Shown piece by piece: positions 1 through 64,000 of a stretch of 64,000 bases of DNA. Each line of letters opens with the position of its first letter. Within the stretch, counting starts at the first letter, position 1. The notes under the pieces were generated by a model, which saw only the letters and a program-made list of their open reading frames with translations, was not told where the DNA came from and searched no databases. This DNA is from an uncultured Chloroflexales bacterium (GTDB lineage: Bacteria > Chloroflexota > Chloroflexia > Chloroflexales > Chloroflexaceae), in assembly GCA_937918935.1 (NCBI GenBank), contig CAKZSI010000017.1, positions 1-64,000 of the forward strand. The letters run 5' to 3'. Both the position numbers and the translations under genes were made by a program.

Positions 1-118
1 GCCGGGACATGCCCGTCTACGACCGTGAGGCCGTCATCGCTCCTCCCCCCGGCGGGGCGAGGCCGGGACATGCCCGTCTACGACCGTGAGGCCGTCATCG
101 CTCCTCCCCCCGGCGGGG
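1..118. repeat. Two tandem copies of a 61-bp unit
   Basis: A unit beginning GCCGGGACATGCCCGTCTAC at position 1 is repeated almost exactly from position 62, giving a period of 61 bp. The copies agree for about 57 bases and end in a C-run/G-run palindrome (CCCCCCGGCGGGG). It lies downstream of the broken flavoprotein gene and touches the window edge, so more copies may lie to the left. No gene in it is convincing. It could be an intergenic tandem repeat or, less likely, an assembly artefact. Confidence 0.8.
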
Positions 119-176
119 GGAGGTTGGGAGGGGGGCTTGCCAGCGGGGGGAGGCCGGGAGGGGGGCAGGGGGCCGT
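113..176 (+). other. G-run-rich stretch with G-quadruplex potential
   Basis: Directly after the tandem repeat the plus strand carries at least five runs of three to six G, separated by short spacers (GGGGGG, GGG, GGGGGG, GGGGGG, GGG, GGGGGG, GGGGG). This is the composition expected of a G-quadruplex-forming segment. It lies 3' of the minus-strand flavoprotein gene, whose RNA would be C-rich here. Confidence 0.45.
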
Positions 177-203
177 GCCGCGCGCAGCGCCTCAGCCACG
201 CGG

Positions 204-1253
204 TCACTGGTCGAGGGCTGCCGCGATCCGTTCGGCGGCGGCCCGGCCACTGGCGATGGCCAGGTGGACGCGCCCCTGGCCCGCGACCATGTCACCGGCG
301 ACGAAGAGCCCGGCGATGCCCGCGCTGGCCGCGGGGGCGCACGGCGCGTCGGCCAGGGCATAGCGCCAGCGATGCACATCAACCCACAGCGGCGCGCCCG
401 GATCGGCGCCGAGCAGTTCGCCGATGAGCCCATGGACGGCGGTGAGCGCAGCGGGCAGCGGCGCAGCACCACCGTAGGTGCCCCTGGGCAGCGCCTCCCA
501 GTGCTGCTTGCTCCATGCCGGCGCCATCTGGGCCAGCAGCAACCCGTGGCCGGCGGGCGCGCGATCCGGCTTGACGTGCTCGCAGGCCAGCTAGGCAATC
601 GGGTGGCGCCGGTCGAGGTTGAGCAGCGCGTACCAGGGCGGCACAGGGCGGTGCGCATAGGCGAAGGCCAGTGAGAGACAGGGGCGGTAGCGTGCCGGCG
701 CGAGCGCAGCGAGCAACTGCGCCTGCACCGTCGGGTCAATACTGCTCGCCGCCAGGATGGCAGCGGTCTGTGGAGCGGGCGGGGTGAGCAGCACCACGGC
801 GAACGGGCCGCTGCGCTGCCCGCTGGCGTCCACCAGCTCGTAATCCGTCTCGGCCTGGTGCAGGGCGGTGATGGTCGTCTCGCGCTGGACCACAAGGCCG
901 CTGGCCAGGTGGCGGGCCAGGGCATTAATACCGCCGGGCCAGGTCCAACTGGCTTCCGCGGCCTGCGCGGAGTCACCCGGGCCGATCTGCCCCTCGCTCG
1001 TGAAGGTCCAGACCGGCTGAGCGATAGTCTGGGCGCCGTCAATCTCGGCGACGAGGGCCTGAAACTCCGGGGCCGGCGCCTTGAAGACCTGGGCGCCGTG
1101 GTCAATCGCGAAGCCGGCGACGCGCCGGGTAGCGACGCGCCCGCCGAGGCCGCGGCTCTTCTCGAACACCCGGACGGTGTGGCCACTGCGGACGAGCACG
1201 CGGCCTGCGGCCAGCCCGGCCACCCCGGCGCCAATGATAGCGATGCTGCCCAT
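204..1253 (-). pseudogene. Renalase-like FAD-dependent amine oxidoreductase, broken by in-frame TAG
   Basis: The reading frame starts with MGSIAIIGAGVAGLAAGRVL, a Rossmann FAD-binding GxGxxG motif, followed by FEKSRGLGGRVATRR and DHGAQVF, which are typical of the renalase/NAD(P)-FAD oxidoreductase family. The ATG at 1253 is 10 bp behind the stop of the M16 peptidase gene, so the two probably form an operon. Codon 221 (591-593) is TAG. The same frame continues without a shift as LACEHVKPDRAPAGHG...LLLAQMAPAW to a C-terminal FAVAGDM-like stretch (GLFVAGDMVAGQG) that is also family-typical. Family members usually have Trp where the stop falls, so a single TGG-to-TAG change explains the break. 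The rest shows no decay, so the mutation is recent or is a sequencing error. Readthrough is possible but nothing in the sequence supports it. Confidence 0.8.
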
Positions 1254-1263
1254 AGACGCGCCG

Positions 1264-2544
1264 TTATGCGAAGCCCTGCTCAAGCAAGGTCTGCAGTTCG
1301 TGGCTGTCCTCGCGCCCGTAGGGGCCAATCACGGCGAGGTGCAGCGCCTCACTGCGCAGCAGGCGCCGGGCCACGCGCTGCACATCGGCGGCGGTGACCG
1401 CCTCGACCTCGGCAATCACCTGCTCGACCGGCGCAACATGGCCATAGCGCAGCAGATGGGCGCCGTTGCGCGAAGCCACCGACCAGGTATCCTCCAGCGA
1501 GAGCAACAGCCCTCCTTTAACCTGCTCCTTGACCATCGCCAGTTCATCGGCGGTCACGCCGTTGTTGGCCAGATCGCGCAGGATCTCCAGGCCGAGGGCC
1601 ACGGCATCGCGCAGGGCCTCAGGCTCGACGCTCCCGTAGATGACCCACATGCCAGCGTCGGAGAGATCGTTGTGATAGGAGCCGATGCTGTAGGCCAGAC
1701 CGTGCTCCTCGCGGAGCAGTTGAAACAGGCGCGAGGACATGCCGCCGCCGAGGATGGAGTCGAGCACCTGGAGCGGGCGCCGGTCGGGATCGCTATAGGA
1801 CAGACCGGGCAGGCCCAGGCAGAAATTCCCCTGTTCGGTATCGCGACCAAGCAGGGTCAGACGCGGGCCAGGGCGTGGTACGGGGCGCGGTTGCGGGGGC
1901 GTCGGTGCGCCAGGGGGCAAGCCATCGAAGGCGGCACGCACGGCGGCGTAAGCCTCGGCCACACTGATCCTGCCCGCCACCGAGACGACCAGGTTGGTGC
2001 GGTGGTAGAAGCGTTGCCAGAACGAGGCCAGATCCTCGCGCCCGAGGGCGCTCACCGTCTCGACACTGCCGGCGATGTCGCGGCCCAGCGGACTGCCGGC
2101 CCACATAGCCTGTTGCAGCAACTCGTGCACCCAGTCGCCGGGCGTATCCTGGAGACCGCGGATCTCCTCGATAATCACCCGGCGCTCCTTCTCCAGTTCA
2201 TGCAGATCGAACAGCGGGCGGCGGATCATCTCGCTGAGCACGTCCAGCGCCCGATCCACATGCAGGGTGGCCACCTTCGCGTAGTACACCGTAGACTCGT
2301 AGGCGGTGGAGGCATTGAGCACGCCGCCCACCCCCTCGACGGCATGGGAGATGTGGCGCGCCGAGGGGTAACGTTCGGCGCCCTTGAAGAGCATGTGCTC
2401 AATAAAATGCGCCGCGCCGCCCTGCGGGTCAGGCTCGTGGCGTGCGCCTGCGGCCACGAAGCAGCCCACCGACACCGAATAGGTGTGGGGCAGTTCTTCG
2501 ACCAGGATGCGCAGCCCGTCAGGAGTGGTGATCAATTCTGGCAT
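1264..2544 (-). CDS. M16 family zinc metallopeptidase (processing-peptidase-like)
   Basis: This 426-residue protein belongs to the pitrilysin/mitochondrial-processing-peptidase class M16B. The inverted zinc motif HFIEH is at residues 46-50, and the third ligand is the Glu 77 residues after the last His (E127, in VIIEEI), matching the HxxEHx76E pattern. The C-terminal inactive-type domain includes GLPGLSYSDPDRRPLQVLDSILGGG. I chose the ATG at 2544 because an upstream in-frame ATG at 2556 lies inside an extended -10 box, so an mRNA started there would begin at or next to the 2544 ATG. No Shine-Dalgarno sequence precedes it. It lies upstream of the broken flavoprotein gene on the same strand. 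The protein probably cleaves peptides in the cytoplasm; its substrate is unknown. Confidence 0.9.
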   Translation of the reverse strand: MPELITTPDGLRILVEELPHTYSVSVGCFVAAGARHEPDPQGGAAHFIEHMLFKGAERYPSARHISHAVEGVGGVLNASTAYESTVYYAKVATLHVDRALDVLSEMIRRPLFDLHELEKERRVIIEEIRGLQDTPGDWVHELLQQAMWAGSPLGRDIAGSVETVSALGREDLASFWQRFYHRTNLVVSVAGRISVAEAYAAVRAAFDGLPPGAPTPPQPRPVPRPGPRLTLLGRDTEQGNFCLGLPGLSYSDPDRRPLQVLDSILGGGMSSRLFQLLREEHGLAYSIGSYHNDLSDAGMWVIYGSVEPEALRDAVALGLEILRDLANNGVTADELAMVKEQVKGGLLLSLEDTWSVASRNGAHLLRYGHVAPVEQVIAEVEAVTAADVQRVARRLLRSEALHLAVIGPYGREDSHELQTLLEQGFA

Positions 2545-2551
2545 ACTCGGT

Positions 2552-2560
2552 AGCATACCA
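2552..2560 (-). promoter_or_regulatory. Extended -10 promoter TGGTATGCT of the M16 gene
   Basis: On the minus strand TGGTATGCT is followed by seven bases and then ATG. A start of transcription about seven bases after the -10 box would fall on the initiation codon, so the transcript is predicted to be leaderless. No clear -35 box is visible, as is usual for extended -10 promoters. Confidence 0.5.
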
Positions 2561-2614
2561 CAACTCTGGCGAGCGTGGCGGCCCCTGCGCCGCGTACCAC
2601 GCGGATCATAAATA

Positions 2615-2633
2615 GGGAGGGCGTAGCCCTCCC
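2615..2633. terminator. GGGAGGGC/GCCCTCCC hairpin downstream of the ACBP gene
   Basis: A perfect 8-bp stem with a GTA loop lies about 30 bases past the ACBP stop codon. No T-run follows. It belongs to the dispersed module B hairpin family (consensus CTGGGAGGGC-n-GCCCTCCCAG) seen elsewhere in the window, so it may be a repeat that also serves as an RNA 3'-end structure. Confidence 0.5.
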
Positions 2634-2664
2634 AGAATCACCCCTGCCGACACTGGCGGGTCTC

Positions 2665-2931
2665 CTACTTGACCGCGGCCTTCAATTGTTCCACCAGGGC
2701 GATGTAATCCTGCATGGCCTGCTCCGCGCTCAGGCCCTTCAGTTTGGCCCAGGCATCGTACTTCAGCCGGCCCTGCATATCGAGAATGCCCGGACGGGTC
2801 CCGGTCACATCCCCACTGGTGGCCTGCTTGTACAACCCGTAGAGTTTGAGCAGTGCCTCGTTGTCCGGGCGTCTGGGAAGCTGCTGCACCTCCTGGGCTG
2901 CCTGCTCGAACCGGGCCTTCAGGTCGCTCAT
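2665..2931 (-). CDS. Acyl-CoA-binding protein
   Basis: This 88-residue protein matches the acyl-CoA-binding protein fold along its whole length: MSDLKARFEQAAQEVQQLP, the LYGLYKQATSGDVTGTRPG acyl-CoA-binding loop and KYDAWAKLKGLSAEQAMQDY. It is a small cytoplasmic four-helix protein that binds long-chain acyl-CoA esters and buffers them for lipid metabolism. The start is fixed by AAGGAG five to six bases before the ATG; longer in-frame starts upstream give a low-complexity basic extension foreign to the family. The gene is transcribed alone between the M16 gene and a divergent hydrolase gene. Bacterial copies occur in only some lineages. Confidence 0.93.
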   Translation of the reverse strand: MSDLKARFEQAAQEVQQLPRRPDNEALLKLYGLYKQATSGDVTGTRPGILDMQGRLKYDAWAKLKGLSAEQAMQDYIALVEQLKAAVK

Positions 2932-3061
2932 TGCTGCTCTCCTTGTGCTCAGAAACGGATGCGGCCGTGCGCATCGTAGCATCTGCCGCCGTGACGCGCA
3001 AGCGCGGGGCCGTTTCCGGGGAGAAAGGCGCCCTTTCGATCCTCCTCCGGGGCGACGGCGT

Positions 3062-3081
3062 GGGGAAACCCGGGTTGCCCC
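3062..3081. repeat. Dispersed palindrome, module A copy
   Basis: GGGGAAACCCGGGTTGCCCC is a near-perfect palindrome of the GGGGAAACC-n-GGTTTCCCC family that recurs at about ten places in this window. It lies between two divergently transcribed genes. Confidence 0.6.
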
Positions 3082-3164
3082 ACAGCTCTTCAACTGGCCG
3101 GCACGCCAGACACCCGACCGCCGGGCGTTTAATCAGAGGAACCGTGTCTGATCGGAGCATTCGT

Positions 3165-4502
3165 ATGACCATGCAACGTATCTCCGCGGCCGTGACTGCC
3201 GCCTTGCTCTTCCTGGCGACGCTGAGCTTCGTCGCCTCGCCCCCCGTCGGGGCGCAAGCCGAGCCTGCCGTGTCCCGCGACATGATCGGCATGGTGGTCC
3301 GCGATCCGTGGTACGAGTTTGGCACCCATCCTGCCTACCCCAACCAGCCCAACTACATTGCCCAGGAGCGTATGGGGCAGATCCTGGCCGAGGCAGGGGT
3401 GCGCCGGGTGCGGGTGGAGTTTCTGGTGCGTGATCGGGGCGCAGGCACGTTTGCCGAGCAGATCGCCCGCTACGACTACTTCATCAACGAGGTGGCCCCG
3501 CGCCACGGACTCTCGGTGATGGGCTTGCTCGGCTTTGGCCTGGTGGACATCGACCCGCGCGATGGCGCCTACGGCCTCATTGCCAAGGCCGACACCGATC
3601 CGGTCTACGGCGGAGGCGTCAATCCCTACATGCGCCTGTGGCTCGACCGGGCGCTGCAAATTATGAACCGTTACCAGGGGCGCATCGCGGCCTACGAGAT
3701 CCTGAACGAGCAAAACCGCCTGCCGGCGGAACAGGGCTTCGTCGGGGGCGAGGGGATCGACCCCGTTCTGACCGGACGGCTCCACACCAAGCTATACCGC
3801 TGCTTCAAGCGCAACGAGTGCGATCACCGCTCCGACGATCCCGCCTGGCGCGCTGGCGTTATTCTGGTCATCGGCGGCCTGCATCCCAGAGGGAGCGACA
3901 TTCTCCTGCCGAGCGGGCGCCGCTCGATGAACGACCGTGACTACCTGGCCGAACTGTACACCTCGGAGCCATTCAGCAGTTACTTCGGCGCCTACGGGAC
4001 CTACCCCGCCGACGCCCTGGGCTACCATCCCTACCCGGCGGAGATCCGCCTTGCCGCTCCGGTGGAAGAGGAGGTCGGGCGCATTGATCAACGCCTTGAA
4101 CTCCTCCGGCTACGACTGCGCCAGGTCCTCCAGGCAACCAGCCCCGCAGCCGCTGAAATCCCCCTCTGGATCACCGAAATTGGCTACAATGCTGCCTATT
4201 TACAGCAGAACAGCGCCGGGCAGGCCGCCTTTCTCCGCGCCGTCTACCGCCAGATGGCCGCCCGCAGCGATGTCGCGGTGGTGTTCTGGTTCAAGTACGA
4301 GGACTTTCCACCGCTTAGCGGCCCGAACGCCCAGCACTGGGGCATCGTGCACATCCCCTTTGTCGAAGATCCACGCTGCCCGGGCGGCGCCTGCTACGAT
4401 CCCGCCGGCGAGCCGGCCTTTCGCCGCGGGGCCTACTTCGCCCTGCGCGAACTGGCCGGCCTCCCGGTTGAGCGGCATTTCCTGCCCGTCATGGGACGCT
4501 GA
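3165..4502 (+). CDS. Secreted clan-A glycoside hydrolase (cellulase/GH39-like)
   Basis: The 445-residue product begins with a signal peptide (MTMQRIS, hydrophobic core AALLFLATLSFVA, probable cleavage after VGAQA near residue 32). The rest looks like a (beta/alpha)8 clan GH-A hydrolase: the acid/base is likely E182 in YEILNEQN, the nucleophile likely E338 in LWITEIGYN, and WFKYED and GYHPYP are typical strand ends. The exact GH family and sugar substrate cannot be assigned. The protein ends VERHFLPVMGR, resembling short LPxxxR tails of other secreted proteins in the window. GGAG lies seven bases before the ATG; a GTG at 3144 behind AGAGGA is an alternative start. The gene is monocistronic. 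Confidence 0.82.
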   Translation: MTMQRISAAVTAALLFLATLSFVASPPVGAQAEPAVSRDMIGMVVRDPWYEFGTHPAYPNQPNYIAQERMGQILAEAGVRRVRVEFLVRDRGAGTFAEQIARYDYFINEVAPRHGLSVMGLLGFGLVDIDPRDGAYGLIAKADTDPVYGGGVNPYMRLWLDRALQIMNRYQGRIAAYEILNEQNRLPAEQGFVGGEGIDPVLTGRLHTKLYRCFKRNECDHRSDDPAWRAGVILVIGGLHPRGSDILLPSGRRSMNDRDYLAELYTSEPFSSYFGAYGTYPADALGYHPYPAEIRLAAPVEEEVGRIDQRLELLRLRLRQVLQATSPAAAEIPLWITEIGYNAAYLQQNSAGQAAFLRAVYRQMAARSDVAVVFWFKYEDFPPLSGPNAQHWGIVHIPFVEDPRCPGGACYDPAGEPAFRRGAYFALRELAGLPVERHFLPVMGR

Positions 4503-4553
4503 GTAGCCTGTCAACAAAGTCTTTCGCTACACCCCGCCCCCTCCCCAACTGGA

Positions 4554-4577
4554 GGAGGGAGGCCGGCGCCTCCCTCC
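4554..4577. terminator. 10-bp perfect hairpin after the hydrolase gene
   Basis: GGAGGGAGGC and GCCTCCCTCC form a perfect stem with a CGGC loop about 50 bases after the stop codon. There is no T-run. The surrounding sequence resembles 41868-41940 (CGCCCCCTCCCCAA, GGCGCCTCCCT, CAACGGG), so it is also a copy of a second dispersed repeat type. Confidence 0.5.
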
Positions 4578-4694
4578 AACGGGGAGGCTGGCCGGAAAAC
4601 CTCTTGTTGCGCGGCGACGTCCCGCCAGTTTCCAATGCCCAACTTCTGCACAGCAGATCTCAAATATATGCAACATACACCCGTAATCAAGGGA

Positions 4695-4703
4695 TGCTAT
4701 ACT
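4695..4703 (+). promoter_or_regulatory. Extended -10 promoter TGCTATACT
   Basis: TGCTATACT lies 45 bases before the ATG at 4749, in an AT-rich patch (CAAATATATG upstream). The identical nonamer occurs before the CinA-like gene at 56340. Transcription would start near 4710. Confidence 0.5.
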
Positions 4704-4748
4704 CTGAGCAGGTTGCAGGCGCCACGTGAAAGGGGAAGGGGAAGGCCA

Positions 4749-5165
4749 ATGGACACGCTTGCCGCTACCCGGCTGGCCAATCAACTCACGGCACAGCAGA
4801 AGCAGATCTGCCAGAACGTCGCGGGACGCCTGCTGCGCGCCTATCCGGAGCTGTCGCGCATGCTGCGTCTGGAAGAGAACTACACTGCCCCGGAGCGCCT
4901 TGCAGCCGTCTCGGTGGAGCGTTTGAGCGAACTGGTGCGTTCGGTGTTGCTCTTCGAGGCCCCCACGCTCGCCGATAAGGAGATCACCTGGGCCCATGGC
5001 GTCTTACCGCGCCACGGAGTCACCTACCAGCACCAGTCGGCGATGGTGCGCTGGTTCTTCGAAGAGGTGCGCAAGCTGCCCCTTACCCCCGAAGAACTGG
5101 CCCTGACGGCGGAAATTGAGCAGTATTTTCTCAATCTGGTGAGTAGCGTCTACCGGGTCAACTGA
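4749..5165 (+). CDS. Conserved hypothetical all-helical protein
   Basis: This 138-residue soluble protein is not recognised. It appears entirely helical, with amphipathic segments such as TRLANQLTAQQKQICQNVAGRLLRAYPELSRML and LTAEIEQYFLNLVSSVYRVN and a central WAHGVLPRHGVTYQHQSAMVRWFFEEV containing several His and Trp. It has no signal peptide or membrane helix. The layout recalls the N-terminal helical or globin-like sensor domains of RsbR-type and regulator proteins, but I cannot establish that. The purine-rich leader GGGGAAGGGGAAGG before the ATG is a strong ribosome-binding site. The gene has its own promoter and faces the kinase gene convergently. Confidence 0.7.
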   Translation: MDTLAATRLANQLTAQQKQICQNVAGRLLRAYPELSRMLRLEENYTAPERLAAVSVERLSELVRSVLLFEAPTLADKEITWAHGVLPRHGVTYQHQSAMVRWFFEEVRKLPLTPEELALTAEIEQYFLNLVSSVYRVN

Positions 5166-5171
5166 TGGAAA

Positions 5172-5196
5172 GGTGGGGGAACCTGGTTTCCCCACC
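5172..5196. repeat. Dispersed palindrome, module A copy
   Basis: GGTGGGGGAACC-T-GGTTTCCCCACC is an almost perfect 12-bp inverted repeat with a one-base centre. It starts seven bases after the preceding stop codon, between convergent genes. Confidence 0.65.
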
Positions 5197-5220
5197 ACCC
5201 CCTGCCCGGGGGGAGGAATT

Positions 5221-5259
5221 GAAGGGGGATGGGGACACCTGCTGTCCCCATCCCCCTTC
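5221..5259. terminator. 17-bp perfect hairpin between convergent genes
   Basis: GAAGGGGGATGGGGACA and its exact reverse complement are separated by CCTGC. The hairpin lies between the ends of the small helical protein gene and the kinase gene and could terminate or stabilise either transcript. It has no T-run and its arms resemble the dispersed repeats. Confidence 0.6.
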
Positions 5260-5268
5260 CGTGTCTGC

Positions 5269-7269
5269 TCAGGAGACCCGAAACAGCCGCCGGAGGCGCT
5301 GCCACCAGCGTGGGGCGTTGATCCGCACCGGGATCGTTACGGTGAGGGGAAGCGCCCCGGCCGCCAGGTGCAGGGCGATCTCCTGGGGGCCGTGGAGGTC
5401 TGCCGGGGGGAGCAACCGTAGCGCGATGCGGCCGGTGGACCACGCCTCGACGGTGGCGGGCGCGGCGGCCACCTCAACCCAGGGAGTGTGGCTCCGGCAA
5501 ACGAGGGGCGCCTCGGGCGCGGCCAGGTTGTCAATCTCGATCAGGGCATAGGTTGGCTCGCCGGCAATGAGCGGGCGCGCCGTTGTCTCGCTCAGACCGC
5601 GCACCTGGAGGATCGGGAAGCGGTCGGGCGCGAGGCTGTGGAGGAGTCGACCAATCAGCAGGCGTCGCTGAAGCGCGTCCGGGGCGGGGGCGCTTTCAAT
5701 CTCGCGGGCCAGATCGCGCCGCTTGATGGCCCGCAGCCAGCGCGCAAGCACACCCTGCGCCAGCAGGGCCTCCAACTCCGGCGCCAGGTCGGGATGGCGC
5801 AGGTCGAGGTCCTCCAGCCGCGCCACGTGCCGGCCCGCCAGCGGCACTCCCGCCCGGGCCTGCGCTTCCCATGGAATGCTCCAGCGATGCTGGCCACAGC
5901 GGAGGCGCAGCACGCCGGAACGCGCGCCTGCCTTGCCCATGGCCACCACCTCCAGGCGCATCTGTTCTCCCGCGGCAAGCACCCCGGCAGCACGGCGCTG
6001 CGCCTTGCCGGCGACGAGCACGCGCACGTCGGCATCGGGTTGCGCCGGGCACTCCAGTTCCCAGGAGAGCGGCGTCAGCGCGGCATTGGTCAACATCAAT
6101 GCCCGCGGCTGGCTCCAGATGCGCCAGGAACGCAGGGGGACGGCCCCCAGGTCCAGATGGGTCGGGGTGACCTGAAGTAACCCGCTACCCTCAGGCGGGG
6201 CCAGGGCCGCGAACAGCAGGTCCAGCGGATCGGCGCCGCGCGCCGGGGCCGCGAGCCGGGTCTGGCGCAGACGATAGCGCAGCGCGCCCAGGCCATCATC
6301 GGGATGGGCCGCGAACCAGCGCTCCAGACTGCCATCTGCCACTGCCCCGGCGAGGGCGCGGGGGTTGCGCTGCAGCGCCGTCTCCAGGTCGCGCCGGTCG
6401 CCCAGTTCGGGACCCCCGCCGAGGAACAGGCGCCGGGGCGGGGCAGGTGCGCCCAGCCGCGAGCGCAGAACGGCCGCGGTGGGGCAGCGTTCGTCCAGAT
6501 CGAAGGCCAGGGCCGAGCGCAGCCCGACGGCGAGCAGTGGCGCGACCCGTTCGAGATCCTCAAGGTTGAATTGCAGCGGCGCTGCGGCCGGGTCGTGACC
6601 GGTGAGCAATTCGTAACAGGTGACGGCGAGAGCGAAGACATCGGCGCGCTCGTCGAAAGTGCGACCGCCGAGTTGTTCGGGGGGCGCGTAGCCGGGCGTG
6701 CCGTGGCGCGGGCGTGTCGCCCGCGTGGCCCGCCGGGTGAGCGTATGTGCCGCCCCCAGGTCAATCAGCGCCAGGCTGCCATCGGGGCGCCGCACCAGAT
6801 TGGCCGGCTTGAGGTCCCCGACCACCACCGGCGGCTCACGGGTGTGCAGGTAGGTAAGCAGGTCGCACATCTGCACCGCCCAGACCTGCACCTGGCGCCA
6901 GGGCCAGGGTCCCTGACGCGCTAGAACGCTGAGCGGCTGGCCAGGGACCAGCTCGCGAGCGAGCCAGACGCGCTGCGGGCCACGCTCCAGACCGTACAGA
7001 CGCGGGAGGGCGGCGTGGCCCAGCCGCCGCAGCAGACCGGCTTCCCGGCGCAGCACTTCCTCGGCCTCGCGCCGCGCATCGGCGCCCAGGTCCTGGCGAG
7101 CAACCTTCACTGCCACCGGCGCGCCGCCGCGGCGCAGATCGACCGCCTGAAAGACAACCGCCTGTCCGCCCTGGCCGATCTGCGCTTCGAGGCGAAAGCG
7201 CGCCCCCAGGACCGCGCCAGCGGCCAGTTCGCCCTGATCCAGGCGTATGGTCTGGTGGACATCAGCCAT
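5269..7269 (-). CDS. Serine/threonine protein kinase with large C-terminal region
   Basis: The 666-residue protein has an N-terminal Hanks-type kinase domain (about 20-280): glycine loop IGQGGQAVVF (31-40), VAVK lysine K55, catalytic loop VVVGDLKPANLV with D152 and N157, metal-binding D170 in IDLG, and TPGYAPPEQ as the P+1/APE region. The usual His-Arg before the catalytic Asp is Val-Gly, so this is a non-RD kinase and probably not controlled by activation-loop phosphorylation in the usual way. Residues 280-666 hold a helical segment and two beta-rich, Ig-like stretches around LQVTPTHLDLGAVPL and FPILQVRGLSETTARPL. No membrane helix is present, so the enzyme is cytoplasmic. GGAAGG precedes the ATG; longer upstream starts give a basic extension. 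Confidence 0.88.
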   Translation of the reverse strand: MADVHQTIRLDQGELAAGAVLGARFRLEAQIGQGGQAVVFQAVDLRRGGAPVAVKVARQDLGADARREAEEVLRREAGLLRRLGHAALPRLYGLERGPQRVWLARELVPGQPLSVLARQGPWPWRQVQVWAVQMCDLLTYLHTREPPVVVGDLKPANLVRRPDGSLALIDLGAAHTLTRRATRATRPRHGTPGYAPPEQLGGRTFDERADVFALAVTCYELLTGHDPAAAPLQFNLEDLERVAPLLAVGLRSALAFDLDERCPTAAVLRSRLGAPAPPRRLFLGGGPELGDRRDLETALQRNPRALAGAVADGSLERWFAAHPDDGLGALRYRLRQTRLAAPARGADPLDLLFAALAPPEGSGLLQVTPTHLDLGAVPLRSWRIWSQPRALMLTNAALTPLSWELECPAQPDADVRVLVAGKAQRRAAGVLAAGEQMRLEVVAMGKAGARSGVLRLRCGQHRWSIPWEAQARAGVPLAGRHVARLEDLDLRHPDLAPELEALLAQGVLARWLRAIKRRDLAREIESAPAPDALQRRLLIGRLLHSLAPDRFPILQVRGLSETTARPLIAGEPTYALIEIDNLAAPEAPLVCRSHTPWVEVAAAPATVEAWSTGRIALRLLPPADLHGPQEIALHLAAGALPLTVTIPVRINAPRWWQRLRRLFRVS

Positions 7270-7440
7270 CGCTGCCTTCCCCACCGGTTGCAACCCTCGC
7301 GCGAACGATTGTGCCACAGAGCGCCGTCCGACGCAAGCGCCCCTGCGCCTCCATCCTCCAGGGCGCACCCGGGAAACCCCGGCCGTTGCACACCGCCACA
7401 CCTCCCTGGCTCGCTCTCGCTTCAATGTACCTCGCGCCGA

Positions 7441-7446
7441 TATAAT
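7441..7446 (+). promoter_or_regulatory. TATAAT -10 box upstream of the APH-fold kinase gene
   Basis: A consensus TATAAT lies about 95 bases before the ATG at 7542, in the gap between divergent genes. No good -35 hexamer stands at the normal distance. Confidence 0.4.
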
Positions 7447-7541
7447 AACGGCGTATTCTACTCGCCCGCGCGCGCGCGGCAGAGTCGCCCGCGCCGCCCC
7501 TCTCGCGCTCCCCGGAGGGTGAGAGGCAGACGAGGAGACCC

Positions 7542-8579
7542 ATGCTTACACCTGGCGACGTCAAGCGCGCCTTACAACACTATGACCTCGGAACGGTCCG
7601 CTCGGTGCGTCCGGCATCACATGGCATGGTCAACGAAACCGCCTTCGTAGAAACGAGCAGCGGGCGTTATGTGGTGCGCCGGAACCAGCGGGCCACGGGA
7701 TGGGGCAGGCTCGAACTGCGGCACCAGTTATTGAACTGGCTGCGCGCCCGGGCCTTTCCCAGCCCGCGCCTGATCCACGCGCGCAATGGCGACAACGCCG
7801 TCGAAGTGGACGGCCGCGTCTTCGAGGTCTTCACCTTCATTGACGGCGACGAGTTCAACATTGACCGCCCGGCGCATATCAGCGGCACGGGCAGCATTCT
7901 CGCCCGCTACCACCGCACCGTGGAGGACTTTCCCTATCTGCCGCCCCCCGAAGCGCCACGCTATAATCCCGGCTCGCTCCTTGGCCTGATCGAGCGCCTG
8001 ATGCAGCGTGATATGATGGGCGAACTCGCCGAACCCCTGAACTGGTACGATCGCCGTGCCGTCCATCTGCGGAACTTGCTGCCCAACGAGGCCTACGATG
8101 CACTGCCGCACGTGCTCATCCACGGCGATATGCACCGTGATAATGTCATCTTCCGCGGCGATACCGTGGCCGCCCTGATTGATTTTGACCAGGTTACGGT
8201 AGATGCGCGGATTGTGGATCTGGCCGACGCGCTGGTGGATTTTACCGTCGGCGCCACTCCGCCCGACTGGTTCCCCTGGGGCGTGTACGCCGGCCCCCTC
8301 GATCCGCAACGCGCCGCGCTGCTCCTGGAAGGGTACCATACCATTGCGCCCCTGACCGAGGCCGAATGCAAGGCCCTGCCCGTGCTCGTTGAAGTGATCT
8401 GGCTCCAGGGCAACCTGCGCCGTGTGCTCGGCACCTCCGACGCCGAACCCGATTACCACCTTGAGGTGCTCCACCAGGGTCGCCGGCTCTCCCAGTGGCT
8501 CCAGGAGCATCCCGATGTCCTCAACGTTGAGGCAAGTGAACAGGAGAACACCATGGCGCAGTCCTCGGGATTGGGCTAG
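7542..8579 (+). CDS. Phosphotransferase, APH/homoserine-kinase-II fold
   Basis: This 345-residue cytoplasmic kinase carries the Brenner motif HGDMHRDN (194-201) and the metal-binding IDFD (213-216), and its N-lobe has YVVRRNQ, where the nucleotide-contacting basic residue is expected. These place it in the aminoglycoside phosphotransferase/choline kinase/homoserine kinase II superfamily. The substrate cannot be read from the sequence; small-molecule alcohols such as homoserine, choline, sugars or thiamine are possible. AGGAG precedes the ATG. It is followed after 12 bp by a small conserved gene in the same direction, so the two are probably co-transcribed. Confidence 0.85.
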   Translation: MLTPGDVKRALQHYDLGTVRSVRPASHGMVNETAFVETSSGRYVVRRNQRATGWGRLELRHQLLNWLRARAFPSPRLIHARNGDNAVEVDGRVFEVFTFIDGDEFNIDRPAHISGTGSILARYHRTVEDFPYLPPPEAPRYNPGSLLGLIERLMQRDMMGELAEPLNWYDRRAVHLRNLLPNEAYDALPHVLIHGDMHRDNVIFRGDTVAALIDFDQVTVDARIVDLADALVDFTVGATPPDWFPWGVYAGPLDPQRAALLLEGYHTIAPLTEAECKALPVLVEVIWLQGNLRRVLGTSDAEPDYHLEVLHQGRRLSQWLQEHPDVLNVEASEQENTMAQSSGLG

Positions 8580-8591
8580 AAGGAGCAGCAC

Positions 8592-9104
8592 ATGTCCGAA
8601 CGACAGGAGTATACCGACGAAGAATGGGCGACCCTCATCAGCGCGCCCATCGCAGTGATCGCCGCGGTGATCGGCGCCAGCCCCAGCGGGCCGATCGGTA
8701 TTTCGCAGGAGGTGGCCGCCGCCGTGCGCGCCTTTGAAGACGCCGCTGAAACCCGCCGCTCCAATCCCCTCATCGCCGCCATGCTGGTCACCCTCCAGGA
8801 CCGCTTCAACGCCTATATCGGCAAAAGCGCCGACGACCCCGCAGTCAAACACATTGACATCTTCGCCCTGGGGCGTGACCCCGCCCGCGCCGTGGCCGCA
8901 TGCCGGGAGGCGGGCGAACTCCTGGCGCGCAAGGCGCCACCCGACACGACCGCCGAGGTGCGCGCATGGCTGATTGATCTGAGCCATCAGGTGGCGCAGG
9001 CCGCCATCGAGGGCGGGTTCATGGGCATGGGCGGCGAACGGGTTAACGAACGCGAACGCGCCATCCTCGCCGAGATTGCCGCGGCCCTGGAAGCAGGTGC
9101 ATGA
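8592..9104 (+). CDS. Conserved hypothetical protein, GFMGMGGERVNERE motif
   Basis: This 170-residue soluble, Ala-rich helical protein has no signal peptide. Its most conserved-looking parts are EEWATLISAPIAVIAAVIGASPSGPIG near the N-terminus and the C-terminal GGFMGMGGERVNERERAILAEIAAAL. I have the impression that proteins with such a C-terminal motif are widespread hypothetical proteins, but I cannot name a function. AAGGAG stands nine bases before the ATG. Its 12-bp distance from the APH-fold kinase gene suggests a functional link with that enzyme. Confidence 0.8.
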   Translation: MSERQEYTDEEWATLISAPIAVIAAVIGASPSGPIGISQEVAAAVRAFEDAAETRRSNPLIAAMLVTLQDRFNAYIGKSADDPAVKHIDIFALGRDPARAVAACREAGELLARKAPPDTTAEVRAWLIDLSHQVAQAAIEGGFMGMGGERVNERERAILAEIAAALEAGA

Positions 9105-9296
9105 GGTTCCGGGGAGGTCTACGCCCTTCCAGACACCTTCTCTCTCCTCAGGGCTTCATGCACATTCGGCCTTCGGCGGTGCGGTTGTTGGAAGAGCCAG
9201 GCTGCTCGGAAAAATCACCTGGAGTTCGGGGCTGGCCCCAGAGACGCTGCCTCAGCCCTGTCTCCTCCTGGCATACGGCGCGGGTCCATGGATACC

Positions 9297-9305
9297 TGGT
9301 ACAAT
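9297..9305 (+). promoter_or_regulatory. Extended -10 promoter TGGTACAAT in the 9105-9409 gap
   Basis: The 305-bp gap before the M16C protease contains no gene. Its one clear signal is TGGTACAAT, identical to the box before tgt at 25241. Transcription would begin near 9312, leaving a leader of about 98 bases before the ATG at 9410. I see no riboswitch or stable hairpin in that leader. Confidence 0.5.
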
Positions 9306-9409
9306 ACAAGGGTCAGATCAAATCTGCGACGCGCGCACGGACGCAAAAGCGCCAATTAGCACGCGCTCCACATTGACGCCGTTCCTGCCCAGCGAAAGCG
9401 AGCACCCCA

Positions 9410-12325
9410 ATGACTCTGACCCATGGCTTTGAATTGCTGCGCGATGAGTACATCGCCGAATTGAACACCCGCGCGCGGCTGTACCGCCACGCCAAAACCG
9501 GCGCCCAACTTCTTTCACTTGAAAATGATGATGAAAATAAGAGCTTTGGCATCACCTTTCGCACCCCACCCTCCGATAGCACCGGCATCGCTCATATCCT
9601 CGAACACTGCGTCCTCTGCGGCTCGCGCAAGTACCCGGTCAAGAAACCCTTCTTTGAACTGATCAAGAGTTCGGTCAAGACCTTCCTCAACGCCATGACC
9701 TACCCGGACAAAACCGTCTACCCGGTCGCGTCCACCAATATGACCGATTTCTACAACCTGGTTGATGTGTACCTCGATGCGGTCTTCTTCCCGCGCCTGA
9801 CGCCCGAGGTGCTGAAACAGGAGGGCTGGCGTTACGAACTGCCCCAACCAGACGCCCCCCTGGTCTTTCAGGGGGTAGTGTACAACGAGATGAAGGGCGC
9901 CTATTCGTCGCCCGATAGTCTGCTCTACCGCTACAGCCAGCAGGCCCTCTTCCCCGATACGACCTATGGCGTCTCCTCGGGCGGCGATCCGCGGCACATT
10001 CCCGACCTTACCTACGAGCAGTTCAAACGCTTCCACGAAACCCTCTACCATCCCTCCAACGCGCGCATCTTCTTCTACGGCGACGACGACCCGGAACGCC
10101 GCCTGCGGGTGCTCGACGCCTACCTCAGCCAGTTCGAGCCGCTGGAGAGTCCCTCGCAGATCGCTCTGCAACCTCGCTTCGAGGCCCCCCGCGTCGTCGA
10201 GCAGACCTATGCCGCCCCGAGCGAGGAGAGCGGCAGGAAGGGCATGGTCACCGTAAGCTGGATGCTCGGCGAGGAAACTGATATGACCCGCGTGCTGGCC
10301 CTCGATGTGCTCAGCTACATCCTGGTCGGCACCGCCGCCGCCCCGCTCTACAAGGCACTGATGGACTCGCGCCTGGGCGAGAGTCTCACCGGCAGCGGCT
10401 ACTACGACGGGCTGCGCCAGCACACCTTCTCGGTGGGTCTGAAGGGGATTGACCCCGCCGATGCGGCAAAGGTCGAGGAACTGGCCCTCCACACCCTCGA
10501 GCGCCTGGCCAGCGAGGGGATCGACCCCGAGCAGGTGGCCGCGGCCCTCAACACGGTCGAGTTCGCCCTCCGCGAGAACAACACCGGGGCCTTCCCGCGC
10601 GGCCTGAGCCTGATGCTCCGCGCCCTGCACACCTGGCTCTACGACGGCGATCCTCTCGCCGCGCTGCGCTTCGAGGCGCCCCTGGAGGCAATCAAGGCGG
10701 CCGTGGCTCGCGGTGAGCCGATCTTCGAACGCCTCATTCGCGAAACGTTGCTCGATAATCCTCACCGCGTGCGCGTGGTGCTGCGCCCCGACCCCGCCCA
10801 GGCCGAGCGCGACGCCGCCGCGGAGCGCGACCGTCTCGAGGCCGCCCGCGCCGCGATGAGCGCGGCTGATCTCGAGCGCCTGGTGGTTGAGACCGCCGAA
10901 CTGCACCGGCGCATGGAGGAACCGGATCGCCCCGAGGATCTCGCCCGCATCCCTACCCTCACCATCGCCGACCTCGACCGCCACGGCAAGACCATTCCCA
11001 CCGATGAACTGCGCGTGGGTGGCACGCCGCTGCTCTTCCACGACCTCTTTACCAACGGGGTGGTGTATCTCGACCTGGCCTTCGACCTGCGGGCGCTGCC
11101 GCCCGAGTTGCTGCCCTTCGTGCCCCTCTTCGCTCGCGCCCTCACCGAGATGGGCACCAATAAAGAAGATTTTGTGCGCCTCGTGCAGCGCATCGGCCGC
11201 GAGACCGGCGGCATCGGCGCCTCGGCCATCACTGCCACCCACGTGATCACCGGCGAGCCGGTGGGCCGGCTGCTGGTGCGCGGCAAGAGCACCCTGGCCC
11301 GGACCGGGGCCATGCTGGCGATTATTCGCGACATCCTGCTCGAGGCACGTCTGGACGAGCAGGAACGCTTCCGCCAGATCGTCACCCGCGCAAAAGCTGG
11401 CCGCGAGTCGTCACTGGTCCCCAGCGGCAACGCCTACGCCCGCAAGCGCCTGGCGGCGCGCTTCGATGCCGCCGAGTGGGCCGACGAGCAGATGAGCGGC
11501 ATCAGCGGCCTGTTCTTTGTGCGCGAACTGGAGCGCCGCGTCGCCGATGACTGGCCCGGCGTCCTGGCGCAACTGGAGGCGCTGCGCCGCCACCTCATCA
11601 ATCGCGCGGCCCTCATCGCCAACGTGACGGTGGATCGGCGCGGCTTTAACGCCATCGAACCGGCCCTCGACGACTTTCTCGCCGAATTGCCCGCCGCACC
11701 CTACGCACCCGCCACCTGGCGCGTGGCCGAGGCCGGCCCGAACGAGGGCCTGATCATCCCCGCCCAGGTCAACTATGTCGCCAAGGGCGCCAATCTCAAG
11801 GCCCTGGGTATGAATGTCGGCGGGGCGGCCAGCGCGGTTACCCGCTTCCTCTACAACGCCTACCTGCTCGAAAAGATCCGCGTGCAGGGTGGCGCCTACG
11901 GCGCCGGCAGCAGTTACGACCGCAGCACCGGGATCTTCGCCTGGACGTCGTACCGCGATCCCCACCTGCTGCGCACTCTGGAGGTGTATGACGGCACCGC
12001 CGCCTTCCTGCGGAGCGTGGAACTGGATCGCCTGACGGTCGAACGCAGCATCATCGGCACCATTGGCGACCTGGACGCCTACCAGTTGCCCGACGCGCGG
12101 GGCTACACCGCCCTGGTGCGCCACCTGACCGGCGTCAGCGATGCGTATCGTCAGAGCATCCGCGAGCAAATCCTCGACGCCACCGCCGACGACTTCCGCG
12201 CCTTCGCCGATGCAGCGGAGGCCGCCAGCACCCACGGCATCATCACCGTCCTTGGCTCGGCCGAGGCCATCGCAGCCGCCAACCGGGAGCGTCCGGGTCT
12301 GTTGCAGCCGGTACAGGTGTTGTAA
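9410..12325 (+). CDS. M16C zinc metallopeptidase, presequence protease (PreP/Cym1) family
   Basis: The 971-residue length and features match the PreP/Cym1 subfamily of M16 peptidases, which form a two-half clam shell that degrades short peptides. The inverted zinc motif HILEH is at residues 62-66 within GIAHILEHCVLCGSRKYPVKKPF, followed by the family hallmark SSVKTFLNAMTYPDKTVYPVAS. The C-terminal half holds GGAYGAGSSYDRSTGIF, the substrate-binding Arg/Tyr region. No signal peptide is present, so it acts in the cytoplasm. The gene is followed immediately by an intrinsic terminator and is transcribed alone. It is the second M16 peptidase in the window but is only distantly related to the first. 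Confidence 0.95.
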   Translation: MTLTHGFELLRDEYIAELNTRARLYRHAKTGAQLLSLENDDENKSFGITFRTPPSDSTGIAHILEHCVLCGSRKYPVKKPFFELIKSSVKTFLNAMTYPDKTVYPVASTNMTDFYNLVDVYLDAVFFPRLTPEVLKQEGWRYELPQPDAPLVFQGVVYNEMKGAYSSPDSLLYRYSQQALFPDTTYGVSSGGDPRHIPDLTYEQFKRFHETLYHPSNARIFFYGDDDPERRLRVLDAYLSQFEPLESPSQIALQPRFEAPRVVEQTYAAPSEESGRKGMVTVSWMLGEETDMTRVLALDVLSYILVGTAAAPLYKALMDSRLGESLTGSGYYDGLRQHTFSVGLKGIDPADAAKVEELALHTLERLASEGIDPEQVAAALNTVEFALRENNTGAFPRGLSLMLRALHTWLYDGDPLAALRFEAPLEAIKAAVARGEPIFERLIRETLLDNPHRVRVVLRPDPAQAERDAAAERDRLEAARAAMSAADLERLVVETAELHRRMEEPDRPEDLARIPTLTIADLDRHGKTIPTDELRVGGTPLLFHDLFTNGVVYLDLAFDLRALPPELLPFVPLFARALTEMGTNKEDFVRLVQRIGRETGGIGASAITATHVITGEPVGRLLVRGKSTLARTGAMLAIIRDILLEARLDEQERFRQIVTRAKAGRESSLVPSGNAYARKRLAARFDAAEWADEQMSGISGLFFVRELERRVADDWPGVLAQLEALRRHLINRAALIANVTVDRRGFNAIEPALDDFLAELPAAPYAPATWRVAEAGPNEGLIIPAQVNYVAKGANLKALGMNVGGAASAVTRFLYNAYLLEKIRVQGGAYGAGSSYDRSTGIFAWTSYRDPHLLRTLEVYDGTAAFLRSVELDRLTVERSIIGTIGDLDAYQLPDARGYTALVRHLTGVSDAYRQSIREQILDATADDFRAFADAAEAASTHGIITVLGSAEAIAAANRERPGLLQPVQVL

Positions 12326-12352
12326 GGCCTGGTTTCGCTGAGCGGCCTTTTT
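12324..12352 (+). terminator. Rho-independent terminator of the M16C gene
   Basis: AAGGCC, beginning within the stop codon, pairs with GGCCTT across a 14-base loop and runs into TTTTT. This is one of the few classical intrinsic terminators in the window. Confidence 0.65.
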
Positions 12353-12360
12353 CGTACCAG

Positions 12361-12470
12361 CCCGGAGGAGATACGGAGGGCTGTAACCCTCTCGGCGATC
12401 CTTTCGGTTCCGCCCGCCGCAGGCGGGACGGAGAGTACGGGGAGGCGGAGTCTCCCCGCACTCTCCAGAC
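12361..12470. repeat. Cluster of GC hairpins, partly module B-like
   Basis: Three small inverted repeats follow one another: GGAGGGC-TGTA-ACCCTC, CCCGCC-GCA-GGCGGG and GGGGAG-n7-CTCCCC. The first resembles module B of the dispersed element. The cluster lies between the M16C terminator and the CPBP-like gene. Confidence 0.45.
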
Positions 12471-12515
12471 GGCACTTCATACGCAGCATCGTCATCGAAA
12501 CAGGAGCGCCTCGGC

Positions 12516-13532
12516 GTGGCTCGCGAACAGGACCATTCTCACCCCACCGACATGTTCGGCTTGCCTGAAGGACTGCTCGCCGCCATCGTCGCCGCGCTGC
12601 TGCTGATCGGGGCCTTCGCGCTGCACGTGTTCGCCACCCCTATGCCTCCCGCCGAGCGCTGGGGCAGCCTGACCACCTTTGGCTTCCTGGCCCTGGGGTT
12701 GACCCTGCCCGGCTGCGCCGCGCTGTACGACGGGCTGGGCCGCGTGGTGCGGCGCGACCGGCGCGCCCTGGCCGCGCTGCTGGCTTTGGCGCCCACTCTC
12801 TACGCAGCCTACGCCCTCGCGGTGCGCGAACTGACCACGGTGGGGCTGCTCTCGGCGATCCTCTTCACCGTCGTGCCCGCCCTGGCCTTCGGCCTGGCCC
12901 GCGAGCGCCGGCAACCCACCCTCGCCGACGCTGTGGCGCTGACCTACCTCAGCCTGGCCCTGGGTCTGCACCTCGTTCCCCAACTCACCCTGCCGCAGCA
13001 GGGCGGGCTGGTGGGCTTCTTCTCCCTGGCTATCGTGCCGCTGCTGCTCGTCCTCTTCGCGGCCAGGGGGTGGCCCGGCCTGGGCTTCACCTGGCACCTC
13101 AGCGGGGGCGAACTGCGCGATGCCCTGGCCGCCGGGCTGCTGGCAACCGCCCTGGCCCTGGGCGCCAGCGCACTACTGTATGGAATCCGACCCGCCAGCG
13201 GCCTGCCCACTGCCACCTCATTTATTATGTCAATCATTACCAGCTACTTCTTCGTGGCCCTGCCCGCTGAACTGCTCCTGCGCGGCGGCGCGCAGAACGG
13301 CCTGGCCCGTGCCCTGGCGGGCCGCTTCGGAACACGCGCGCCGTGGCTGGCCCTCGCCGCAGCCACGGCCCTCTCGGCGCTGGCCGGCATCGCTCCGGGC
13401 GGGTGGGCGCCGGGGCCGCTGGCCGGGGGCATCGCCGGTCTCGCCGCTGGCTGGAGCTACATGCGCACCGGCAAGCTCACCGCCGCCGCTCTCGCCAGCG
13501 GGCTGGTGGTGCTGGGGGTAAACCTGGTCTGA
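12516..13532 (+). CDS. Multi-pass membrane protein, degenerate CPBP (Abi/CAAX-protease-like)
   Basis: The 338-residue protein has about eight hydrophobic segments. The C-terminal part resembles the CPBP intramembrane protease family: AELLLRGGAQNGLARAL occupies the place of the EExxxR motif, and the last helix (GKLTAAALASGLVVLGVNLV) occupies the place of the catalytic His helix. Only one Glu of the usual pair is present and the His is replaced by Ser, so it is probably not an active protease. The start is uncertain: GTG at 12516 or ATG at 12552. Confidence 0.65.
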   Translation: MAREQDHSHPTDMFGLPEGLLAAIVAALLLIGAFALHVFATPMPPAERWGSLTTFGFLALGLTLPGCAALYDGLGRVVRRDRRALAALLALAPTLYAAYALAVRELTTVGLLSAILFTVVPALAFGLARERRQPTLADAVALTYLSLALGLHLVPQLTLPQQGGLVGFFSLAIVPLLLVLFAARGWPGLGFTWHLSGGELRDALAAGLLATALALGASALLYGIRPASGLPTATSFIMSIITSYFFVALPAELLLRGGAQNGLARALAGRFGTRAPWLALAAATALSALAGIAPGGWAPGPLAGGIAGLAAGWSYMRTGKLTAAALASGLVVLGVNLV

Positions 13533-13622
13533 ACCTGCGCCTCCGACATGCATTCGTGTTGAACACAGTGCATGCGTATCATCGTCCGATTGAGGCATCC
13601 TGATGAGGAGAGGAGACCCTGC

Positions 13623-14972
13623 ATGACCGCCCCCACCGTAGCCGCGCCGCCGATTGACGATCGTCGCGAACTGGCCGGCTGGTACTTCTACGATTGGGCC
13701 AACTCGGCCTTTTCGACTACTGTCGTCACCGTCTTTCTCGGGCCGTTTCTCACCTCCATCACCGAGGCCGCCGCCGACGAGCGCGGCCTGGTCTACCCCC
13801 TCGGCATCCCCGTCGCCGCCGGCGCCTTCTTTCCCTACATGGTCTCGCTGTCGGTTCTGCTCCAGGTCTTCTTCCTGCCTGTCCTGGGCGCCATCGCCGA
13901 TTACTCCCACGCCAAGAAGGGCATGCTGGCCACCTTCGCCTACATCGGCGCGGTCGCCACACTGTTGATGTACTTCCTGGACGGCAACCGCTACTTCCTG
14001 GGCGGGCTGCTGTTCCTGATCGCCAACCTCTCCTTCGGCGCGTCCATCGTCTTCTACAATGCCTTTCTGCCCGAAATCTCCAGCCCCGACCGGCGCGACG
14101 CCGTCTCGTCGCGCGGCTGGGCTATGGGCTACCTGGGCGGCGGCTTGCTCTTGCTGGCCAATCTGGTGTTATTCAGCAATCGCGAGGCGCTGGGCCTGCC
14201 CACCGACCTGGCGGTGCGCATCAGTCTGGCCTCGGCGGGGATGTGGTGGGCCATCTTCACCATTGTTCCGCTCCTCACCCTGCGCCGCCGCGAGCCGTTG
14301 AAGCGTCTCCCGCCGGGAGAGCACTACCTCACCATCGGCTTCAAGCAACTGGCCCACACCTTCCGCGAGATGCGCCACTACCCGCAGACGCTGCTGTTCC
14401 TGGGCGCCTACCTGCTCTACAACGACGGCATCCAGGCGGTTATCGCCCTGGCCTCACAGTTCGGCGCACGCGAGCTTGGCCTGGATCAGGGGATACTCAT
14501 TCAGGCGATCTTGATGGTGCAATTCGTGGCCTTCCTCGGGGCACTGGCCTTTGGCTGGGTGGCGCAGCGCATCGGCTCGAAGCGCGCCATTCTCGTCAGC
14601 CTGGTCATCTGGGGCGGCGCGGTGGTCTACGGTTATGTTATGCCCGCGGGCGTACCGGCGCAGTTCTTCCTGCTGGCGGCGATCATCGCCGTGGTGCTGG
14701 GGGGCAGCCAGGCCATCAGCCGCTCGGTCTTCTCGCTGATGATCCCGAAGGGCCAGGAAGCGGAGTACTTCGGCATCTACGAGGTGAGCGAGCGGGGCAC
14801 GAGCTGGCTGGCCCCCTTTCTCTTCGGGCTGGCCTACCAGTTCACCGACAGCTACCGCATCGCGATCATTTCGCTGATCATCTTCTTCGTGGCGGGGTTC
14901 GCGCTGCTGCTCTTCGTGGACGTGCGTCGCGCCGCCGAAGCGGCGGGCAACGTGGCCCCGGCGAATGTGTAA
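13623..14972 (+). CDS. MFS transporter, UMF1/Atg22 family
   Basis: This 449-residue membrane protein has about 12 transmembrane helices and the N-terminal signature AGWYFYDWANSAFSTTVVTVFLGPFL, typical of the UMF1/vacuole-effluxer Atg22 branch of the major facilitator superfamily. SQAISRSVFSLMIPKGQEAEYFGIYEVSERGTSWLAP near the C-terminus is also diagnostic. Bacterial members are generally uncharacterised; eukaryotic Atg22 exports amino acids from the vacuole, which is only a weak guide here. AGGAGA lies ten bases before the ATG. The gene ends in a strong hairpin shared with the convergent two-component operon. Confidence 0.88.
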   Translation: MTAPTVAAPPIDDRRELAGWYFYDWANSAFSTTVVTVFLGPFLTSITEAAADERGLVYPLGIPVAAGAFFPYMVSLSVLLQVFFLPVLGAIADYSHAKKGMLATFAYIGAVATLLMYFLDGNRYFLGGLLFLIANLSFGASIVFYNAFLPEISSPDRRDAVSSRGWAMGYLGGGLLLLANLVLFSNREALGLPTDLAVRISLASAGMWWAIFTIVPLLTLRRREPLKRLPPGEHYLTIGFKQLAHTFREMRHYPQTLLFLGAYLLYNDGIQAVIALASQFGARELGLDQGILIQAILMVQFVAFLGALAFGWVAQRIGSKRAILVSLVIWGGAVVYGYVMPAGVPAQFFLLAAIIAVVLGGSQAISRSVFSLMIPKGQEAEYFGIYEVSERGTSWLAPFLFGLAYQFTDSYRIAIISLIIFFVAGFALLLFVDVRRAAEAAGNVAPANV

Positions 14973-14995
14973 AGACGGCCCGGGGGCCGTCTTTA
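14970..14995. terminator. Bidirectional terminator
   Basis: TAAAGACGGCC and GGCCGTCTTTA form a perfect 11-bp stem around a CGGG loop, with the MFS stop codon within the left arm. The A-rich and T-rich stem ends let it act in both directions, between the MFS gene and the convergent operon that ends at 15006. Confidence 0.75.
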
Positions 14996-15005
14996 CGCAA
15001 AGCCT

Positions 15006-15266
15006 TTACCGTCGCGGCGGTGATCGGCGGCGCCTGCCGGCGCCACGCTCAACCATCGTCCGCCAGGCAGCATCAGGGTCGGGAGGGCTGGCGAGGATCT
15101 GGTCGCTCACACGGTTTGCCTGAGCATCGTTGAGCAGGGCCAGTTCCCGTTCGCGCTCCTCAGTTTCGGGGCTTAGATGGGCGTAATCGCGCCAGAGGCG
15201 CCAGAGCAGAACGATCAGGCCAACCAGCGCCAGGGCGGCCAGGCCAAAGAGCAGATAGAGCGTCAT
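15006..15266 (-). CDS. Small single-pass membrane protein of the two-component operon
   Basis: The 86-residue protein has one N-terminal transmembrane helix (MTLYLLFGLAALALVGLIVLLWRLW), a cytoplasmic charged stretch (SPETEERERELALLNDAQANRV) and a basic tail GAGRRRRSPPRR. Its ATG overlaps the response-regulator stop as ATGA, so translation is coupled. No family is recognised. Because the histidine kinase of this operon lacks any membrane or sensing domain, this protein is a candidate membrane partner, but that is inference from position. Confidence 0.75.
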   Translation of the reverse strand: MTLYLLFGLAALALVGLIVLLWRLWRDYAHLSPETEERERELALLNDAQANRVSDQILASPPDPDAAWRTMVERGAGRRRRSPPRR

Positions 15267-15892
15267 CGACGCCCCTCCTGGCGCTGCTTGTAAAAGATCC
15301 CTGCGGCCTCGGTCCGATTGCTCACCCCGAGTTTCTGGTAGATATTCTGGAGGTGGAACTTGACCGTGTTCTCGCTGACGTTGAGGCGCTGGGCGATCTG
15401 GGTATTGGTCAATCCCTGGGCCACCAGCGAGAGCACCTCGGCCTCGCGCTCGGAGAGATCGGCGGCCGGGCCGGGGCGGTGGCGTTGCTGGCGCAACCAG
15501 CGCCGGGCGGCCTGTGGAAAGACCAGTTGCCCCTGGTAGACCTGGCGGATGCAGGCCACCGTCTGCTGGGGCGGTTCGGTCTTCAGGGCAAAACCATCGG
15601 CCTCGGCTTCGAGGGCCGACTGGATGGTGTCGCCATCGTAGAACGCCGAGAGCACCAGCACCTTGGCCGGCAAGCCCTCGGCGCGAATGCGTTGCAGGCA
15701 CTCGAGCCCGCTGACCGTGGGCATCTGCAAATCGAGGACCACCACATCGGGCCGTAAGGCGCGCACTGCGTCGAGCACCTGGTCACCGTCGCTGGCGGTG
15801 CCGACCACCTCAATATCGCCCTCGGCCTCGATCAGCGAGCGCAGCCCCTCCAGCACCAGCGCATGGTCATCGGCAAGAAAAACTCTAATCAT
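15263..15892 (-). CDS. NarL/FixJ-type response regulator
   Basis: The 209-residue protein has a receiver domain (acidic pair D8-D9, phosphoacceptor D54 in VVLDLQMP, conserved Ser in VLSAF and Lys in ALKTEPP) and a C-terminal LuxR-type helix-turn-helix (LSEREAEVLSLVAQGLTNTQIAQRLNVSENTVKFHLQNIYQKLGV). It binds DNA as a dimer when phosphorylated. Its ATG overlaps the kinase stop by 8 bp, and its own stop overlaps the start of the small membrane protein. Targets are unknown; autoregulation is usual for this type. Confidence 0.94.
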   Translation of the reverse strand: MIRVFLADDHALVLEGLRSLIEAEGDIEVVGTASDGDQVLDAVRALRPDVVVLDLQMPTVSGLECLQRIRAEGLPAKVLVLSAFYDGDTIQSALEAEADGFALKTEPPQQTVACIRQVYQGQLVFPQAARRWLRQQRHRPGPAADLSEREAEVLSLVAQGLTNTQIAQRLNVSENTVKFHLQNIYQKLGVSNRTEAAGIFYKQRQEGRR

Positions 15893-16580
15893 TTCTACCG
15901 TAGGGTACCTCAACCCGCACCCGCGTGCCCCGACCGGGAGTGCTCTCGATATTGAAACTTCCGCCGAGCAGATGCACCCGCTCGCGCATCCCCTCCAGAC
16001 CAAAGTGCCCGGCCAGGGGTCGCTGCATCACCGCGGCGACATCGAAGCCCTGGCCATCATCGCACACCTGCATCGCTATCCGGCGCCCATCACAACTCAG
16101 GGTAACCCTATGGCGCCGGGCCTGCCCGTGACGCGCGGCGTTCGAGAGGGCCTCTTGCAGAATCCGGTAGAGTGAGATTTTAACCGGCAGCGGCACCGCT
16201 GGCAACTCGCCCAGGATCTCCAGGCTGACGGGATTGCCGGTCAACTCTTCGTGCTGAATCACCAGACCTTCGAGGATGGAGACCAGGTCGCGGCGCTCGA
16301 ACTCGGGCGGGCGGAAGGCGCCCATGAAATTGCGGATCTCGTTGAGCGCATGCTCCAGCAACCCGATGCTGCGCTTGATGCGCAGCAACTCATCATTGAG
16401 CGACGGTTGCTGCTGCGCCAAACGCCGTTGCACCACATACAGTTGCGACAACGCGGCGAAAATATTCTGAACCGGACCATCGTGAATGTCAAGGATGATC
16501 CGGCCCACTTCGCGCTCAGCAATCTCGAGGAACCGCCCGGAGGCTTCCGTGTTCCCGTTGTCCGGTTGAATACCTGTCAT
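15885..16580 (-). CDS. Cytoplasmic histidine kinase, HisKA_3 (NarL-partner) type
   Basis: The 231-residue kinase consists only of a HisKA_3 dimerisation/phosphoacceptor domain (ILDIHDGPVQNIFAAL, His33) and an HATPase domain (N-box LQEALSNAARHG, G1 DDGQGFD, G2 GLEGMRERV). No sensor domain or membrane segment exists, so the signal must come from a partner or from the cytoplasm. It phosphorylates the regulator encoded by the overlapping downstream gene. GGAAAGG precedes the ATG. Confidence 0.92.
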   Translation of the reverse strand: MTGIQPDNGNTEASGRFLEIAEREVGRIILDIHDGPVQNIFAALSQLYVVQRRLAQQQPSLNDELLRIKRSIGLLEHALNEIRNFMGAFRPPEFERRDLVSILEGLVIQHEELTGNPVSLEILGELPAVPLPVKISLYRILQEALSNAARHGQARRHRVTLSCDGRRIAMQVCDDGQGFDVAAVMQRPLAGHFGLEGMRERVHLLGGSFNIESTPGRGTRVRVEVPYGRND

Positions 16581-16611
16581 GGCTGCGCCGCCTTTCCAGA
16601 CATGTGTACAT

Positions 16612-16617
16612 ATTATA
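16612..16617 (-). promoter_or_regulatory. TATAAT -10 box of the two-component operon
   Basis: The minus strand reads TGTATAATATGTACACATG, with a consensus -10 box about 31 bases before the kinase ATG. ATGTACACAT nearby is an almost perfect palindrome and could be an operator. No clear -35 box is seen. Confidence 0.4.
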
Positions 16618-16685
16618 CACTGCGCCGGAATGAGGCGACACAGGCCCCTGCGATCTCCCCGGGTAATGATTTCTTAACTTTGAGA

Positions 16686-16726
16686 GCAGGGCCGAAGCAA
16701 TGGCTGCGCCGCTGCTTCGGCCCTGC
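16686..16726 (-). terminator. 14-bp hairpin after the GH99-like gene
   Basis: GCAGGGCCGAAGCA and its exact complement are separated by 13 bases. The hairpin begins about eight bases after the stop codon of the minus-strand GH99-like gene. No T-run is present. Confidence 0.6.
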
Positions 16727-16733
16727 TTCGGTC

Positions 16734-18293
16734 CTACTCCGCCCCCAGGCGCCCGAGCAGCACCCGGTACGGCTCGGGGTTGTCCGGGTGCCATTCGAAG
16801 CGCGCGCGCTCGAACCACTGCACGGTCAGCGCGCGCCCCTCGATCGTCTCGGTCTGCGGCTCGCTGAGGGGCAGGCCAAAGAGCGCCACGTTCTCGGCCA
16901 GGCTGTAGCCCCGCCGCCCGTCGAACTCCAGACCCCGGCTGCGGAAGTAGCTCAGGAACGGCTCGCAGAGGCTGTGGCCGGTTTCGGCGAAGTAGAGGCA
17001 GCCGGCGGGCGCGCCGTTCACCCGGGGAAACTGCTGCCAGTCACGGCCCCGCCGCGCCAGACCCTCGGCGCCCAGGCGCCCCAGCAGCACGTCGTAGGGC
17101 CGCGGGTTCTGCGGATGCAGTTCCAGGCGATTGCGTTCAAACTCCTGGGCCTGCACCTCGCGCCCTTCGATGGTGACGCTGCGCTGTGGGCCGATCGGTA
17201 ACCCGAAGACCGGCAAGCCGCCGTTCTCGCGCCAGTAGGAGAGCAGGCGCCCGCACACCTGCTGCCCCGTCTCGGGGAAGCTCTGGCAATTCGCCGGGGC
17301 CGGCGGGGGCGCGGTCTGGCCTGCCTCGCGACGGAAGCGGTCGCTCAATTCGCGGGTCAGGCGCAGGTACAGATCGCCGTACTGTTCGCTCGGCTCGATA
17401 TGGGTGCCCTCATAGAACTCGTTGAAGCTGGTCAGCACTACCGCCTGCGCATTGCGCTCGATGGCCGTCTGCCAGGTGCTGCGGTAGTACTCGCCGTTCT
17501 GCCGATCGCGGGCGTGGCCGCCGCGGTTGCGCAGATCGTTGTACCCCGGCATCACCGTGGCGACGAAGGGCCGGTTCTGCCCATTGGCACGGTTCCACTG
17601 CTCGAGCCGGCTCGCATACGAGGCCATGGCTGCCCCGGGCCGGCGCTCCCAACTGATGTCGAAGTAGTACAGCGCGTCGTAGACCTCCAGATAGCCGAAG
17701 TTGTCCGTGCCGCCGAACCAGAACTGCTCGCGCCCCGGATCAGCGCGATTGCGCACATCGCGCCAGGCGTCCACCCCGCCCAGGGCGGGCGGGTTGAACC
17801 AGAACACCACCGGACGGCCCTGGTAGCGCAGGTAGTTCGGCTGGCCGAAAAAATCGCGCTTGAGCACGTCAATCGCCCGCGCCAGGCCCTCAACGCTCCG
17901 CAGGGGCCCCCAGGCCGAATGGTCGGGGATGATCGCCACCTGCAGGTCGCGGCCCCCTTCACGGGCCAGTTCGATCAGTCGGCGGCAGCGTTTGTTCAAC
18001 CGCTCTTCGTCGGGACCGTACCAGGTGCACACCAGGGCGTCAATGCCCGCGTCGTCGGCCTGCTGCACGTGGCGGCGAATAGCTTCGTCATCGCCGCCGC
18101 TGTAGCGCGGCGATGGCAGGTCGCTCATCCGGCTGTAGGACCAGTCCGAATGCTCCCACCAGGGGTAGTAGAAGGCCATGATCGGTCGCTCCGGCGCCGC
18201 CCGTACCGGCGCCGCCGGGGGGATCATCAGGCTGGCCAGGGTCGCCAGGATCAGCATTGGCGCGAGTCTTCGCAGGTAGCGGTCGTAGGGCAT
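16734..18293 (-). CDS. Secreted GH99-like endo-mannosidase-type hydrolase with two C-terminal modules
   Basis: The 519-residue protein has an N-terminal signal peptide (hydrophobic APMLILATLASLMIPPAAP, cleavage near 33) and a GH99/GH71-like catalytic region (about 38-325) with MAFYYPWWEHSD, DALVCTWYGPDEE, VFWFNPPA and TSFNEFYEGTHIEP (288-301), the usual acidic active-site strand. GH99 enzymes cut inside alpha-mannans, but this substrate is only a guess. Two copies of an approximately 75-residue module follow (about 337-412 and 431-519), each reading (F/A)ETG...W/YFR...FGLP...FERxRxEWHPxNPxPYxVLLGRLGAE. The same module occurs in the protein at 51785-53503. AAGGAG precedes the ATG. Confidence 0.85.
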   Translation of the reverse strand: MPYDRYLRRLAPMLILATLASLMIPPAAPVRAAPERPIMAFYYPWWEHSDWSYSRMSDLPSPRYSGGDDEAIRRHVQQADDAGIDALVCTWYGPDEERLNKRCRRLIELAREGGRDLQVAIIPDHSAWGPLRSVEGLARAIDVLKRDFFGQPNYLRYQGRPVVFWFNPPALGGVDAWRDVRNRADPGREQFWFGGTDNFGYLEVYDALYYFDISWERRPGAAMASYASRLEQWNRANGQNRPFVATVMPGYNDLRNRGGHARDRQNGEYYRSTWQTAIERNAQAVVLTSFNEFYEGTHIEPSEQYGDLYLRLTRELSDRFRREAGQTAPPPAPANCQSFPETGQQVCGRLLSYWRENGGLPVFGLPIGPQRSVTIEGREVQAQEFERNRLELHPQNPRPYDVLLGRLGAEGLARRGRDWQQFPRVNGAPAGCLYFAETGHSLCEPFLSYFRSRGLEFDGRRGYSLAENVALFGLPLSEPQTETIEGRALTVQWFERARFEWHPDNPEPYRVLLGRLGAE

Positions 18294-18604
18294 GCTGGCT
18301 CCTTATCAGATCAGTTATGCTTCACACCTGCGTTGCTGTTTGGAGGGGCCCGGAGCGGCTGCACCCTCCGCGCCTCCCCGGAACAGTAACCCGTGAGGCC
18401 ACGCGGCCAACGGCCGAAAAGGGTTTTCCTGGGAGGGCGTCGTCCTCCCAGACCTTCCGATTGGTTCGAACAATTCTCCGGCATTCTACCCGCTGCCGCG
18501 CCGGCGGGCAGTAGCCCTTCGGTCCTGTTCCGATTCCCGCCCCCCGCCGATCTGCGGTATCATAGAAGGAACAATTGCCAATCGGACCAGCAGGAGATCC
18601 CCCG
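18294..18604. other. Intergenic gap with a module B hairpin
   Basis: This 311-bp gap between divergent genes holds no gene. CTGGGAGG and CCTCCCAG (18429-18451) form a module B hairpin with a seven-base loop, followed by GACCTTCC. A possible -10 box TATCAT (18558-18563) precedes the HD gene. Nothing else is recognisable. Confidence 0.5.
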
Positions 18605-19240
18605 ATGCTCACCGACCGCGCCCGTGAGACGCTCTACGCCTGGGTCGCCACCGATAGCCTGCGTAAACACTGCGAGGCCGTGTCGGCCTGCATGGTCCAC
18701 TTCGCCCGGCGGGGCGGCGCGGACGCCGACCTGTGGGGCGCCGTGGGCCTGCTCCACGATATGGACTTTGAACGTTACCCTGCTATGCCCGAAGGCACCC
18801 CGGAGGTGCACGCGCTGTCGCACGCCCTGATCGCCGGCGAGCCGGTACCCGAAACGCTGCCCGGGCATCCTTTCTACGGCGTGAAGTATCTGCGCGACGC
18901 CGGCTGGTCGCCCGAGGTGCTGCGCGCCATTCTCAGCCACGCCGATTACAGCGGCATCGCCCCGGAGTCGCCCCTGGAGCGCGCGCTCTATGCCGTGGAC
19001 GAACTGAGCGGTTTCGTGACCGCCGTGGCCCTGGTACGCCCGGATAAGTCGATCCACAGCGTCGAGGTGGCGTCGGTGAAGAAGAAGATGAAGGATAAGG
19101 CCTTCGCCGCCAGGGTCAGTCGCGAGGGTATTCGTCACAGCGCCGAGGTCATCGGCATGCCCCTCGATGATCTCATCGCCGAGGTGATCGCCGCGCTGCG
19201 CGCCGCCGCGCCGGGCCTGGGGTTGCAGGGCGCGGCGTGA
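18605..19240 (+). CDS. HD-domain phosphohydrolase
   Basis: This 211-residue cytoplasmic protein has an HD domain: an early His (H22 in RKHCEAVSACM), the metal-binding pair H51-D52 in VGLLHDMDFERYP, LSHADYSGI as the later His/Asp segment, and DELSGFVTA. It resembles the small stand-alone HDIG-type hydrolases of unknown substrate found next to biosynthetic genes. AGGAG eight bases ahead fixes the ATG. It lies 124 bp upstream of lysA in the same direction and may share its transcript. Confidence 0.85.
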   Translation: MLTDRARETLYAWVATDSLRKHCEAVSACMVHFARRGGADADLWGAVGLLHDMDFERYPAMPEGTPEVHALSHALIAGEPVPETLPGHPFYGVKYLRDAGWSPEVLRAILSHADYSGIAPESPLERALYAVDELSGFVTAVALVRPDKSIHSVEVASVKKKMKDKAFAARVSREGIRHSAEVIGMPLDDLIAEVIAALRAAAPGLGLQGAA

Positions 19241-19364
19241 GCCGCTCGTTCGAATGTTCGCCTGGTGGTCCGTGTTCAGATTTAGCGCCGAGGTAAGCTT
19301 TTTGAAGCCCTTTGCGCCCCTCTGCGGTGCGAAGGTGTCTGGTAGATGTGAACACTATCGCTTG

Positions 19365-20675
19365 ATGATGCTTCCCCGCCACATCTGGCCGGATACGGCG
19401 ACCATCAGCGACGACCGGCTCCACCTCGGTGGCTGCGACGCGAGGGCCCTCGCCGCTACCTATGGCACGCCCCTTTACGTGTTCGACGAGGCCACCCTGC
19501 GCGGCGCCATGCGCGCCTGCCTGGCGGCCTTCGAGCGCCAGGGTTTGCCCTTCGGGGTGCATTACGCCGCCAAGGCGCTGCTCAACACCGCGCTGGCCCA
19601 GATTGTCGCTCAGGAGGGGTTAGGGCTGGACGTCGTCTCCGGGGCCGAGTTACTGGTGGCGCGGCGCGCCAGCCTGCCGATGGAGCGGGTCCACTTCCAC
19701 GGCAACGCCCCCGGCGCCGCGGAACTGGAGCGCGCCGTGGCCTGGGGCGTCGGCGCGGTGGTGGTTGACAATCTCGATGAACTGGAACGTCTCGCTGCGC
19801 TGACAGCCGCCCGCGAGCGGCCGCAGGGCGTCATGCTGCGTGTGGCGCCGGACATTGAAGCGAGTACCCACCCCGCTATCGCCACCGGCGGCGCCGGCTC
19901 AAAGTTCGGCCTGCTCCCCGAAACCCTCGACACTGCCGCGGCGCGGCTGCGGGTCAGCCCTGGTCTGCGGTTCCTCGGGCTGCACGCGCATATCGGTTCA
20001 CAGATCTTCGACCTGGAAGCATTCCGCGCCACCGTGGCCGTCCTGGTGGATCTGGCGGCCCGCCTCCGCGCCCGCCATGGCCTGACAGCCGAAGAACTCA
20101 GCCCCGGCGGGGGTCTGGGCACGCCCTACCTGGCGGAAGAAGCCGCACCCGATGTTGCGGCCTACGCCGCGGCGCTGTGCGCCAGCCTGCGCGACCGCTG
20201 CGCCGCCCACGCCATGCCGCTGCCGCGCCTGACGGTCGAGCCAGGGCGCTCGATCGTCGCCCGGGCCGGCGTGGCCCTCTACACCGTGATGGGACGCAAA
20301 CTGGCCGCCGATGGGACGATACGGTACCTTCATGTTGACGGCGGCATGGCCGACAACCCGCGCCCGGCGCTCTACAATGCCCGCTACACCGCCCTGCTGG
20401 CTAATTGCGCCAGCGCGCCTCCCGGCCCGCCCGTCAGCGTCGCCGGACGCTACTGTGAGTCGGGTGATGTGCTGTTGCGCGATGTCTCGCTCCCTCCTGC
20501 GCAACCCGGCGATCTCCTGGCCGTCGCCACCACCGGGGCCTACACCCTTAGCATGGCCAGCGCCTACAATCTGGCGCCCCGGCCCGCCGCTGTTCTTGTG
20601 GCCGAGGGGCGCGCCCGCCTCATCCAGCGCCGCGAGACCGAAGATGACCTGCTCGCGCGCGACGTGCCGTTGTGA
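19365..20675 (+). CDS. lysA: Diaminopimelate decarboxylase
   Basis: This 436-residue fold-type III PLP enzyme converts meso-diaminopimelate to lysine, the last step of lysine synthesis. The PLP lysine is K70 in VHYAAKALLN. Also present are LGLDVVSGAEL, FHGN, HAHIGSQI, SPGGGLGTPY, VEPGRSIVARAG and CESGDVLL, where the Cys supplies the partner subunit's active site. The ATG at 19365 (or the next codon, 19368) puts the N-terminus where the family begins; the frame extends upstream without homology. No good ribosome-binding site is visible. Confidence 0.92.
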   Translation: MMLPRHIWPDTATISDDRLHLGGCDARALAATYGTPLYVFDEATLRGAMRACLAAFERQGLPFGVHYAAKALLNTALAQIVAQEGLGLDVVSGAELLVARRASLPMERVHFHGNAPGAAELERAVAWGVGAVVVDNLDELERLAALTAARERPQGVMLRVAPDIEASTHPAIATGGAGSKFGLLPETLDTAAARLRVSPGLRFLGLHAHIGSQIFDLEAFRATVAVLVDLAARLRARHGLTAEELSPGGGLGTPYLAEEAAPDVAAYAAALCASLRDRCAAHAMPLPRLTVEPGRSIVARAGVALYTVMGRKLAADGTIRYLHVDGGMADNPRPALYNARYTALLANCASAPPGPPVSVAGRYCESGDVLLRDVSLPPAQPGDLLAVATTGAYTLSMASAYNLAPRPAAVLVAEGRARLIQRRETEDDLLARDVPL

Positions 20676-20770
20676 GGTATGGGGAAACCTGGTTTCCCCA
20701 TACCCCTGCCTCCTGAGAGGGCAAAGCTCTCGCACTCCCTAGCCCGTTGAGGGTCTGGGAGGGCCGCGGT
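20676..20770. repeat. Composite dispersed element, modules A and B
   Basis: GGTATGGGGAAACC-T-GGTTTCCCCATACC (20676-20704) is a perfect 14-bp module A palindrome starting immediately after the lysA stop. It is followed by CCTGCC and a module B stretch (GAGAGGGCAAAGCTCTC, GAGGGTCTGGGAGGGCC). It separates convergent lysA and the DUF445 gene and may end both transcripts. Confidence 0.7.
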
Positions 20771-20783
20771 ACGAAACTCTGTA

Positions 20784-22019
20784 TCACAACAACAACGACA
20801 CCGTATAGATCACCAACCCCGCCAGACCGCCCACGACCGTGCCATTGATGCGAATGAACTGTAGATCGCGCCCGATGGCCAGTTCGATCTTGCGCGTCAC
20901 CTCGGCGGTCTCCCACGAACGGACGGTCTGGGTCACGAAATCGCCGGCTGCGCGCCCGTAGCGTCGCACCAGGTAGCGCATCAGTTCCTCGGCCCAGCCC
21001 TCGACCCGCAGGCGCCATTCCGGGTCGCGTTCAAGCACATCACCGACATGGCTGAGCCCGCGGGCGATCGAGAGACGCAGCGAGGAACCCGGCGTGGCGC
21101 TCTGTATCAACAGGTTCACCTTCACGTCCTGCCACAGGTTGCCCGCCACCTCACGCAAGCGCGGGTGTTTCAACAACTCGTGCTTCAATTCCTCACCCCG
21201 CGCGCGAACACCGGGGTCGTACTGCAAATTGACGATCCAGGCATCGAGGGTATTGGTGAACTCCTCGTAGAGCGGGTGATCGGGATTCGCGCTCAGTTCG
21301 CTCAAGGTCTTACGTGCCCCATCGAGCAGCCGCTCGTAGATCTTCTGGTCCACAATGCGCGGCACCCAGGGGGGCAGTTCACCGGCGATGCGCTTGCGGA
21401 TCAACTCCTGATTGGCCTCGATCCACTCCGTCAGCACGCGCACCAGTTGCAGCAGCACGTCGCGCTGGCGTTGCTCGGCGACCACGATGCCCAGGAGTTG
21501 CGCCACCAGGGACGTGGCGGGCACGGCGCCAAGGCGCTCGCTCAGGGTGCGCTGGAGCAGCACGCCTACTTCCTCATCGTTCACGACCCGCAACAGACCG
21601 GCCACACTCTCAGCTACCACATCGGCGGCCTGAGAACTGCGCCGCGGATCGCGCAGTAACTGGGCGATGCGCCCGGCGATGTTCTGCGTGCGTAAGCGAT
21701 CCGCGATGCGGTCGGGGTCGAGGAAGTTCCGCTCGATGAAGCGCCCCAGGCTCTCGGCGATGCGCTCGCGGCGCCGGGGGATGATCGCCGTGTGGGGGAT
21801 GGGCAAGCCGAGCGGATGGCGGAAGAGCGCCGTCACCGCAAACCAGTCCGCCAGGGCGCCAATCATCGCCGCTTCGGAGAAGGCGCGCACAAAACCCACC
21901 CACGGCCCCAGATCGCGGTAGATGCTCGCGATCACAAAGATGATGGTTACCAGCACCAGCAGGCCCGTCGCCAGGCGCTGCATTCGCCGCAACTCCGCGG
22001 CGCGTTGAACATCGTCCAT
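20784..22019 (-). CDS. DUF445 family membrane-anchored protein
   Basis: This 411-residue protein matches DUF445 (YjiN/YheB-like): an N-terminal helix (LLVLVTIIFVIASIYRDL), then the hallmark RAFSEAAMIGALADWFAVTALFRHPLGLPIPHTAIIPRRRERIAESLGRFIERNFL. A long helical, coiled-coil-prone middle and a C-terminal hydrophobic hairpin (INGTVVGGLAGLVIYTVSLLL) follow. The function of the family is unknown; it is an integral membrane protein with its bulk on one side. It is alone on its strand and ends against the composite repeat that follows lysA. Confidence 0.9.
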   Translation of the reverse strand: MDDVQRAAELRRMQRLATGLLVLVTIIFVIASIYRDLGPWVGFVRAFSEAAMIGALADWFAVTALFRHPLGLPIPHTAIIPRRRERIAESLGRFIERNFLDPDRIADRLRTQNIAGRIAQLLRDPRRSSQAADVVAESVAGLLRVVNDEEVGVLLQRTLSERLGAVPATSLVAQLLGIVVAEQRQRDVLLQLVRVLTEWIEANQELIRKRIAGELPPWVPRIVDQKIYERLLDGARKTLSELSANPDHPLYEEFTNTLDAWIVNLQYDPGVRARGEELKHELLKHPRLREVAGNLWQDVKVNLLIQSATPGSSLRLSIARGLSHVGDVLERDPEWRLRVEGWAEELMRYLVRRYGRAAGDFVTQTVRSWETAEVTRKIELAIGRDLQFIRINGTVVGGLAGLVIYTVSLLL

Positions 22020-22098
22020 ATGCGGGAATGTCTTATCCTGGAGAAGGTCTGGTATTACAACCAGACTTCAGTGCTTGTCGCGTGCGGAAGGCATGCTC

Positions 22099-22183
22099 TG
22101 TCACCCTGAGCGGAGCCGCAGGCAGAGCGAAGGGTCTCGGCAGCGCATCCGGGCCGGGATTCCTTGCTGCGCTCCGAATGACA
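22099..22183. repeat. MITE-like palindromic element
   Basis: The 85-bp segment begins TGTCACCCTGAGCGGAGC and ends GCTGCGCTCCGAATGACA, which read as terminal inverted repeats with four mismatches in 18. The inside contains GAGCGAAGGGTCTCG. This layout (TGTCA..CTGAGCG..GAAGG.TCT ... GCGCT..GAATGACA) is a known style of small dispersed repeat in bacterial intergenic DNA. No transposase is present. Confidence 0.65.
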
Positions 22184-22310
22184 CGTAACACGAGAGTACT
22201 GACCGGAATGCTTGTTCCTCTGAGGACCCTGCGCCGTGTGGCTCGCTGCTCGCTCCGCCAGCGTTACGGGTCAATTGTTTCGCGAAACGCTATTACGCAA
22301 CGTTCCTCTC

Positions 22311-22341
22311 TCCGGGAGAGCTTCGTCCTCCCCGACCCTGC
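22311..22341. repeat. Dispersed element, module B copy
   Basis: CTCCGGGAGAGCTTCGTCCTCCCCGACCC is a degenerate copy of the CTGGGAGGGC-n-GCCCTCCCAGACC hairpin. It lies in the 629-bp gap upstream of the FG-GAP gene. Confidence 0.5.
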
Positions 22342-22415
22342 CGTGTTGGCAAGCTACAAGAGATTATACCGCTTCTCGATTGCTTCACGTGGAGCGTCCA
22401 CCTCTGGAGCGTGCC

Positions 22416-22544
22416 TTACCATATCGTTAGCTAACGCGAACACGCCGGGCGACGCGGTTGTGGAGGCGAAATGGTACAACACTACGCGCTGTGCGCGCGG
22501 AGGGGTTCGGCAAGCAGCCGTTTCGCCAGATTACCATATCGTTA
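22416..22544. repeat. 14-bp direct repeats with a 12-bp palindrome
   Basis: TTACCATATCGTTA occurs at 22416-22429 and again at 22531-22544. The first copy runs into CGTTAGCTAACG (22425-22436), a perfect palindrome. Both lie just upstream of the FG-GAP promoter and could be regulator-binding sites. Confidence 0.5.
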
Positions 22545-22555
22545 TCCGTGGCAAC

Positions 22556-22584
22556 TTCGCATGTGCAAAAGCCCTGGCTATAAT
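22556..22584 (+). promoter_or_regulatory. Promoter of the FG-GAP gene (TTCGCA-17-TATAAT)
   Basis: A consensus TATAAT (22579-22584) stands 17 bp after TTCGCA (22556-22561), which matches four of six -35 positions. Transcription would start near 22591, leaving a leader of about 58 bases that carries the AAGGAGG ribosome-binding site. Confidence 0.6.
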
Positions 22585-22648
22585 GGCCACAGTTTTCCTG
22601 TATAGCCTGATTACGTTGTTCTACTCCGGTTCAACAAGGAGGAACCCG

Positions 22649-25057
22649 GTGTTGGTCACCCCGTCGCACCTGGCGTCGGCTTGTCCAGGCTTCGGCCTGC
22701 GGCGCCTGCTCCTCACCCTGCTCCTTATCCTGCCGCTGCTGCCCCTGATGAGCAGCCCCATTCCCGTACTCCGCCCGCGACTCGTAGGAAACGGCGCGCC
22801 GGCCCGTCTGCTCTCCACCTCCTCCGGCGCCCCGGCCTGGCCCGACGTGCGACGCCTGCTGGCCCCGCCCGCCTACCATCCCCGGGCCAGCGCCAGTGGC
22901 TACCGCGCCGCCAACCCCCGCCAGGGCTGGGGCGTGAGCTTCGCCCCCGACGGCACGGTGAGCCTGCGGCCCGAGCAGGGGGCCGCCTGGAACTGGGGAC
23001 TGCGCCTCGCCGCCTATGGCTACAACGACCCCCAGACGCTCACCCGTCCCGTGCTGGTAAGCGCCGGCGGTCCCCAGGTACGCTACGTCTGGGGCCAGGC
23101 CCTTACCGAGTGGTGGGTTAATCGCCCCGATGGCCTCGAACAGGGCTTCACGCTGGAACGGCGGCCAGCGGGCGCGGACGGGCGGACGCCGCTACGTCTG
23201 TGGCTCGCCACCCGGGGGGACCTGCGCCCGGTGGTGGCCGAAGACGCAGTGCGCTTCGTTGATCGCGCCGGGAACACGGTGCTACACTATCATTCCCTGC
23301 GGGCCTGGGACGCAACCGGGCGGGACGTAGCCGGGCACATGGAAGTGCACGACGGGTATGTAACACTGGCCCTCGACGATGCCGCAGCCACCTACCCGCT
23401 GACGATCGACCCCACCGTGCAGACCGCCTACCTCAAAGCCTCCAACGCCGGCGCCAACGACGAGTTCGCCTACACCGTCGCCATTGACGGCGACACTATC
23501 GTCGTCGGTGCGCGTTTTGAAGACAGCGGCAACCCCGCCGACCCCAACGACAACAGCGCCCAGGACACCGGCGCAGTCTACGTGTTTACCCGCAGTGGCG
23601 CCGCCTGGATGCAGCAGGCCTATCTGAAGGCCGCCATTCGCGATCCGGGAGATGACTTTGGATTCTCCGTCGCCATTGATGGTGACACCATCGTCGTCGG
23701 CGCCTCGGGCGAAGAGAGCGGCGCCGGCGACCCCAACGACAACAGTCGCACCGACTCCGGCGCGGCCTACGTCTTCGTCCGCAACGGAACCACCTGGTCG
23801 CAACAGGCGTACCTCAAGCCGAGCAATCCCGACGTTGGCGACCTTGCGGGTCGCTCCGTGGCCATCTCGGGCGACACCGTTGTTATCGGCGCCTACAACG
23901 AAGACAGCGGCAACCCCGCCGACCCCAACGACAACAGCGCCTCCAACGCTGGCGCGGCCTACGTCTTCGTTCGCAGCGGAACCACCTGGTCGCAACAGGC
24001 ATACCTCAAGGCCGCCAACGCCGGTGCGGAGGACCAGTTCGGGCGTTCGGTCGCGATTGCTGGCAACACGATCGTGGTTGGCGCACCCTATGAGGATAGC
24101 AGCACTCCCGGCAACCCGAATGACAATGACGCCAACAACGCGGGTGCGGCATACGTATTTACGCGCAGTGGCACGACGTGGACCCAGCGCGCCTACCTCA
24201 AGGCCAGCAGCATCGGCGCCGGTGATCAGTTTGGCTATGCCGTTGCACTCACCGGCAACACCCTCGTTGCCGGCGCACCGGGCGAGAGCGGTTCCGGCGC
24301 CGTCTACGTCTTCACCGGCGGCGACGCAAGCTGGACACAACAGGCTTTTCTCAAAGCCGCCAACGCCGGAATCGGAGACTACTTCGGCGCCTTCGTCGCC
24401 ATCAACGGTGATATTCTGGCAGTCGGAGCGCCAGGGGAGGACAGCGGCAATCCCGCCGATCCGAACGACAACAGCGCCCCCGATGCCGGCGCCGCCTATG
24501 TCTTCACGCGCAGCGGTGCGACCTGGACGCAGCGGGTCTATCTCAAGGCCGCCAACGCCCAGGCAGACGATCTCTTCGGCGTCTCGACCGCCGTCTCCGG
24601 CGACATCGTGGTCGTCGGCGCACCCTACGAGGACGGCAGCGGTCCCACACCGAACGAAAACGCCCCCAACGCTGGCGCCGCCTACGTGTTCCTGAACGAC
24701 GACATCGCCCCTACCGTCATGGTCGAACAGGCCGCGGGGCAGCCCGACCCGGCGGCCAGCGGCCCGATCCTGTTCACCGCCGCCTTCAGCGAGCCGATCG
24801 ACGCCAGCACCTTTACCCCCAGCGACGTGACCCTCGGCGGCACGGCGGGCGGGCCACTCAGCGCCACCCTCACCCAGGTCAACGCCACCACCTTCACCAT
24901 CGCCGTCAGCGGCATGTGCAGCGCCGGAACGGTGACGGCCAGCATCCCCGCCGGGGCCGTCACCGACCTGTCGGGCAACTACAACACCGCCTCCACCAGC
25001 ACCGACAATACGGTGACGTTCGAGTACCGGGTGCTGCTGCCGCTAATCGTCAGGTAG
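22649..25057 (+). CDS. Secreted FG-GAP (integrin-alpha-like) beta-propeller protein
   Basis: The 802-residue protein has a signal peptide (hydrophobic RLLLTLLLILPLLPLMSSP, cleavage in the mid-40s), an unrecognised N-terminal region of about 220 residues (YRAANPRQGWGVSFAPDG...), then seven FG-GAP repeats of about 55-65 residues. Each repeat has the form (A/V)(Y/F)LKA.N...DxFG.SVAI.GDTIVVGAPxEDSG, the count expected for a closed seven-bladed propeller. A C-terminal Ig-like domain (FSEPIDASTFTPSDV...) and the tail YRVLLPLIVR follow. It is probably cell-surface or extracellular and adhesive. The GTG at 22649 is chosen because a perfect AAGGAGG lies six bases before it; the frame is open further upstream but without homology. 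Confidence 0.85.
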   Translation: MLVTPSHLASACPGFGLRRLLLTLLLILPLLPLMSSPIPVLRPRLVGNGAPARLLSTSSGAPAWPDVRRLLAPPAYHPRASASGYRAANPRQGWGVSFAPDGTVSLRPEQGAAWNWGLRLAAYGYNDPQTLTRPVLVSAGGPQVRYVWGQALTEWWVNRPDGLEQGFTLERRPAGADGRTPLRLWLATRGDLRPVVAEDAVRFVDRAGNTVLHYHSLRAWDATGRDVAGHMEVHDGYVTLALDDAAATYPLTIDPTVQTAYLKASNAGANDEFAYTVAIDGDTIVVGARFEDSGNPADPNDNSAQDTGAVYVFTRSGAAWMQQAYLKAAIRDPGDDFGFSVAIDGDTIVVGASGEESGAGDPNDNSRTDSGAAYVFVRNGTTWSQQAYLKPSNPDVGDLAGRSVAISGDTVVIGAYNEDSGNPADPNDNSASNAGAAYVFVRSGTTWSQQAYLKAANAGAEDQFGRSVAIAGNTIVVGAPYEDSSTPGNPNDNDANNAGAAYVFTRSGTTWTQRAYLKASSIGAGDQFGYAVALTGNTLVAGAPGESGSGAVYVFTGGDASWTQQAFLKAANAGIGDYFGAFVAINGDILAVGAPGEDSGNPADPNDNSAPDAGAAYVFTRSGATWTQRVYLKAANAQADDLFGVSTAVSGDIVVVGAPYEDGSGPTPNENAPNAGAAYVFLNDDIAPTVMVEQAAGQPDPAASGPILFTAAFSEPIDASTFTPSDVTLGGTAGGPLSATLTQVNATTFTIAVSGMCSAGTVTASIPAGAVTDLSGNYNTASTSTDNTVTFEYRVLLPLIVR

Positions 25058-25103
25058 ACCTCGCGGGGCAGTGCCACGCAAAGGGTTGAGCGTCTTCACC
25101 CGT

Positions 25104-25140
25104 CCCCCTCCCTCTCCACCTTTGATGGAGAGGGAGGGGG
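25104..25140. terminator. 15-bp hairpin after the FG-GAP gene
   Basis: CCCCCTCCCTCTCCA and its exact complement, with a seven-base loop, begin 46 bases after the stop codon. Flanking CGCCGAGCGTAGCGAGACGGGGGAGGGTGAGG shows that it is also part of a repeated intergenic sequence. No T-run is present. Confidence 0.55.
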
Positions 25141-25240
25141 CGCCGAGCGTAGCGAGACGGGGGAGGGTGAGGATAAACGGCCCTGCTGCCGGCTGGAATA
25201 CGAGGGGGCAACCCCGTTTCCCAAACCGTGCAAAGGAACA

Positions 25241-25249
25241 TGGTACAAT
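25241..25249 (+). promoter_or_regulatory. Extended -10 promoter TGGTACAAT of tgt
   Basis: TGGTACAAT ends eight bases before the ATG at 25258, so transcription should start on or within two bases of the initiation codon, giving a leaderless mRNA. The same nonamer occurs at 9297. Confidence 0.55.
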
Positions 25250-25257
25250 ACGCACGT

Positions 25258-26472
25258 ATGGTACCAATGTTCTCTATTCTCGCCCGCGACCCGGCCTCAC
25301 GGGCCCGTGCCGGGCTGCTGCGGACGGCGCACGGCGACGTTGCCACGCCGGTGTTTATGCCCGTCGGCACCCGCGGCAGCGTCAAGGCTCTCACCCCCGA
25401 CGAACTGCGCGCCCACGGCGCAGAGATCATCCTGGGCAACACCTACCATCTCTACCTGCAGCCCGGCCACGAACTGATTGCCCGGCAAGGCGGGCTGCAC
25501 CGCTTCACTGGCTGGCACGGCCCCATCCTCACCGACAGCGGTGGCTTCCAGGTCTTCTCCCTGGTTCACGGCGGGATCGCCGACGAAATCAAGGGGCGCC
25601 GGCCCCGGCAGCCGGGGCGTCTCAGCGACATGGTGAAGGTGACCGAAGACGCGGTAGTATTCAAGAGTTACCTGGACGGCTCGCGCCACGTCTTTACGCC
25701 CGAGCGCAGTATCGAGGTACAGCACCACCTTGGCGCCGACATCATTCTCTGCTTCGATGAACTGCCACCCTACCACGCCGGCTACGAGTACACCCGCGAG
25801 AGCATGCACCGCTCGCACCGCTGGGCGGCGCGCTGCCTCGAAGCTCACCACGGGCGCGATCCGGAGTGCCTGCCCAACCCCGAGCAACGGCTCTTCGGCA
25901 TCGTTCACGGTGGCGTGTTTCCCGACCTGCGCCGGGAAAGCGCCGAAACCCTTGGCAGTATGGGCTTTGATGGACTATGTATCGGCGGGTCGCTGGGGGC
26001 CAACAAGGAGCAGATGTACGACGTGGTTGATATGACCGTGCCGCACCTGCCCGATGGGCTGGCGCGGCACCTGCTGGGCGTCGGCGACGTAGACGATCTG
26101 ATCGAAGGCGTGGCCCGTGGCATTGACATGTTCGACTGCGTCAGCCCGACCCGCCTGGGCCGTCACGGTACCGCGCTGGTGCGCGACCCGGAGCGGCGCT
26201 GGAAGCTCAATCTGCAGAACGCCGCGCTCCGTGAAGACGACGGCCCCTTGCAGCCCGGCTGCGGGTGTCTCACCTGCCGCACCTTCTCACGGGCCTACCT
26301 CCACCATCTCTACCGGGCGAAGGAACTGCTGGGCATCCGCCTGGTCAGCCTGCACAACGTGGCCTTCCTGCTCGCGCTCATGGCCGACATTCGCGCCGCG
26401 ATCATCGAGGGCCGCTTCGCGGCGCTGTATGAAGCATGGCTGGGCAAACCGATTCTGGATCCGGGATTGTAG
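25258..26472 (+). CDS. tgt: tRNA-guanine transglycosylase
   Basis: This 404-residue enzyme exchanges guanine 34 of GUN-anticodon tRNAs for a queuosine precursor. It has D93 in LTDSGGFQVFSL (general base), FDELPPY (substrate pocket), GIDMFDCVSPTR (the catalytic nucleophile Asp) and the zinc site CGCLTC...H near the C-terminus. Three pocket positions differ from the well-studied Zymomonas enzyme: Cys158 becomes Leu, Gln203 becomes His (GIVHGG), and the Leu-Ala-Val-Gly loop reads SLGA, with Gly probably at Val233. The ATG at 25258 is set by the promoter; the upstream ATGs at 25228 and 25240 would precede the transcript. It converges with icd. Confidence 0.93.
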   Translation: MVPMFSILARDPASRARAGLLRTAHGDVATPVFMPVGTRGSVKALTPDELRAHGAEIILGNTYHLYLQPGHELIARQGGLHRFTGWHGPILTDSGGFQVFSLVHGGIADEIKGRRPRQPGRLSDMVKVTEDAVVFKSYLDGSRHVFTPERSIEVQHHLGADIILCFDELPPYHAGYEYTRESMHRSHRWAARCLEAHHGRDPECLPNPEQRLFGIVHGGVFPDLRRESAETLGSMGFDGLCIGGSLGANKEQMYDVVDMTVPHLPDGLARHLLGVGDVDDLIEGVARGIDMFDCVSPTRLGRHGTALVRDPERRWKLNLQNAALREDDGPLQPGCGCLTCRTFSRAYLHHLYRAKELLGIRLVSLHNVAFLLALMADIRAAIIEGRFAALYEAWLGKPILDPGL

Positions 26473-26473
26473 A

Positions 26474-26534
26474 TCTGGATTGGGCTGATCGATGCGCGGA
26501 CGCTGCCGCGCTGACGCGCCCACCTCAATCCAGA
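26474..26534. terminator. Weak inverted repeat between tgt and icd
   Basis: TCTGGATTG and CAATCCAGA are complementary 9-mers 43 bases apart in the gap between the convergent genes. It may form a weak stem in either transcript. Confidence 0.3.
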
Positions 26535-26546
26535 ATCCCCAAGCCC

Positions 26547-28382
<1,836 letters not shown>

Positions 28383-28507
28383 CCTCGTTTCTTCCTCCCA
28401 GGTAGACCTCTTGCCGGGGCGCCCCCCATATGCCGTCTGGACGGCCGGACGGCGACCTGGCGGCACGGAACGCTGCCTTGCGAACACAGGGGGGGTGACC
28501 GGACAAC

Positions 28508-28513
28508 ATTATA
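28508..28513 (-). promoter_or_regulatory. TATAAT -10 box of icd
   Basis: On the minus strand a consensus TATAAT stands about 125 bases before the icd ATG. No -35 box fits well. It lies in the 617-bp divergent gap shared with the nuo promoter. Confidence 0.4.
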
Positions 28514-28556
28514 GCCTAGAATGGCTGGTTCTGCATCATTTTTCGCTCCCGCGGGC

Positions 28557-28590
28557 GGAGGAGGTGGGAAACCGGGTTTCCCCGCCTCCT
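28557..28590. repeat. Dispersed palindrome, module A copy
   Basis: GGAGGAGGTGGGAAACC and GGGTTTCCCCGCCTCCTCC pair almost completely with no loop to speak of. It sits between the icd and nuo promoters, near the middle of the 617-bp gap. The rest of the gap holds promoters and AT-rich DNA but no gene. Confidence 0.65.
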
Positions 28591-28830
28591 CCCAACCCGC
28601 TCCGTAAGGGGTACGGGCCCCCAGATCCAGGCCGCTGCGCCTCACCGCGCAATAATGCCATATAATTCCAGCGCAGTGAAAAGAATTTGCACAGGGCGCG
28701 CACGATATTTTGCGCCATAGACAGGGGAGGAGGAGCGGGAATTGCCCATCGAACGCTTGATCCTTGTTTCACGATGATCGCACAGCAAAATTAAACCTAT
28801 TGCAATATGATCGCCCATCCATCGTGCACA

Positions 28831-28858
28831 TTGACACAAGTTTAAAGATGCGTATAAT
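28831..28858 (+). promoter_or_regulatory. Near-consensus sigma-70-type promoter of the nuo operon
   Basis: TTGACA (28831-28836) and TATAAT (28853-28858) are both perfect, separated by 16 bp of AT-rich spacer. Transcription would begin near 28865, giving a leader of about 135 bases before nuoA. A second TATAAT at 28661-28666 has no -35 partner. Confidence 0.8.
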
Positions 28859-28999
28859 TCCTTGTAGCGCCTGATCTGTTCGCCTGCTTTGCTCACCACG
28901 ACCATCAGGTCGTCGCTTCCACCCGGGATTCGAGCACTCGCGCGCCGACGCGCCGTGTCACCGTCGCAGCGTCACGGCGCCCGCCTGATGGAGGGAGCT

Positions 29000-29356
29000 A
29001 TGCTCGGTTCGTTCCTTCCCATTCTGATCCTCTTCCTGATCGCCGTCTTTATCGCTGTGTTCGTGATCACCGTCTCGTCGCTCCTGGGGCCCAGGCGCGG
29101 CACCCCGCGCAAGCTGGCGCCCTATGAGTCGGGTATGGAGCCGATCGGCCCCGCCATCCGGCGCATCCCGGTGAAGTTCTATGTCGTGGCGATGCTGTTT
29201 ATCGTCTTCGACATTGAAGTGGTCTTCTTCTACCCTTACGCCCTGGTCTTCCGGCAACTTGGCGTGCCGGGCCTGATTGCCATCGGCGTCTTCTTCCTGG
29301 TGCTCGTAATTGGCTTCGCGTATGAATGGAAGAAAGGGTCCCTGACGTGGGAATAG
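29000..29356 (+). CDS. nuoA: NADH-quinone oxidoreductase subunit A
   Basis: This 118-residue subunit has three transmembrane helices and lies in the membrane arm at the quinone-chamber end of NDH-1. The family loop YESGMEPIG with [13 protein letters not shown] is intact. It is the first gene of a complete 14-gene nuo operon. GAGGGAG stands two bases before the chosen ATG; an ATG four codons upstream is an alternative. Confidence 0.95.
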
Positions 29357-29883
29357 AAGAAAAGGCTGGCGATCTGGGGGTGATCACCACCTCCCTGGAA
29401 TATGTCGTCAACTGGGGCCGCACCAACGCGATGTGGCCGCTGCTCTTCGGTCTGGCCTGCTGCGCCATTGAGATGATGGGCGCCCAGAGCGCCAACTATG
29501 ACCTGTCGCGCTTTGGCATGGAGATCAACCGCGCCTCGCCCCGCCAGGCCGACCTGATGATCGTCGCCGGGCGCGTCAGCCGGAAGATGGCCCCGGTGGT
29601 GCGCCGACTCTACGACCAGATGAGTGACCCCAAGTGGGTGATCGCCATGGGCGATTGCGCCGCCTGCGGGGGTATTTTCAACAATTATGCCATCGTGCAG
29701 GGGGTGGATGAGGTCGTGCCGGTGGACGTCTATGTCGCCGGGTGCCCGCCCCGCCCCGAGGCGTTGATCCACGGCATCATGCTCCTGCACGAGAAGGTCA
29801 AGCGTGAAAAGATCAGCGGCAAAAAGGAGGATCCCATCCGCCTCTCCCAGCCGCTGCTCCAGGTTGATGTGCCGAAGAAGTAG
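29347..29883 (+). CDS. nuoB: NADH-quinone oxidoreductase subunit B
   Basis: This 178-residue peripheral-arm subunit carries the terminal [4Fe-4S] cluster N2, which passes electrons to quinone. The four ligands are the tandem Cys in [10 protein letters not shown], Cys in GDCAACGG and Cys in AGCPPRPE. The GTG at 29347 follows GAAAGGG at normal distance and overlaps nuoA by 10 bp; an ATG at 29326 would need a deeper overlap. Confidence 0.95.
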
Positions 29884-29922
29884 CGCCGATCCGGCAATGC
29901 CCTGAAGGGACAGGCTCTGTCT

Positions 29923-30441
29923 ATGGATAACCGGACCCTGCTCGATCGTATTACCACGCGGTTCCCCGATGCGGTGCTTGAGCCGATGGAGTTTCGCGGC
30001 GATCTGAGCCTCGCCGTGCGACCCGAACGCTACCTCGAGGTGGTCCGCTTCCTCCGTGATGATCCGGACCTGCGGTATACGTTCCTTGAGAATCTCTGCG
30101 GCGTGGATTATCTGGGACGCGCGCCGCGCTTTGAGGTGGTGGTCCACCTGGTAAGTATGCTGCACCTGCACCGGGTTTGCCTGAAAGTTGGCGCTCCTGA
30201 AGAGCATCCCCACGTTCCCTCGCTCACGCCGCTCTTCGCCACGGCCAACTACCAGGAGCGTGAGGCCTACGACCTCCTCGGCATCGTGTTTGATGGGCAT
30301 CCCGCCCTTACCCGCATCCTGATGCCCGATGACTGGCTCGGTCATCCGCAGCGCAAGGATCATCCCCTGGTTGAGGAGGAGATCGCCTTTACCTTCAACC
30401 AGGAGCGGATCTACGCCCATAAGCCCTTCGCGAAGGAATAA
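29923..30441 (+). CDS. nuoC: NADH-quinone oxidoreductase subunit C
   Basis: This 172-residue peripheral-arm subunit (30-kDa subunit type) has the signature ATANYQEREAYDLLGIVFDGHPALTRILMPDDW. It carries no cofactor and braces NuoB and NuoD near the quinone site. C and D are separate genes here, not fused as in enterobacteria. AGGGACAGG lies upstream of the ATG. Confidence 0.95.
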   Translation: MDNRTLLDRITTRFPDAVLEPMEFRGDLSLAVRPERYLEVVRFLRDDPDLRYTFLENLCGVDYLGRAPRFEVVVHLVSMLHLHRVCLKVGAPEEHPHVPSLTPLFATANYQEREAYDLLGIVFDGHPALTRILMPDDWLGHPQRKDHPLVEEEIAFTFNQERIYAHKPFAKE

Positions 30442-30447
30442 TGCGTT

Positions 30448-30467
30448 GCGCCCCCGCCCGGGGGCGC
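30448..30467 (+). other. GC hairpin in the nuoC-nuoD gap
   Basis: GCGCCCCC and GGGGGCGC form a perfect 8-bp stem with a four-base loop directly after the nuoC stop. It may protect or terminate part of the transcript. Confidence 0.45.
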
Positions 30468-30483
30468 GCGCCGAGATACGCCC

Positions 30484-31719
30484 ATGACCAGTACCCTCCA
30501 CGTGCCAACGCCCCAGGAGATCACCGAACCGGCCATCGCCGGTAAGACCGAGACGATGGTGCTTAATATGGGGCCACACCACCCCAGTACCCACGGCGTG
30601 CTCCGCCTGGTGCTGGAACTCGATGGCGAGGTGGTGGTGAATGTCGCTCCCGATGTCGGCTACCTCCATACCGGCATCGAGAAGACCATGGAGAGTAAGA
30701 CCTACCAGAAGGCGGTGGTGCTCACCGACCGTATGGATTACCTGGCGCCGCTCTCCAATAATCTCTGCTACGCCCTCGCGGTCGAGAAACTGCTGGGTGT
30801 CGAGATCCCCGAGCGCGTGCAGGTGATCCGCGTGCTGCTGGTTGAACTCCAGCGCATCGCTTCGCACCTGGTCTGGCTCGGCACCCACGCCCTCGACCTG
30901 GCGGCAATGAGCGTCTTTCTCTACGCCTTCCGCGAGCGCGAGCAGATCCTCGATATTTTTGAACTGGTCTCCGGCGCGCGCATGATGACCAGCTACATCC
31001 GCATCGGCGGCCTGGCCTACGATGTGCCGGCGGATTTCTTGCCCACCGTTGACGCCCTGCTGCGGATCATGCCCGAGCGCATTGACGAGTACGAGTCCCT
31101 GCTTACCGGCAATCCCCTCTGGCTCGAGCGCACCGTCGGTGTCGGCGTGATTGACGCCGAGGCGGCCATCGCCTACGGTCTCACCGGAGCCAACCTGCGC
31201 GCCTCTGGCGTGCCCTACGATGTGCGCAAGGCCATGCCCTACAGCGGCTACGAGACCTACGACTTCGAGATCCCCGTGGGCAAGAATGGCGACATCTACG
31301 ATCGCTACCGCGTGCGCATGGCCGAGATGCGCCAGAGTGTCAAGATTGCCCGGCAGGCCTGGGAACGCCTCCGTGCCCTCGGCCCCGGCCCGCATATGAC
31401 CCTCGATCGCAAGGTGGCCCCGCCCCCCAAGAGCGAGATCACCCATAGTATGGAGTCGCTCATCCACCACTTCAAACTGTGGACCGAAGGCTTCAAGCCG
31501 CCGCGCGGCGATGCCTACGTCAGCATCGAGAGCCCCCGCGGCATCCTGGGTTGCTACGTGGTCAGCGACGGTAGCCCCAGACCCTGGCGCGTCCACTTCC
31601 GCGCCCCTTCGTTCATCAACCTCCAGGCGCTCGCGCACATGGCGAAGGGCCGCCTGGTGGCCGACCTCGTCGCGTTGATCGCCAGCCTTGATCCGGTGTT
31701 GGGCGAAGTGGATCGCTAA
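30484..31719 (+). CDS. nuoD: NADH-quinone oxidoreductase subunit D
   Basis: This 411-residue 49-kDa-type subunit lines the quinone pocket. MGPHHPSTHGVLRLVLELDGE contains the quinone-site His, and RMDYLAPLSNN the conserved Tyr. The later GGLAYDVP, PYDVRKAMPYSGYETYDFEIP and RGDAYVSIESPRGILG are all family-typical. It descends from the [NiFe]-hydrogenase large subunit but lacks metal ligands, as expected. Confidence 0.96.
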   Translation: MTSTLHVPTPQEITEPAIAGKTETMVLNMGPHHPSTHGVLRLVLELDGEVVVNVAPDVGYLHTGIEKTMESKTYQKAVVLTDRMDYLAPLSNNLCYALAVEKLLGVEIPERVQVIRVLLVELQRIASHLVWLGTHALDLAAMSVFLYAFREREQILDIFELVSGARMMTSYIRIGGLAYDVPADFLPTVDALLRIMPERIDEYESLLTGNPLWLERTVGVGVIDAEAAIAYGLTGANLRASGVPYDVRKAMPYSGYETYDFEIPVGKNGDIYDRYRVRMAEMRQSVKIARQAWERLRALGPGPHMTLDRKVAPPPKSEITHSMESLIHHFKLWTEGFKPPRGDAYVSIESPRGILGCYVVSDGSPRPWRVHFRAPSFINLQALAHMAKGRLVADLVALIASLDPVLGEVDR

Positions 31720-31827
31720 GAGTATGGGGAGGCTCCACGGGTCTGCACCCCGCCGAACCCTCGCGGAGACGCAGGGCCGCATCTTCGCAGAATCCCTTCA
31801 AAGCCTTCGCGCCACAGGTGAACGCAT

Positions 31828-32511
31828 ATGCTGCTCGAGACGCACAGGGCCGAAATCGAGACCATTCTCTCCCGCTACGACTCGCGGCGCAGCGCCGTGC
31901 TGCCGCTGCTCTACCTCGCGCAGGACATCTACGGCCACCTGACCGAGGCGGCCATTCGCGAGGTTGCCGCTATCCTTGACCTGCCGCCCACCGATGTCTT
32001 CGAGGTGGTCGGCTTCTACACCCTGTTCTACAACCGCCCCGTGGGAACCTGGGTGCTCCAGGTGTGTGACGATGTACCCTGCTGTTACCTCGGGGCCGAA
32101 GAACTGATCGCCGCCCTGAAGCAGAGCCTGGGGATCGCCGAGGAGCAGACCACCGGCGACGGGATGTTCACCCTCCAGCGGGTCAAGTGCCTGGCCGCCT
32201 GTGACCGCGCGCCGGTGTTGCAGGCCAATCTTGATTATGTCTATGATGTGACGCCCGAGCGGGTCAATGCACTCCTGGCCAACCTGCGTGCCCGCGCCGC
32301 CGAGGCCCGGCAGCGCGGCGTCAGCGGGCGCTTCGCCGAGGATTTTGAGTGGGGGCCCGACGGCGCCCTTGTGCCGATCGATCGCGCGGCGCCGTACCGC
32401 CCGCGCCACTTTCCCGCAGCGCCATCGCCCGCTCCGCCGGAACCCGAGCCCGTGCCCGAAGCCGATGCCGGGCATGACCGGCCCGCCGACCGCAAGGCTT
32501 CGCCGCTGTGA
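31828..32511 (+). CDS. nuoE: NADH-quinone oxidoreductase subunit E
   Basis: This 227-residue subunit binds the off-path [2Fe-2S] cluster N1a; the ligands lie in VCDDVPCCYLGAEE and CLAACDRAPV. The first 170 residues match the family. Residues about 190-227 are a Pro- and acid-rich tail (APSPAPPEPEPVPEADAGHD) not seen in typical members and probably flexible. GGTGA precedes the ATG in a 108-bp gap after nuoD. Confidence 0.94.
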   Translation: MLLETHRAEIETILSRYDSRRSAVLPLLYLAQDIYGHLTEAAIREVAAILDLPPTDVFEVVGFYTLFYNRPVGTWVLQVCDDVPCCYLGAEELIAALKQSLGIAEEQTTGDGMFTLQRVKCLAACDRAPVLQANLDYVYDVTPERVNALLANLRARAAEARQRGVSGRFAEDFEWGPDGALVPIDRAAPYRPRHFPAAPSPAPPEPEPVPEADAGHDRPADRKASPL

Positions 32512-32577
32512 GGCGCAACCAGGAACACGCCATGTTATCCCGCCGCAGCACGCGGCACTGGAAATGTGAGCAGCACA

Positions 32578-33912
32578 ATGGGTCTGAGCGAGCATATTGT
32601 CATGCGGGAACTGGACGTTCCCGAGATCAACGACTTCGAGGTGTACTGTCGCCACGGGGGCTGGGAAGCCTATCGTATGGCCCTCAAGGAGAAGAACCCC
32701 GCCGACATTGTGGCGATGGTCAAGGAGTCGGGACTGCGGGGCCGCGGCGGCGCCGGGTTCCCCACCGGTGTCAAGTGGGGTTTTCTGCCTAAAGGGGTCT
32801 ATCCCCGCTATTTGCTGTGTAATTGTGATGAATCGGAGCCGGGCACGTTCAATAATCATCAAATTATTGATCGTAATCCCCATCAATTGATTGAAGGCGT
32901 GGCTCTTTCAGCCTATGCGATTGAGTGCCATACGGCCTATATCTATATGCGCGGCGAGTTCGCCGCGGCGGCGATTACCCTCGAACGGGCCATTGCCGCG
33001 GCCTACCGCGCCGGATTCCTGGGCCGGAACATCCTCGGCACGGGCTTCGATCTCGACATCTACGTGCATCGCGGCGCCGGGGCCTACATCTGTGGCGAAG
33101 AGACGGCACTGATGGAGTCGCTGGAAGGCAAGATCGGCCAGCCGCGCCTCAAGCCGCCCTTCCCCGCCGTGGCCGGGCTGTATGGCAAGCCGACGATCAT
33201 TAACAATGTCGAGACGCTTGCCAATGTGCCCCGCATCGTCGAGAAGGGCGTGGCCTGGTACCGCAGCCACGGCACTGAGAAGAGTCCCGGCACCAAGTGC
33301 TTCTCGCTCTCCGGCCACGTCAACCGCCCCGGCAACTACGAACTGCCCTTCGGCGTGCCGCTGCGCGAACTGATCGAAAGCCCCGAGTACGGCGGAGGCA
33401 TGCGCGGCGGCCGCCCGACGAAGATCATCATCCCCGGCGGGGCCTCGGCCCCCTGGCTGACCCACGAGCACCTCGATGTGCCCCTCGACTACGAGAGCGT
33501 CGCCGCCGCCGGTTCGATGCTCGGCTCCGGTGCGGTGATCGTCCTCGACGATACGGTAAAGGCCCCCCATGTGGCCTATAAGATGGACGAGTTCTTTAAG
33601 CACGAGTCCTGCGGGAAGTGTACCCCCTGCCGCGAGGGCACCCACTGGCTCGTCAGAGTGCTGCATCGTATCGCCGAAGAGGGCCACGCCGTACCCGAGG
33701 ATATTCCGACCCTGCACAGCATCTACAACCAGATGGCCGGAAACTGTTTCTGCCTCCTCGGTGAAAGCGCCGTGATGCCGATCAAGAGCGCCCTGGCGCT
33801 GTTTCCCGAGGAGTTCGAGGCCATCGTGGCGGCCAGTCGCCGCCATCCACACGGCAATGGGCATGGCGACGGCCGCCACGAGCCGGTGATCCCCCTGACG
33901 ACGAAGCGCTAG
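32578..33912 (+). CDS. nuoF: NADH-quinone oxidoreductase subunit F (NADH/FMN-binding)
   Basis: This 444-residue subunit binds NADH, FMN and the [4Fe-4S] cluster N3. GLRGRGGAGFPTGVKWGF is the FMN/NADH glycine loop, GAGAYICGEETALMESLEG is the second nucleotide motif, and the N3 ligands are ESCGKCTPCREG plus the later Cys in NCFCLLGE. It is the electron entry point of the complex. A GTG four codons upstream (32566) is an alternative start; neither has a strong ribosome-binding site. Confidence 0.95.
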   Translation: MGLSEHIVMRELDVPEINDFEVYCRHGGWEAYRMALKEKNPADIVAMVKESGLRGRGGAGFPTGVKWGFLPKGVYPRYLLCNCDESEPGTFNNHQIIDRNPHQLIEGVALSAYAIECHTAYIYMRGEFAAAAITLERAIAAAYRAGFLGRNILGTGFDLDIYVHRGAGAYICGEETALMESLEGKIGQPRLKPPFPAVAGLYGKPTIINNVETLANVPRIVEKGVAWYRSHGTEKSPGTKCFSLSGHVNRPGNYELPFGVPLRELIESPEYGGGMRGGRPTKIIIPGGASAPWLTHEHLDVPLDYESVAAAGSMLGSGAVIVLDDTVKAPHVAYKMDEFFKHESCGKCTPCREGTHWLVRVLHRIAEEGHAVPEDIPTLHSIYNQMAGNCFCLLGESAVMPIKSALALFPEEFEAIVAASRRHPHGNGHGDGRHEPVIPLTTKR

Positions 33913-33953
33913 GGGAGGGTTTCTGGGATGGCGAAGTCCTCCCCGTCCCTCCC
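33913..33953. repeat. Dispersed element, degenerate module B copy in the nuoF-nuoG gap
   Basis: GGGGAGGGTTTCTGGGATGG, then CGAAGTCCTCCCCGTCCCTCCC, forms an imperfect inverted repeat starting immediately after the nuoF stop codon. Confidence 0.45.
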
Positions 33954-34012
33954 GCCTCCAAAGACACGGTCGAGTCGAGTAGATGTACTGACGCCCTGGG
34001 AAGCGAGCAGAT

Positions 34013-36706
34013 ATGGCCGATGTAACCATTACGGTTGATGGGGTGACCCTCAAGGTTCCCGCCGGAACGAATGTGGTTGACGCGGCGCGTATGGCGCAGA
34101 TCGCCATTCCGGTCTTTTGCTACCACCCGCGCATGAAGCCGGTAGGCATGTGCCGCATGTGTCTGGTGCAGATTGGCACGCCGAAACTCGACCCCGCCAC
34201 CCGCCAACCCCTCCTCGATGAGGCCGGCAAACCGATTATCGCCATGATGCCGAAATTGCAGACCGCCTGCACCACGCCGGTCAGTGAGGGCATGGTGATC
34301 AAGACACAGAGTCCCGAGGTCAAGTTCGCCCAGCGCGGCGTGCTGGAGTTCCTGCTGACCTCGCATCCGCTCGATTGCCCGGTGTGCGACAAGGGCGGCG
34401 AGTGCCCTTTGCAGAACCTGACCATGGAATGGGGTCCCGCCAGCAGTCGCTTCGACTACACCGATAAGGTCCACTTCGAGAAGCCCGTCCCCCTCGGCGA
34501 TTTGATCCTGCTCGACCGCGAGCGCTGTATCCTCTGCTCGCGCTGCGTGCGCTTCCAGGACGAACTGGCCGATGATCCGGTGCTCGGCTTCGACCACCGC
34601 GGGCGCAACTGGATGATCATCTCTAAGAGCGACCCGCCCTTCGATAGCAAGTTCTCCGGCAATACTACCGACATCTGCCCGGTGGGGGCGCTGACCAGCA
34701 GCGATTTCCGCTTCCGCGCCCGCGTCTGGGAACTGAACCCCATCCCCGCCGTCTGTACGCTCTGTCCGGTGGGCTGCAACCTGACCCTGGATATGCGCCA
34801 CGAACGCCTGATGCGGGTGATGCCCCGCGAGAATGCGGCGGTCAACGACATCTGGCTCTGCGACAAGGGCCGCTACGGCCATCGCTTCGTTGAGCACGAG
34901 AGCCGCCTGACCACGCCGCTGATCCGCCGGGGTGAGCAACTGGTCGAGGCGAGCTGGGACGAGGCCCTGAGCCTGGTGGCCGAGAAGCTCGAGGCGACGC
35001 GGCGCGCCCGCGGCGGCGCGGCGATCGCCGGGCTGGCCTCGCCGCGCCTCAGCAACGAGGACCTCTACCTGTTCCAGAAGCTCTTCCGCGAGCAACTGGA
35101 GAGTAACAACCTCGACCACCTGACCGGCGCACCCGGCGAGCCGGCCCACGACGACCTGGGCGCGCTGCTTGGCGTGGGAAAGGATGCTAATCTGATGGAT
35201 TTCGGCGCGGGCGACGCGGTACTGGTACTTGGCGCCGATCCCGAGGAGGAGGCGCCACTGTATGTGCTGCGGCTGCGCAGCGCCGTGCAGCGGGGGGCCC
35301 AGTTGATCGTCGCCAACCTCCGCCCCACCAAACTGGAACGCTCGGCCACCCGCGCCGCCCGCTATCTGCCCGGCGGGGAACTGGCCTTCATCCACGGTCT
35401 GCTGCGCGAATTGCTCACCGCGGGCGGACGAGTGACGGTCAAGAACAGTGGGTTCGATGACCTGAAGCGCGTGCTCAACGACACGACCGGCGAGCGGCTC
35501 GCTGAACGGGCAGGGGTGGCCGCAGAGACGATCGCTGCCGTCGCCCGCGCCTTCGGCGAAGCCCGGAGGCTGGTGATCATCTACGGCGCCGAGGCCCGCA
35601 GCGCCGGGCCGGCGGTGGTCGAGGCCCTGGGCGCGCTGCTGGCGTTGAGCGGCAAGGCCGGGCAGCCCCACAGCGGCCTGATCGCCCTGCTGCCCGGCGG
35701 CAACAGCCGCGGCGCCCTCGATATGGGCGTGCGCCCCGACGCGCGCCCCGGCTATGCGCCGCTGGTTCGCCCTGGTCTGGGCGCTCGCGACCTCTGGCCG
35801 GCGCTTCGCGAGGGGCAGGTGCGCGCGGTCTGGATCGCCGGCCTCGACCCCGCTGCCAGTATGCCGACCGCCCGCACGGCCCTGGCCGAAGCCGAGTTCG
35901 TGGTGGTACAGGATCTCTTCCTCACCTCGACCGCCCAACTCGCCCACGTGGTGCTGCCCACCACCAGCGTCGCCGAGCGCGAGGGAACCTACACCAATGC
36001 CGAGCGGCGCGTGCAGCGCTCGCGGCAGGCCCGCGGCCCCGTCGGCCACAGCCGGCCCGACTGGCAGATCTTCGCCGAGGTGGGCCACGCCCTGAGTGCC
36101 CGCGCCGGCAAGCAGACGCCCCGCGACGACGATGCCTGGGACTACCTGACCGCCGCGGAGGTGGCCGCCGAGATCGCCGAGCGCGTGCCCGGCTACGCCA
36201 GCGTGACCTATGGCGCTCTTGCTGCGACCGGCAAACCCGGGGCCTGGGGCCGCCAGGCGAATGAGGCGATCTACTACGACGGCACCAACTACGAGAATAC
36301 CGAGGGCGTCGGGATTAAACTGCCTGCACCGGTTTTGACCGGCGCCGCCAGCATCAATCTGGCGCCCCGTCCCGTTCCGGTCCCGGCCGAGGAACGTCCG
36401 CTCCTGCTCCTGAGCCAGCCCCTGGCCTACGGCGGCGACCCACTCTTGCGCGGCTCCAAACTCGAGCAGCACGTTCCGGCCCCGTATGTCGCCCTGAGCG
36501 GCGCCGACGCCGAGCGGCGCAACATTCGTTCCGGCGACCTGGTGCGGCTCGACTCTGCCGCCGGCTCGCTCACCCTGCCCGCCCGCGTGGTTCACGACGT
36601 ACCGCCTGGCGTCGTCCTCGTTCCCGCCGATCTGCCCGGGGTGGAACTGGCCGCGGTGCAGACCGGCCCGCGCACCCGCGTGCATCTGGTAAAACTGGTG
36701 GTGTAG
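34013..36706 (+). CDS. nuoG: NADH-quinone oxidoreductase subunit G
   Basis: This 897-residue iron-sulfur subunit has an N-terminal ferredoxin domain with [2Fe-2S] N1b (C36, C47, C50, C86), the His-Cys3 cluster N5 (H118, C122, C125, C131) and N4 (C172, C175, C178 and the Cys of TDICPVG). A further CTLCPVGC and a Cys exactly 27 residues later (WLCDKGR) make the CxxCxxxCx27C site of the extra cluster N7, which only some bacterial complexes have. The C-terminal two thirds are a molybdopterin-oxidoreductase-like domain without cofactor. It starts 100 bp after nuoF. Confidence 0.95.
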   Translation: MADVTITVDGVTLKVPAGTNVVDAARMAQIAIPVFCYHPRMKPVGMCRMCLVQIGTPKLDPATRQPLLDEAGKPIIAMMPKLQTACTTPVSEGMVIKTQSPEVKFAQRGVLEFLLTSHPLDCPVCDKGGECPLQNLTMEWGPASSRFDYTDKVHFEKPVPLGDLILLDRERCILCSRCVRFQDELADDPVLGFDHRGRNWMIISKSDPPFDSKFSGNTTDICPVGALTSSDFRFRARVWELNPIPAVCTLCPVGCNLTLDMRHERLMRVMPRENAAVNDIWLCDKGRYGHRFVEHESRLTTPLIRRGEQLVEASWDEALSLVAEKLEATRRARGGAAIAGLASPRLSNEDLYLFQKLFREQLESNNLDHLTGAPGEPAHDDLGALLGVGKDANLMDFGAGDAVLVLGADPEEEAPLYVLRLRSAVQRGAQLIVANLRPTKLERSATRAARYLPGGELAFIHGLLRELLTAGGRVTVKNSGFDDLKRVLNDTTGERLAERAGVAAETIAAVARAFGEARRLVIIYGAEARSAGPAVVEALGALLALSGKAGQPHSGLIALLPGGNSRGALDMGVRPDARPGYAPLVRPGLGARDLWPALREGQVRAVWIAGLDPAASMPTARTALAEAEFVVVQDLFLTSTAQLAHVVLPTTSVAEREGTYTNAERRVQRSRQARGPVGHSRPDWQIFAEVGHALSARAGKQTPRDDDAWDYLTAAEVAAEIAERVPGYASVTYGALAATGKPGAWGRQANEAIYYDGTNYENTEGVGIKLPAPVLTGAASINLAPRPVPVPAEERPLLLLSQPLAYGGDPLLRGSKLEQHVPAPYVALSGADAERRNIRSGDLVRLDSAAGSLTLPARVVHDVPPGVVLVPADLPGVELAAVQTGPRTRVHLVKLVV

Positions 36707-36719
36707 GAACGCGAGAGAC

Positions 36720-36746
36720 GAACGACGGGCGTGCGACCCGCCGTTC
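36720..36746 (+). other. Hairpin after nuoG
   Basis: GAACGACGGG and CCCGCCGTTC pair with one mismatch around a seven-base loop, shortly after the nuoG stop. It is followed by a 27-bp series of ATCCG(C/A)A heptads (36825-36851) just before nuoH. Confidence 0.4.
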
Positions 36747-36863
36747 CCGCTTCCCCAATGCAGTTTGGGAAGACCTTCTGGGAAATGGCGCCATGCCAGC
36801 CGCATCAATACGCGCCCGCGGCCAGTCCGCAATCCGAAATCCGCAATCGCACTAGAGGTGCGC

Positions 36864-38162
36864 ATGAACTGGCTTAACCTGCTCATCCTGATCATACAGG
36901 CCTTTGTCATCACCCTGGCCGTAACGACCGCCTTCGCCTACCTGACGCTCTTCGAGCGACGCCTGCTGGCCCGTTTCCAGAACCGTGTCGGGCCAAACCG
37001 GGCCGGGCCGGGGGGCTTCTTGCAGCCGCTTGCTGACGCGGTCAAGCTCTTCTTCAAGGAAGATGTCGTTCCCGCCGCCGCCGACAGGCCGGTCTACCTG
37101 CTGGCCCCGGCGCTCGCGGTGATCCCGGCGATTATCATCTGGGCGGTGATCCCCTTCGGGTGCCTCAACCTGAACTGGGATTACCGCGCCTGCTTCGCCG
37201 ACCCGCAGACGAGCAACGTGTGGAACATCCTCCAGATCGCCGAGATTAACGTCGGGGTGCTCTACCTCTTCGCCGTGACCGGTATCGGCGTCTACGGCAT
37301 CACCCTGGCGGGGTGGGCCAGCAACAACAAGTACTCGATGCTCGGCGGCATCCGCTCGTCCGCCCAGTTGATCAGCTACGAACTGGCGCTCAGTTGCGCC
37401 GTGCTAGGCGTGGTGATGACCTACAGCAGCCTGAGCACCGCCCAGATCGTCTACCAGCAAGGCGGCCTGTGGGGGATTGTGCCCCAGTTCCTGGGCTTCG
37501 TGCTGTTCATGGTCGCCTCCACCGCCGAGGTGGTGCGCGCGCCCTTTGACCTGGTTGAAGCGGAACAGGAACTGGTGGGCGGCTACAACACCGAGTATGG
37601 CTCGATGAAGTTCGCCCTCTTCTTCATGACCGAGTACATCAAGCTGATTGCCATCAGCGCCATCGCAGTAACCTTCTTCTTCGGCGGCTGGCGCTTCCCC
37701 GGCCTCCAGACCCTGGGGCGCGGCATGGAGGACCTGGCCGGGCCGGTGGTGGCAAGCCTGGTGGTCGGGCTGGTTTCGCTGGGCGCGTTCTTGCTCAAAC
37801 TGGTGGCCTTTCTCTTCGTCTCGGTGTGGATCCGCGCCTCGTGGCCGCGCCTGCGCTACGACCGGCTGATGACCCTGGGCTGGAAGTGGCTCCTGCCCCT
37901 GGGACTGATCAACCTGGTCTACACCGCGGTGACCTTCGTCATCGTTCCCGACCAGCGCCTGGCCTCGTTCATCCTGCTGGCCCTGAGCCTGATCACGCTG
38001 GCCGTGGCCGTCGGGTTCAGTTCGGTTCCGCAACCGGTGGATAACGTGACCTATGTGAAGGATCTGCGCCAGGGGAGTGTGTTGCCCCCCGCCCCTGCGG
38101 AGACCGAGGAGAGTCAGCCGGCCCCAACCAGCCCCCGCCAGCCGGTCAGTTCACAAGGGTGA
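36864..38162 (+). CDS. nuoH: NADH-quinone oxidoreductase subunit H
   Basis: This 432-residue membrane subunit forms the quinone chamber floor and joins the peripheral and membrane arms. [38 protein letters not shown] and [33 protein letters not shown] are the conserved charged loops. At 432 residues it exceeds typical members (about 320-350). The excess is a hydrophilic Pro-rich C-terminal tail ([19 protein letters not shown]). GAGGTG precedes the ATG. Confidence 0.95.
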
Positions 38163-38330
38163 GGAGATGTGACGAAACCTGCTTTGCTCACACGCCTGCC
38201 TGGAAGGGTCTGGGAGGGCTTTGTCCCCCCGAGAACACCGCGGTGAACATACGTCCGGCGCGGGAGGGTCTGCGAGGGCTGCGCCCTCCCAGGAAACCTT
38301 TTTTCCATACCTGTCATCCTGAAACACGCC
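38163..38330. repeat. Composite dispersed element in the nuoH-nuoI gap
   Basis: A degenerate module A (GTGACGAAACCTGCTTTGCTCAC) is followed by CGCCTGCC and two module B copies 60 bp apart (AGGGTCTGGGAGGGCT and AGGGTCTGCGAGGGCT). The second completes a GAGGGC-TGC-GCCCTC hairpin (38274-38288), and TTTTTT follows 12 bases later, so it could act as an internal terminator or processing site. Confidence 0.65.
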
Positions 38331-38351
38331 GCAGCATGAGAGGAGCATCCA

Positions 38352-38849
38352 ATGCTCGGAGAGCTATTCAAAGGTCTTGGCACCACTCTGCGTTACATCT
38401 TCAAGCCTCCGGTGACGGTGCAGTACCCGGAGGTCAAGCGGCCGGTGCGCGAACGTTTCCGCGGACGCCACGAACTCAAACGCTTCGCCGACGGCAAGGA
38501 GCGCTGCATCGGTTGCTCGCTGTGCGCCGCGGCCTGTCCGGCTGATGCCATCCTGGTCGTACCCGCCGAAAATGACCCGGAGAACCCCGTCTCGCATGGC
38601 GAACGCTACGCGGCGGTGTACGAGATCAATATGCTGCGCTGCATCTTCTGCGGCTACTGTGAAGACGCCTGTCCCACCAACGCGATTGTGCTGGAGCACC
38701 AGTACGAACTGTCATTTTACGACCGGCGCGCTTCGATCTACACCAAGGAGATGCTGCTGGCGCCGCCCGACAAGGGCCACGGCGATCCGCCGCCCATCCT
38801 GCGCGAATTGCAACGCCGGCCCAGCCCGCCAGCGCAGATCGATCTGTAA
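38352..38849 (+). CDS. nuoI: NADH-quinone oxidoreductase subunit I
   Basis: This 165-residue subunit carries two [4Fe-4S] clusters (N6a, N6b) in [16 protein letters not shown] and [17 protein letters not shown] and conducts electrons toward NuoB. The N-terminal [18 protein letters not shown] contacts the membrane arm. GAGGAG precedes the ATG after a repeat-filled gap of 189 bp. Confidence 0.95.
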
Positions 38850-38916
38850 GGCATGGTATCAGGCCCCCTGCCACGGCAGCCCGCTGCCGGGCGTCAGAGC
38901 ACTCCCACGGGCAGGG

Positions 38917-38943
38917 GTGTGGGGGAACCTGGTCGCCCCACGC
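38917..38943. repeat. Dispersed palindrome, module A copy in the nuoI-nuoJ gap
   Basis: GTGTGGGGGAACCTGGTCGCCCCACGC is an imperfect module A palindrome. It is preceded by GGGCAGGGGT, the same linker seen (in this orientation) beside other copies. Confidence 0.55.
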
Positions 38944-39014
38944 TCATCCGACCGGCTTTTTCAGGGCGCTCAGAGTACCGACAGCACATCCGGGTAGAGA
39001 TGAGGAGCAAACAC

Positions 39015-39551
39015 ATGGATTTCGTCTTATTCTTCATAACGGCGGCAGTCGCCCTGATCGGGGCGATCGCCATGCTCGTGGCGCGGAACGCCGTGCACAG
39101 CGCCCTGTTCCTGCTGCTGAACTTCGCGGCCATCGCCGTGCTCTTCCTGCTCCTCCAGTCGCCCTTCCTCTTCGCCATTCAGTTCACCGTTTACGCCGGG
39201 GCGATCATGGTGCTGTTCCTCTTCGTGGTGATGCTGCTGGGGGCCGAGCGCGTCGAGGACACGCCCGACCGTATCCCCTGGCAGCGCCCCCTGGCCTTCG
39301 TACTGGGCGTGGCCCTGGTGGCGGTGGCGGTGGCGGGGGTGCTGCGGGGGGTCTGGGAAGAGCCGCCTGGCGGGGAGGCCGCCGCCGCCTTCGGCGACCC
39401 GGCGCAACTGGGGGCCCTGCTCTTCACCGACTACCTGCTGCCCTTCCAGGTGACTGGCATCATCTTATTGATCGCCGTGGTCGGAGTGGCGGTGCTGAAC
39501 CAGCGCGGGCGCGCCGCCCCGGCGGCCAGGCGCACGCCGACGGGTGAGTGA
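39015..39551 (+). CDS. nuoJ: NADH-quinone oxidoreductase subunit J
   Basis: This 178-residue membrane-arm subunit has five hydrophobic helices. The third (FAIQFTVYAGAIMVLFLFVVMLLG) holds the pi-bulge region linked to proton translocation. A hydrophilic loop (ERVEDTPDRIPWQRP) precedes the last helices. GAGGAG before the ATG selects this start from a longer frame. Confidence 0.94.
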   Translation: MDFVLFFITAAVALIGAIAMLVARNAVHSALFLLLNFAAIAVLFLLLQSPFLFAIQFTVYAGAIMVLFLFVVMLLGAERVEDTPDRIPWQRPLAFVLGVALVAVAVAGVLRGVWEEPPGGEAAAAFGDPAQLGALLFTDYLLPFQVTGIILLIAVVGVAVLNQRGRAAPAARRTPTGE

Positions 39552-39570
39552 ATAGACGGAGACCACACCT

Positions 39571-39873
39571 ATGGTGCCCACCAGTTACTACATCATCCTC
39601 AGCGCGGCGCTGTTTGCCATTGGCGTGCTGGGGGTACTGATCCGGCGCAACGCGCTGGTCGTCTTTATGTCGGTCGAATTGATGCTCAACGCGGCGAATC
39701 TGGTTCTCGTGGCCTTTGCCCGCGAACGCCTGAGCATTGATGGGCAGGTGCTGGTGTTCTTTGTGATCACCGTGGCCGCCGCCGAGGTCGCCGTGGGACT
39801 GGCGCTGCTGGTGGCTATTTTCCGCACAAAGCACACCACCGATGTTGATGAAGTCAGTACGCTCAGGGGTTAA
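39571..39873 (+). CDS. nuoK: NADH-quinone oxidoreductase subunit K
   Basis: This 100-residue, three-helix membrane subunit has the two family Glu positions intact ([16 protein letters not shown] and [17 protein letters not shown]), which are part of the proton path between NuoN and the quinone chamber. Confidence 0.95.
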
Positions 39874-39896
39874 GCGCGGAAGATCTGAGGTACACG

Positions 39897-41831
39897 ATGG
39901 AATGGGTAATCTGGCTCATCCCACTGCTGCCGTTCATCGGCTTTTTGCTGAACGTCTTCGTGATCCGGCGTGAGCGCCCGGCGGGGCTGGTGGCGAGCGG
40001 GCTGGTGGCGGCCTCTTTTGTGGTCGCCGTGATCGCCATCGCCGCCTTATCCGGGCTGCCCGAAGAAGAGCGGCGGATCATGTCGGTGAGCTGGCACTGG
40101 ATCAACACCGGCGAATTGCGGGTGCCTTTCGGCATCATGCTCGACCCGCTCACCGCCGTCATGGTGCTGCTGGTGAGCGGCGTGGGCGCGTTGATCCACG
40201 TCTACTCGATCGGCTACATGCACGGCGATCCGCGGGTGGTGCGCTACTTCGCCTACCTGAACCTCTTCATCACCATGATGCTGTTCCTGGTGATGGGGAA
40301 CAACATGCTTATGCTCTTCCTCGGCTGGGAGGGGGTGGGCCTCTGCTCCTTCCTGTTGATCGGCTTCTGGTTTGAGCGCGCCGAGGCCTCCGCCGCCGCG
40401 GTGAAGGCTTTCGTGGTCAATCGTATCGGCGATGCGGCTTTCATTCTGGGTATGCTGGCGATCTATGCCAACTTTAAGACGCTCAACTTCTACGAGGTAA
40501 GCGTCGGCGGGCAACTACAGCCGGGCTTCCTGGAGCGCGTGCCGGAGATCATCGGGCGGACCGTCGGGCCGACCTGGCAGCCCATTGCCCTGACCACGCT
40601 CATCAGCTTCCTGCTGCTGATCGGCGCCACCGGCAAATCGGCGCAGTTCCCCCTGTTCGTCTGGCTGCCTGACGCCATGGCCGGCCCCACCCCCGTCTCG
40701 GCGCTCATCCACGCTGCTACCATGGTCACTGGCGGCGTGTACATGATGACGCGCAACGAAGCCCTCTTCGCCGCCTCGCCCGCCACCCAGAGCTGGGTGC
40801 TGTGGATCGGCGTGCTGACGGCCTTTATCGCCGGCACCTCGGCGATTGCCCAGTGGGACATCAAGCGCGTCCTGGCCTATTCGACCGTCTCGCAACTGGG
40901 CTTCATGGTCGCGGCGTGCGGCATGGGCGCCTACGTGGCGGCGATCTTCCACCTGCTCACCCACGGCATCTTCAAGGCCCTGCTCTTCCTCGGCGCCGGC
41001 TCGGTGATCCACGGAACCCACGAGACCCAGGATATGCGCAAGATGGGCGGGCTGCGCAAGGCCATGCCCGCGACCTGCTGGACCTACCTGGTCGGCGCGG
41101 GGGCGCTGGCGGGGATCGTGCCCCTGGCGGGCTTCTGGTCGAAGGACGAGATCCTGGCCCACGCCCTCAGCCACGACCACTGGCCGCAGTTGATCATCCT
41201 CTTCCTCACCTCGCTGATCACCGCCTTCTACATGGGCCGGCAGGTGGCGCTGATCTTCTTCGGCCAGCAGCGCGACAGCCACTACCACCCCCACGAGAGC
41301 GGGCGAGTCATGACCGTGCCGCTGATCGTCCTGGCGATCGGCGCGATCATCGGCGGGGCGATCAACCTGCCCTGGGGCCACTGGCTCACCGACTGGCTCA
41401 AGCCCGTACTGCACGAAGAGGCAGGCACGTTCAATCTGGCCCTGGCGCTGATCGCCACCGCCAGCGCCGTGGGGATGAGTTACCTGGGCTGGTGGATCTA
41501 CACCAGCAACGCGAAGAAGATCAAGGTCGGCGGCAAAGACCCCGCCTACCGCTACTCTGGCGACATCTGGGACGGGCTGGAAGAGGCCTGGTACTTCGAC
41601 CGGCTCTACCAGCGGGCGATTGTGCGGCCGTTCCAGCGGCTGGGCGACTTCCTCGCCAGCGTCTTCGACCCGCAGGGCATTGACGGGCTCGTGCTGGGCG
41701 TTGGCGTCCTGTTCGGCCGGGCCGGCGAGCAGGTGCGGCGCTTTCAGAGCGGCTACGTGCGCACCTACGCGCTGATCTTTACCGTCGGGGTAGTGATTGT
41801 GCTCGGCTTCGTGCTGATGTTCAGCCGGTAG
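39897..41831 (+). CDS. nuoL: NADH-quinone oxidoreductase subunit L
   Basis: This 644-residue antiporter-like distal proton pump has E145 in LFLGWEGVGLCSFLLIGFW, the Lys in IGATGKSAQFPLFVWLPDAMAGPTPVSALIHAATMV, HLLTHGIFKALLFLGAGSVIHG, and a C-terminal amphipathic lateral helix plus anchor (VRTYALIFTVGVVIVLGFVLMF). Length is normal. GAGG precedes the ATG, and the gap from nuoK is only 23 bp. Confidence 0.96.
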   Translation: MEWVIWLIPLLPFIGFLLNVFVIRRERPAGLVASGLVAASFVVAVIAIAALSGLPEEERRIMSVSWHWINTGELRVPFGIMLDPLTAVMVLLVSGVGALIHVYSIGYMHGDPRVVRYFAYLNLFITMMLFLVMGNNMLMLFLGWEGVGLCSFLLIGFWFERAEASAAAVKAFVVNRIGDAAFILGMLAIYANFKTLNFYEVSVGGQLQPGFLERVPEIIGRTVGPTWQPIALTTLISFLLLIGATGKSAQFPLFVWLPDAMAGPTPVSALIHAATMVTGGVYMMTRNEALFAASPATQSWVLWIGVLTAFIAGTSAIAQWDIKRVLAYSTVSQLGFMVAACGMGAYVAAIFHLLTHGIFKALLFLGAGSVIHGTHETQDMRKMGGLRKAMPATCWTYLVGAGALAGIVPLAGFWSKDEILAHALSHDHWPQLIILFLTSLITAFYMGRQVALIFFGQQRDSHYHPHESGRVMTVPLIVLAIGAIIGGAINLPWGHWLTDWLKPVLHEEAGTFNLALALIATASAVGMSYLGWWIYTSNAKKIKVGGKDPAYRYSGDIWDGLEEAWYFDRLYQRAIVRPFQRLGDFLASVFDPQGIDGLVLGVGVLFGRAGEQVRRFQSGYVRTYALIFTVGVVIVLGFVLMFSR

Positions 41832-41867
41832 ATGAGTTGCACCGTTCGTGGAGTTTCGCCCCCTCCC

Positions 41868-41940
41868 CAATCCTCCCCCCGCGGGGGAGGGAGTCAGGCG
41901 CCTCCCTTCAACGGGAACAGGTCGGGGAGGAGGGGTCGTA
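41868..41940. repeat. Second dispersed repeat type in the nuoL-nuoM gap
   Basis: CGCCCCCTCCCCAA, a CCTCCCCC-n3-GGGGGAGG hairpin (41872-41890), then AGGCGCCTCCCTTCAACGGG resembles the sequence after the hydrolase gene at about 4537-4590. It fills most of the 150-bp gap. Confidence 0.5.
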
Positions 41941-41981
41941 GCGGGCGGCCCGCCGCGCCTCAAAAACCATAGAAAGAGCCT

Positions 41982-43535
41982 ATGGACAACTTCCCGATCC
42001 TCTCGCTGATTCTGTGGCTGCCCGCGCTGGGCGCCCTCGGCCTGCTGCTCGTGCCACGGGAGAACGCCGAACTGGCCCGCCGGGTGGCGCTGATCGTCGC
42101 CCTGCTGACCTTCCTGGTCTCACTGGCGCTGCCCTTCGGCTACAATGCAGCGCCCGGTGACGCCACCACCATGCACTTCGTCGAGAACCTGCCCTGGCTG
42201 CCGATGTTCGGCGCCAGCTATAGCCTCGGCATTGATGGCGTCAGCCTCTGGCTGGTGCTGCTGACCACCTTCCTGCTGCCGATCGTCATCCTTTCAACAT
42301 GGGACTCGGTGCACACCCAGGTGCGGAACTTCCAGATCCTCATGCTGCTGCTCGCCACGGCGATGATCGGCGTGTTCATCAGCCTGGACCTGCTGTTGTT
42401 CTACATCTTCTGGGAGTTCACGCTCATCCCCATGACCCTGCTGATCGGCATCTGGGGGGGAAGCAACCGGATCTACGCCGCACGCAAGTTCTTCCTCTAC
42501 ACCTTCTCTGGATCGGTGCTGATGCTGGTAGCGATCATCGGCCTGTACGTCTTGCATCGCGACGCGCTAGCCGCCAGCCAGCCCGGCTACGCCGGCAGCT
42601 TCAACTTCAGCACCATCCTGGCAAATCTGCGCAGCGGCGCCTTACAACTGGATACCACCGTCGAGCGGCTGCTCTTCGGAGCCTTCTTCCTGGCCTTCGC
42701 GATCAAGGTGCCCCTCTGGCCCTTCCACACCTGGCTCCCCGACGCCCACGTGGAGGCCCCGACCGCCGGCTCGGTGATCCTGGCGGGCGTACTGCTGAAA
42801 CTGGGCAGCTACGGCCTGATCCGCTTCAACCTGAGCCTCTTCCCCGAAGCCTCGCGCTGGGCCGCCCCCGCCGTGGCCATTCTGGCGGTAATCGGCATCA
42901 TCTACGGCGCGATCGTCGCCTTCGCCCAGAGCGATATGAAAAAACTGGTGGCCTACTCCTCCGTCAGCCACATGGGCTTCATCGTGCTGGGGATCTTCGC
43001 CCTCAACCCCGAAGGCGTCAGCGGGGCCATTCTGCAGAGCATCAACCACGGCCTCTCGACCGGGGCGCTGTTCTTGATCGTCGGCGTGCTCTACGAACGG
43101 CGGCACACCCGCGACATGGCCGAATACGGCGGCATCTGGAAGGTGATGCCGATCTACGCCGGCATCACCCTGCTCGTGGCCCTCTCCTCGGCGGGGTTGC
43201 CGGGGCTTAACGGGTTCATTGGCGAGTACACGATCATGCAGGGGGCCTTCCTGGCACCCGAGTTGAGCTGGCCCTTCCTGAGCTTCGCCGTGCTCGGCGT
43301 GGTGCTGGCCGCGGTCTACCTGCTGCGGATGTACCAGAACGTATTCATGGGCGACCTGCGCAACCTTAAGAACCAGGAGCTGAGCGACCTGAACCTGCGC
43401 GAACTGGCGACCCTGACGGCCCTGTGCGTGCCGATCATCGCGCTGGGCCTTTACCCGGCCTTCGCCTTCGGGCCGATGCAGGCCAGCGTCGGCGAGACGC
43501 TCGCCGGGATTGTCACCGCCGTAGCTGGAAGATAG
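41982..43535 (+). CDS. nuoM: NADH-quinone oxidoreductase subunit M
   Basis: This 517-residue antiporter-like proton pump has E145 in LLLFYIFWEFTLIPMTLLIGIWGG, the channel Lys in AFAIKVPLWPFHTWLPDAHVEAPTAGSVILAGVLLKLG, and SHMGFIVLGIFALN. Length and helix count match the family. It starts after a repeat-containing gap and is followed 12 bp later by nuoN. Confidence 0.96.
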   Translation: MDNFPILSLILWLPALGALGLLLVPRENAELARRVALIVALLTFLVSLALPFGYNAAPGDATTMHFVENLPWLPMFGASYSLGIDGVSLWLVLLTTFLLPIVILSTWDSVHTQVRNFQILMLLLATAMIGVFISLDLLLFYIFWEFTLIPMTLLIGIWGGSNRIYAARKFFLYTFSGSVLMLVAIIGLYVLHRDALAASQPGYAGSFNFSTILANLRSGALQLDTTVERLLFGAFFLAFAIKVPLWPFHTWLPDAHVEAPTAGSVILAGVLLKLGSYGLIRFNLSLFPEASRWAAPAVAILAVIGIIYGAIVAFAQSDMKKLVAYSSVSHMGFIVLGIFALNPEGVSGAILQSINHGLSTGALFLIVGVLYERRHTRDMAEYGGIWKVMPIYAGITLLVALSSAGLPGLNGFIGEYTIMQGAFLAPELSWPFLSFAVLGVVLAAVYLLRMYQNVFMGDLRNLKNQELSDLNLRELATLTALCVPIIALGLYPAFAFGPMQASVGETLAGIVTAVAGR

Positions 43536-43547
43536 GGACATGCGCGT

Positions 43548-45011
43548 ATGGAGAGTTTACAGATCCCCCCGGTTGACCTGCGCCTGCTGACGCCCCTGCT
43601 GATCGTCGTCGGCTGGGCCTCGGCCTTGCTGCTGATTGATGTCTTCTTCGTTCCCAATGGGCGCAAGAAGATCACCGGCTATCTGGCAATGGCCGGCCTG
43701 GCCGTCGCGGGATTGGCCGGCATACCATTGTGGAACGTGAGTGGCAGCACCTTTTCGGGCATGCTGGTGCTCGACCGCTACAGCCTGGCGCTGACCTGGA
43801 TCTTCCTCATCGCCGGGGCGCTGAGCATCGCCGTGGCGCTGGACTACCTGCCGCGTCACGAGATCGAGCAGGGCGAATACTACCCGCTGATCATGTTCGC
43901 CGTCGGGGGCATGATCCTGATGGCCCAGAGCGCCGACCTGATCACCCTCTTCCTGGGAATCGAACTGCTCTCCATCACCCTGTACATCCTGACCGGCTTC
44001 GCCTACCCGCGGGTCGCCTCGGAAGAGGCCGGGATCAAGTACCTGGTGCTGGGGGCCTTCGCCGCGGGCTTCTTCGTGTACGGCATCGCGCTGATCTTTG
44101 GCGCCACCGGCACAACCAGCCTGGCCGGGATCGCCGACTACCTGAGCCGGCAACCCTTCGCGCCGCAAGACGAAACCCTGTTCCTGGTCGGTGCGAGTCT
44201 GGTGCTGATCGGCTTTGGCTTCAAGATCGCCCTGGTACCCTTCCACATGTGGACGCCGGATGTTTACGAAGGCTCGCCCACCCCGGTGGCGGCCTTCATG
44301 AGCGTTGGCACCAAGGGCGCTGCCCTGGCGGCCCTGCTGCGCGTCACCCTGGCGATGGAAGCGGCGCGAGACTTCTGGCTGCCGCTGCTGGCAGTGCTGG
44401 CCGCGGCGACGATGATCATCGGCAACCTGGGGGCGCTGGGGCAGAGCAACCTGAAGCGCATGCTGGCCTACTCCAGCATCGGCCACGCCGGCTACATCCT
44501 GCTGGGGATCATGGTCGCGGCGGAGCGGGGCGCGGAAGCGTTTCTGTTCTACATGCTGGCCTACACCCTCACCAACCTGGGCGCCTTCGGAGTGCTGATC
44601 GCCCTCGAGCAGCGGGGCGAGGCAGCCTGGAGCATTGACGACTTCGCGGGGTTGTACCAGCGCCGGCCCATGCTGGCAGTGGCCATGGCTCTGTTCATGT
44701 TCTCGCTGGCCGGTGTGCCGCCCACGGCGGGCTTCATGGGCAAGTTCTTCGTCTTTACCGCGGCCTACGCCGGGGGCCTGGGCTGGCTCGTGCTCATCGG
44801 CGTGATCACCAGCGCCATCGCCGCCTACTACTACCTGCGCGTGGTGGTGAAGATGTTCATGCAGGAGCCGGTGCGCGACGTGCGCCCCGAACTTACCCGC
44901 GGGTTGAACACGGAGATCCTGATCGCCGGGGTCGCCACCCTCATCCTCGGCCTGCTGCCTACCCCCATCGTGCTGCTTGTTGAACAATCGCTGGTGGCGC
45001 TGGGGGGATAA
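43548..45011 (+). CDS. nuoN: NADH-quinone oxidoreductase subunit N
   Basis: This 487-residue antiporter-like proton pump is nearest the quinone end. E139 in LFLGIELLSITLYILTGF, the Lys in GFKIALVPFHMWTPDVYEGSPTPVAAFMSVGTKGAA and YSSIGHAGYILLG are intact. It is the last nuo gene and is followed one base later by a terminator-like hairpin. Confidence 0.96.
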   Translation: MESLQIPPVDLRLLTPLLIVVGWASALLLIDVFFVPNGRKKITGYLAMAGLAVAGLAGIPLWNVSGSTFSGMLVLDRYSLALTWIFLIAGALSIAVALDYLPRHEIEQGEYYPLIMFAVGGMILMAQSADLITLFLGIELLSITLYILTGFAYPRVASEEAGIKYLVLGAFAAGFFVYGIALIFGATGTTSLAGIADYLSRQPFAPQDETLFLVGASLVLIGFGFKIALVPFHMWTPDVYEGSPTPVAAFMSVGTKGAALAALLRVTLAMEAARDFWLPLLAVLAAATMIIGNLGALGQSNLKRMLAYSSIGHAGYILLGIMVAAERGAEAFLFYMLAYTLTNLGAFGVLIALEQRGEAAWSIDDFAGLYQRRPMLAVAMALFMFSLAGVPPTAGFMGKFFVFTAAYAGGLGWLVLIGVITSAIAAYYYLRVVVKMFMQEPVRDVRPELTRGLNTEILIAGVATLILGLLPTPIVLLVEQSLVALGG

Positions 45012-45041
45012 GGGGTGTGGAGGTGTGGCGGACCACACCCC
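45012..45041 (+). terminator. Hairpin at the end of the nuo operon
   Basis: GGGGTGTGG and CCACACCCC are perfectly complementary around a 12-base loop, directly after the nuoN stop codon. No T-run follows immediately. Confidence 0.55.
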
Positions 45042-45172
45042 GGGGTTGTCGCTTCTTTACCGAAAGTTTACAACCAGCTTAATAATTTTTGACGCAACTA
45101 TCCTACAATTGACTTACTCAGCAAGCAGGCAGGGATTTTGCGTCAGATTCCAGGCACGCACGTACGTGGCGC

Positions 45173-45201
45173 TTGCGGCGTGCCGCTGGACATGGTATTG
45201 T
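45173..45201 (+). promoter_or_regulatory. Promoter candidate before the acyl-CoA synthetase pair
   Basis: TTGCGG (45173-45178) and TATTGT (45196-45201) are separated by 17 bp, and TGG directly precedes the -10 box. Transcription would start near 45208, about 63 bases before the ATG. An AT-rich TACAAT at 45104-45109 lies further upstream without a partner. Confidence 0.5.
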
Positions 45202-45270
45202 GTCGCCACCGCAATTTGCGCTGTAACCTCGTGGTATCCGCGCCAGATCCTCAGAGAGGAGGCTTCCACA

Positions 45271-47169
45271 ATGGGCTATGCGGAGATGCACCGTCGTTCG
45301 ATCGAGGACCCGCAGGGATTCTGGGGCGAGCTTGCCGAAGAACTCCACTGGTACAGGAAGTGGGACACCGTGCTCGACGATAGCAAGGCGCCGTTCTACC
45401 GCTGGTTCGTCGGCGGAGAGACGAACCTGTGCTACAACGCGGTTGACCGACACGCCCTGGGCGCGCGCCGCGGCCAGGCGGCGCTGATCTGGGAGAGTCC
45501 CGAAGTGGGCCAGTCGCGCACGCTCACCTATTTCGAGCTCTACCGGGAAGTGAACCGGCTCGCCGCAACGTTCCGGCGGCTCGGCGTGCAGAAGGGTGAC
45601 CGGGTGATCATCTACATGCCCATGGTGCCCGAAGCGATCTTCGCCATGCTTGCCTGCGTGCGTCTTGGCGCGGTGCACTCCGTGGTGTTCGGCGGGTTCT
45701 CCATCGCTTCGCTGGCCTCGCGCATTGATGATGCCGAGCCGGTGCTCATCGTCACTGCCGACGCCGGGATGCGCAAGGGCCTGCCGGTGCATCTGAAAGA
45801 GATCGTGGACCGGGCGCTGGAAGCCGCCGAGAAGCCCAGCGTGCGCCACGTGCTGGTGCTGAACCGTGGTCTGGCCCCTATGGAGATGCAAGAAGGCCGC
45901 GACCTGGACTGGGCCGAGCAGATCAAGGAGTCAGGCGCCGCGTATGTCGAGCCGGCGCGCGTGGCTTCGACCGATCCGTCGTACATCCTCTACACCTCCG
46001 GCACCACTGGCAAACCCAAGGGGGTCGTGCGCGACACCGGCGGCTACATGGTGGCCCTGCACGCCTCGATGAGCCAGATCTACAACTGCGGCGACGGCGA
46101 TGTGTACTGGTCCACCTCAGACATCGGCTGGGTCGTGGGGCACAGCTACATCGTCTATGGCCCGCTGCTCAAGGGACTGCCGACCGTGGTCTACGAGGGG
46201 CGCCCCGACCACCCCGATCCAGGGGTCTGGTGGCGAGTGATCGAGAAGTACGGCGTAACCCACGTCTTTACAGCGCCGACGGCGCTGCGGGCGCTGCGGA
46301 AGTTCCCCGAGCAGTGGATGCGGAGCGCCGACATCAGTTCGCTGAAGATCCTCTTTGCTGCCGGCGAGCCGCTCGACGCGCCGACCTACGAATGGGCCAG
46401 GGCCGCGCTGAACGTGCCGGTGATTGACCACTACTGGCAGACAGAGAGTGGCTGGGCCATGCTGACGAACACCGTCGGGACGGAGATGTTGCCGGTCAAA
46501 CCTGGCTCGCCAACCATGCCGGCGTTCGGCCACAACCTTGAAGTCGTGGACGCCGACGGCAACCCGGTACCACGCGGCGAGAAGGGCTTTCTGGTGGATC
46601 ACGGACCTCTGCCTCCCGGGATGTTAATGACGCTCTGGAACGACGACGAGCGCTACGTTCAGAGCTACTGGAGCCACTTCAAGGGCAAACTGCTCTACAT
46701 GACCGGCGACTACGCCATTCAGGACGCCGATGGCTACTTCTGGATGCTGGGCCGCGCCGATGAGGTGCTCAACGTCTCCGGCCATCGCCTGGGTACCCGC
46801 GAGATCGAAGAGGTTATCTCCGGCCATCCGGCCGTGGCCGAGGCGGCGGTGATCGGGGTGCGCCACGAACTCAAGGGCGAAGGCGTCCTGGTCGTTGCCG
46901 TGCTCAAGCAGCATATCGCCCCCGCCGACCAGGATAGCGTCGCGCGGAGCATTACCACGCTGGTGCGCGAGAGCATTGGCCCCATCGCCACCCCGGATGC
47001 CATCCACTTCGTGAGCATGCTGCCCAAGACCCGCTCGGGCAAGATTATGCGCCGGGTGATCCGCGCCGTCTACCAGGGCGATAACATCGGCGACCTGAGT
47101 ACTATCGAGGACGACGCCACCGTGGATATGGTGCGCGAGGCCATTGATGTGCTCAAGGGCGATCTGTAG
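45271..47169 (+). CDS. AMP-forming short-chain acyl-CoA synthetase, propionyl-CoA synthetase-like
   Basis: This 632-residue ANL-superfamily enzyme activates a short carboxylic acid with ATP and CoA through an acyl-adenylate. It has the P-loop YTSGTTGKPKGVV, DHYWQTESGW, YMTGDYAIQD and the C-terminal TRSGKIMRR, whose Lys is both catalytic and the usual acetylation site. The YWQTESGW variant and PrpE-like spacing suggest propionate or another short acid more than acetate, but substrate choice is inferred. AGAGAGGAGG precedes the ATG. A second synthetase follows 26 bp downstream, so the pair is an operon. Confidence 0.88.
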   Translation: MGYAEMHRRSIEDPQGFWGELAEELHWYRKWDTVLDDSKAPFYRWFVGGETNLCYNAVDRHALGARRGQAALIWESPEVGQSRTLTYFELYREVNRLAATFRRLGVQKGDRVIIYMPMVPEAIFAMLACVRLGAVHSVVFGGFSIASLASRIDDAEPVLIVTADAGMRKGLPVHLKEIVDRALEAAEKPSVRHVLVLNRGLAPMEMQEGRDLDWAEQIKESGAAYVEPARVASTDPSYILYTSGTTGKPKGVVRDTGGYMVALHASMSQIYNCGDGDVYWSTSDIGWVVGHSYIVYGPLLKGLPTVVYEGRPDHPDPGVWWRVIEKYGVTHVFTAPTALRALRKFPEQWMRSADISSLKILFAAGEPLDAPTYEWARAALNVPVIDHYWQTESGWAMLTNTVGTEMLPVKPGSPTMPAFGHNLEVVDADGNPVPRGEKGFLVDHGPLPPGMLMTLWNDDERYVQSYWSHFKGKLLYMTGDYAIQDADGYFWMLGRADEVLNVSGHRLGTREIEEVISGHPAVAEAAVIGVRHELKGEGVLVVAVLKQHIAPADQDSVARSITTLVRESIGPIATPDAIHFVSMLPKTRSGKIMRRVIRAVYQGDNIGDLSTIEDDATVDMVREAIDVLKGDL

Positions 47170-47195
47170 TGTCAGTGGAACAAGGAGGTTATCCA

Positions 47196-49130
47196 ATGGC
47201 CGAGATCCGCGACGTTGCGCTGCCGAACACCTCGGACGTGTACCGGCCCAGCGACGCTATCGTCGAGAACTCGAACGTCATGGCGTACGCCCGCTCCAGG
47301 GGCTTAAGCAGCTATGAAGAACTCCATCAGTGGACGCTCGATAACAATGAGCAGTTCTGGGCAGACATGGCGTCTGAACTGGAGTGGTACCAGCCCTGGG
47401 AGAAAGTGCTCGACGATAGCAATAAGCCCTTCTTCAAGTGGTTCACCGGGGCCAAAACCAACATCGTCCACAACGCCATCGATCGCCACGCGGCCTCCTG
47501 GCGCAAGAACAAGCTCGCCATGGTCTGGGAAGGCGAAGATGGCACCCAGCGCACGTTCTCCTACCACGCGCTGAACCGCGAGGTCAGCAAGATGGCGAAC
47601 GTGCTCAAGAGCGTTGGCGTGAAGAAGGGCGACATCGTCACCATCTATCTACCCCGCATCCCTGAACTGCCGATGATGATGCTGGCATGCGCCAAGATAG
47701 GCGCAGCGCACTCGGTGGTCTACGGCGGTTTCTCCGAAGCGGCCCTGGCCGACCGCCTGGCCGACGCCCAGAGCAAGGTGCTGGTCACCGCCGATGGCGG
47801 CTTTATGCGCGGCAAGATCGTTGAGCTCAAGAAAATCGCCGATGAGGCCATGGCCCGCACTCCCACGGTGCAGACATGCCTGGTGGTCAAGCGCACGGGC
47901 CATACCATCAACATGGAAATCGGGCGTGACCTCTGGCTCCACGAGTTGATGGGCCTGCCCATCGCCGCCGCCGAGTGCCCCACCGAGGTGATGGACGCCG
48001 AGGATCCCCTGTTCATCCTCTATACCTCGGGAACGACCGGCAAGCCCAAGGGTGTGGTGCATACCCACGGCGGCTATATGGTCGGCATCTATGCCACCTT
48101 GAAGATGGTCTTCGACATCAAAGAAGAGGACCGCTACTGGTGCGCCGCCGACCCGGGCTGGATTACCGGCCATAGCTATATCGTCTACGCCCCCCTGATC
48201 ACCGGCGCCACGTCGTTCATGTACGAGGGCGCGCCGAATTACCCCTTCCCCGACCGCTGGTGGTCGCTGGTGTCGAAACACTCGATCAGCATTCTCTACA
48301 CCGCCCCTACCGCCATTCGCGGCCTGATGCGCTTCGGCGAGGCATGGCCCTCGCGCCACGATCTGAGCAGCCTGCGACTGCTTGGCTCGGTGGGCGAGCC
48401 GATCAACCCCGAAGCCTGGAAGTGGTTCTACAGCGTCATCGGCAAGGAGCGCTGCCCGATCATGGATACCTGGTGGCAGACGGAGACGGGGATGTTCATG
48501 ATTACCCCTACTCCGGTCGTGCCGCTGAAACCTGGCAGCGCCACCCGGCCCTTCCTCGGCATCGAGGCCGACGTGGTGCACGAGGATGGCACCCCCTGTA
48601 GCCCTAACGAGGACGGCCTGCTGGTGATCAAGCGCCCCTGGCCCGCAATGATGCGCACCATCCTCAATGACCCGCAACGGTATGTGGATACCTACTGGAC
48701 GCGCATCCCCGGAGTGTATGCGGCCGGTGATAGCGCGCGCAAGGATGAGGATGGCTACATCTGGGTGATCGGGCGCCTCGACGATGTGATCAAGGTCTCG
48801 GGCTACCGCCTGGGCACGGCGGAGGTGGAGAGCGCCCTGGTGAGCCATCCGGCAGTGGCCGAGGCTGCGGCCATCGGGCTGCCCCACGAGGTCAAGGGTA
48901 ATGCCATTCACGCCTTCGTGATCCTGCGGGCTGGCTTCGACGGCAGTCCAAAGCTCGAGGAGGAACTACGCGCCCACGTGGGCCACGAGCTTGGCCCCAT
49001 TGCCCGGCCCGATGCGATCACGTTCGTCAGCGTGCTGCCTAAGACGCGCTCGGGCAAGATTATGCGCCGCGTGCTCAAGGCGCGCGCCCAGGGCCTCCCC
49101 GAGGGCGATATCTCCACCCTTGAGGAGTAG
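47196..49130 (+). CDS. acs: Acetyl-CoA synthetase, AMP-forming
   Basis: This 644-residue paralogue of the preceding enzyme is closer to classical acetyl-CoA synthetase. It has YTSGTTGKPKGVVHTHGGYMVG, ITGHSYIVYAPL, MYEGAPNYP, DTWWQTETG (with the Trp that limits the acyl pocket to acetate), YAAGDSARKDEDGYIWVIGRLDDVIKVSGYRLGTAEVESAL and the acetylatable Lys in TRSGKIMRR. An N-terminal stretch of about 30 residues precedes the usual start. AAGGAGG stands seven bases before the ATG. Confidence 0.92.
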   Translation: MAEIRDVALPNTSDVYRPSDAIVENSNVMAYARSRGLSSYEELHQWTLDNNEQFWADMASELEWYQPWEKVLDDSNKPFFKWFTGAKTNIVHNAIDRHAASWRKNKLAMVWEGEDGTQRTFSYHALNREVSKMANVLKSVGVKKGDIVTIYLPRIPELPMMMLACAKIGAAHSVVYGGFSEAALADRLADAQSKVLVTADGGFMRGKIVELKKIADEAMARTPTVQTCLVVKRTGHTINMEIGRDLWLHELMGLPIAAAECPTEVMDAEDPLFILYTSGTTGKPKGVVHTHGGYMVGIYATLKMVFDIKEEDRYWCAADPGWITGHSYIVYAPLITGATSFMYEGAPNYPFPDRWWSLVSKHSISILYTAPTAIRGLMRFGEAWPSRHDLSSLRLLGSVGEPINPEAWKWFYSVIGKERCPIMDTWWQTETGMFMITPTPVVPLKPGSATRPFLGIEADVVHEDGTPCSPNEDGLLVIKRPWPAMMRTILNDPQRYVDTYWTRIPGVYAAGDSARKDEDGYIWVIGRLDDVIKVSGYRLGTAEVESALVSHPAVAEAAAIGLPHEVKGNAIHAFVILRAGFDGSPKLEEELRAHVGHELGPIARPDAITFVSVLPKTRSGKIMRRVLKARAQGLPEGDISTLEE

Positions 49131-49141
49131 GCCATACCAAC

Positions 49142-49169
49142 GTGGCGCCACCCCTGCGGGTGGCGCCAC
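49142..49169 (+). terminator. 12-bp perfect hairpin after acs
   Basis: GTGGCGCCACCC and GGGTGGCGCCAC flank a CTGC loop, 11 bases after the stop codon. It lies between acs and the convergent CHAD gene and lacks a T-run. Confidence 0.65.
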
Positions 49170-49239
49170 CCTCTAGAGTACCCTCCAGGTTATGTAATGT
49201 AGCACAACGGGTTGCAGGGTTGGGCTACAAAGCCTTTCC

Positions 49240-50844
49240 TCACCACAGACCGACCAGACACGCCGCCAGGTCGCGCCGGTAGTCCAGACCGGTGAGCTTT
49301 TCCCAGCGGGCGGGTAGATCGGCGCCGAGTTGCGCGGCCTGCTGCTCACGCAGCGCCAGGTAGGCCGCCACAGCAGGGCCAGCCCGCGGATCATCGGCGT
49401 GGGGCGCCAGCAGGTGCCGGGCCACGCTGATGTCGTTGAGCACCCCCAGGTGATCCTGAAAGGCCATCAGTGGCTTTATGACCTCGTCGGCCCGGGGGCC
49501 GAGGGTCTCGGCGAAGAACTCGAGCACGTAGCGCAGGCGCTTGCCATCGATGCGCATCGCATGCAGTTCTGCGGTATCCTCAGGCAGGCCGCCATGATCG
49601 TGTGCGCGCAGGATCTCGTAGTGGCGCCAGATGGTGCTGCCGGCAAGATCACACACCCGCGGCCGGTCGTCCCAGCCATCAGGTTCGTTCATCAGCGTGG
49701 CGAACTCGCGCAAGAACTCGGCATAGGCATCGCTTTCCAGAAAGGCGATCAGGGCCGTGAAGGCTTTGTCGCGATCCTCGTGGAGCCGCTCGTTCAGCGC
49801 CGCGACAGCGGGCTGCGCTTCTTCCGGCAAGGCCGGCGCCCGCTCGGCGAGGTCGGCCAGCAGCACGTCGCGGTCACGCACCGGCCCGGCGACGCCTGCC
49901 AGCCGCCTCAGGCCCTTGCCGTAGGCGCGCAGGCCGCCCGGCGCAAAGATCGGGGTCAACAATCGCAGGGTGGCGCGCAGGCGGCGGGTGGCAACGCGCA
50001 GATCGTGCACCGACTCGATGGGCGCGTCGGCGCGCACCTGGCGCTCGGCCAGACGCAGACGGCGCAAGTGGCGGCGCAGTAGCACCCGCCCCAGTTCAGC
50101 CAGGGGCGCCTCGGGGTCGGCGTACCAGGGATCGAGAACGCCAGCTTCCTCCTCCGCTTCGCCAACAGGTGAACCGTCGGGTGTTTCCGATTCTGGCGCA
50201 ATGGTCGCTTCGGCTTCTTCCACGTCGCCAGCGGCCGGACCATCGGGCGATCCAGGGGCTGGTGAAGCGGTGGCTTCGGCGCCCTCCACCTGCGCCTGGA
50301 GCGATTCGCCAAAGACCTTGCGCCACAGATCGGCCTTGGCGATGGCGCGTGCCCCATCCTCGGCGGCATAGGGGCCGCTCAGGATCAGTGTCAGGCCATC
50401 GCCGGCAGGAGTCACCGCCAGCAGGCGGGTGGTTTGCGACTGGCTGTAATCCAGGCCATCGGCCACGCGCAGGATGGCCGAGAGGCGCAGCGCGTCACGC
50501 TGCCCACGCCGGCCCAGGGCCAGGTAGGCCGGCTCAAGCTCGGGCCGCACCTTTTTGCGGTGAAAAGCGACCATACAGGCCACAATGGCGCGCTCGCGGG
50601 GCGAGAGATCGTCAATCCCCTGGTTCAGCACAATATCGCGCCCAACGAGGTGATGCTCCGGCGGGTCGGTGGTCATTCCGACATTGTGGAGCAGGGCGCC
50701 AATTTCGAGCAGGCGGCGCTGGGCGGGCAACAATTCGTAGCGTTCGGCCACAGCATCGAAGAGCGCCAGCGCCAGATCGGCTACCTGGCGTGCATGGGCT
50801 ACGTCAACGCGATAGGTCTCAAGGAGTTCCTCCACGTCTGGCAT
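49240..50844 (-). CDS. Ppx/GppA-type HD domain fused to a CHAD domain
   Basis: This 534-residue cytoplasmic protein has two parts. Residues 1-175 resemble the C-terminal helical domain of exopolyphosphatase Ppx: LLEIGALLHNVGM, HHLVGRDIVL, ACMVAFHRKKVRPE and RLSAILRVADGLDYSQS. The metal-binding HD pair reads HN, so hydrolysis is doubtful, as in E. coli Ppx, which has HE. An acidic, low-complexity linker (about 190-245) follows, then a CHAD domain (about 250-520) with ESVHDLRVATRRLRATLRLL, LRRLAGVAGPVRDRDVLLADL and MRIDGKRLRYVLEFF, whose conserved basic residues bind polyphosphate. No Ppx catalytic domain is present. A CYTH gene lies upstream on the same strand. Confidence 0.85.
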   Translation of the reverse strand: MPDVEELLETYRVDVAHARQVADLALALFDAVAERYELLPAQRRLLEIGALLHNVGMTTDPPEHHLVGRDIVLNQGIDDLSPRERAIVACMVAFHRKKVRPELEPAYLALGRRGQRDALRLSAILRVADGLDYSQSQTTRLLAVTPAGDGLTLILSGPYAAEDGARAIAKADLWRKVFGESLQAQVEGAEATASPAPGSPDGPAAGDVEEAEATIAPESETPDGSPVGEAEEEAGVLDPWYADPEAPLAELGRVLLRRHLRRLRLAERQVRADAPIESVHDLRVATRRLRATLRLLTPIFAPGGLRAYGKGLRRLAGVAGPVRDRDVLLADLAERAPALPEEAQPAVAALNERLHEDRDKAFTALIAFLESDAYAEFLREFATLMNEPDGWDDRPRVCDLAGSTIWRHYEILRAHDHGGLPEDTAELHAMRIDGKRLRYVLEFFAETLGPRADEVIKPLMAFQDHLGVLNDISVARHLLAPHADDPRAGPAVAAYLALREQQAAQLGADLPARWEKLTGLDYRRDLAACLVGLW

Positions 50845-50884
50845 AGTCCTTTCTCCTGAGTTTCAACGAGGGTGAAAAAGGGTT

Positions 50885-51009
50885 TTCCCGCAGGGCGCGA
50901 CTCTCCCAGATGCTCCCACGCAGGGCCTGTAGGCGATCATAGGATCGCCACACCCTGCTGGACCCTCCAGTCCGGCGGGCCGGGGTATGGGGAAACCCGG
51001 TTTTCCCAT
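50885..51009. repeat. Composite dispersed element between CYTH and CHAD genes
   Basis: Module A (ATGGGGAAACCcGGTTTTCCCAT, 50987-51009) and a degenerate module B (CAGGGCGCGACTCTCCCAGATGCTCCC) lie in the 167-bp gap, directly after the CYTH stop. Confidence 0.6.
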
Positions 51010-51011
51010 CC

Positions 51012-51614
51012 TCACAGCGCGAGGGCGCGCTCCAGTTTGCTGCGCAGCTCGGGTGTCAGGGCGACGAGGGCCGCCAGTTCGCGGGCCAGGGCGCTCAGAT
51101 CGGCGGCTGTCCCGGCCTCGCGCAGTTCGATTTCAACCTCGGTAAAGGGGCGCTCGCGGGCGCCGGATCGCATGACGCCGCGGTCGAGGCAGAGTTCGGC
51201 GACCGGGACGCCGTCCCGCATGATATGCAGCACGCGCCGCTCGGTGCGGATCACCACCCGCGGCAGCAGCGGCGCGCCACCGGTAAGGGCAAGCGCCAGA
51301 TCGCGCGCGACGCCATGGGGCCAGGTCTGCGGATCGGGGTTGGCGCCGGGGAACTCGAACTCGGCCCGGCGATGCACGCCATCGTGACCGACATCAGCGG
51401 GACCCTTGAGGGTGATCAGTGAGCGTTCGCCGATCCGTCGCACCCGCAGGCCGTGGCGCGCGGCAGTAAGACGCCCGTCGGCAGTATCATAATAGGTGTT
51501 TTCTTGTAGTTCTGGCGCCGATGCCGGCGCGACTGTGTACGCGCCCAGTTGCTTGATAGTGGCAAGGATTTCCAGATCAGCGCCGCTCACGGTGTATTTG
51601 GCTTCGATTTCCAT
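51012..51614 (-). CDS. CYTH domain phosphohydrolase
   Basis: This 200-residue protein begins MEIEAKY, the ExExK signature (E2, E4, K6) of CYTH tunnel-fold enzymes that act on triphosphate compounds such as inorganic triphosphate or thiamine triphosphate. NTYYDTADGRL, GLRVRRIGERSLITLKGP and ELCLDRGVM supply the further charged strands of the tunnel. The ATG at 51614 gives exactly the family N-terminus, although no ribosome-binding site is visible. Being next to a CHAD gene fits the frequent CYTH-CHAD association in polyphosphate metabolism. Confidence 0.92.
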   Translation of the reverse strand: MEIEAKYTVSGADLEILATIKQLGAYTVAPASAPELQENTYYDTADGRLTAARHGLRVRRIGERSLITLKGPADVGHDGVHRRAEFEFPGANPDPQTWPHGVARDLALALTGGAPLLPRVVIRTERRVLHIMRDGVPVAELCLDRGVMRSGARERPFTEVEIELREAGTAADLSALARELAALVALTPELRSKLERALAL

Positions 51615-51784
51615 TGGTTCAACTAGTATGTGTATTGGCGTCAGGACGCCGGCTTTCCTCAAGAAAAACGCTTCAGAAAGAGCAGCGCCCTCCAGCCCTT
51701 CCCACCGTGCGGGCGACACTGGCTGGATCGTCCTGAGAGGGCGCGGCCCCCGAAACTCTGACGGTACGGGGGCGTACCAGGGCC

Positions 51785-53503
51785 TCACCGGGCAGGTGAA
51801 GCGGCCGCGGCGAAGGCCCGGAACTGCCGGATTACCCCATCGGGGTCGAGCGCGGCGCGGGTAGTGGCGGTCACACTGAAGTATACATCAACCCGCTCGC
51901 CACTGGCCTTGCCACGGAAATGCACCCCGTAGACACCGGGCAGCGAATCGGGCTGGATCTGCAGGTCGAGGGGCGAGCTGTAGCCAACACGGCCCTGATT
52001 ATCGGCGACGGGCGTATCGGGGAACAGCACGTAGGCGCCCGAGGGATCGGTAATCCAGAACTCCAGCGGCTCGCCGGGACGCAGCCCTTCGCCGCGGATC
52101 TGCACGACCCCGCCCGGTTGGGCATCGGGCGGCGTGGCGCTGCCGCGATTGTTATCGGGCATCGGCGTCCCCGGCCCCGCCACAAAGTCGCGGGTCAGAC
52201 TGAAGGCCGCGGCCACGGTCACCCCGCTGCGCTGCCCACGGGCCACGGCGGAATACACCCCTTCAGCCAACCCGCCGGTGCTTACAGTAACCTGCGCCGT
52301 CGTCCCATCACGGCGCACCTGAGCGGGATCGATCGGCGCGGAGCGCCCGGTCGGTCCGGTGATCCATGCGCTCACCTCTTCACCGGACTGGAAGCCGCGA
52401 GCCAGGAGCGTAAAGGTCGCACCAGGCGGCGCGGCGAGCGGAACAATAAACCCATCGCCCTGTCGGCCAAGCTGATCGTGCGCAACACGGCCCAGGCGGC
52501 CGGGATCGCCCACGGGCGCGATACGGGTGACGCGGAAGTAGCCGACGGCCTCGCGCCCGCTGCTGACGCCGCGGGCATTGAAGGACCAGACGCCCTCGGC
52601 GGCATTCTGGTCGGCGGTGAAGGTGACATTCTGGCCCTCGATCGTGCCCCGGTTATCGGCGGTAGCCTGGGCGCCAGCGTCGAAGGTGGCCTGATTGGGC
52701 GCGGTAACCCAGATGCCCACGCGCTCGCCAGCGACGAACCCGCTGGCGGTGAGCAGGAAGGTCGTGCCGGGCGGCCCGATCTCCGGCGTCACTCGCGCAT
52801 TGATGCTGCGCGGCAGGGGCGGAAACGGCGTCGGCGCGGGAAGCGGAGGGGTCGCAGTCGGACCCTGGGGCGGCGCAGGCGCCTGAAGCGCCGGGGGTGC
52901 CAGGCGGCGCCCGAGGTTGCTGATCAGCACCCGGCGACCAGGGGCAAACTCGGGCCAGTACTCAAAGCGCGCCTTCTCGAAGTACTGCACCGTGTGCCAG
53001 CGACCGCTCTCGAGTTGTTCCTGAATCTCATTGCTGATGGGGAAGCCGAAAATCCGCTCGGCGCCGCGGGTTTCCCAGATCTCCTTAAAGCCGTATTGAA
53101 TGATGGTCTGGGTCTGAGGAATGTAGCGGCGGTCAGCAGTGTTCTGGATGGGCGGCGACTTGGGGAAGATCCGTCCCTGGGTGAACTCCAGGCCCAGGTT
53201 GCCCAGTTCCACCACCGGCGTGCTGCCACCCTGAGCCAGTTCAAAACGCGCCCGCTCGAACCACTGCGTAATGCGGCCATTGGGAGCAGTGAACTCCTCG
53301 GTGATGGGAAAACCAAAGATCTCAACGTCGCCATTGGCTTCCCAGAACACGCGAAAGGCCCCGCGCAGGGTATGCTGGGTCTCGGGGAAGAAGTGCACGT
53401 CGGATTGGGCCCGGAGCGCGGGCAGGCTCCCCAGTAGCAGGGCCAGCGCCAGCACCACACCCGCCAGGGGCGCGGCCAGGCGGTGTAGCGGTCGTGCAGC
53501 CAT
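51785..53503 (-). CDS. Secreted protein with two FPETG-type modules and Ig-like domains
   Basis: The 572-residue protein has a signal peptide (PLAGVVLALALLLGSLPALRAQS, cleavage near 32). Two copies of the module also present in the GH99-like enzyme follow: residues 38-108 (FFPETQHTLRGAFRVFWEANG...FGFPIT...QWFERARFELAQ) and 127-200 (YIPQTQTIIQYGFKEIWETRG...FGFPIS...QYFEKARFEYWP). A Pro-rich linker (202-232) precedes three beta-sandwich domains of about 90 residues (from about 235, 340 and 455), each with PPGTTF/GG.V...GFxxGExVxxWIT. No catalytic motif is seen, so it is probably a cell-surface binding or structural protein. AAGGAGG stands before the ATG. Confidence 0.82.
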   Translation of the reverse strand: MAARPLHRLAAPLAGVVLALALLLGSLPALRAQSDVHFFPETQHTLRGAFRVFWEANGDVEIFGFPITEEFTAPNGRITQWFERARFELAQGGSTPVVELGNLGLEFTQGRIFPKSPPIQNTADRRYIPQTQTIIQYGFKEIWETRGAERIFGFPISNEIQEQLESGRWHTVQYFEKARFEYWPEFAPGRRVLISNLGRRLAPPALQAPAPPQGPTATPPLPAPTPFPPLPRSINARVTPEIGPPGTTFLLTASGFVAGERVGIWVTAPNQATFDAGAQATADNRGTIEGQNVTFTADQNAAEGVWSFNARGVSSGREAVGYFRVTRIAPVGDPGRLGRVAHDQLGRQGDGFIVPLAAPPGATFTLLARGFQSGEEVSAWITGPTGRSAPIDPAQVRRDGTTAQVTVSTGGLAEGVYSAVARGQRSGVTVAAAFSLTRDFVAGPGTPMPDNNRGSATPPDAQPGGVVQIRGEGLRPGEPLEFWITDPSGAYVLFPDTPVADNQGRVGYSSPLDLQIQPDSLPGVYGVHFRGKASGERVDVYFSVTATTRAALDPDGVIRQFRAFAAAASPAR

Positions 53504-53727
53504 GCGGTCCTCCTTCTATCAGGCGCGGTTCCAGAGACGGGGTCAACCGTGGCGGGGGGGCCGGCAGGCGCGCCCGAACATCCGCGACGTGATCCCGTGA
53601 AGACCAGCGAGGTGACCCACGACAGGGTCCCGGGGTTCCCTGACTGCCTCCTATGGACTGTAAGAGCAGTTTTCGTGGAAGGGCTACACCCCCCCAATTT
53701 TACGAATGATTCGCGATCCTGGGCTTT

Positions 53728-53757
53728 ATGATAGTCTTTTTCCGTATGATCTGTCAA
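53728..53757 (-). promoter_or_regulatory. Promoter of the secreted-module gene (TTGACA-18-TATCAT)
   Basis: On the minus strand a perfect TTGACA (53757-53752) is followed after 18 bp by TATCAT (53733-53728). The leader would be about 218 bases. The remainder of the 411-bp gap (53504-53914) contains nothing else recognised, and no clear promoter for comEC. Confidence 0.6.
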
Positions 53758-53914
53758 GCAGGCAAGCGTGTGCAGGGCTTGAGCAACGTTCGTCTCCCAC
53801 GGCGGCGCAGGGGAGTGCCAGGATGCCCCGGTTTGCGGCGACAGTATGCCCATTGCGTATCGCACGGCGCGTTCGGGCGGTGTATGGACAGAGAGGAACA
53901 TCGCGGAGAGAGAG

Positions 53915-55438
53915 ATGCTCATCCGTCTGGCGCTGGCCTGGATGCTGGGGATCGTTGTTGCGGAGCAGGCCCGCCCCGCGACGGGATGGCTCTGGGCCGG
54001 CGCGGGGGCGAGTTTGCTCGCGGCACTGGCGCTGCACGGCGAGCGGCGGCAGCGGATGCGCCTGGCGGCCCTGATGCTGCTGTGCGCCACGCTGGGTGGA
54101 CTTCGCTACCTGAGCACACTGCCAACTCTGGGGCCGCAGAGTGTCACCAGCCTGGTGGAGCAGGGTGAGGTGACGCTCACCGGCAGCGTGGCCGGCGAGC
54201 CGCGCCGCAACGAGGAGCAACAGCGTGTAACCCTGCGGGTCGAAACGGCCACAGTGGCCGGGCGGACGGCGGCCTACGAGGGCCAGGTGCTGGTGGTCTT
54301 GCCGCCCTACCCGACCTATGGCTACGGCGATCGGCTCCAGGTTCGGGGCGAACTGCGCCGGCCGCGACCCGCCGAACGACCCGGCGAGTTCGATTACCGG
54401 GCCTACCTGGCCCACCGGGGCATCTTCGTCATGCTGACCGGGCCAGAAGAGGCGCACCAGATGCCGGGCAGGCGCGGGCTGGCGCCGCTGGCGGCGGTGC
54501 TCGCCTTTCGCGCCCATTGCCAGGCAATTCTGCTACGCTCCTTGCCCGAACCACAGGCCGCTCTGGCCATCGGCGTAGTGCTGGGCATTCAGTCGAGCAT
54601 TCCCGATGAAGTGTACCGAACCTTTTCGATCACCGGCACGAGCCACATCCTGGTCGTCTCAGGATGGAACTTCACGATTGTTGCGGGAATGCTGGGGGCG
54701 CTGGCAACGCGCCTGCGTCTGGGGCGCGGGGCGACCCTGGCGCTGGCGCTGGTCGTAATGTGGGTCTATGCCGTCTTTACGGGGGCCTCGGCGGCGGTGC
54801 TGCGGGCGGCGGCGATGGCGAGCCTGGCAGCCATCGCCCGCGCCACCGACCGGAGCACCGAGCCATGGCATCTGCTTTTTGGCGCCTGCTGGCTGATCAG
54901 CCTGGCGGACCCGCACACGCTCTGGGATCTGGGCTTCCAACTCTCGGCGCTGGCGACGGCCAGTCTCTTCGCCTATGGCGCGCCAGTGGCGGCGTGGTTT
55001 AACCAGCGCCAGCCCTTCAACTGGCCGGTCATGGCCCCGGTGACGGAGGCCCTGGTGGCCACCTTCGCGGCGCAGGTGCTCACGCTGCCGCTGATCCTCT
55101 ACACCTTTGGCAACCTCTCGCTGGTGGCGCCGCTGGCCAATGTGGTCATCGTGCCGGTAGTGCCGTTCGCGATGGGCCTGGGGGCAATCACGCTGCTGGG
55201 CGGCCTGGTGTGGCTGCCGCTGGGGCAATGTCTGGCGCCGGGGGCCTGGCTGCCACTGACGTGGATTGCCGAAGGAGCGCGCCTGCTCGCTGCGCCGCGC
55301 TGGGCCAGCGCGCAAATGCCCCCTTTTCCCCTGTGGATGCTCATCGTCTGGTACCTGCTGATTGCCCTGCACTGGTGGAGAAGCCGATTTCCAGGAGAGC
55401 CTTGCCCTCCCGAAACTTCCCATCAGGCAGAGGCGTAG
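53915..55438 (+). CDS. ComEC/Rec2 family DNA-uptake channel protein without nuclease domain
   Basis: This 507-residue membrane protein has an N-terminal pair of helices, a soluble OB-fold-like DUF4131 region (about 80-190, with YGDRLQVRGELRRPRPAERPGEFDYRAYLAHRGI) and the competence domain (about 210-490, with VLGIQSSIPDEVYRTFSITGTSHILVVSGWNFTIVAGML and FTGASAAVLRAAAMASL). ComEC carries single-stranded DNA across the inner membrane during natural transformation. The C-terminal metallo-beta-lactamase nuclease domain is absent. The last 15 or so residues (PGEPCPPETSHQAEA) are encoded by a copy of the dispersed repeat. GGAGAG precedes the ATG. Confidence 0.88.
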   Translation: MLIRLALAWMLGIVVAEQARPATGWLWAGAGASLLAALALHGERRQRMRLAALMLLCATLGGLRYLSTLPTLGPQSVTSLVEQGEVTLTGSVAGEPRRNEEQQRVTLRVETATVAGRTAAYEGQVLVVLPPYPTYGYGDRLQVRGELRRPRPAERPGEFDYRAYLAHRGIFVMLTGPEEAHQMPGRRGLAPLAAVLAFRAHCQAILLRSLPEPQAALAIGVVLGIQSSIPDEVYRTFSITGTSHILVVSGWNFTIVAGMLGALATRLRLGRGATLALALVVMWVYAVFTGASAAVLRAAAMASLAAIARATDRSTEPWHLLFGACWLISLADPHTLWDLGFQLSALATASLFAYGAPVAAWFNQRQPFNWPVMAPVTEALVATFAAQVLTLPLILYTFGNLSLVAPLANVVIVPVVPFAMGLGAITLLGGLVWLPLGQCLAPGAWLPLTWIAEGARLLAAPRWASAQMPPFPLWMLIVWYLLIALHWWRSRFPGEPCPPETSHQAEA

Positions 55439-55460
55439 GAAAAGCAGGTTTCCCTTCGCC
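55393..55460. repeat. Composite dispersed element overlapping the 3' end of comEC
   Basis: Module B (AGGAGAGC-CTT-GCCCTCCC), the linker CATCAGGCAGAGGCG and a degenerate module A (TAGGAAAAGCAGGTTTCCC) occur in the same order as near 56930-56990. The module B half and linker are translated as the ComEC tail. Confidence 0.65.
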
Positions 55461-55478
55461 CCTTCAGGCGAGCAACGA

Positions 55479-55506
55479 TTGACAATACAACATTTTGAGG
55501 TATAAG
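55479..55506 (+). promoter_or_regulatory. Strong promoter TTGACA-16-TATAAG
   Basis: A perfect -35 box and a -10 box with five of six matches stand in an AT-rich island after comEC. The promoter points toward the decayed regulator gene. Confidence 0.65.
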
Positions 55507-55533
55507 TACAGTATATCTCTAATCTTTTTTTAC

Positions 55534-55562
55534 TTGATTGGGTGATCATAGCGGTGTATACT
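55534..55562 (+). promoter_or_regulatory. Second promoter TTGATT-17-TATACT
   Basis: A second well-spaced promoter follows the first by about 55 bp, in the same orientation. Transcription would begin near 55569. No intact gene follows until 56359. Confidence 0.6.
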
Positions 55563-55639
55563 TAACGACGTAACCCTGATTCAATACAGCAGTACCCCTC
55601 GTCGGCGTATTCGATAAGCATTGCTACACGAGAGGTTAC

Positions 55640-55662
55640 CTGGGAGGGCAGCGTACTCCCAG
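55640..55662. repeat. Dispersed element, module B copy
   Basis: CTGGGAG and CTCCCAG pair around nine bases in the leader downstream of the two promoters. Confidence 0.5.
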
Positions 55663-55803
55663 ATGCTCATGTCTGCGAACGTACCAATGCGCCGCCAGAA
55701 CGACGAGCAGACCTTATGTTGATGGGGGGGAAGGACTACCCCCCGCCGTTTTTCCCAGACCTTGCAGCAAGGAGAGATACCACAGCGCCACGGAGAACGT
55801 CGT

Positions 55804-56151
55804 ATGCCATTTGTTGCAAAAGCGTCCGCTCCGATGTATTCGCAGTCGTCTCTAGCTTTGCTGTTTCTTCCAGGCATTCAACGAGCCATTCATCACGGGG
55901 TAACATTGGTGAGCGCCGCGCCAGGCTTTTTACCCTCAGCGCATCTGGCGCAGATGCTGCATGCGCAGCAGCGTCGCTGCCTGTGGCTGCGGCTCGGCCA
56001 GAAGGATCGCGATCCGGGTATGTTCCTGGTATCGCTGTACCGTCCTGTCCCATCCGAGAGCAGGCGACCTTCAGCGTCACCCGGAGGGGCAGCCATGAGC
56101 GCCGCCCCTCGGGCCTTGCACGCGCCGCGCGCCGCCCGACGGAAAGGGTGA
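55804..56151 (+). pseudogene. Remnant of a MalT/LuxR-type (STAND ATPase) regulator
   Basis: The 115-residue frame starts MPFVAKAS behind GGAG and contains AIHHGVTLVSAAPGF, HLAQMLHAQQRRCLWLRLGQKDRDPGMFLVSLYR. This matches the order typical of MalT-like regulators, VTLVSAPAGFGKTTLL...WLSLDEGDNDPxRFLxYL. The Walker A lysine region has become FLPSAH, and the frame ends after a low-complexity basic tail where 700 or more residues should follow. It therefore looks like the decayed 5' end of a large transcription activator, still preceded by promoters. An antisense frame across it has no similarity to anything I know. Identification rests on about 50 residues. Confidence 0.5.
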
Positions 56152-56339
56152 GAACCCGCGCCGTGGCCTGGTAGACGGCCAGATGGGTCGTCTACCTACG
56201 ATGCCCCGTGGCGTGCACGTCGTCACGGGCGCCCCGGGGATCCATGACCGTTGCCGGCGCGGTTGCGGTCGCGCAGGTTGCGTGCACCATATGACGCCAC
56301 ATCCTCAGGGAGGGACACAAGGACACGGCAACGCGCCTG

Positions 56340-56348
56340 TGCTATACT
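56340..56348 (+). promoter_or_regulatory. Extended -10 promoter TGCTATACT of the CinA-like gene
   Basis: The box ends 10 bases before the ATG at 56359, so the mRNA leader would be about four bases or none. AGGACA at 56320-56325 could be a partial -35. The gap from 56152 to here has no other recognised feature. Confidence 0.55.
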
Positions 56349-56358
56349 TGGCGACGTT

Positions 56359-56913
56359 ATGCTCTATGCGCCTGACCTTACGCCGTTGATTCAGGCCATT
56401 CATGACGCGCCGCCGCGCCTTGTGTACGTCTTTGCCGGGGCGGGCAGCCTGGCGCTGCACTGGCTCCACGCGGTCGCCGGTTCGTCGCGCACGCTGCTGG
56501 AGGCCCGCGACTGCTACGCGCCGCGCAGCCTGGCCGCCGTCCTCGGCGCGCCACCCGCCCGGGCCGTCAGCGTCGAAACGGCCAGCACAATGGCCACGTG
56601 GGCCTGGAACCACGCCGCCAACCTCGCCGAGGACCCCTGGCCGCTGCTCGGCGTGGGCTGCACGGCGGCCATTGCCAGCGACCGGGCGCGCCGGGGCGCT
56701 GACCGGGCCGTGGTCGCTGTGCGTTCGGCCAGCGCTACGCGGATCTACGAACTGTTTCTCGACAAGGAGCACCGCGACCGGGCCGCCGAAGAGGAACTGA
56801 TCAGCCGCCTGGTCATCCTGGCGATCGCCGAGGGCTGCGGGATGGAACGGGCGAGCCTGACGTTGGGTCCCGAGGAGGCCCTGCGCGTGACGCATTACCC
56901 GACCCCTGCGTAA
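56359..56913 (+). CDS. CinA-like (nicotinamide-nucleotide amidase-related) protein
   Basis: The 184-residue soluble protein resembles the CinA C-terminal fold: VYVFAGAGSLALHWLHAVAGSSRTLLEARDCYAPRSLAAVLG corresponds to the substrate-binding start, and GVGCTAAIASDRARRGADRAVVAV to the conserved central part. The latter is the variant also seen in CinA-like domains attached to nucleotidyltransferases. Typical CinA has ESCTGG near the N-terminus; here AGAGSLA replaces it, so amidase activity is uncertain. The ATG is placed by the promoter just upstream. Confidence 0.6.
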   Translation: MLYAPDLTPLIQAIHDAPPRLVYVFAGAGSLALHWLHAVAGSSRTLLEARDCYAPRSLAAVLGAPPARAVSVETASTMATWAWNHAANLAEDPWPLLGVGCTAAIASDRARRGADRAVVAVRSASATRIYELFLDKEHRDRAAEEELISRLVILAIAEGCGMERASLTLGPEEALRVTHYPTPA

Positions 56914-56929
56914 AACTACGTTCTGGAAT

Positions 56930-56990
56930 GACGAAGCCCTCCCAGACCCTCCCATCAGGCAGGGGCACAATCCTCCCAGCCCTCCCGCCG
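56930..56990. repeat. Composite dispersed element, module B and linker
   Basis: TTCTGGAATGACGAAGCCC, TCCCAGACCCTCCC and CATCAGGCAGGGGC, followed by a second CCTCCCAGCCCTCCC, fill the gap before the endonuclease III gene. The linker matches that after comEC. Confidence 0.55.
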
Positions 56991-57027
56991 GAAGTGTCCG
57001 GGCACGCGTTTTTTGGCATCCAAAATT

Positions 57028-57738
57028 ATGTCAACTAACAACCAGCCAGACGCTCCTGAGGCGGCGCCGCAGCCCCGTCCCCGCGAGGCGTTCCCGATCC
57101 ACGAGGTCATGGCGACACTGCGGGCAACTATGCCGGCGTTTCAACGGCCGCTCATTGATCAGATGGGCGTGGAGGGCACGACCCCATTCCATATCTTGAT
57201 TGCGACCATCCTCAGCCTGCGTACCAAAGACACGCTGACCGCCGTGGTCGCCCCGCGGCTCTTTGCCGCCGCCGATACGCCGGAGGCGCTGCTGGCCCTT
57301 GGTGAGGAGCGCATCGCCGAGTTGATCTACCCGGTTGGCTTCTACCGCAACAAGGCGCGGAGTATTGTGCAGATCTGCCGGGTGCTGATTGAACGCTACG
57401 ACGGCGCGGTGCCCGCCGATCTCGACGCCCTGCTGGCTCTACCCGGCGTGGGACGCAAGACAGCCAACCTGGTGCTCACCGCCGGCTTTGGCCTGCCCGG
57501 CATCTGTGTGGACATCCACGTGCACCGGATCTGCAACCGCTGGGGCTATGTGCAAACAAAGAACCCCGATGAGACGGAGCAGGCCCTGCGTGCCAGACTC
57601 CCCCCCGAATACTGGATCGAGATCAATGGTCTGCTGGTGACCCTGGGGCAGAACATCTGCCTGCCGGTGTCGCCACGCTGCTCGGCATGCCCGGTGGCGG
57701 CGTTCTGCGCGCGCGTGGGCGTGACGCGCAGCCGGTAG
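57028..57738 (+). CDS. nth: Endonuclease III, DNA glycosylase/AP lyase
   Basis: This 236-residue base-excision-repair enzyme removes oxidised pyrimidines. The helix-hairpin-helix LPGVGRKTANLVL contains the catalytic Lys (equivalent to E. coli K120), and VDIHVHRICNRWG the catalytic Asp. The C-terminal CLPVSPRCSACPVAAFC gives the C-x6-C-x2-C-x5-C [4Fe-4S] cluster. An N-terminal extension of about 25 residues precedes the usual start. The ATG at 57028 is preferred over a TTG at 57013. Confidence 0.95.
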   Translation: MSTNNQPDAPEAAPQPRPREAFPIHEVMATLRATMPAFQRPLIDQMGVEGTTPFHILIATILSLRTKDTLTAVVAPRLFAAADTPEALLALGEERIAELIYPVGFYRNKARSIVQICRVLIERYDGAVPADLDALLALPGVGRKTANLVLTAGFGLPGICVDIHVHRICNRWGYVQTKNPDETEQALRARLPPEYWIEINGLLVTLGQNICLPVSPRCSACPVAAFCARVGVTRSR

Positions 57739-57794
57739 CGCGGTCTGTTACCCGTTTGCGCAGGTGTGGACGTGGGAGGATATGTCCGTCACTC

Positions 57795-59195
57795 TCAGGA
57801 TGGGGGAGTAGCGGCCCGGGTCCGCCGGTCGGCCAGTTGGGCCAGAACGGCTTCGTGCTTCTCGCGCGTGATGGGGTAGAACCAGGTCAGGAGCATCCCG
57901 CAGATCAGGATGAGGGTCGGCACAGGGCCGATCATCAGGCGGATGGCCAGCCGGGCCGTGTCGGGCTGCATATCGGCGGGCAGGCTCTCGTTGAAACCGG
58001 CGACTTGCAACCCTAACCCGACCAGGAACAGGCCCACAGCCAGCCCCAGTTTCTGTAGCAGCACCATGAAGCCGTAGAACATCCCCTCGCGGCGCTGGCC
58101 GGTCTCCAGCTCGTCAAGCTCAATCACGTCGGGCATCATGCTCCAGGGCACCAGGTAGGCCGTCGCAACCCCCGCCCCGGCAATCACTGCCAGGATGATT
58201 GCCAGGGTGATCTGTTCGGGTTGCAGAAAAAAGAGAAACGCCTGCACGCCGATCCAGATCACGCTGCCGATCAGATAGACCGCCTTCTTGCCGATGCGCC
58301 GGCTCACTGCGCTCCAGACGAACAGGAACACCAGCGCCGAACCCTGCACCGCGAGGAGAAAGGTCGTAATCAGATCCGGGCGGCGCAGCCAGAAGGTGAT
58401 GTAGAAGGTCAACACCGCTGAGGTGACCTGCACCGCCAGCCAGGAAAACATGTAGATCCCCACCACGAACAGGTAGGGCCGGTTGCGAAAGACGTAGCGG
58501 ATCTGCTCGCCCAGGGAGAGGTCCTTCGCCTGGGGGTCGGGTTCGTAGCGTTCGCGGGTGCCGAGGAAGCACCACAGGAACGGCAGGGCGATCAGTACCC
58601 CCACCACGGCCCCGGCCACCAGGTAGCCCGTCCGGGGATCTTCGGGGTAAAGGCCAACGATGGTCTGGTGCAAAATGCCACCGAGTAGGCTGCCGCCGAT
58701 GCTGAAGGCGAAGCGGTAGGAGTTCAGAGCAGTGCGCTCGTCGTAGTCGCGGGTCAATTCGGGGGTCAGAGCAGTATAGGGAACGTTGACGATGGTGAAG
58801 GCGGTATCGAAGAGTAAGGCGATGATCAGATAGTAGATAAACTTGCCGGTGACATCAAAAGGTGGAACGATCCACTGGAGGAAGAACAGCAGTCCGAAGG
58901 GCGCGGCGCCGAAGAGCAGCCAGGGGCGGCGGCGACCCAAGCGGGTGCTGGTGCGGTCGGTCAGCCAGCCGATGATCGGGTCGTTCACGGCGTCCCAGAT
59001 CTTCACGACGAGCAGGATGGTTCCCGCCAACCCCGGCGGCAAGCCAGCGACGGTGGTGAGGAAGAAGAGTTGAAAGAATCCGGCGACGATCGTGGCAATG
59101 GCCGGCCCCAGGTCGCCGGCGCCGAAGGCGAGTTTGGTGCTCAGGGGTAACCGTTCGTGGACGACAAGATCAGCAGGGATGGCGGGCCGGGCCAT
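57795..59195 (-). CDS. Glycoside-cation symporter (GPH/MelB family)
   Basis: This 466-residue, 12-helix transporter has the GPH signature KIWDAVNDPIIGWLTDRTSTRLGRRRPWLLFGAAPFG, where the Asp/Asn pair sits in the cation site, and YTALTPELTRDYDERTALNSYRFAF. It takes up oligosaccharides or glycosides with Na+ or H+. AAGGAGCCAGC precedes the ATG, the same 14-base start context (AAGGAGCCAGCATG) as the GH99-like gene. It follows a glycoside hydrolase gene 133 bp upstream on the same strand, which fits uptake of its products. Confidence 0.9.
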   Translation of the reverse strand: MARPAIPADLVVHERLPLSTKLAFGAGDLGPAIATIVAGFFQLFFLTTVAGLPPGLAGTILLVVKIWDAVNDPIIGWLTDRTSTRLGRRRPWLLFGAAPFGLLFFLQWIVPPFDVTGKFIYYLIIALLFDTAFTIVNVPYTALTPELTRDYDERTALNSYRFAFSIGGSLLGGILHQTIVGLYPEDPRTGYLVAGAVVGVLIALPFLWCFLGTRERYEPDPQAKDLSLGEQIRYVFRNRPYLFVVGIYMFSWLAVQVTSAVLTFYITFWLRRPDLITTFLLAVQGSALVFLFVWSAVSRRIGKKAVYLIGSVIWIGVQAFLFFLQPEQITLAIILAVIAGAGVATAYLVPWSMMPDVIELDELETGQRREGMFYGFMVLLQKLGLAVGLFLVGLGLQVAGFNESLPADMQPDTARLAIRLMIGPVPTLILICGMLLTWFYPITREKHEAVLAQLADRRTRAATPPS

Positions 59196-59328
59196 GCTGG
59201 CTCCTTACTTCACGTTCCGCGGCAACCTGGATCAGCGCGGCAAGGCGCTGCCTGAAGCGTGCCGCCGAAGCTGCGTCAACGAGATCGTGATCAAACCTCA
59301 CGGTCAGACAGAGATGCTCGCGATGTCA

Positions 59329-61113
59329 TTACCGCCGGTGCCACACGTAGATGGGGTCCGGCCCCACCATCAGGCGCAGGCGCCCGTTCTCCACCGGCAG
59401 GGCGCGCTCGGCGCCGTCGCGCCCAATCAGGCGCGCCTCTGCGCTCCGCGTGGCCAGCGTGACCCGCGCGCCCGGCGGTGACCACAGCACGTCCAGCGCC
59501 TCGCCGTTGCGCTCCAGCCGCAGGTCGTAGATTTCGTGGCCGTGGATGGCGCACAGATCATCAATCCAGATCGTACCCCCGCCGACGAAGGCATCCACGA
59601 TGTCGTCAAGGACAATCGCCTGAAGCGCGGCCGGGAAGTCTACTCGCCGATTGCCGCCGGGCACGATGACATTGCCCGGCTCGACCTCGCTGCCGATGGG
59701 TGTCTGGAGGAAGTGCCAGCCTGGCGCGCCGACCGGGCCGAGGACGAACTGGAGCACCTCGCCCTCGGCGTCACGGATCCACACCTTCAACCCGTGCGTG
59801 CTGCCGTCGCCATAGACCCACGCGCCGATCGCGTAGGGCGCTCCCTCGAGGGGGAGGGGCGGTTCGCGCTCGAAGGCGACGTAGTCATTCTGGCGGGTGG
59901 TGAAGTTGTAACTGAGTTCGGCGCTGCCATCGCCCCGGTAGGCATTGCCGCTCAGCCGTAGCGTGCCGTTCGGCTGGCTGACCCGGCGCCATCCCTGGAC
60001 GGTCTCGAAGTCCACCAGCACCCGCCGCTCGAACAGATCCCGCCGCTCGACGAAGGTCGCATCGGCGAGGTGCTGATTGAGGGTGCGGAAGGCGTCGAAA
60101 GCCGGTTTGCGCGGACTATAGTCGGTGCGCCCGCGACCCAGGCGGATCAGACCGTAGGGGTTCCCCGGATCGTCCTTGAAGCTGTACCAGAAGACTTGCT
60201 CCACACCCGCTTCCCAGAGCATAAGCATGGCCCGTGGCAAATAGTTGGCCTGGCTCTGCTCGTCGGCGCGCCCAGGGTTATCCCTGTCACTGGGGCCACT
60301 GGCCCAACCCACCTCGGTGACCCAGATCGGCCTGGGGCCGTACCGCTGCCCCAGGGCGCGGATGCCCGTCACCGCCGCCGCCAGGTTGCCGTCCTCCGGA
60401 GCATAGGGGTTCACATAGGGGTGGATAGCCAGGATGTCAAAGCTATTCCAGGCCCCATATTCAGCCACGGCGCGCAAGAAGGTGGTGTCAAAGGGGTTGA
60501 CGCCGCCGATGAGGATCGTCGCCTCCGGATCCACCTCGCGGATGGCCGTCGCCGTGCGCATGAGCAGGTCGGCGTAGGCCGCCGCATCGGGGGCGGGCCG
60601 CCAGAAGATCGCCAGATCGGGCTCGTTCCAGATCTCCCAGTGTTTGACGTAGCGATAGTAGCGGGTGACGACACCCCGTGCGTAATTCACGAAGGCGTCC
60701 GGGTCGGGCGCGTAGTACGATACATCGTTGGGAATGTCGTTGCGGTAGGGCGTGGCCCAGCCCACCGAGGGGCCAAGCACGCCCAGCACATTGATCCCTC
60801 GACTGAGCAGCGCGCGCAGCGCCGCGTCGGTGAAGGTCCAGTCCCACACATCAGGGCGAGGTTGCACACGATGCCAGTGCAAATCTTCGCGCACCCAGGT
60901 GACGCCAAGTTCGCTCACGAGGGCCGCCGGCACGTCCATCGAGGACGGGTCGGGGTAGCGGGTAGCCAGGTGCGAGTTGAGGCCGAAGCTCGGCGGGTTG
61001 GCGGGCAGACCAGGTAGCGTCATCGGTTCGAGCCGTGACGGCGCATCGGGCGCCGTGGCGGCAGTAAGTGCCACGAGCGCCAGGAGGATAGGGATGATGC
61101 GGTTCAAACTCAT
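59329..61113 (-). CDS. Secreted clan-A glycoside hydrolase with C-terminal beta domain
   Basis: The 594-residue protein has a signal peptide (IIPILLALVALTAATAPDA) and a GH39/GH5-like (beta/alpha)8 catalytic domain (about 42-375): FGLNSHLATRYPD, VREDLHWHRVQP, acid/base E164 in HWEIWNEPD, IHPYVNPYAPED, nucleophile E267 in IWVTEVGWASG and QVFWYSFKDDP. Residues about 390-520 form a jelly-roll-like, carbohydrate-binding-type domain (FETVQGWRRVSQPNGTLRLSGNAYRGDGSAELSYNF), followed by a small C-terminal beta region. Its ATG overlaps the stop of the upstream alpha-2-macroglobulin-like gene by 4 bp, so the two are translationally coupled. Confidence 0.87.
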   Translation of the reverse strand: MSLNRIIPILLALVALTAATAPDAPSRLEPMTLPGLPANPPSFGLNSHLATRYPDPSSMDVPAALVSELGVTWVREDLHWHRVQPRPDVWDWTFTDAALRALLSRGINVLGVLGPSVGWATPYRNDIPNDVSYYAPDPDAFVNYARGVVTRYYRYVKHWEIWNEPDLAIFWRPAPDAAAYADLLMRTATAIREVDPEATILIGGVNPFDTTFLRAVAEYGAWNSFDILAIHPYVNPYAPEDGNLAAAVTGIRALGQRYGPRPIWVTEVGWASGPSDRDNPGRADEQSQANYLPRAMLMLWEAGVEQVFWYSFKDDPGNPYGLIRLGRGRTDYSPRKPAFDAFRTLNQHLADATFVERRDLFERRVLVDFETVQGWRRVSQPNGTLRLSGNAYRGDGSAELSYNFTTRQNDYVAFEREPPLPLEGAPYAIGAWVYGDGSTHGLKVWIRDAEGEVLQFVLGPVGAPGWHFLQTPIGSEVEPGNVIVPGGNRRVDFPAALQAIVLDDIVDAFVGGGTIWIDDLCAIHGHEIYDLRLERNGEALDVLWSPPGARVTLATRSAEARLIGRDGAERALPVENGRLRLMVGPDPIYVWHRR

Positions 61114-64000
61114 TCCTCCACCGTCACCGTCACCCCTTCGGGCGCGACGGCTGCCAGCTCTGGCGAGAACACCGGTGTGACCCGGGCCGGCGGCGCGCGG
61201 TAGGCGCCCGCGGCGACGGCCCGGGTCAAGATGATTTCGGTATACACCCCGGGCGCCAGATCGGCTGCCTGGAAGGTAACCTGTCCCTCCGCGAACCCGT
61301 CGGGCCGACGCAGGGGCGGGCGGCCCGCGCTCGGCAGGGCTTCGAGCCCGGCGGGCAGCGGCACAACGACGCTGGCCCGTCTGAGGGAGCGCGCCGTCAC
61401 CAGCGTGAGGCGCAACGCGACGATCTGGCCGGGCCGGACCGTCGCATTCCCAGGGGGAGCGCCGGTGGCCGGGTCCGCCAGTTCCAGATCCAGGGCCATC
61501 TGCCCGGCAGCCTCGCTAGTAATTTGGGGAAAGCCATACGCCAGCAGATACCTGGCCGCGGGGTCAGCCTCGACCCGCAGGGTTGCCGCCGGTGTCGCGA
61601 GCGTAGCGCTGGCCCGGAGCGTGCTGGTGATCGGCGCGCCGTCGCCGAGGAGCGGCGCGCCGTCGAGGAGTACGCGCCGGGGACCAGCCATAGCCCCCGC
61701 CTCCACTGGCAGCGCAGCGGCGACCCGCGCGGCGTCCCAGGGGCTGGGCCATCCCTGAACACCCCAGGCGACCAGGAGCACCCGTTCGGCGCCGGGAAGT
61801 TCGCCCGCCCCAGGGCGCCTCGCTCGTAAAGCCTGCACTGCCGCTGCCGTGACCGCTGTGGTTCCACCGGGCAAGCCAGTGGAACGCTCCGCCTCCCAGC
61901 GCACCAGGTTCGGCTGGCCCGCCGCGGTCGTCTCGCGGCGCGCCAGGGCCTGCAGGCGATCCAGAGCCGGCGCGGCCTGGTCCGGGGGCAGGGCCAGGCT
62001 GAGGAAGGCCAATCCATCGGCAGCGAGCGGCTCATCGAGCAAGGCCAGCATCCCCGGGTCGGGAACACCGGCCCGGGCCAGGGCGTAGGCGACGTAGGCC
62101 CGTGTGTTGGCATCGGCGGCGAGCGCGGCGCGGCTCAGATGCGCGACGGCCCGCAGATCAGGCGGGCGGCTATCCCCCAGTGCCGCGTGGGCCGCCGCCT
62201 GCGCCTCCAGCACCAGCGCGGTCACGAATGGGCGCGAAGGGGTAGCGGGCCACCACCCCCAGCCGCCATCTTCGTTCTGCGCCGTTTGGAGGTCGCGCAG
62301 CACGGCGCGCATCAGCGCGGCCCAGCGGGCCTGTTCCGGTCCCCGGGACTCGCGGGCCAGCCGCGCGGCGATCAGCGCCAGACACGCCTGTTCGTCCACC
62401 GAACGCAGCGGCGCAGCGGCGAGTTGTTCGGCCTGGTCCTCCAGCGCCGCCCGCACACCCGGGGCAACGGCGACCTCCAGCGGGCCCGTGGTCGCTGGCG
62501 GCGCCACCGTTACTTCCAGCGGGCCAACGGCAGGGACGGTGGCGCTGCTCAGCGTTGGCGCCGCAGGAGCCTCGATGAGGATGCTCCGGGCAAGCACATC
62601 GCGCTGGCCATCGGTCACGATGCTAAGGCTGAGACTGGCCCGGGTCGCGCCGGGTTCGGGACGCACGCGCCAGGTCAGGCGGCCCGTGGCGCCCTCGTCC
62701 AGGACGAGCCGCTGTTCAACCGGCGCAGTTCGCTCCAGCATGAGGTTACTTCGGTTGAGGCGCGCGCGCACCTGGCGGCGTCCGGTTCCGATATTGCGAA
62801 TGTCAAGGGCGATCACGGCCCGATCCGCGGGGTGGAGCATCGCCGGGACCTGCAGGTGGTACGTCAGCGGCAGGCTCGTGGTGATGATCGCAGTGGCGCT
62901 GGCGGGCGGCCCGGTGGAGTCGGACGTCAGGGCGCTGACCAGCCACTGCCCGGCAGTGGCCGGCAGGCGCATCTGCAAGCTGCCCGGCGTGTCACTGAGC
63001 CATTCGACCGGCGGAGCGTAGCCCGGCACAGCGACCGCGACACTGCGCGGCGGAGGCGCCAGACTGAGCGCCGGTTGCGGCAGCGTAGCGGCGACCGGGG
63101 CCGGCAACGGCTCCGACTGGAAGCGTTGCAGCCAGGCGGCGAGGTCGAAGGGTTCCGCGCCTTCTCCTTCGGGCATGGGGGCGATGGTGAGCAGGGTATT
63201 CTCGGCCGTGGCAGGGGCGCCGGTGCTGGCGGTGATCGTCAGGACATGGGTTGCCCCTGGGGGTTGGAGCGTCGTTCCGGCATCGAGGGCCACCGTGGGC
63301 GGATCATCGGCGTTCACCAGGATCGTCGTGCCGCCCCAGCGCCAACGCTTGCCCGCCGTGGCCACCGCGCTGACACTGATGCCGGGCGCCATCGCGTCAG
63401 TGATCGGAAGGGTAATGACCTGACCGGCGCGAACATTCTGTACCGTGGTCGCCAGCAGTTCACCGCGCTCGATCATGAGCAGGAGCGTGTTCTCGGCCTC
63501 CGAGGTCGCCACAAGCAGCCTGGCAACCTCGCCGGGGTGGTAGCGGTCACGGTCGGCGATCAGGGCCAACTGGTCGTCGGGAAGGCCCCAGTTGATAAAG
63601 CGCCCGTCCGTCACCCACAACTCCGCCGTGGTCGCGGGTCCGCCGGCTGAGGCAACGACCCGGTAGCGGCCCGGATTGAGCCGCGCCAGTAGCACCGTGG
63701 CGCGACCATCAACGTCGGTGATGGCCTGGCGCACCAGCAGCGGTGCGCCACCCCCTGCCGGCGCAACCTCGACCTTCACCGTCGCGCCGGGGACAGGGCG
63801 CCCCAGCCCGTCGAGGGCCAGCAGGTTCACCGTGCCGCGCTGGTCGCTGGCGATGAAGTGTTCGGAGAGGCCCACAGCGACCAGGGGCGCCCCGCTGGCG
63901 AGCAACCCTTCACTCTCGACGCCATCAGGTTCGGCAAGGGCGGCCCACAGGCGATAGCGCGCGGCGCCGTGGGATCGCGCAGGGAGGGTTATGCGTAGTT
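61110..64000 (-). CDS. Alpha-2-macroglobulin-like protein, 5' end beyond the window
   Basis: The frame is open to the right edge, so at least 963 residues are present and the N-terminus is missing. Repeated macroglobulin (beta-sandwich) domains are visible, for example VEVAPAGGGAPLLVRQAITDVDGRATVLLARLNPGRYRVVA and ADRDRYHPGEVARLLVA. A thioester-type helical domain follows, with TAQNEDGGWGWWPATPSRPFVTALVLEAQ. Where thioester members have GCxEQ, this protein reads LRSVDEQA (about 62388-62405): the Gln remains but no Cys is at the bond position, so covalent trapping is not expected. A receptor-type C-terminal domain closes the protein. It probably sits in the envelope and is coupled to a secreted hydrolase gene. 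Confidence 0.8.
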   Translation of the reverse strand, partial: LRITLPARSHGAARYRLWAALAEPDGVESEGLLASGAPLVAVGLSEHFIASDQRGTVNLLALDGLGRPVPGATVKVEVAPAGGGAPLLVRQAITDVDGRATVLLARLNPGRYRVVASAGGPATTAELWVTDGRFINWGLPDDQLALIADRDRYHPGEVARLLVATSEAENTLLLMIERGELLATTVQNVRAGQVITLPITDAMAPGISVSAVATAGKRWRWGGTTILVNADDPPTVALDAGTTLQPPGATHVLTITASTGAPATAENTLLTIAPMPEGEGAEPFDLAAWLQRFQSEPLPAPVAATLPQPALSLAPPPRSVAVAVPGYAPPVEWLSDTPGSLQMRLPATAGQWLVSALTSDSTGPPASATAIITTSLPLTYHLQVPAMLHPADRAVIALDIRNIGTGRRQVRARLNRSNLMLERTAPVEQRLVLDEGATGRLTWRVRPEPGATRASLSLSIVTDGQRDVLARSILIEAPAAPTLSSATVPAVGPLEVTVAPPATTGPLEVAVAPGVRAALEDQAEQLAAAPLRSVDEQACLALIAARLARESRGPEQARWAALMRAVLRDLQTAQNEDGGWGWWPATPSRPFVTALVLEAQAAAHAALGDSRPPDLRAVAHLSRAALAADANTRAYVAYALARAGVPDPGMLALLDEPLAADGLAFLSLALPPDQAAPALDRLQALARRETTAAGQPNLVRWEAERSTGLPGGTTAVTAAAVQALRARRPGAGELPGAERVLLVAWGVQGWPSPWDAARVAAALPVEAGAMAGPRRVLLDGAPLLGDGAPITSTLRASATLATPAATLRVEADPAARYLLAYGFPQITSEAAGQMALDLELADPATGAPPGNATVRPGQIVALRLTLVTARSLRRASVVVPLPAGLEALPSAGRPPLRRPDGFAEGQVTFQAADLAPGVYTEIILTRAVAAGAYRAPPARVTPVFSPELAAVAPEGVTVTVEE

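Follow-up and report, generated by a model that had tools for sequence, protein, structure and literature searches.

Decayed hairpin mosaics, probably of a non-autonomous mobile element, in one Chloroflexaceae genus

What is the palindromic sequence that lies directly behind a stop codon near position 20,676 of the window (the whole 64,000-nucleotide stretch analysed here), and why does it recur in the intergenic DNA around it? The preliminary description presented it as a pairing of two palindromes, module A (GGGGAAACC-n-GGTTTCCCC) and module B (CTGGGAGGGC-n-GCCCTCCCAG), and both modules are indeed hairpins. The copy itself (20675..20770, plus strand, E 2.9e-11) starts with an A hairpin immediately 3' of the upstream gene's TGA stop (20673-20675), reading TGA GGTATGGGGAAACCTGGTTTCCCCATACCCCTGCCTCC and then passing through a degenerate stretch to CTGGGAGGGC. 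Module A is perfect here (20679-20703) and is followed by a CCCTGCC linker and the degenerate remainder, but module B survives only as its left half, CTGGGAGGGC at 20755; the fold of the copy has a z-score of -4.1. All 14 positions at which the family had been listed in the window fall on A hairpins, B hairpins or both. A covariance model of A-linker-B, trained on 28 genome-wide copies of which one came from the window (55389..55461, a match by construction), detects all but one of the 14 at E<0.01; the fourteenth, at 55640, has E 0.049.

That training sequence (minus strand; 68 bits, E 2.1e-16) is the best complete A-linker-B of the window. The exact linker-plus-B core (CCTGCCTGATGGGAGGGTCTGGGAGGGC) recurs at 56906..56984 (minus strand, E 4e-11) beside a degenerate A. 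Further A-linker-B copies lie at 38165..38248 (plus strand, E 2.5e-7), in an intergenic gap that is different in all four sister species (G001 to G004, the window's own genome being G000), and at 50937..51015 (minus strand, E 4.6e-10), right behind the TGA stop of a minus-strand gene, where G003 has the copy and G001 and G002 do not. The first of these is adjoined by a second B copy with a GGAAACCTTTTTT tail (38239..38305, plus strand; A-linker-B model match at 38239-38294, E 3e-5). At 5169..5264 (plus strand, E 4.6e-10) another A-like hairpin (GGGGACACCTGCTGTCCCC) lies behind module A, and a degenerate A with linker at 38894..38951 (minus strand, E 4.8e-8) is missing from the sister species. 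Lone A hairpins occur at 28536..28595 (E 5.5e-6) and 3015..3093 (E 2e-5), both on the minus strand. Module B stands at 18405..18458 (minus strand, E 1e-5) with a GGAAAACCCTTTTC tail, in degenerate form at 22312..22344 (minus strand, E 4e-4), as a lone hairpin at 2615..2652 (plus strand, detected by profile and covariance model) and at 33911..33953 (minus strand), a site recognised by the covariance model and by sister comparison, since the same place is cleaner in G002 and G003 and holds a full A-linker-B in G004. Weak, degenerate B modules complete the set at 55640..55668 (minus strand), the fourteenth site already mentioned, and at 9099..9152 (minus strand; profile E 0.0004, covariance model E 0.1), which had not been listed before. 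No Rfam family matched above its gathering score in the window or in three stretches of G004. The best reading of these sites is that they are relics of a family of hairpin mosaics.

Such a family should be visible well beyond the window, and it is. The pattern A+CCCCTGCC occurs 338 times in G000 and 13, 228, 463 and 1500 times in G001 to G004 respectively, with no match to the reversed pattern in any of them; a linker-plus-B pattern gives 33 matches in the whole G000 genome, compared with 1 in the reversed control. When 464 kb of G000 were searched with a profile built from 29 copies, there were 147 matches at E<0.01 (108 once opposite-strand overlaps are removed), and none in the same DNA reversed. 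In 56 other genomes of the same family and order there are 0-4 matches to A+CCCCTGCC each, and the reversed pattern again gave 0. Among 84,980 species scanned for exact matches, two assemblies only came up, the Chloroflexaceae MAG SKW209 and the uncultured Chloroflexi MAG SRR5214706_bin.4; we infer from agreeing match coordinates, for the second also on contigs of the same number, that they are G003 and G004 respectively. The A-plus-linker pattern had no exact match in viral contigs, a full G004 unit had no match in plasmids, and the literature searched yielded no paper on this repeat family. Among the searched genomes, then, the family is confined to one Chloroflexaceae genus of five species. 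The genome is 65% GC, and GC-rich intergenic DNA could in principle generate GC-rich hairpins by chance; we give this explanation virtually no credence, in view of the zero counts in reversed sequence and with reversed patterns and the lack of the family from dozens of related genomes.

How closely the two modules belong together is a separate matter. In the 464 kb of G000, a B lies no more than 70 nt from 22 of the 85 strict A modules, compared with 9.4 expected and a maximum of 17 in 200 random placements in intergenic DNA, and the A-to-B distances peak at 40-44 nt. The claimed excess of A-B pairs is thus borne out, and the order A-linker-B is kept wherever both are present, but most modules of either kind occur singly, so that the coupling is real but looser than had been implied.

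A-linker-B is recurrent, but the full element is larger, as near-fresh copies in the sister species G004 reveal. Its anatomy was drawn from ∼1.09 Mb of G004 picked for element-rich contigs, for which reason densities in this sample are biased. The left end is constant, CTGA(N)|GTGAAmATA, and so is the right end, ...TATkTTCATyc.GkCGTTGTGCGGCGCAGCCGCATGGAyGrCTR, or in shorter form ...TGCGGCnnnGCCGCATGGAyGrCTR; the latter consists of a hairpin, TGCGGCnnnGCCGCA, followed by TGGAyGrCTR. Across 51 full units of 105-297 nt, often arranged head to tail, these ends are constant and the interior is variable, being built of interchangeable hairpins: A, a GCCCGCCCGCGGGAGGG variant, B present one to three times, and a 48-nt B repeat. 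One 132-nt unit, taken as single-stranded DNA, folds into four hairpins (z -3.8). We considered the right-end pattern as a genus-wide feature and rejected this, since its 332 copies in G004, set against 0-3 in each of the other four genus members, mark it as a G004 expansion. G000 has other tails, for example GGATAACCTGGTTATCCGGACAGGC, and the ends thus also vary among species. At locus L106 (minus strand, 5289-5700) about five 69-nt A-module units lie in tandem behind a single left end, which suggests local amplification besides dispersal.

Does the family insert, or has it merely diverged in place? Orthologous gaps differ between the window and the sister species by whole elements. Behind the stop at window position 32511, G004 has a complete A-linker-B, and the window and G002 have none; at position 38163 it is G004 and G001 that have nothing. 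Clean empty sites defined at both ends were not obtained among orthologous gaps, because intergenic DNA is too diverged at ∼90% gene identity; these gaps also frequently carry repeats of their own. Left junctions could nevertheless be compared with a unit-free sister in four cases, chosen by eye from 36 alignments of which many others were uninformative. At the junction the unit-free sequences have CTGAG, CTAAT, CTG or CTA: CGCTGAG|CGGC in G001 corresponds to CGCTGAG|GTGAACATA in G004, and three G000 sequences, GGTCTAAT|ACC, CTCCTG|TTTCG and ACACTA|TGT, correspond in G004 to GGTCTGAT|GTGAACATA, CTCCTGAT|GTGAAAATA and ACACTAGC|GTGAACATA. These four junctions support the view that the CTR would already have been present before insertion, with the unit placed right behind it. 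Among 250 non-tandem G004 left ends, positions -5 to -2 are occupied by C in 230, T in 221, G in 214 and A in 221; the base that follows CTGA and precedes GTGAAmATA is G in 154, T in 61 and C in 29, and there is no base preference upstream of CTGA. The right end closes with CTR and is followed by variable sequence.

Constant ends, CTG- or CTA-like triplets at both boundaries and an inner inverted repeat (TGAACATA/TATGTTCA) are also what one might expect of MITE-like elements of a classical DDE transposon that makes a short target duplication of CTR or CTGA, and a short repeated CTR may be present. We regard a MITE origin as unlikely, since neither end forms a terminal inverted repeat with the other and IS110 and IS91 transposase families were not found in the genus genomes searched. 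Nor was a parental transposon, or any transposase bounded by the unit's ends, seen in the 1.09 Mb of G004, where 15 long left-end-to-right-end intervals of 0.4-6 kb may include an autonomous parent.

The distribution relative to genes is strongly skewed. By a simple codon-based caller, which assigns 84% of the sample as coding, 105 of the 108 G000 copies are non-coding, though non-coding sequence makes up 16% of the DNA. Between convergent genes there are 16 copies where 6.8 would be expected, and between divergent genes 13 where the expectation is 25.8. Where neighbouring genes run in tandem, 51 copies are closer to the stop of the upstream gene and 20 closer to the start (p=0.0003), in accord with the placement behind stop codons originally proposed. 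This position, together with the stability of the hairpins, would suit sequences selected by the host and retained as transcription terminators or mRNA 3'-end stabilisers. Orientation relative to genes is however evenly divided (35 same, 36 opposite), which disfavours a strand-specific terminator, and the copies lack the strand-specific placement, matching the upstream gene, that intrinsic terminators would show. Pairing in G000 is also decaying: 85.3% of stem cells are paired and ∼15% broken, and double changes, at 13 cells compared with 6.3 in shuffles, are few, most departures breaking the stem. Some palindromic double changes could stem from template-switch correction of quasi-palindromes. 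A covariation test for hairpin maintenance in G000 thus did not demonstrate selection on the copies in place, which, with stems broken and compensatory changes few, look like relics rather than selected sites. Since, in addition, the same gap has or lacks a copy depending on the species, and avoidance of genes and promoters accounts equally well for the position, retention for a host function appears very improbable.

Part of the stop-codon bias is explained by the junction itself. Of 187 left ends with an exact CTGA, 32 coincide with a stop codon, 145 are intergenic and 10 lie in predicted coding sequence; the CTGA tetranucleotides outside coding sequence number 2141 in all, and 189 of these are stop codons. 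Insertion at CTGA sites that lie outside genes therefore explains much, though not all, of the bias, and there is perhaps a further two-fold preference for stop codons.

Which enzyme might mobilise the family? The preliminary description pointed to a REP-associated (TnpA-REP) transposase. PF01797 (Y1_Tnp) has no match in G000, G002, G003 or G004 and one weak, partial match in G001. We rejected the conclusion that the genus has no RAYT (REP-associated tyrosine transposase), which these results had suggested, since with the RAYT model NF047646 each of the five genomes proves to have a divergent gene of the RAYT family or a fragment of one. The RAYT-family genes missed by Pfam Y1_Tnp are at L168 (600-1326, the G004 gene), L166 (1680-2535), L167 (minus strand) and L163 (1-250). 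In G003 and G004 the proteins retain MPNHLHGII or MPDHxH (an intact HUH) and Y...NP motifs; the G000 copy runs off the end of a contig, those of G001 and G002 look truncated, and several copies lie, by inspection of translations, beside type I restriction genes.

That the repeats are true REPs mobilised by this RAYT accords with their REP-like copy number, palindromes and proximity to stop codons, with the presence of the gene or a fragment of it throughout the genus and intact motifs in two species, and with the existence of a described TnpAY1 class with a CnGA foot (PMC6006769). The palindromes near the RAYT genes, however, are GTAG-tagged and of other sequence (GTAGAGACGTTGCATGCAACGTCTCTAC in G000, GTAGGGACGCAGCGCGCTGCGTCCCTAC in G003, GTAGGGGCAGGTTTCCAACCTGCCCC in G004 and GTAGGGGCAGGCACAGGGGCCTGCCCCT in G001), and no A-linker-B match directly adjoins the RAYT-like loci (L163-L169). 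In G000 a GTAG lies within 8 nt of the hairpin foot in 5 of 128 A, 1 of 124 B and 1 of 28 D hairpins, and in G004 in 3 of 1224, 2 of 910 and 16 of 488. The cut, truncated or restriction-associated state of several RAYT copies also weighs against them as drivers of the family, and we think it decidedly unlikely that they are. The proposed transposase partnership is accordingly not supported: the RAYT is present, but its adjoining repeats are other, GTAG-tagged REPs, and A and B lack that foot. Most simply, the RAYT would act on its own set of GTAG REPs and another factor would have spread the CTGA family, although one enzyme may be shared by both. GTAG-type palindromes (GTAGGGGCGCGGCG...) are found nested within CTGA elements, in the loop of the B hairpin, at L091 (minus strand, 18707-18884) and L104 (minus strand, 9051-9401). 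No searched transposase family (PF01797, NF047646, IS91, IS110) fits the element.

The family resembles GTAG REPs and BIMEs, which are associated with TnpAREP (RAYT), in its high-copy intergenic palindromes, mosaic arrays and location near stop codons; some GTAG REPs provide neighbouring ORFs with their TAG stop (PMC3733652). It shares the high intergenic copy number of GTAG REPs and REPtrons but has neither the 5' GTAG tag nor a RAYT flanked by the same repeats. No cognate RAYT was found, the junction is CTGA, and the units are longer, at 105-297 nt, and differ in their swappable modules between ends that stay constant; the GTAG REPs near the RAYT of the genus form a separate set. A BIME comprises two inverse REPs and a linker, often in tandem, and tandem arrays occur here too, but A and B are different palindromes rather than inverted copies of one. 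CGTC-tagged palindromic repeats (PMC3733652) are likewise dispersed and apparently have no dedicated transposase, yet the feet of A and B are not marked by a conserved CGTC (0 of 128 A, 1 of 124 B in G000). Class 3 TnpAY1 proteins are associated with CnGA-footed hairpins, for example ∼600 copies in Solibacter usitatus (PMC6006769). CnGA covers CTGA, and both cases involve atypical hairpins at high copy, but G000, G002, G003 and G004 have no IS200-like Y1 protein, and CTGA here borders the whole unit, not each hairpin. Subterminal hairpins, a fixed left tetranucleotide and the lack of an obvious long target duplication recall IS200/IS605-type non-autonomous elements, from which the family differs in that the PF01797 transposase is absent from the element-rich genomes.

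We conclude that the window probably holds decayed copies of a genus-specific, non-autonomous mobile DNA with the structure of a hairpin mosaic. The class first suggested, REP/BIME-like or non-autonomous, is broadly right: dispersal, non-coding location, stop-codon bias and insertion as judged by sister comparison are all supported, but the link to a REP transposase is not. The intact unit, as seen in G004, has its constant GTGAAmATA end and its constant hairpin right end enclosing one to several swappable modules (A, B and others). An enzyme acting in trans could recognise the ends with their hairpins, probably in single-stranded form, and join them at CTGA, so that copies would persist in non-coding DNA, often on CTGA stop codons; modules may be exchanged by template switching or recombination among copies. 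In G000 the family looks inactive and decaying. More tentatively, it is conceivable that these are self-spreading hairpin mosaics moved by no known REP, IS200/IS605, IS91 or IS110 enzyme, with single-strand-recognised constant ends, an exchangeable interior and CTGA-directed insertion at stop codons, and served by an unrecognised enzyme or by a host replication or repair process.

New here are the complete structure of the unit, its restriction to one genus, its junction at CTGA and its distinctness from the RAYT and GTAG REPs that the genus also carries. A resident RAYT accounts for many of the palindromes that are abundant in bacteria; in this genus a large palindromic family with another junction and no visible enzyme exists alongside a RAYT that has GTAG repeats of its own. 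The near-fresh copies of G004 and the decayed ones of its sisters provide a series in which to follow repeats of this kind from their origin through spread and module exchange to their loss, and a route to the missing enzyme. Small repeats tend to lie near gene ends, and targeting of a stop-like tetranucleotide can explain part of this tendency.

Finally, the window contains repeats of other kinds. A different GC-rich dispersed repeat (CCCCCTCCCCAATCCTCCCCC...) at 41855-41935 has dozens of copies in G002 and G003, at 79-88% identity. A near-perfect 61-bp tandem duplication (98% identical) opens the window at 1-122, and about six 192-bp coding repeats at 23430-24700, within one large predicted ORF, suggest a repeat-domain protein.
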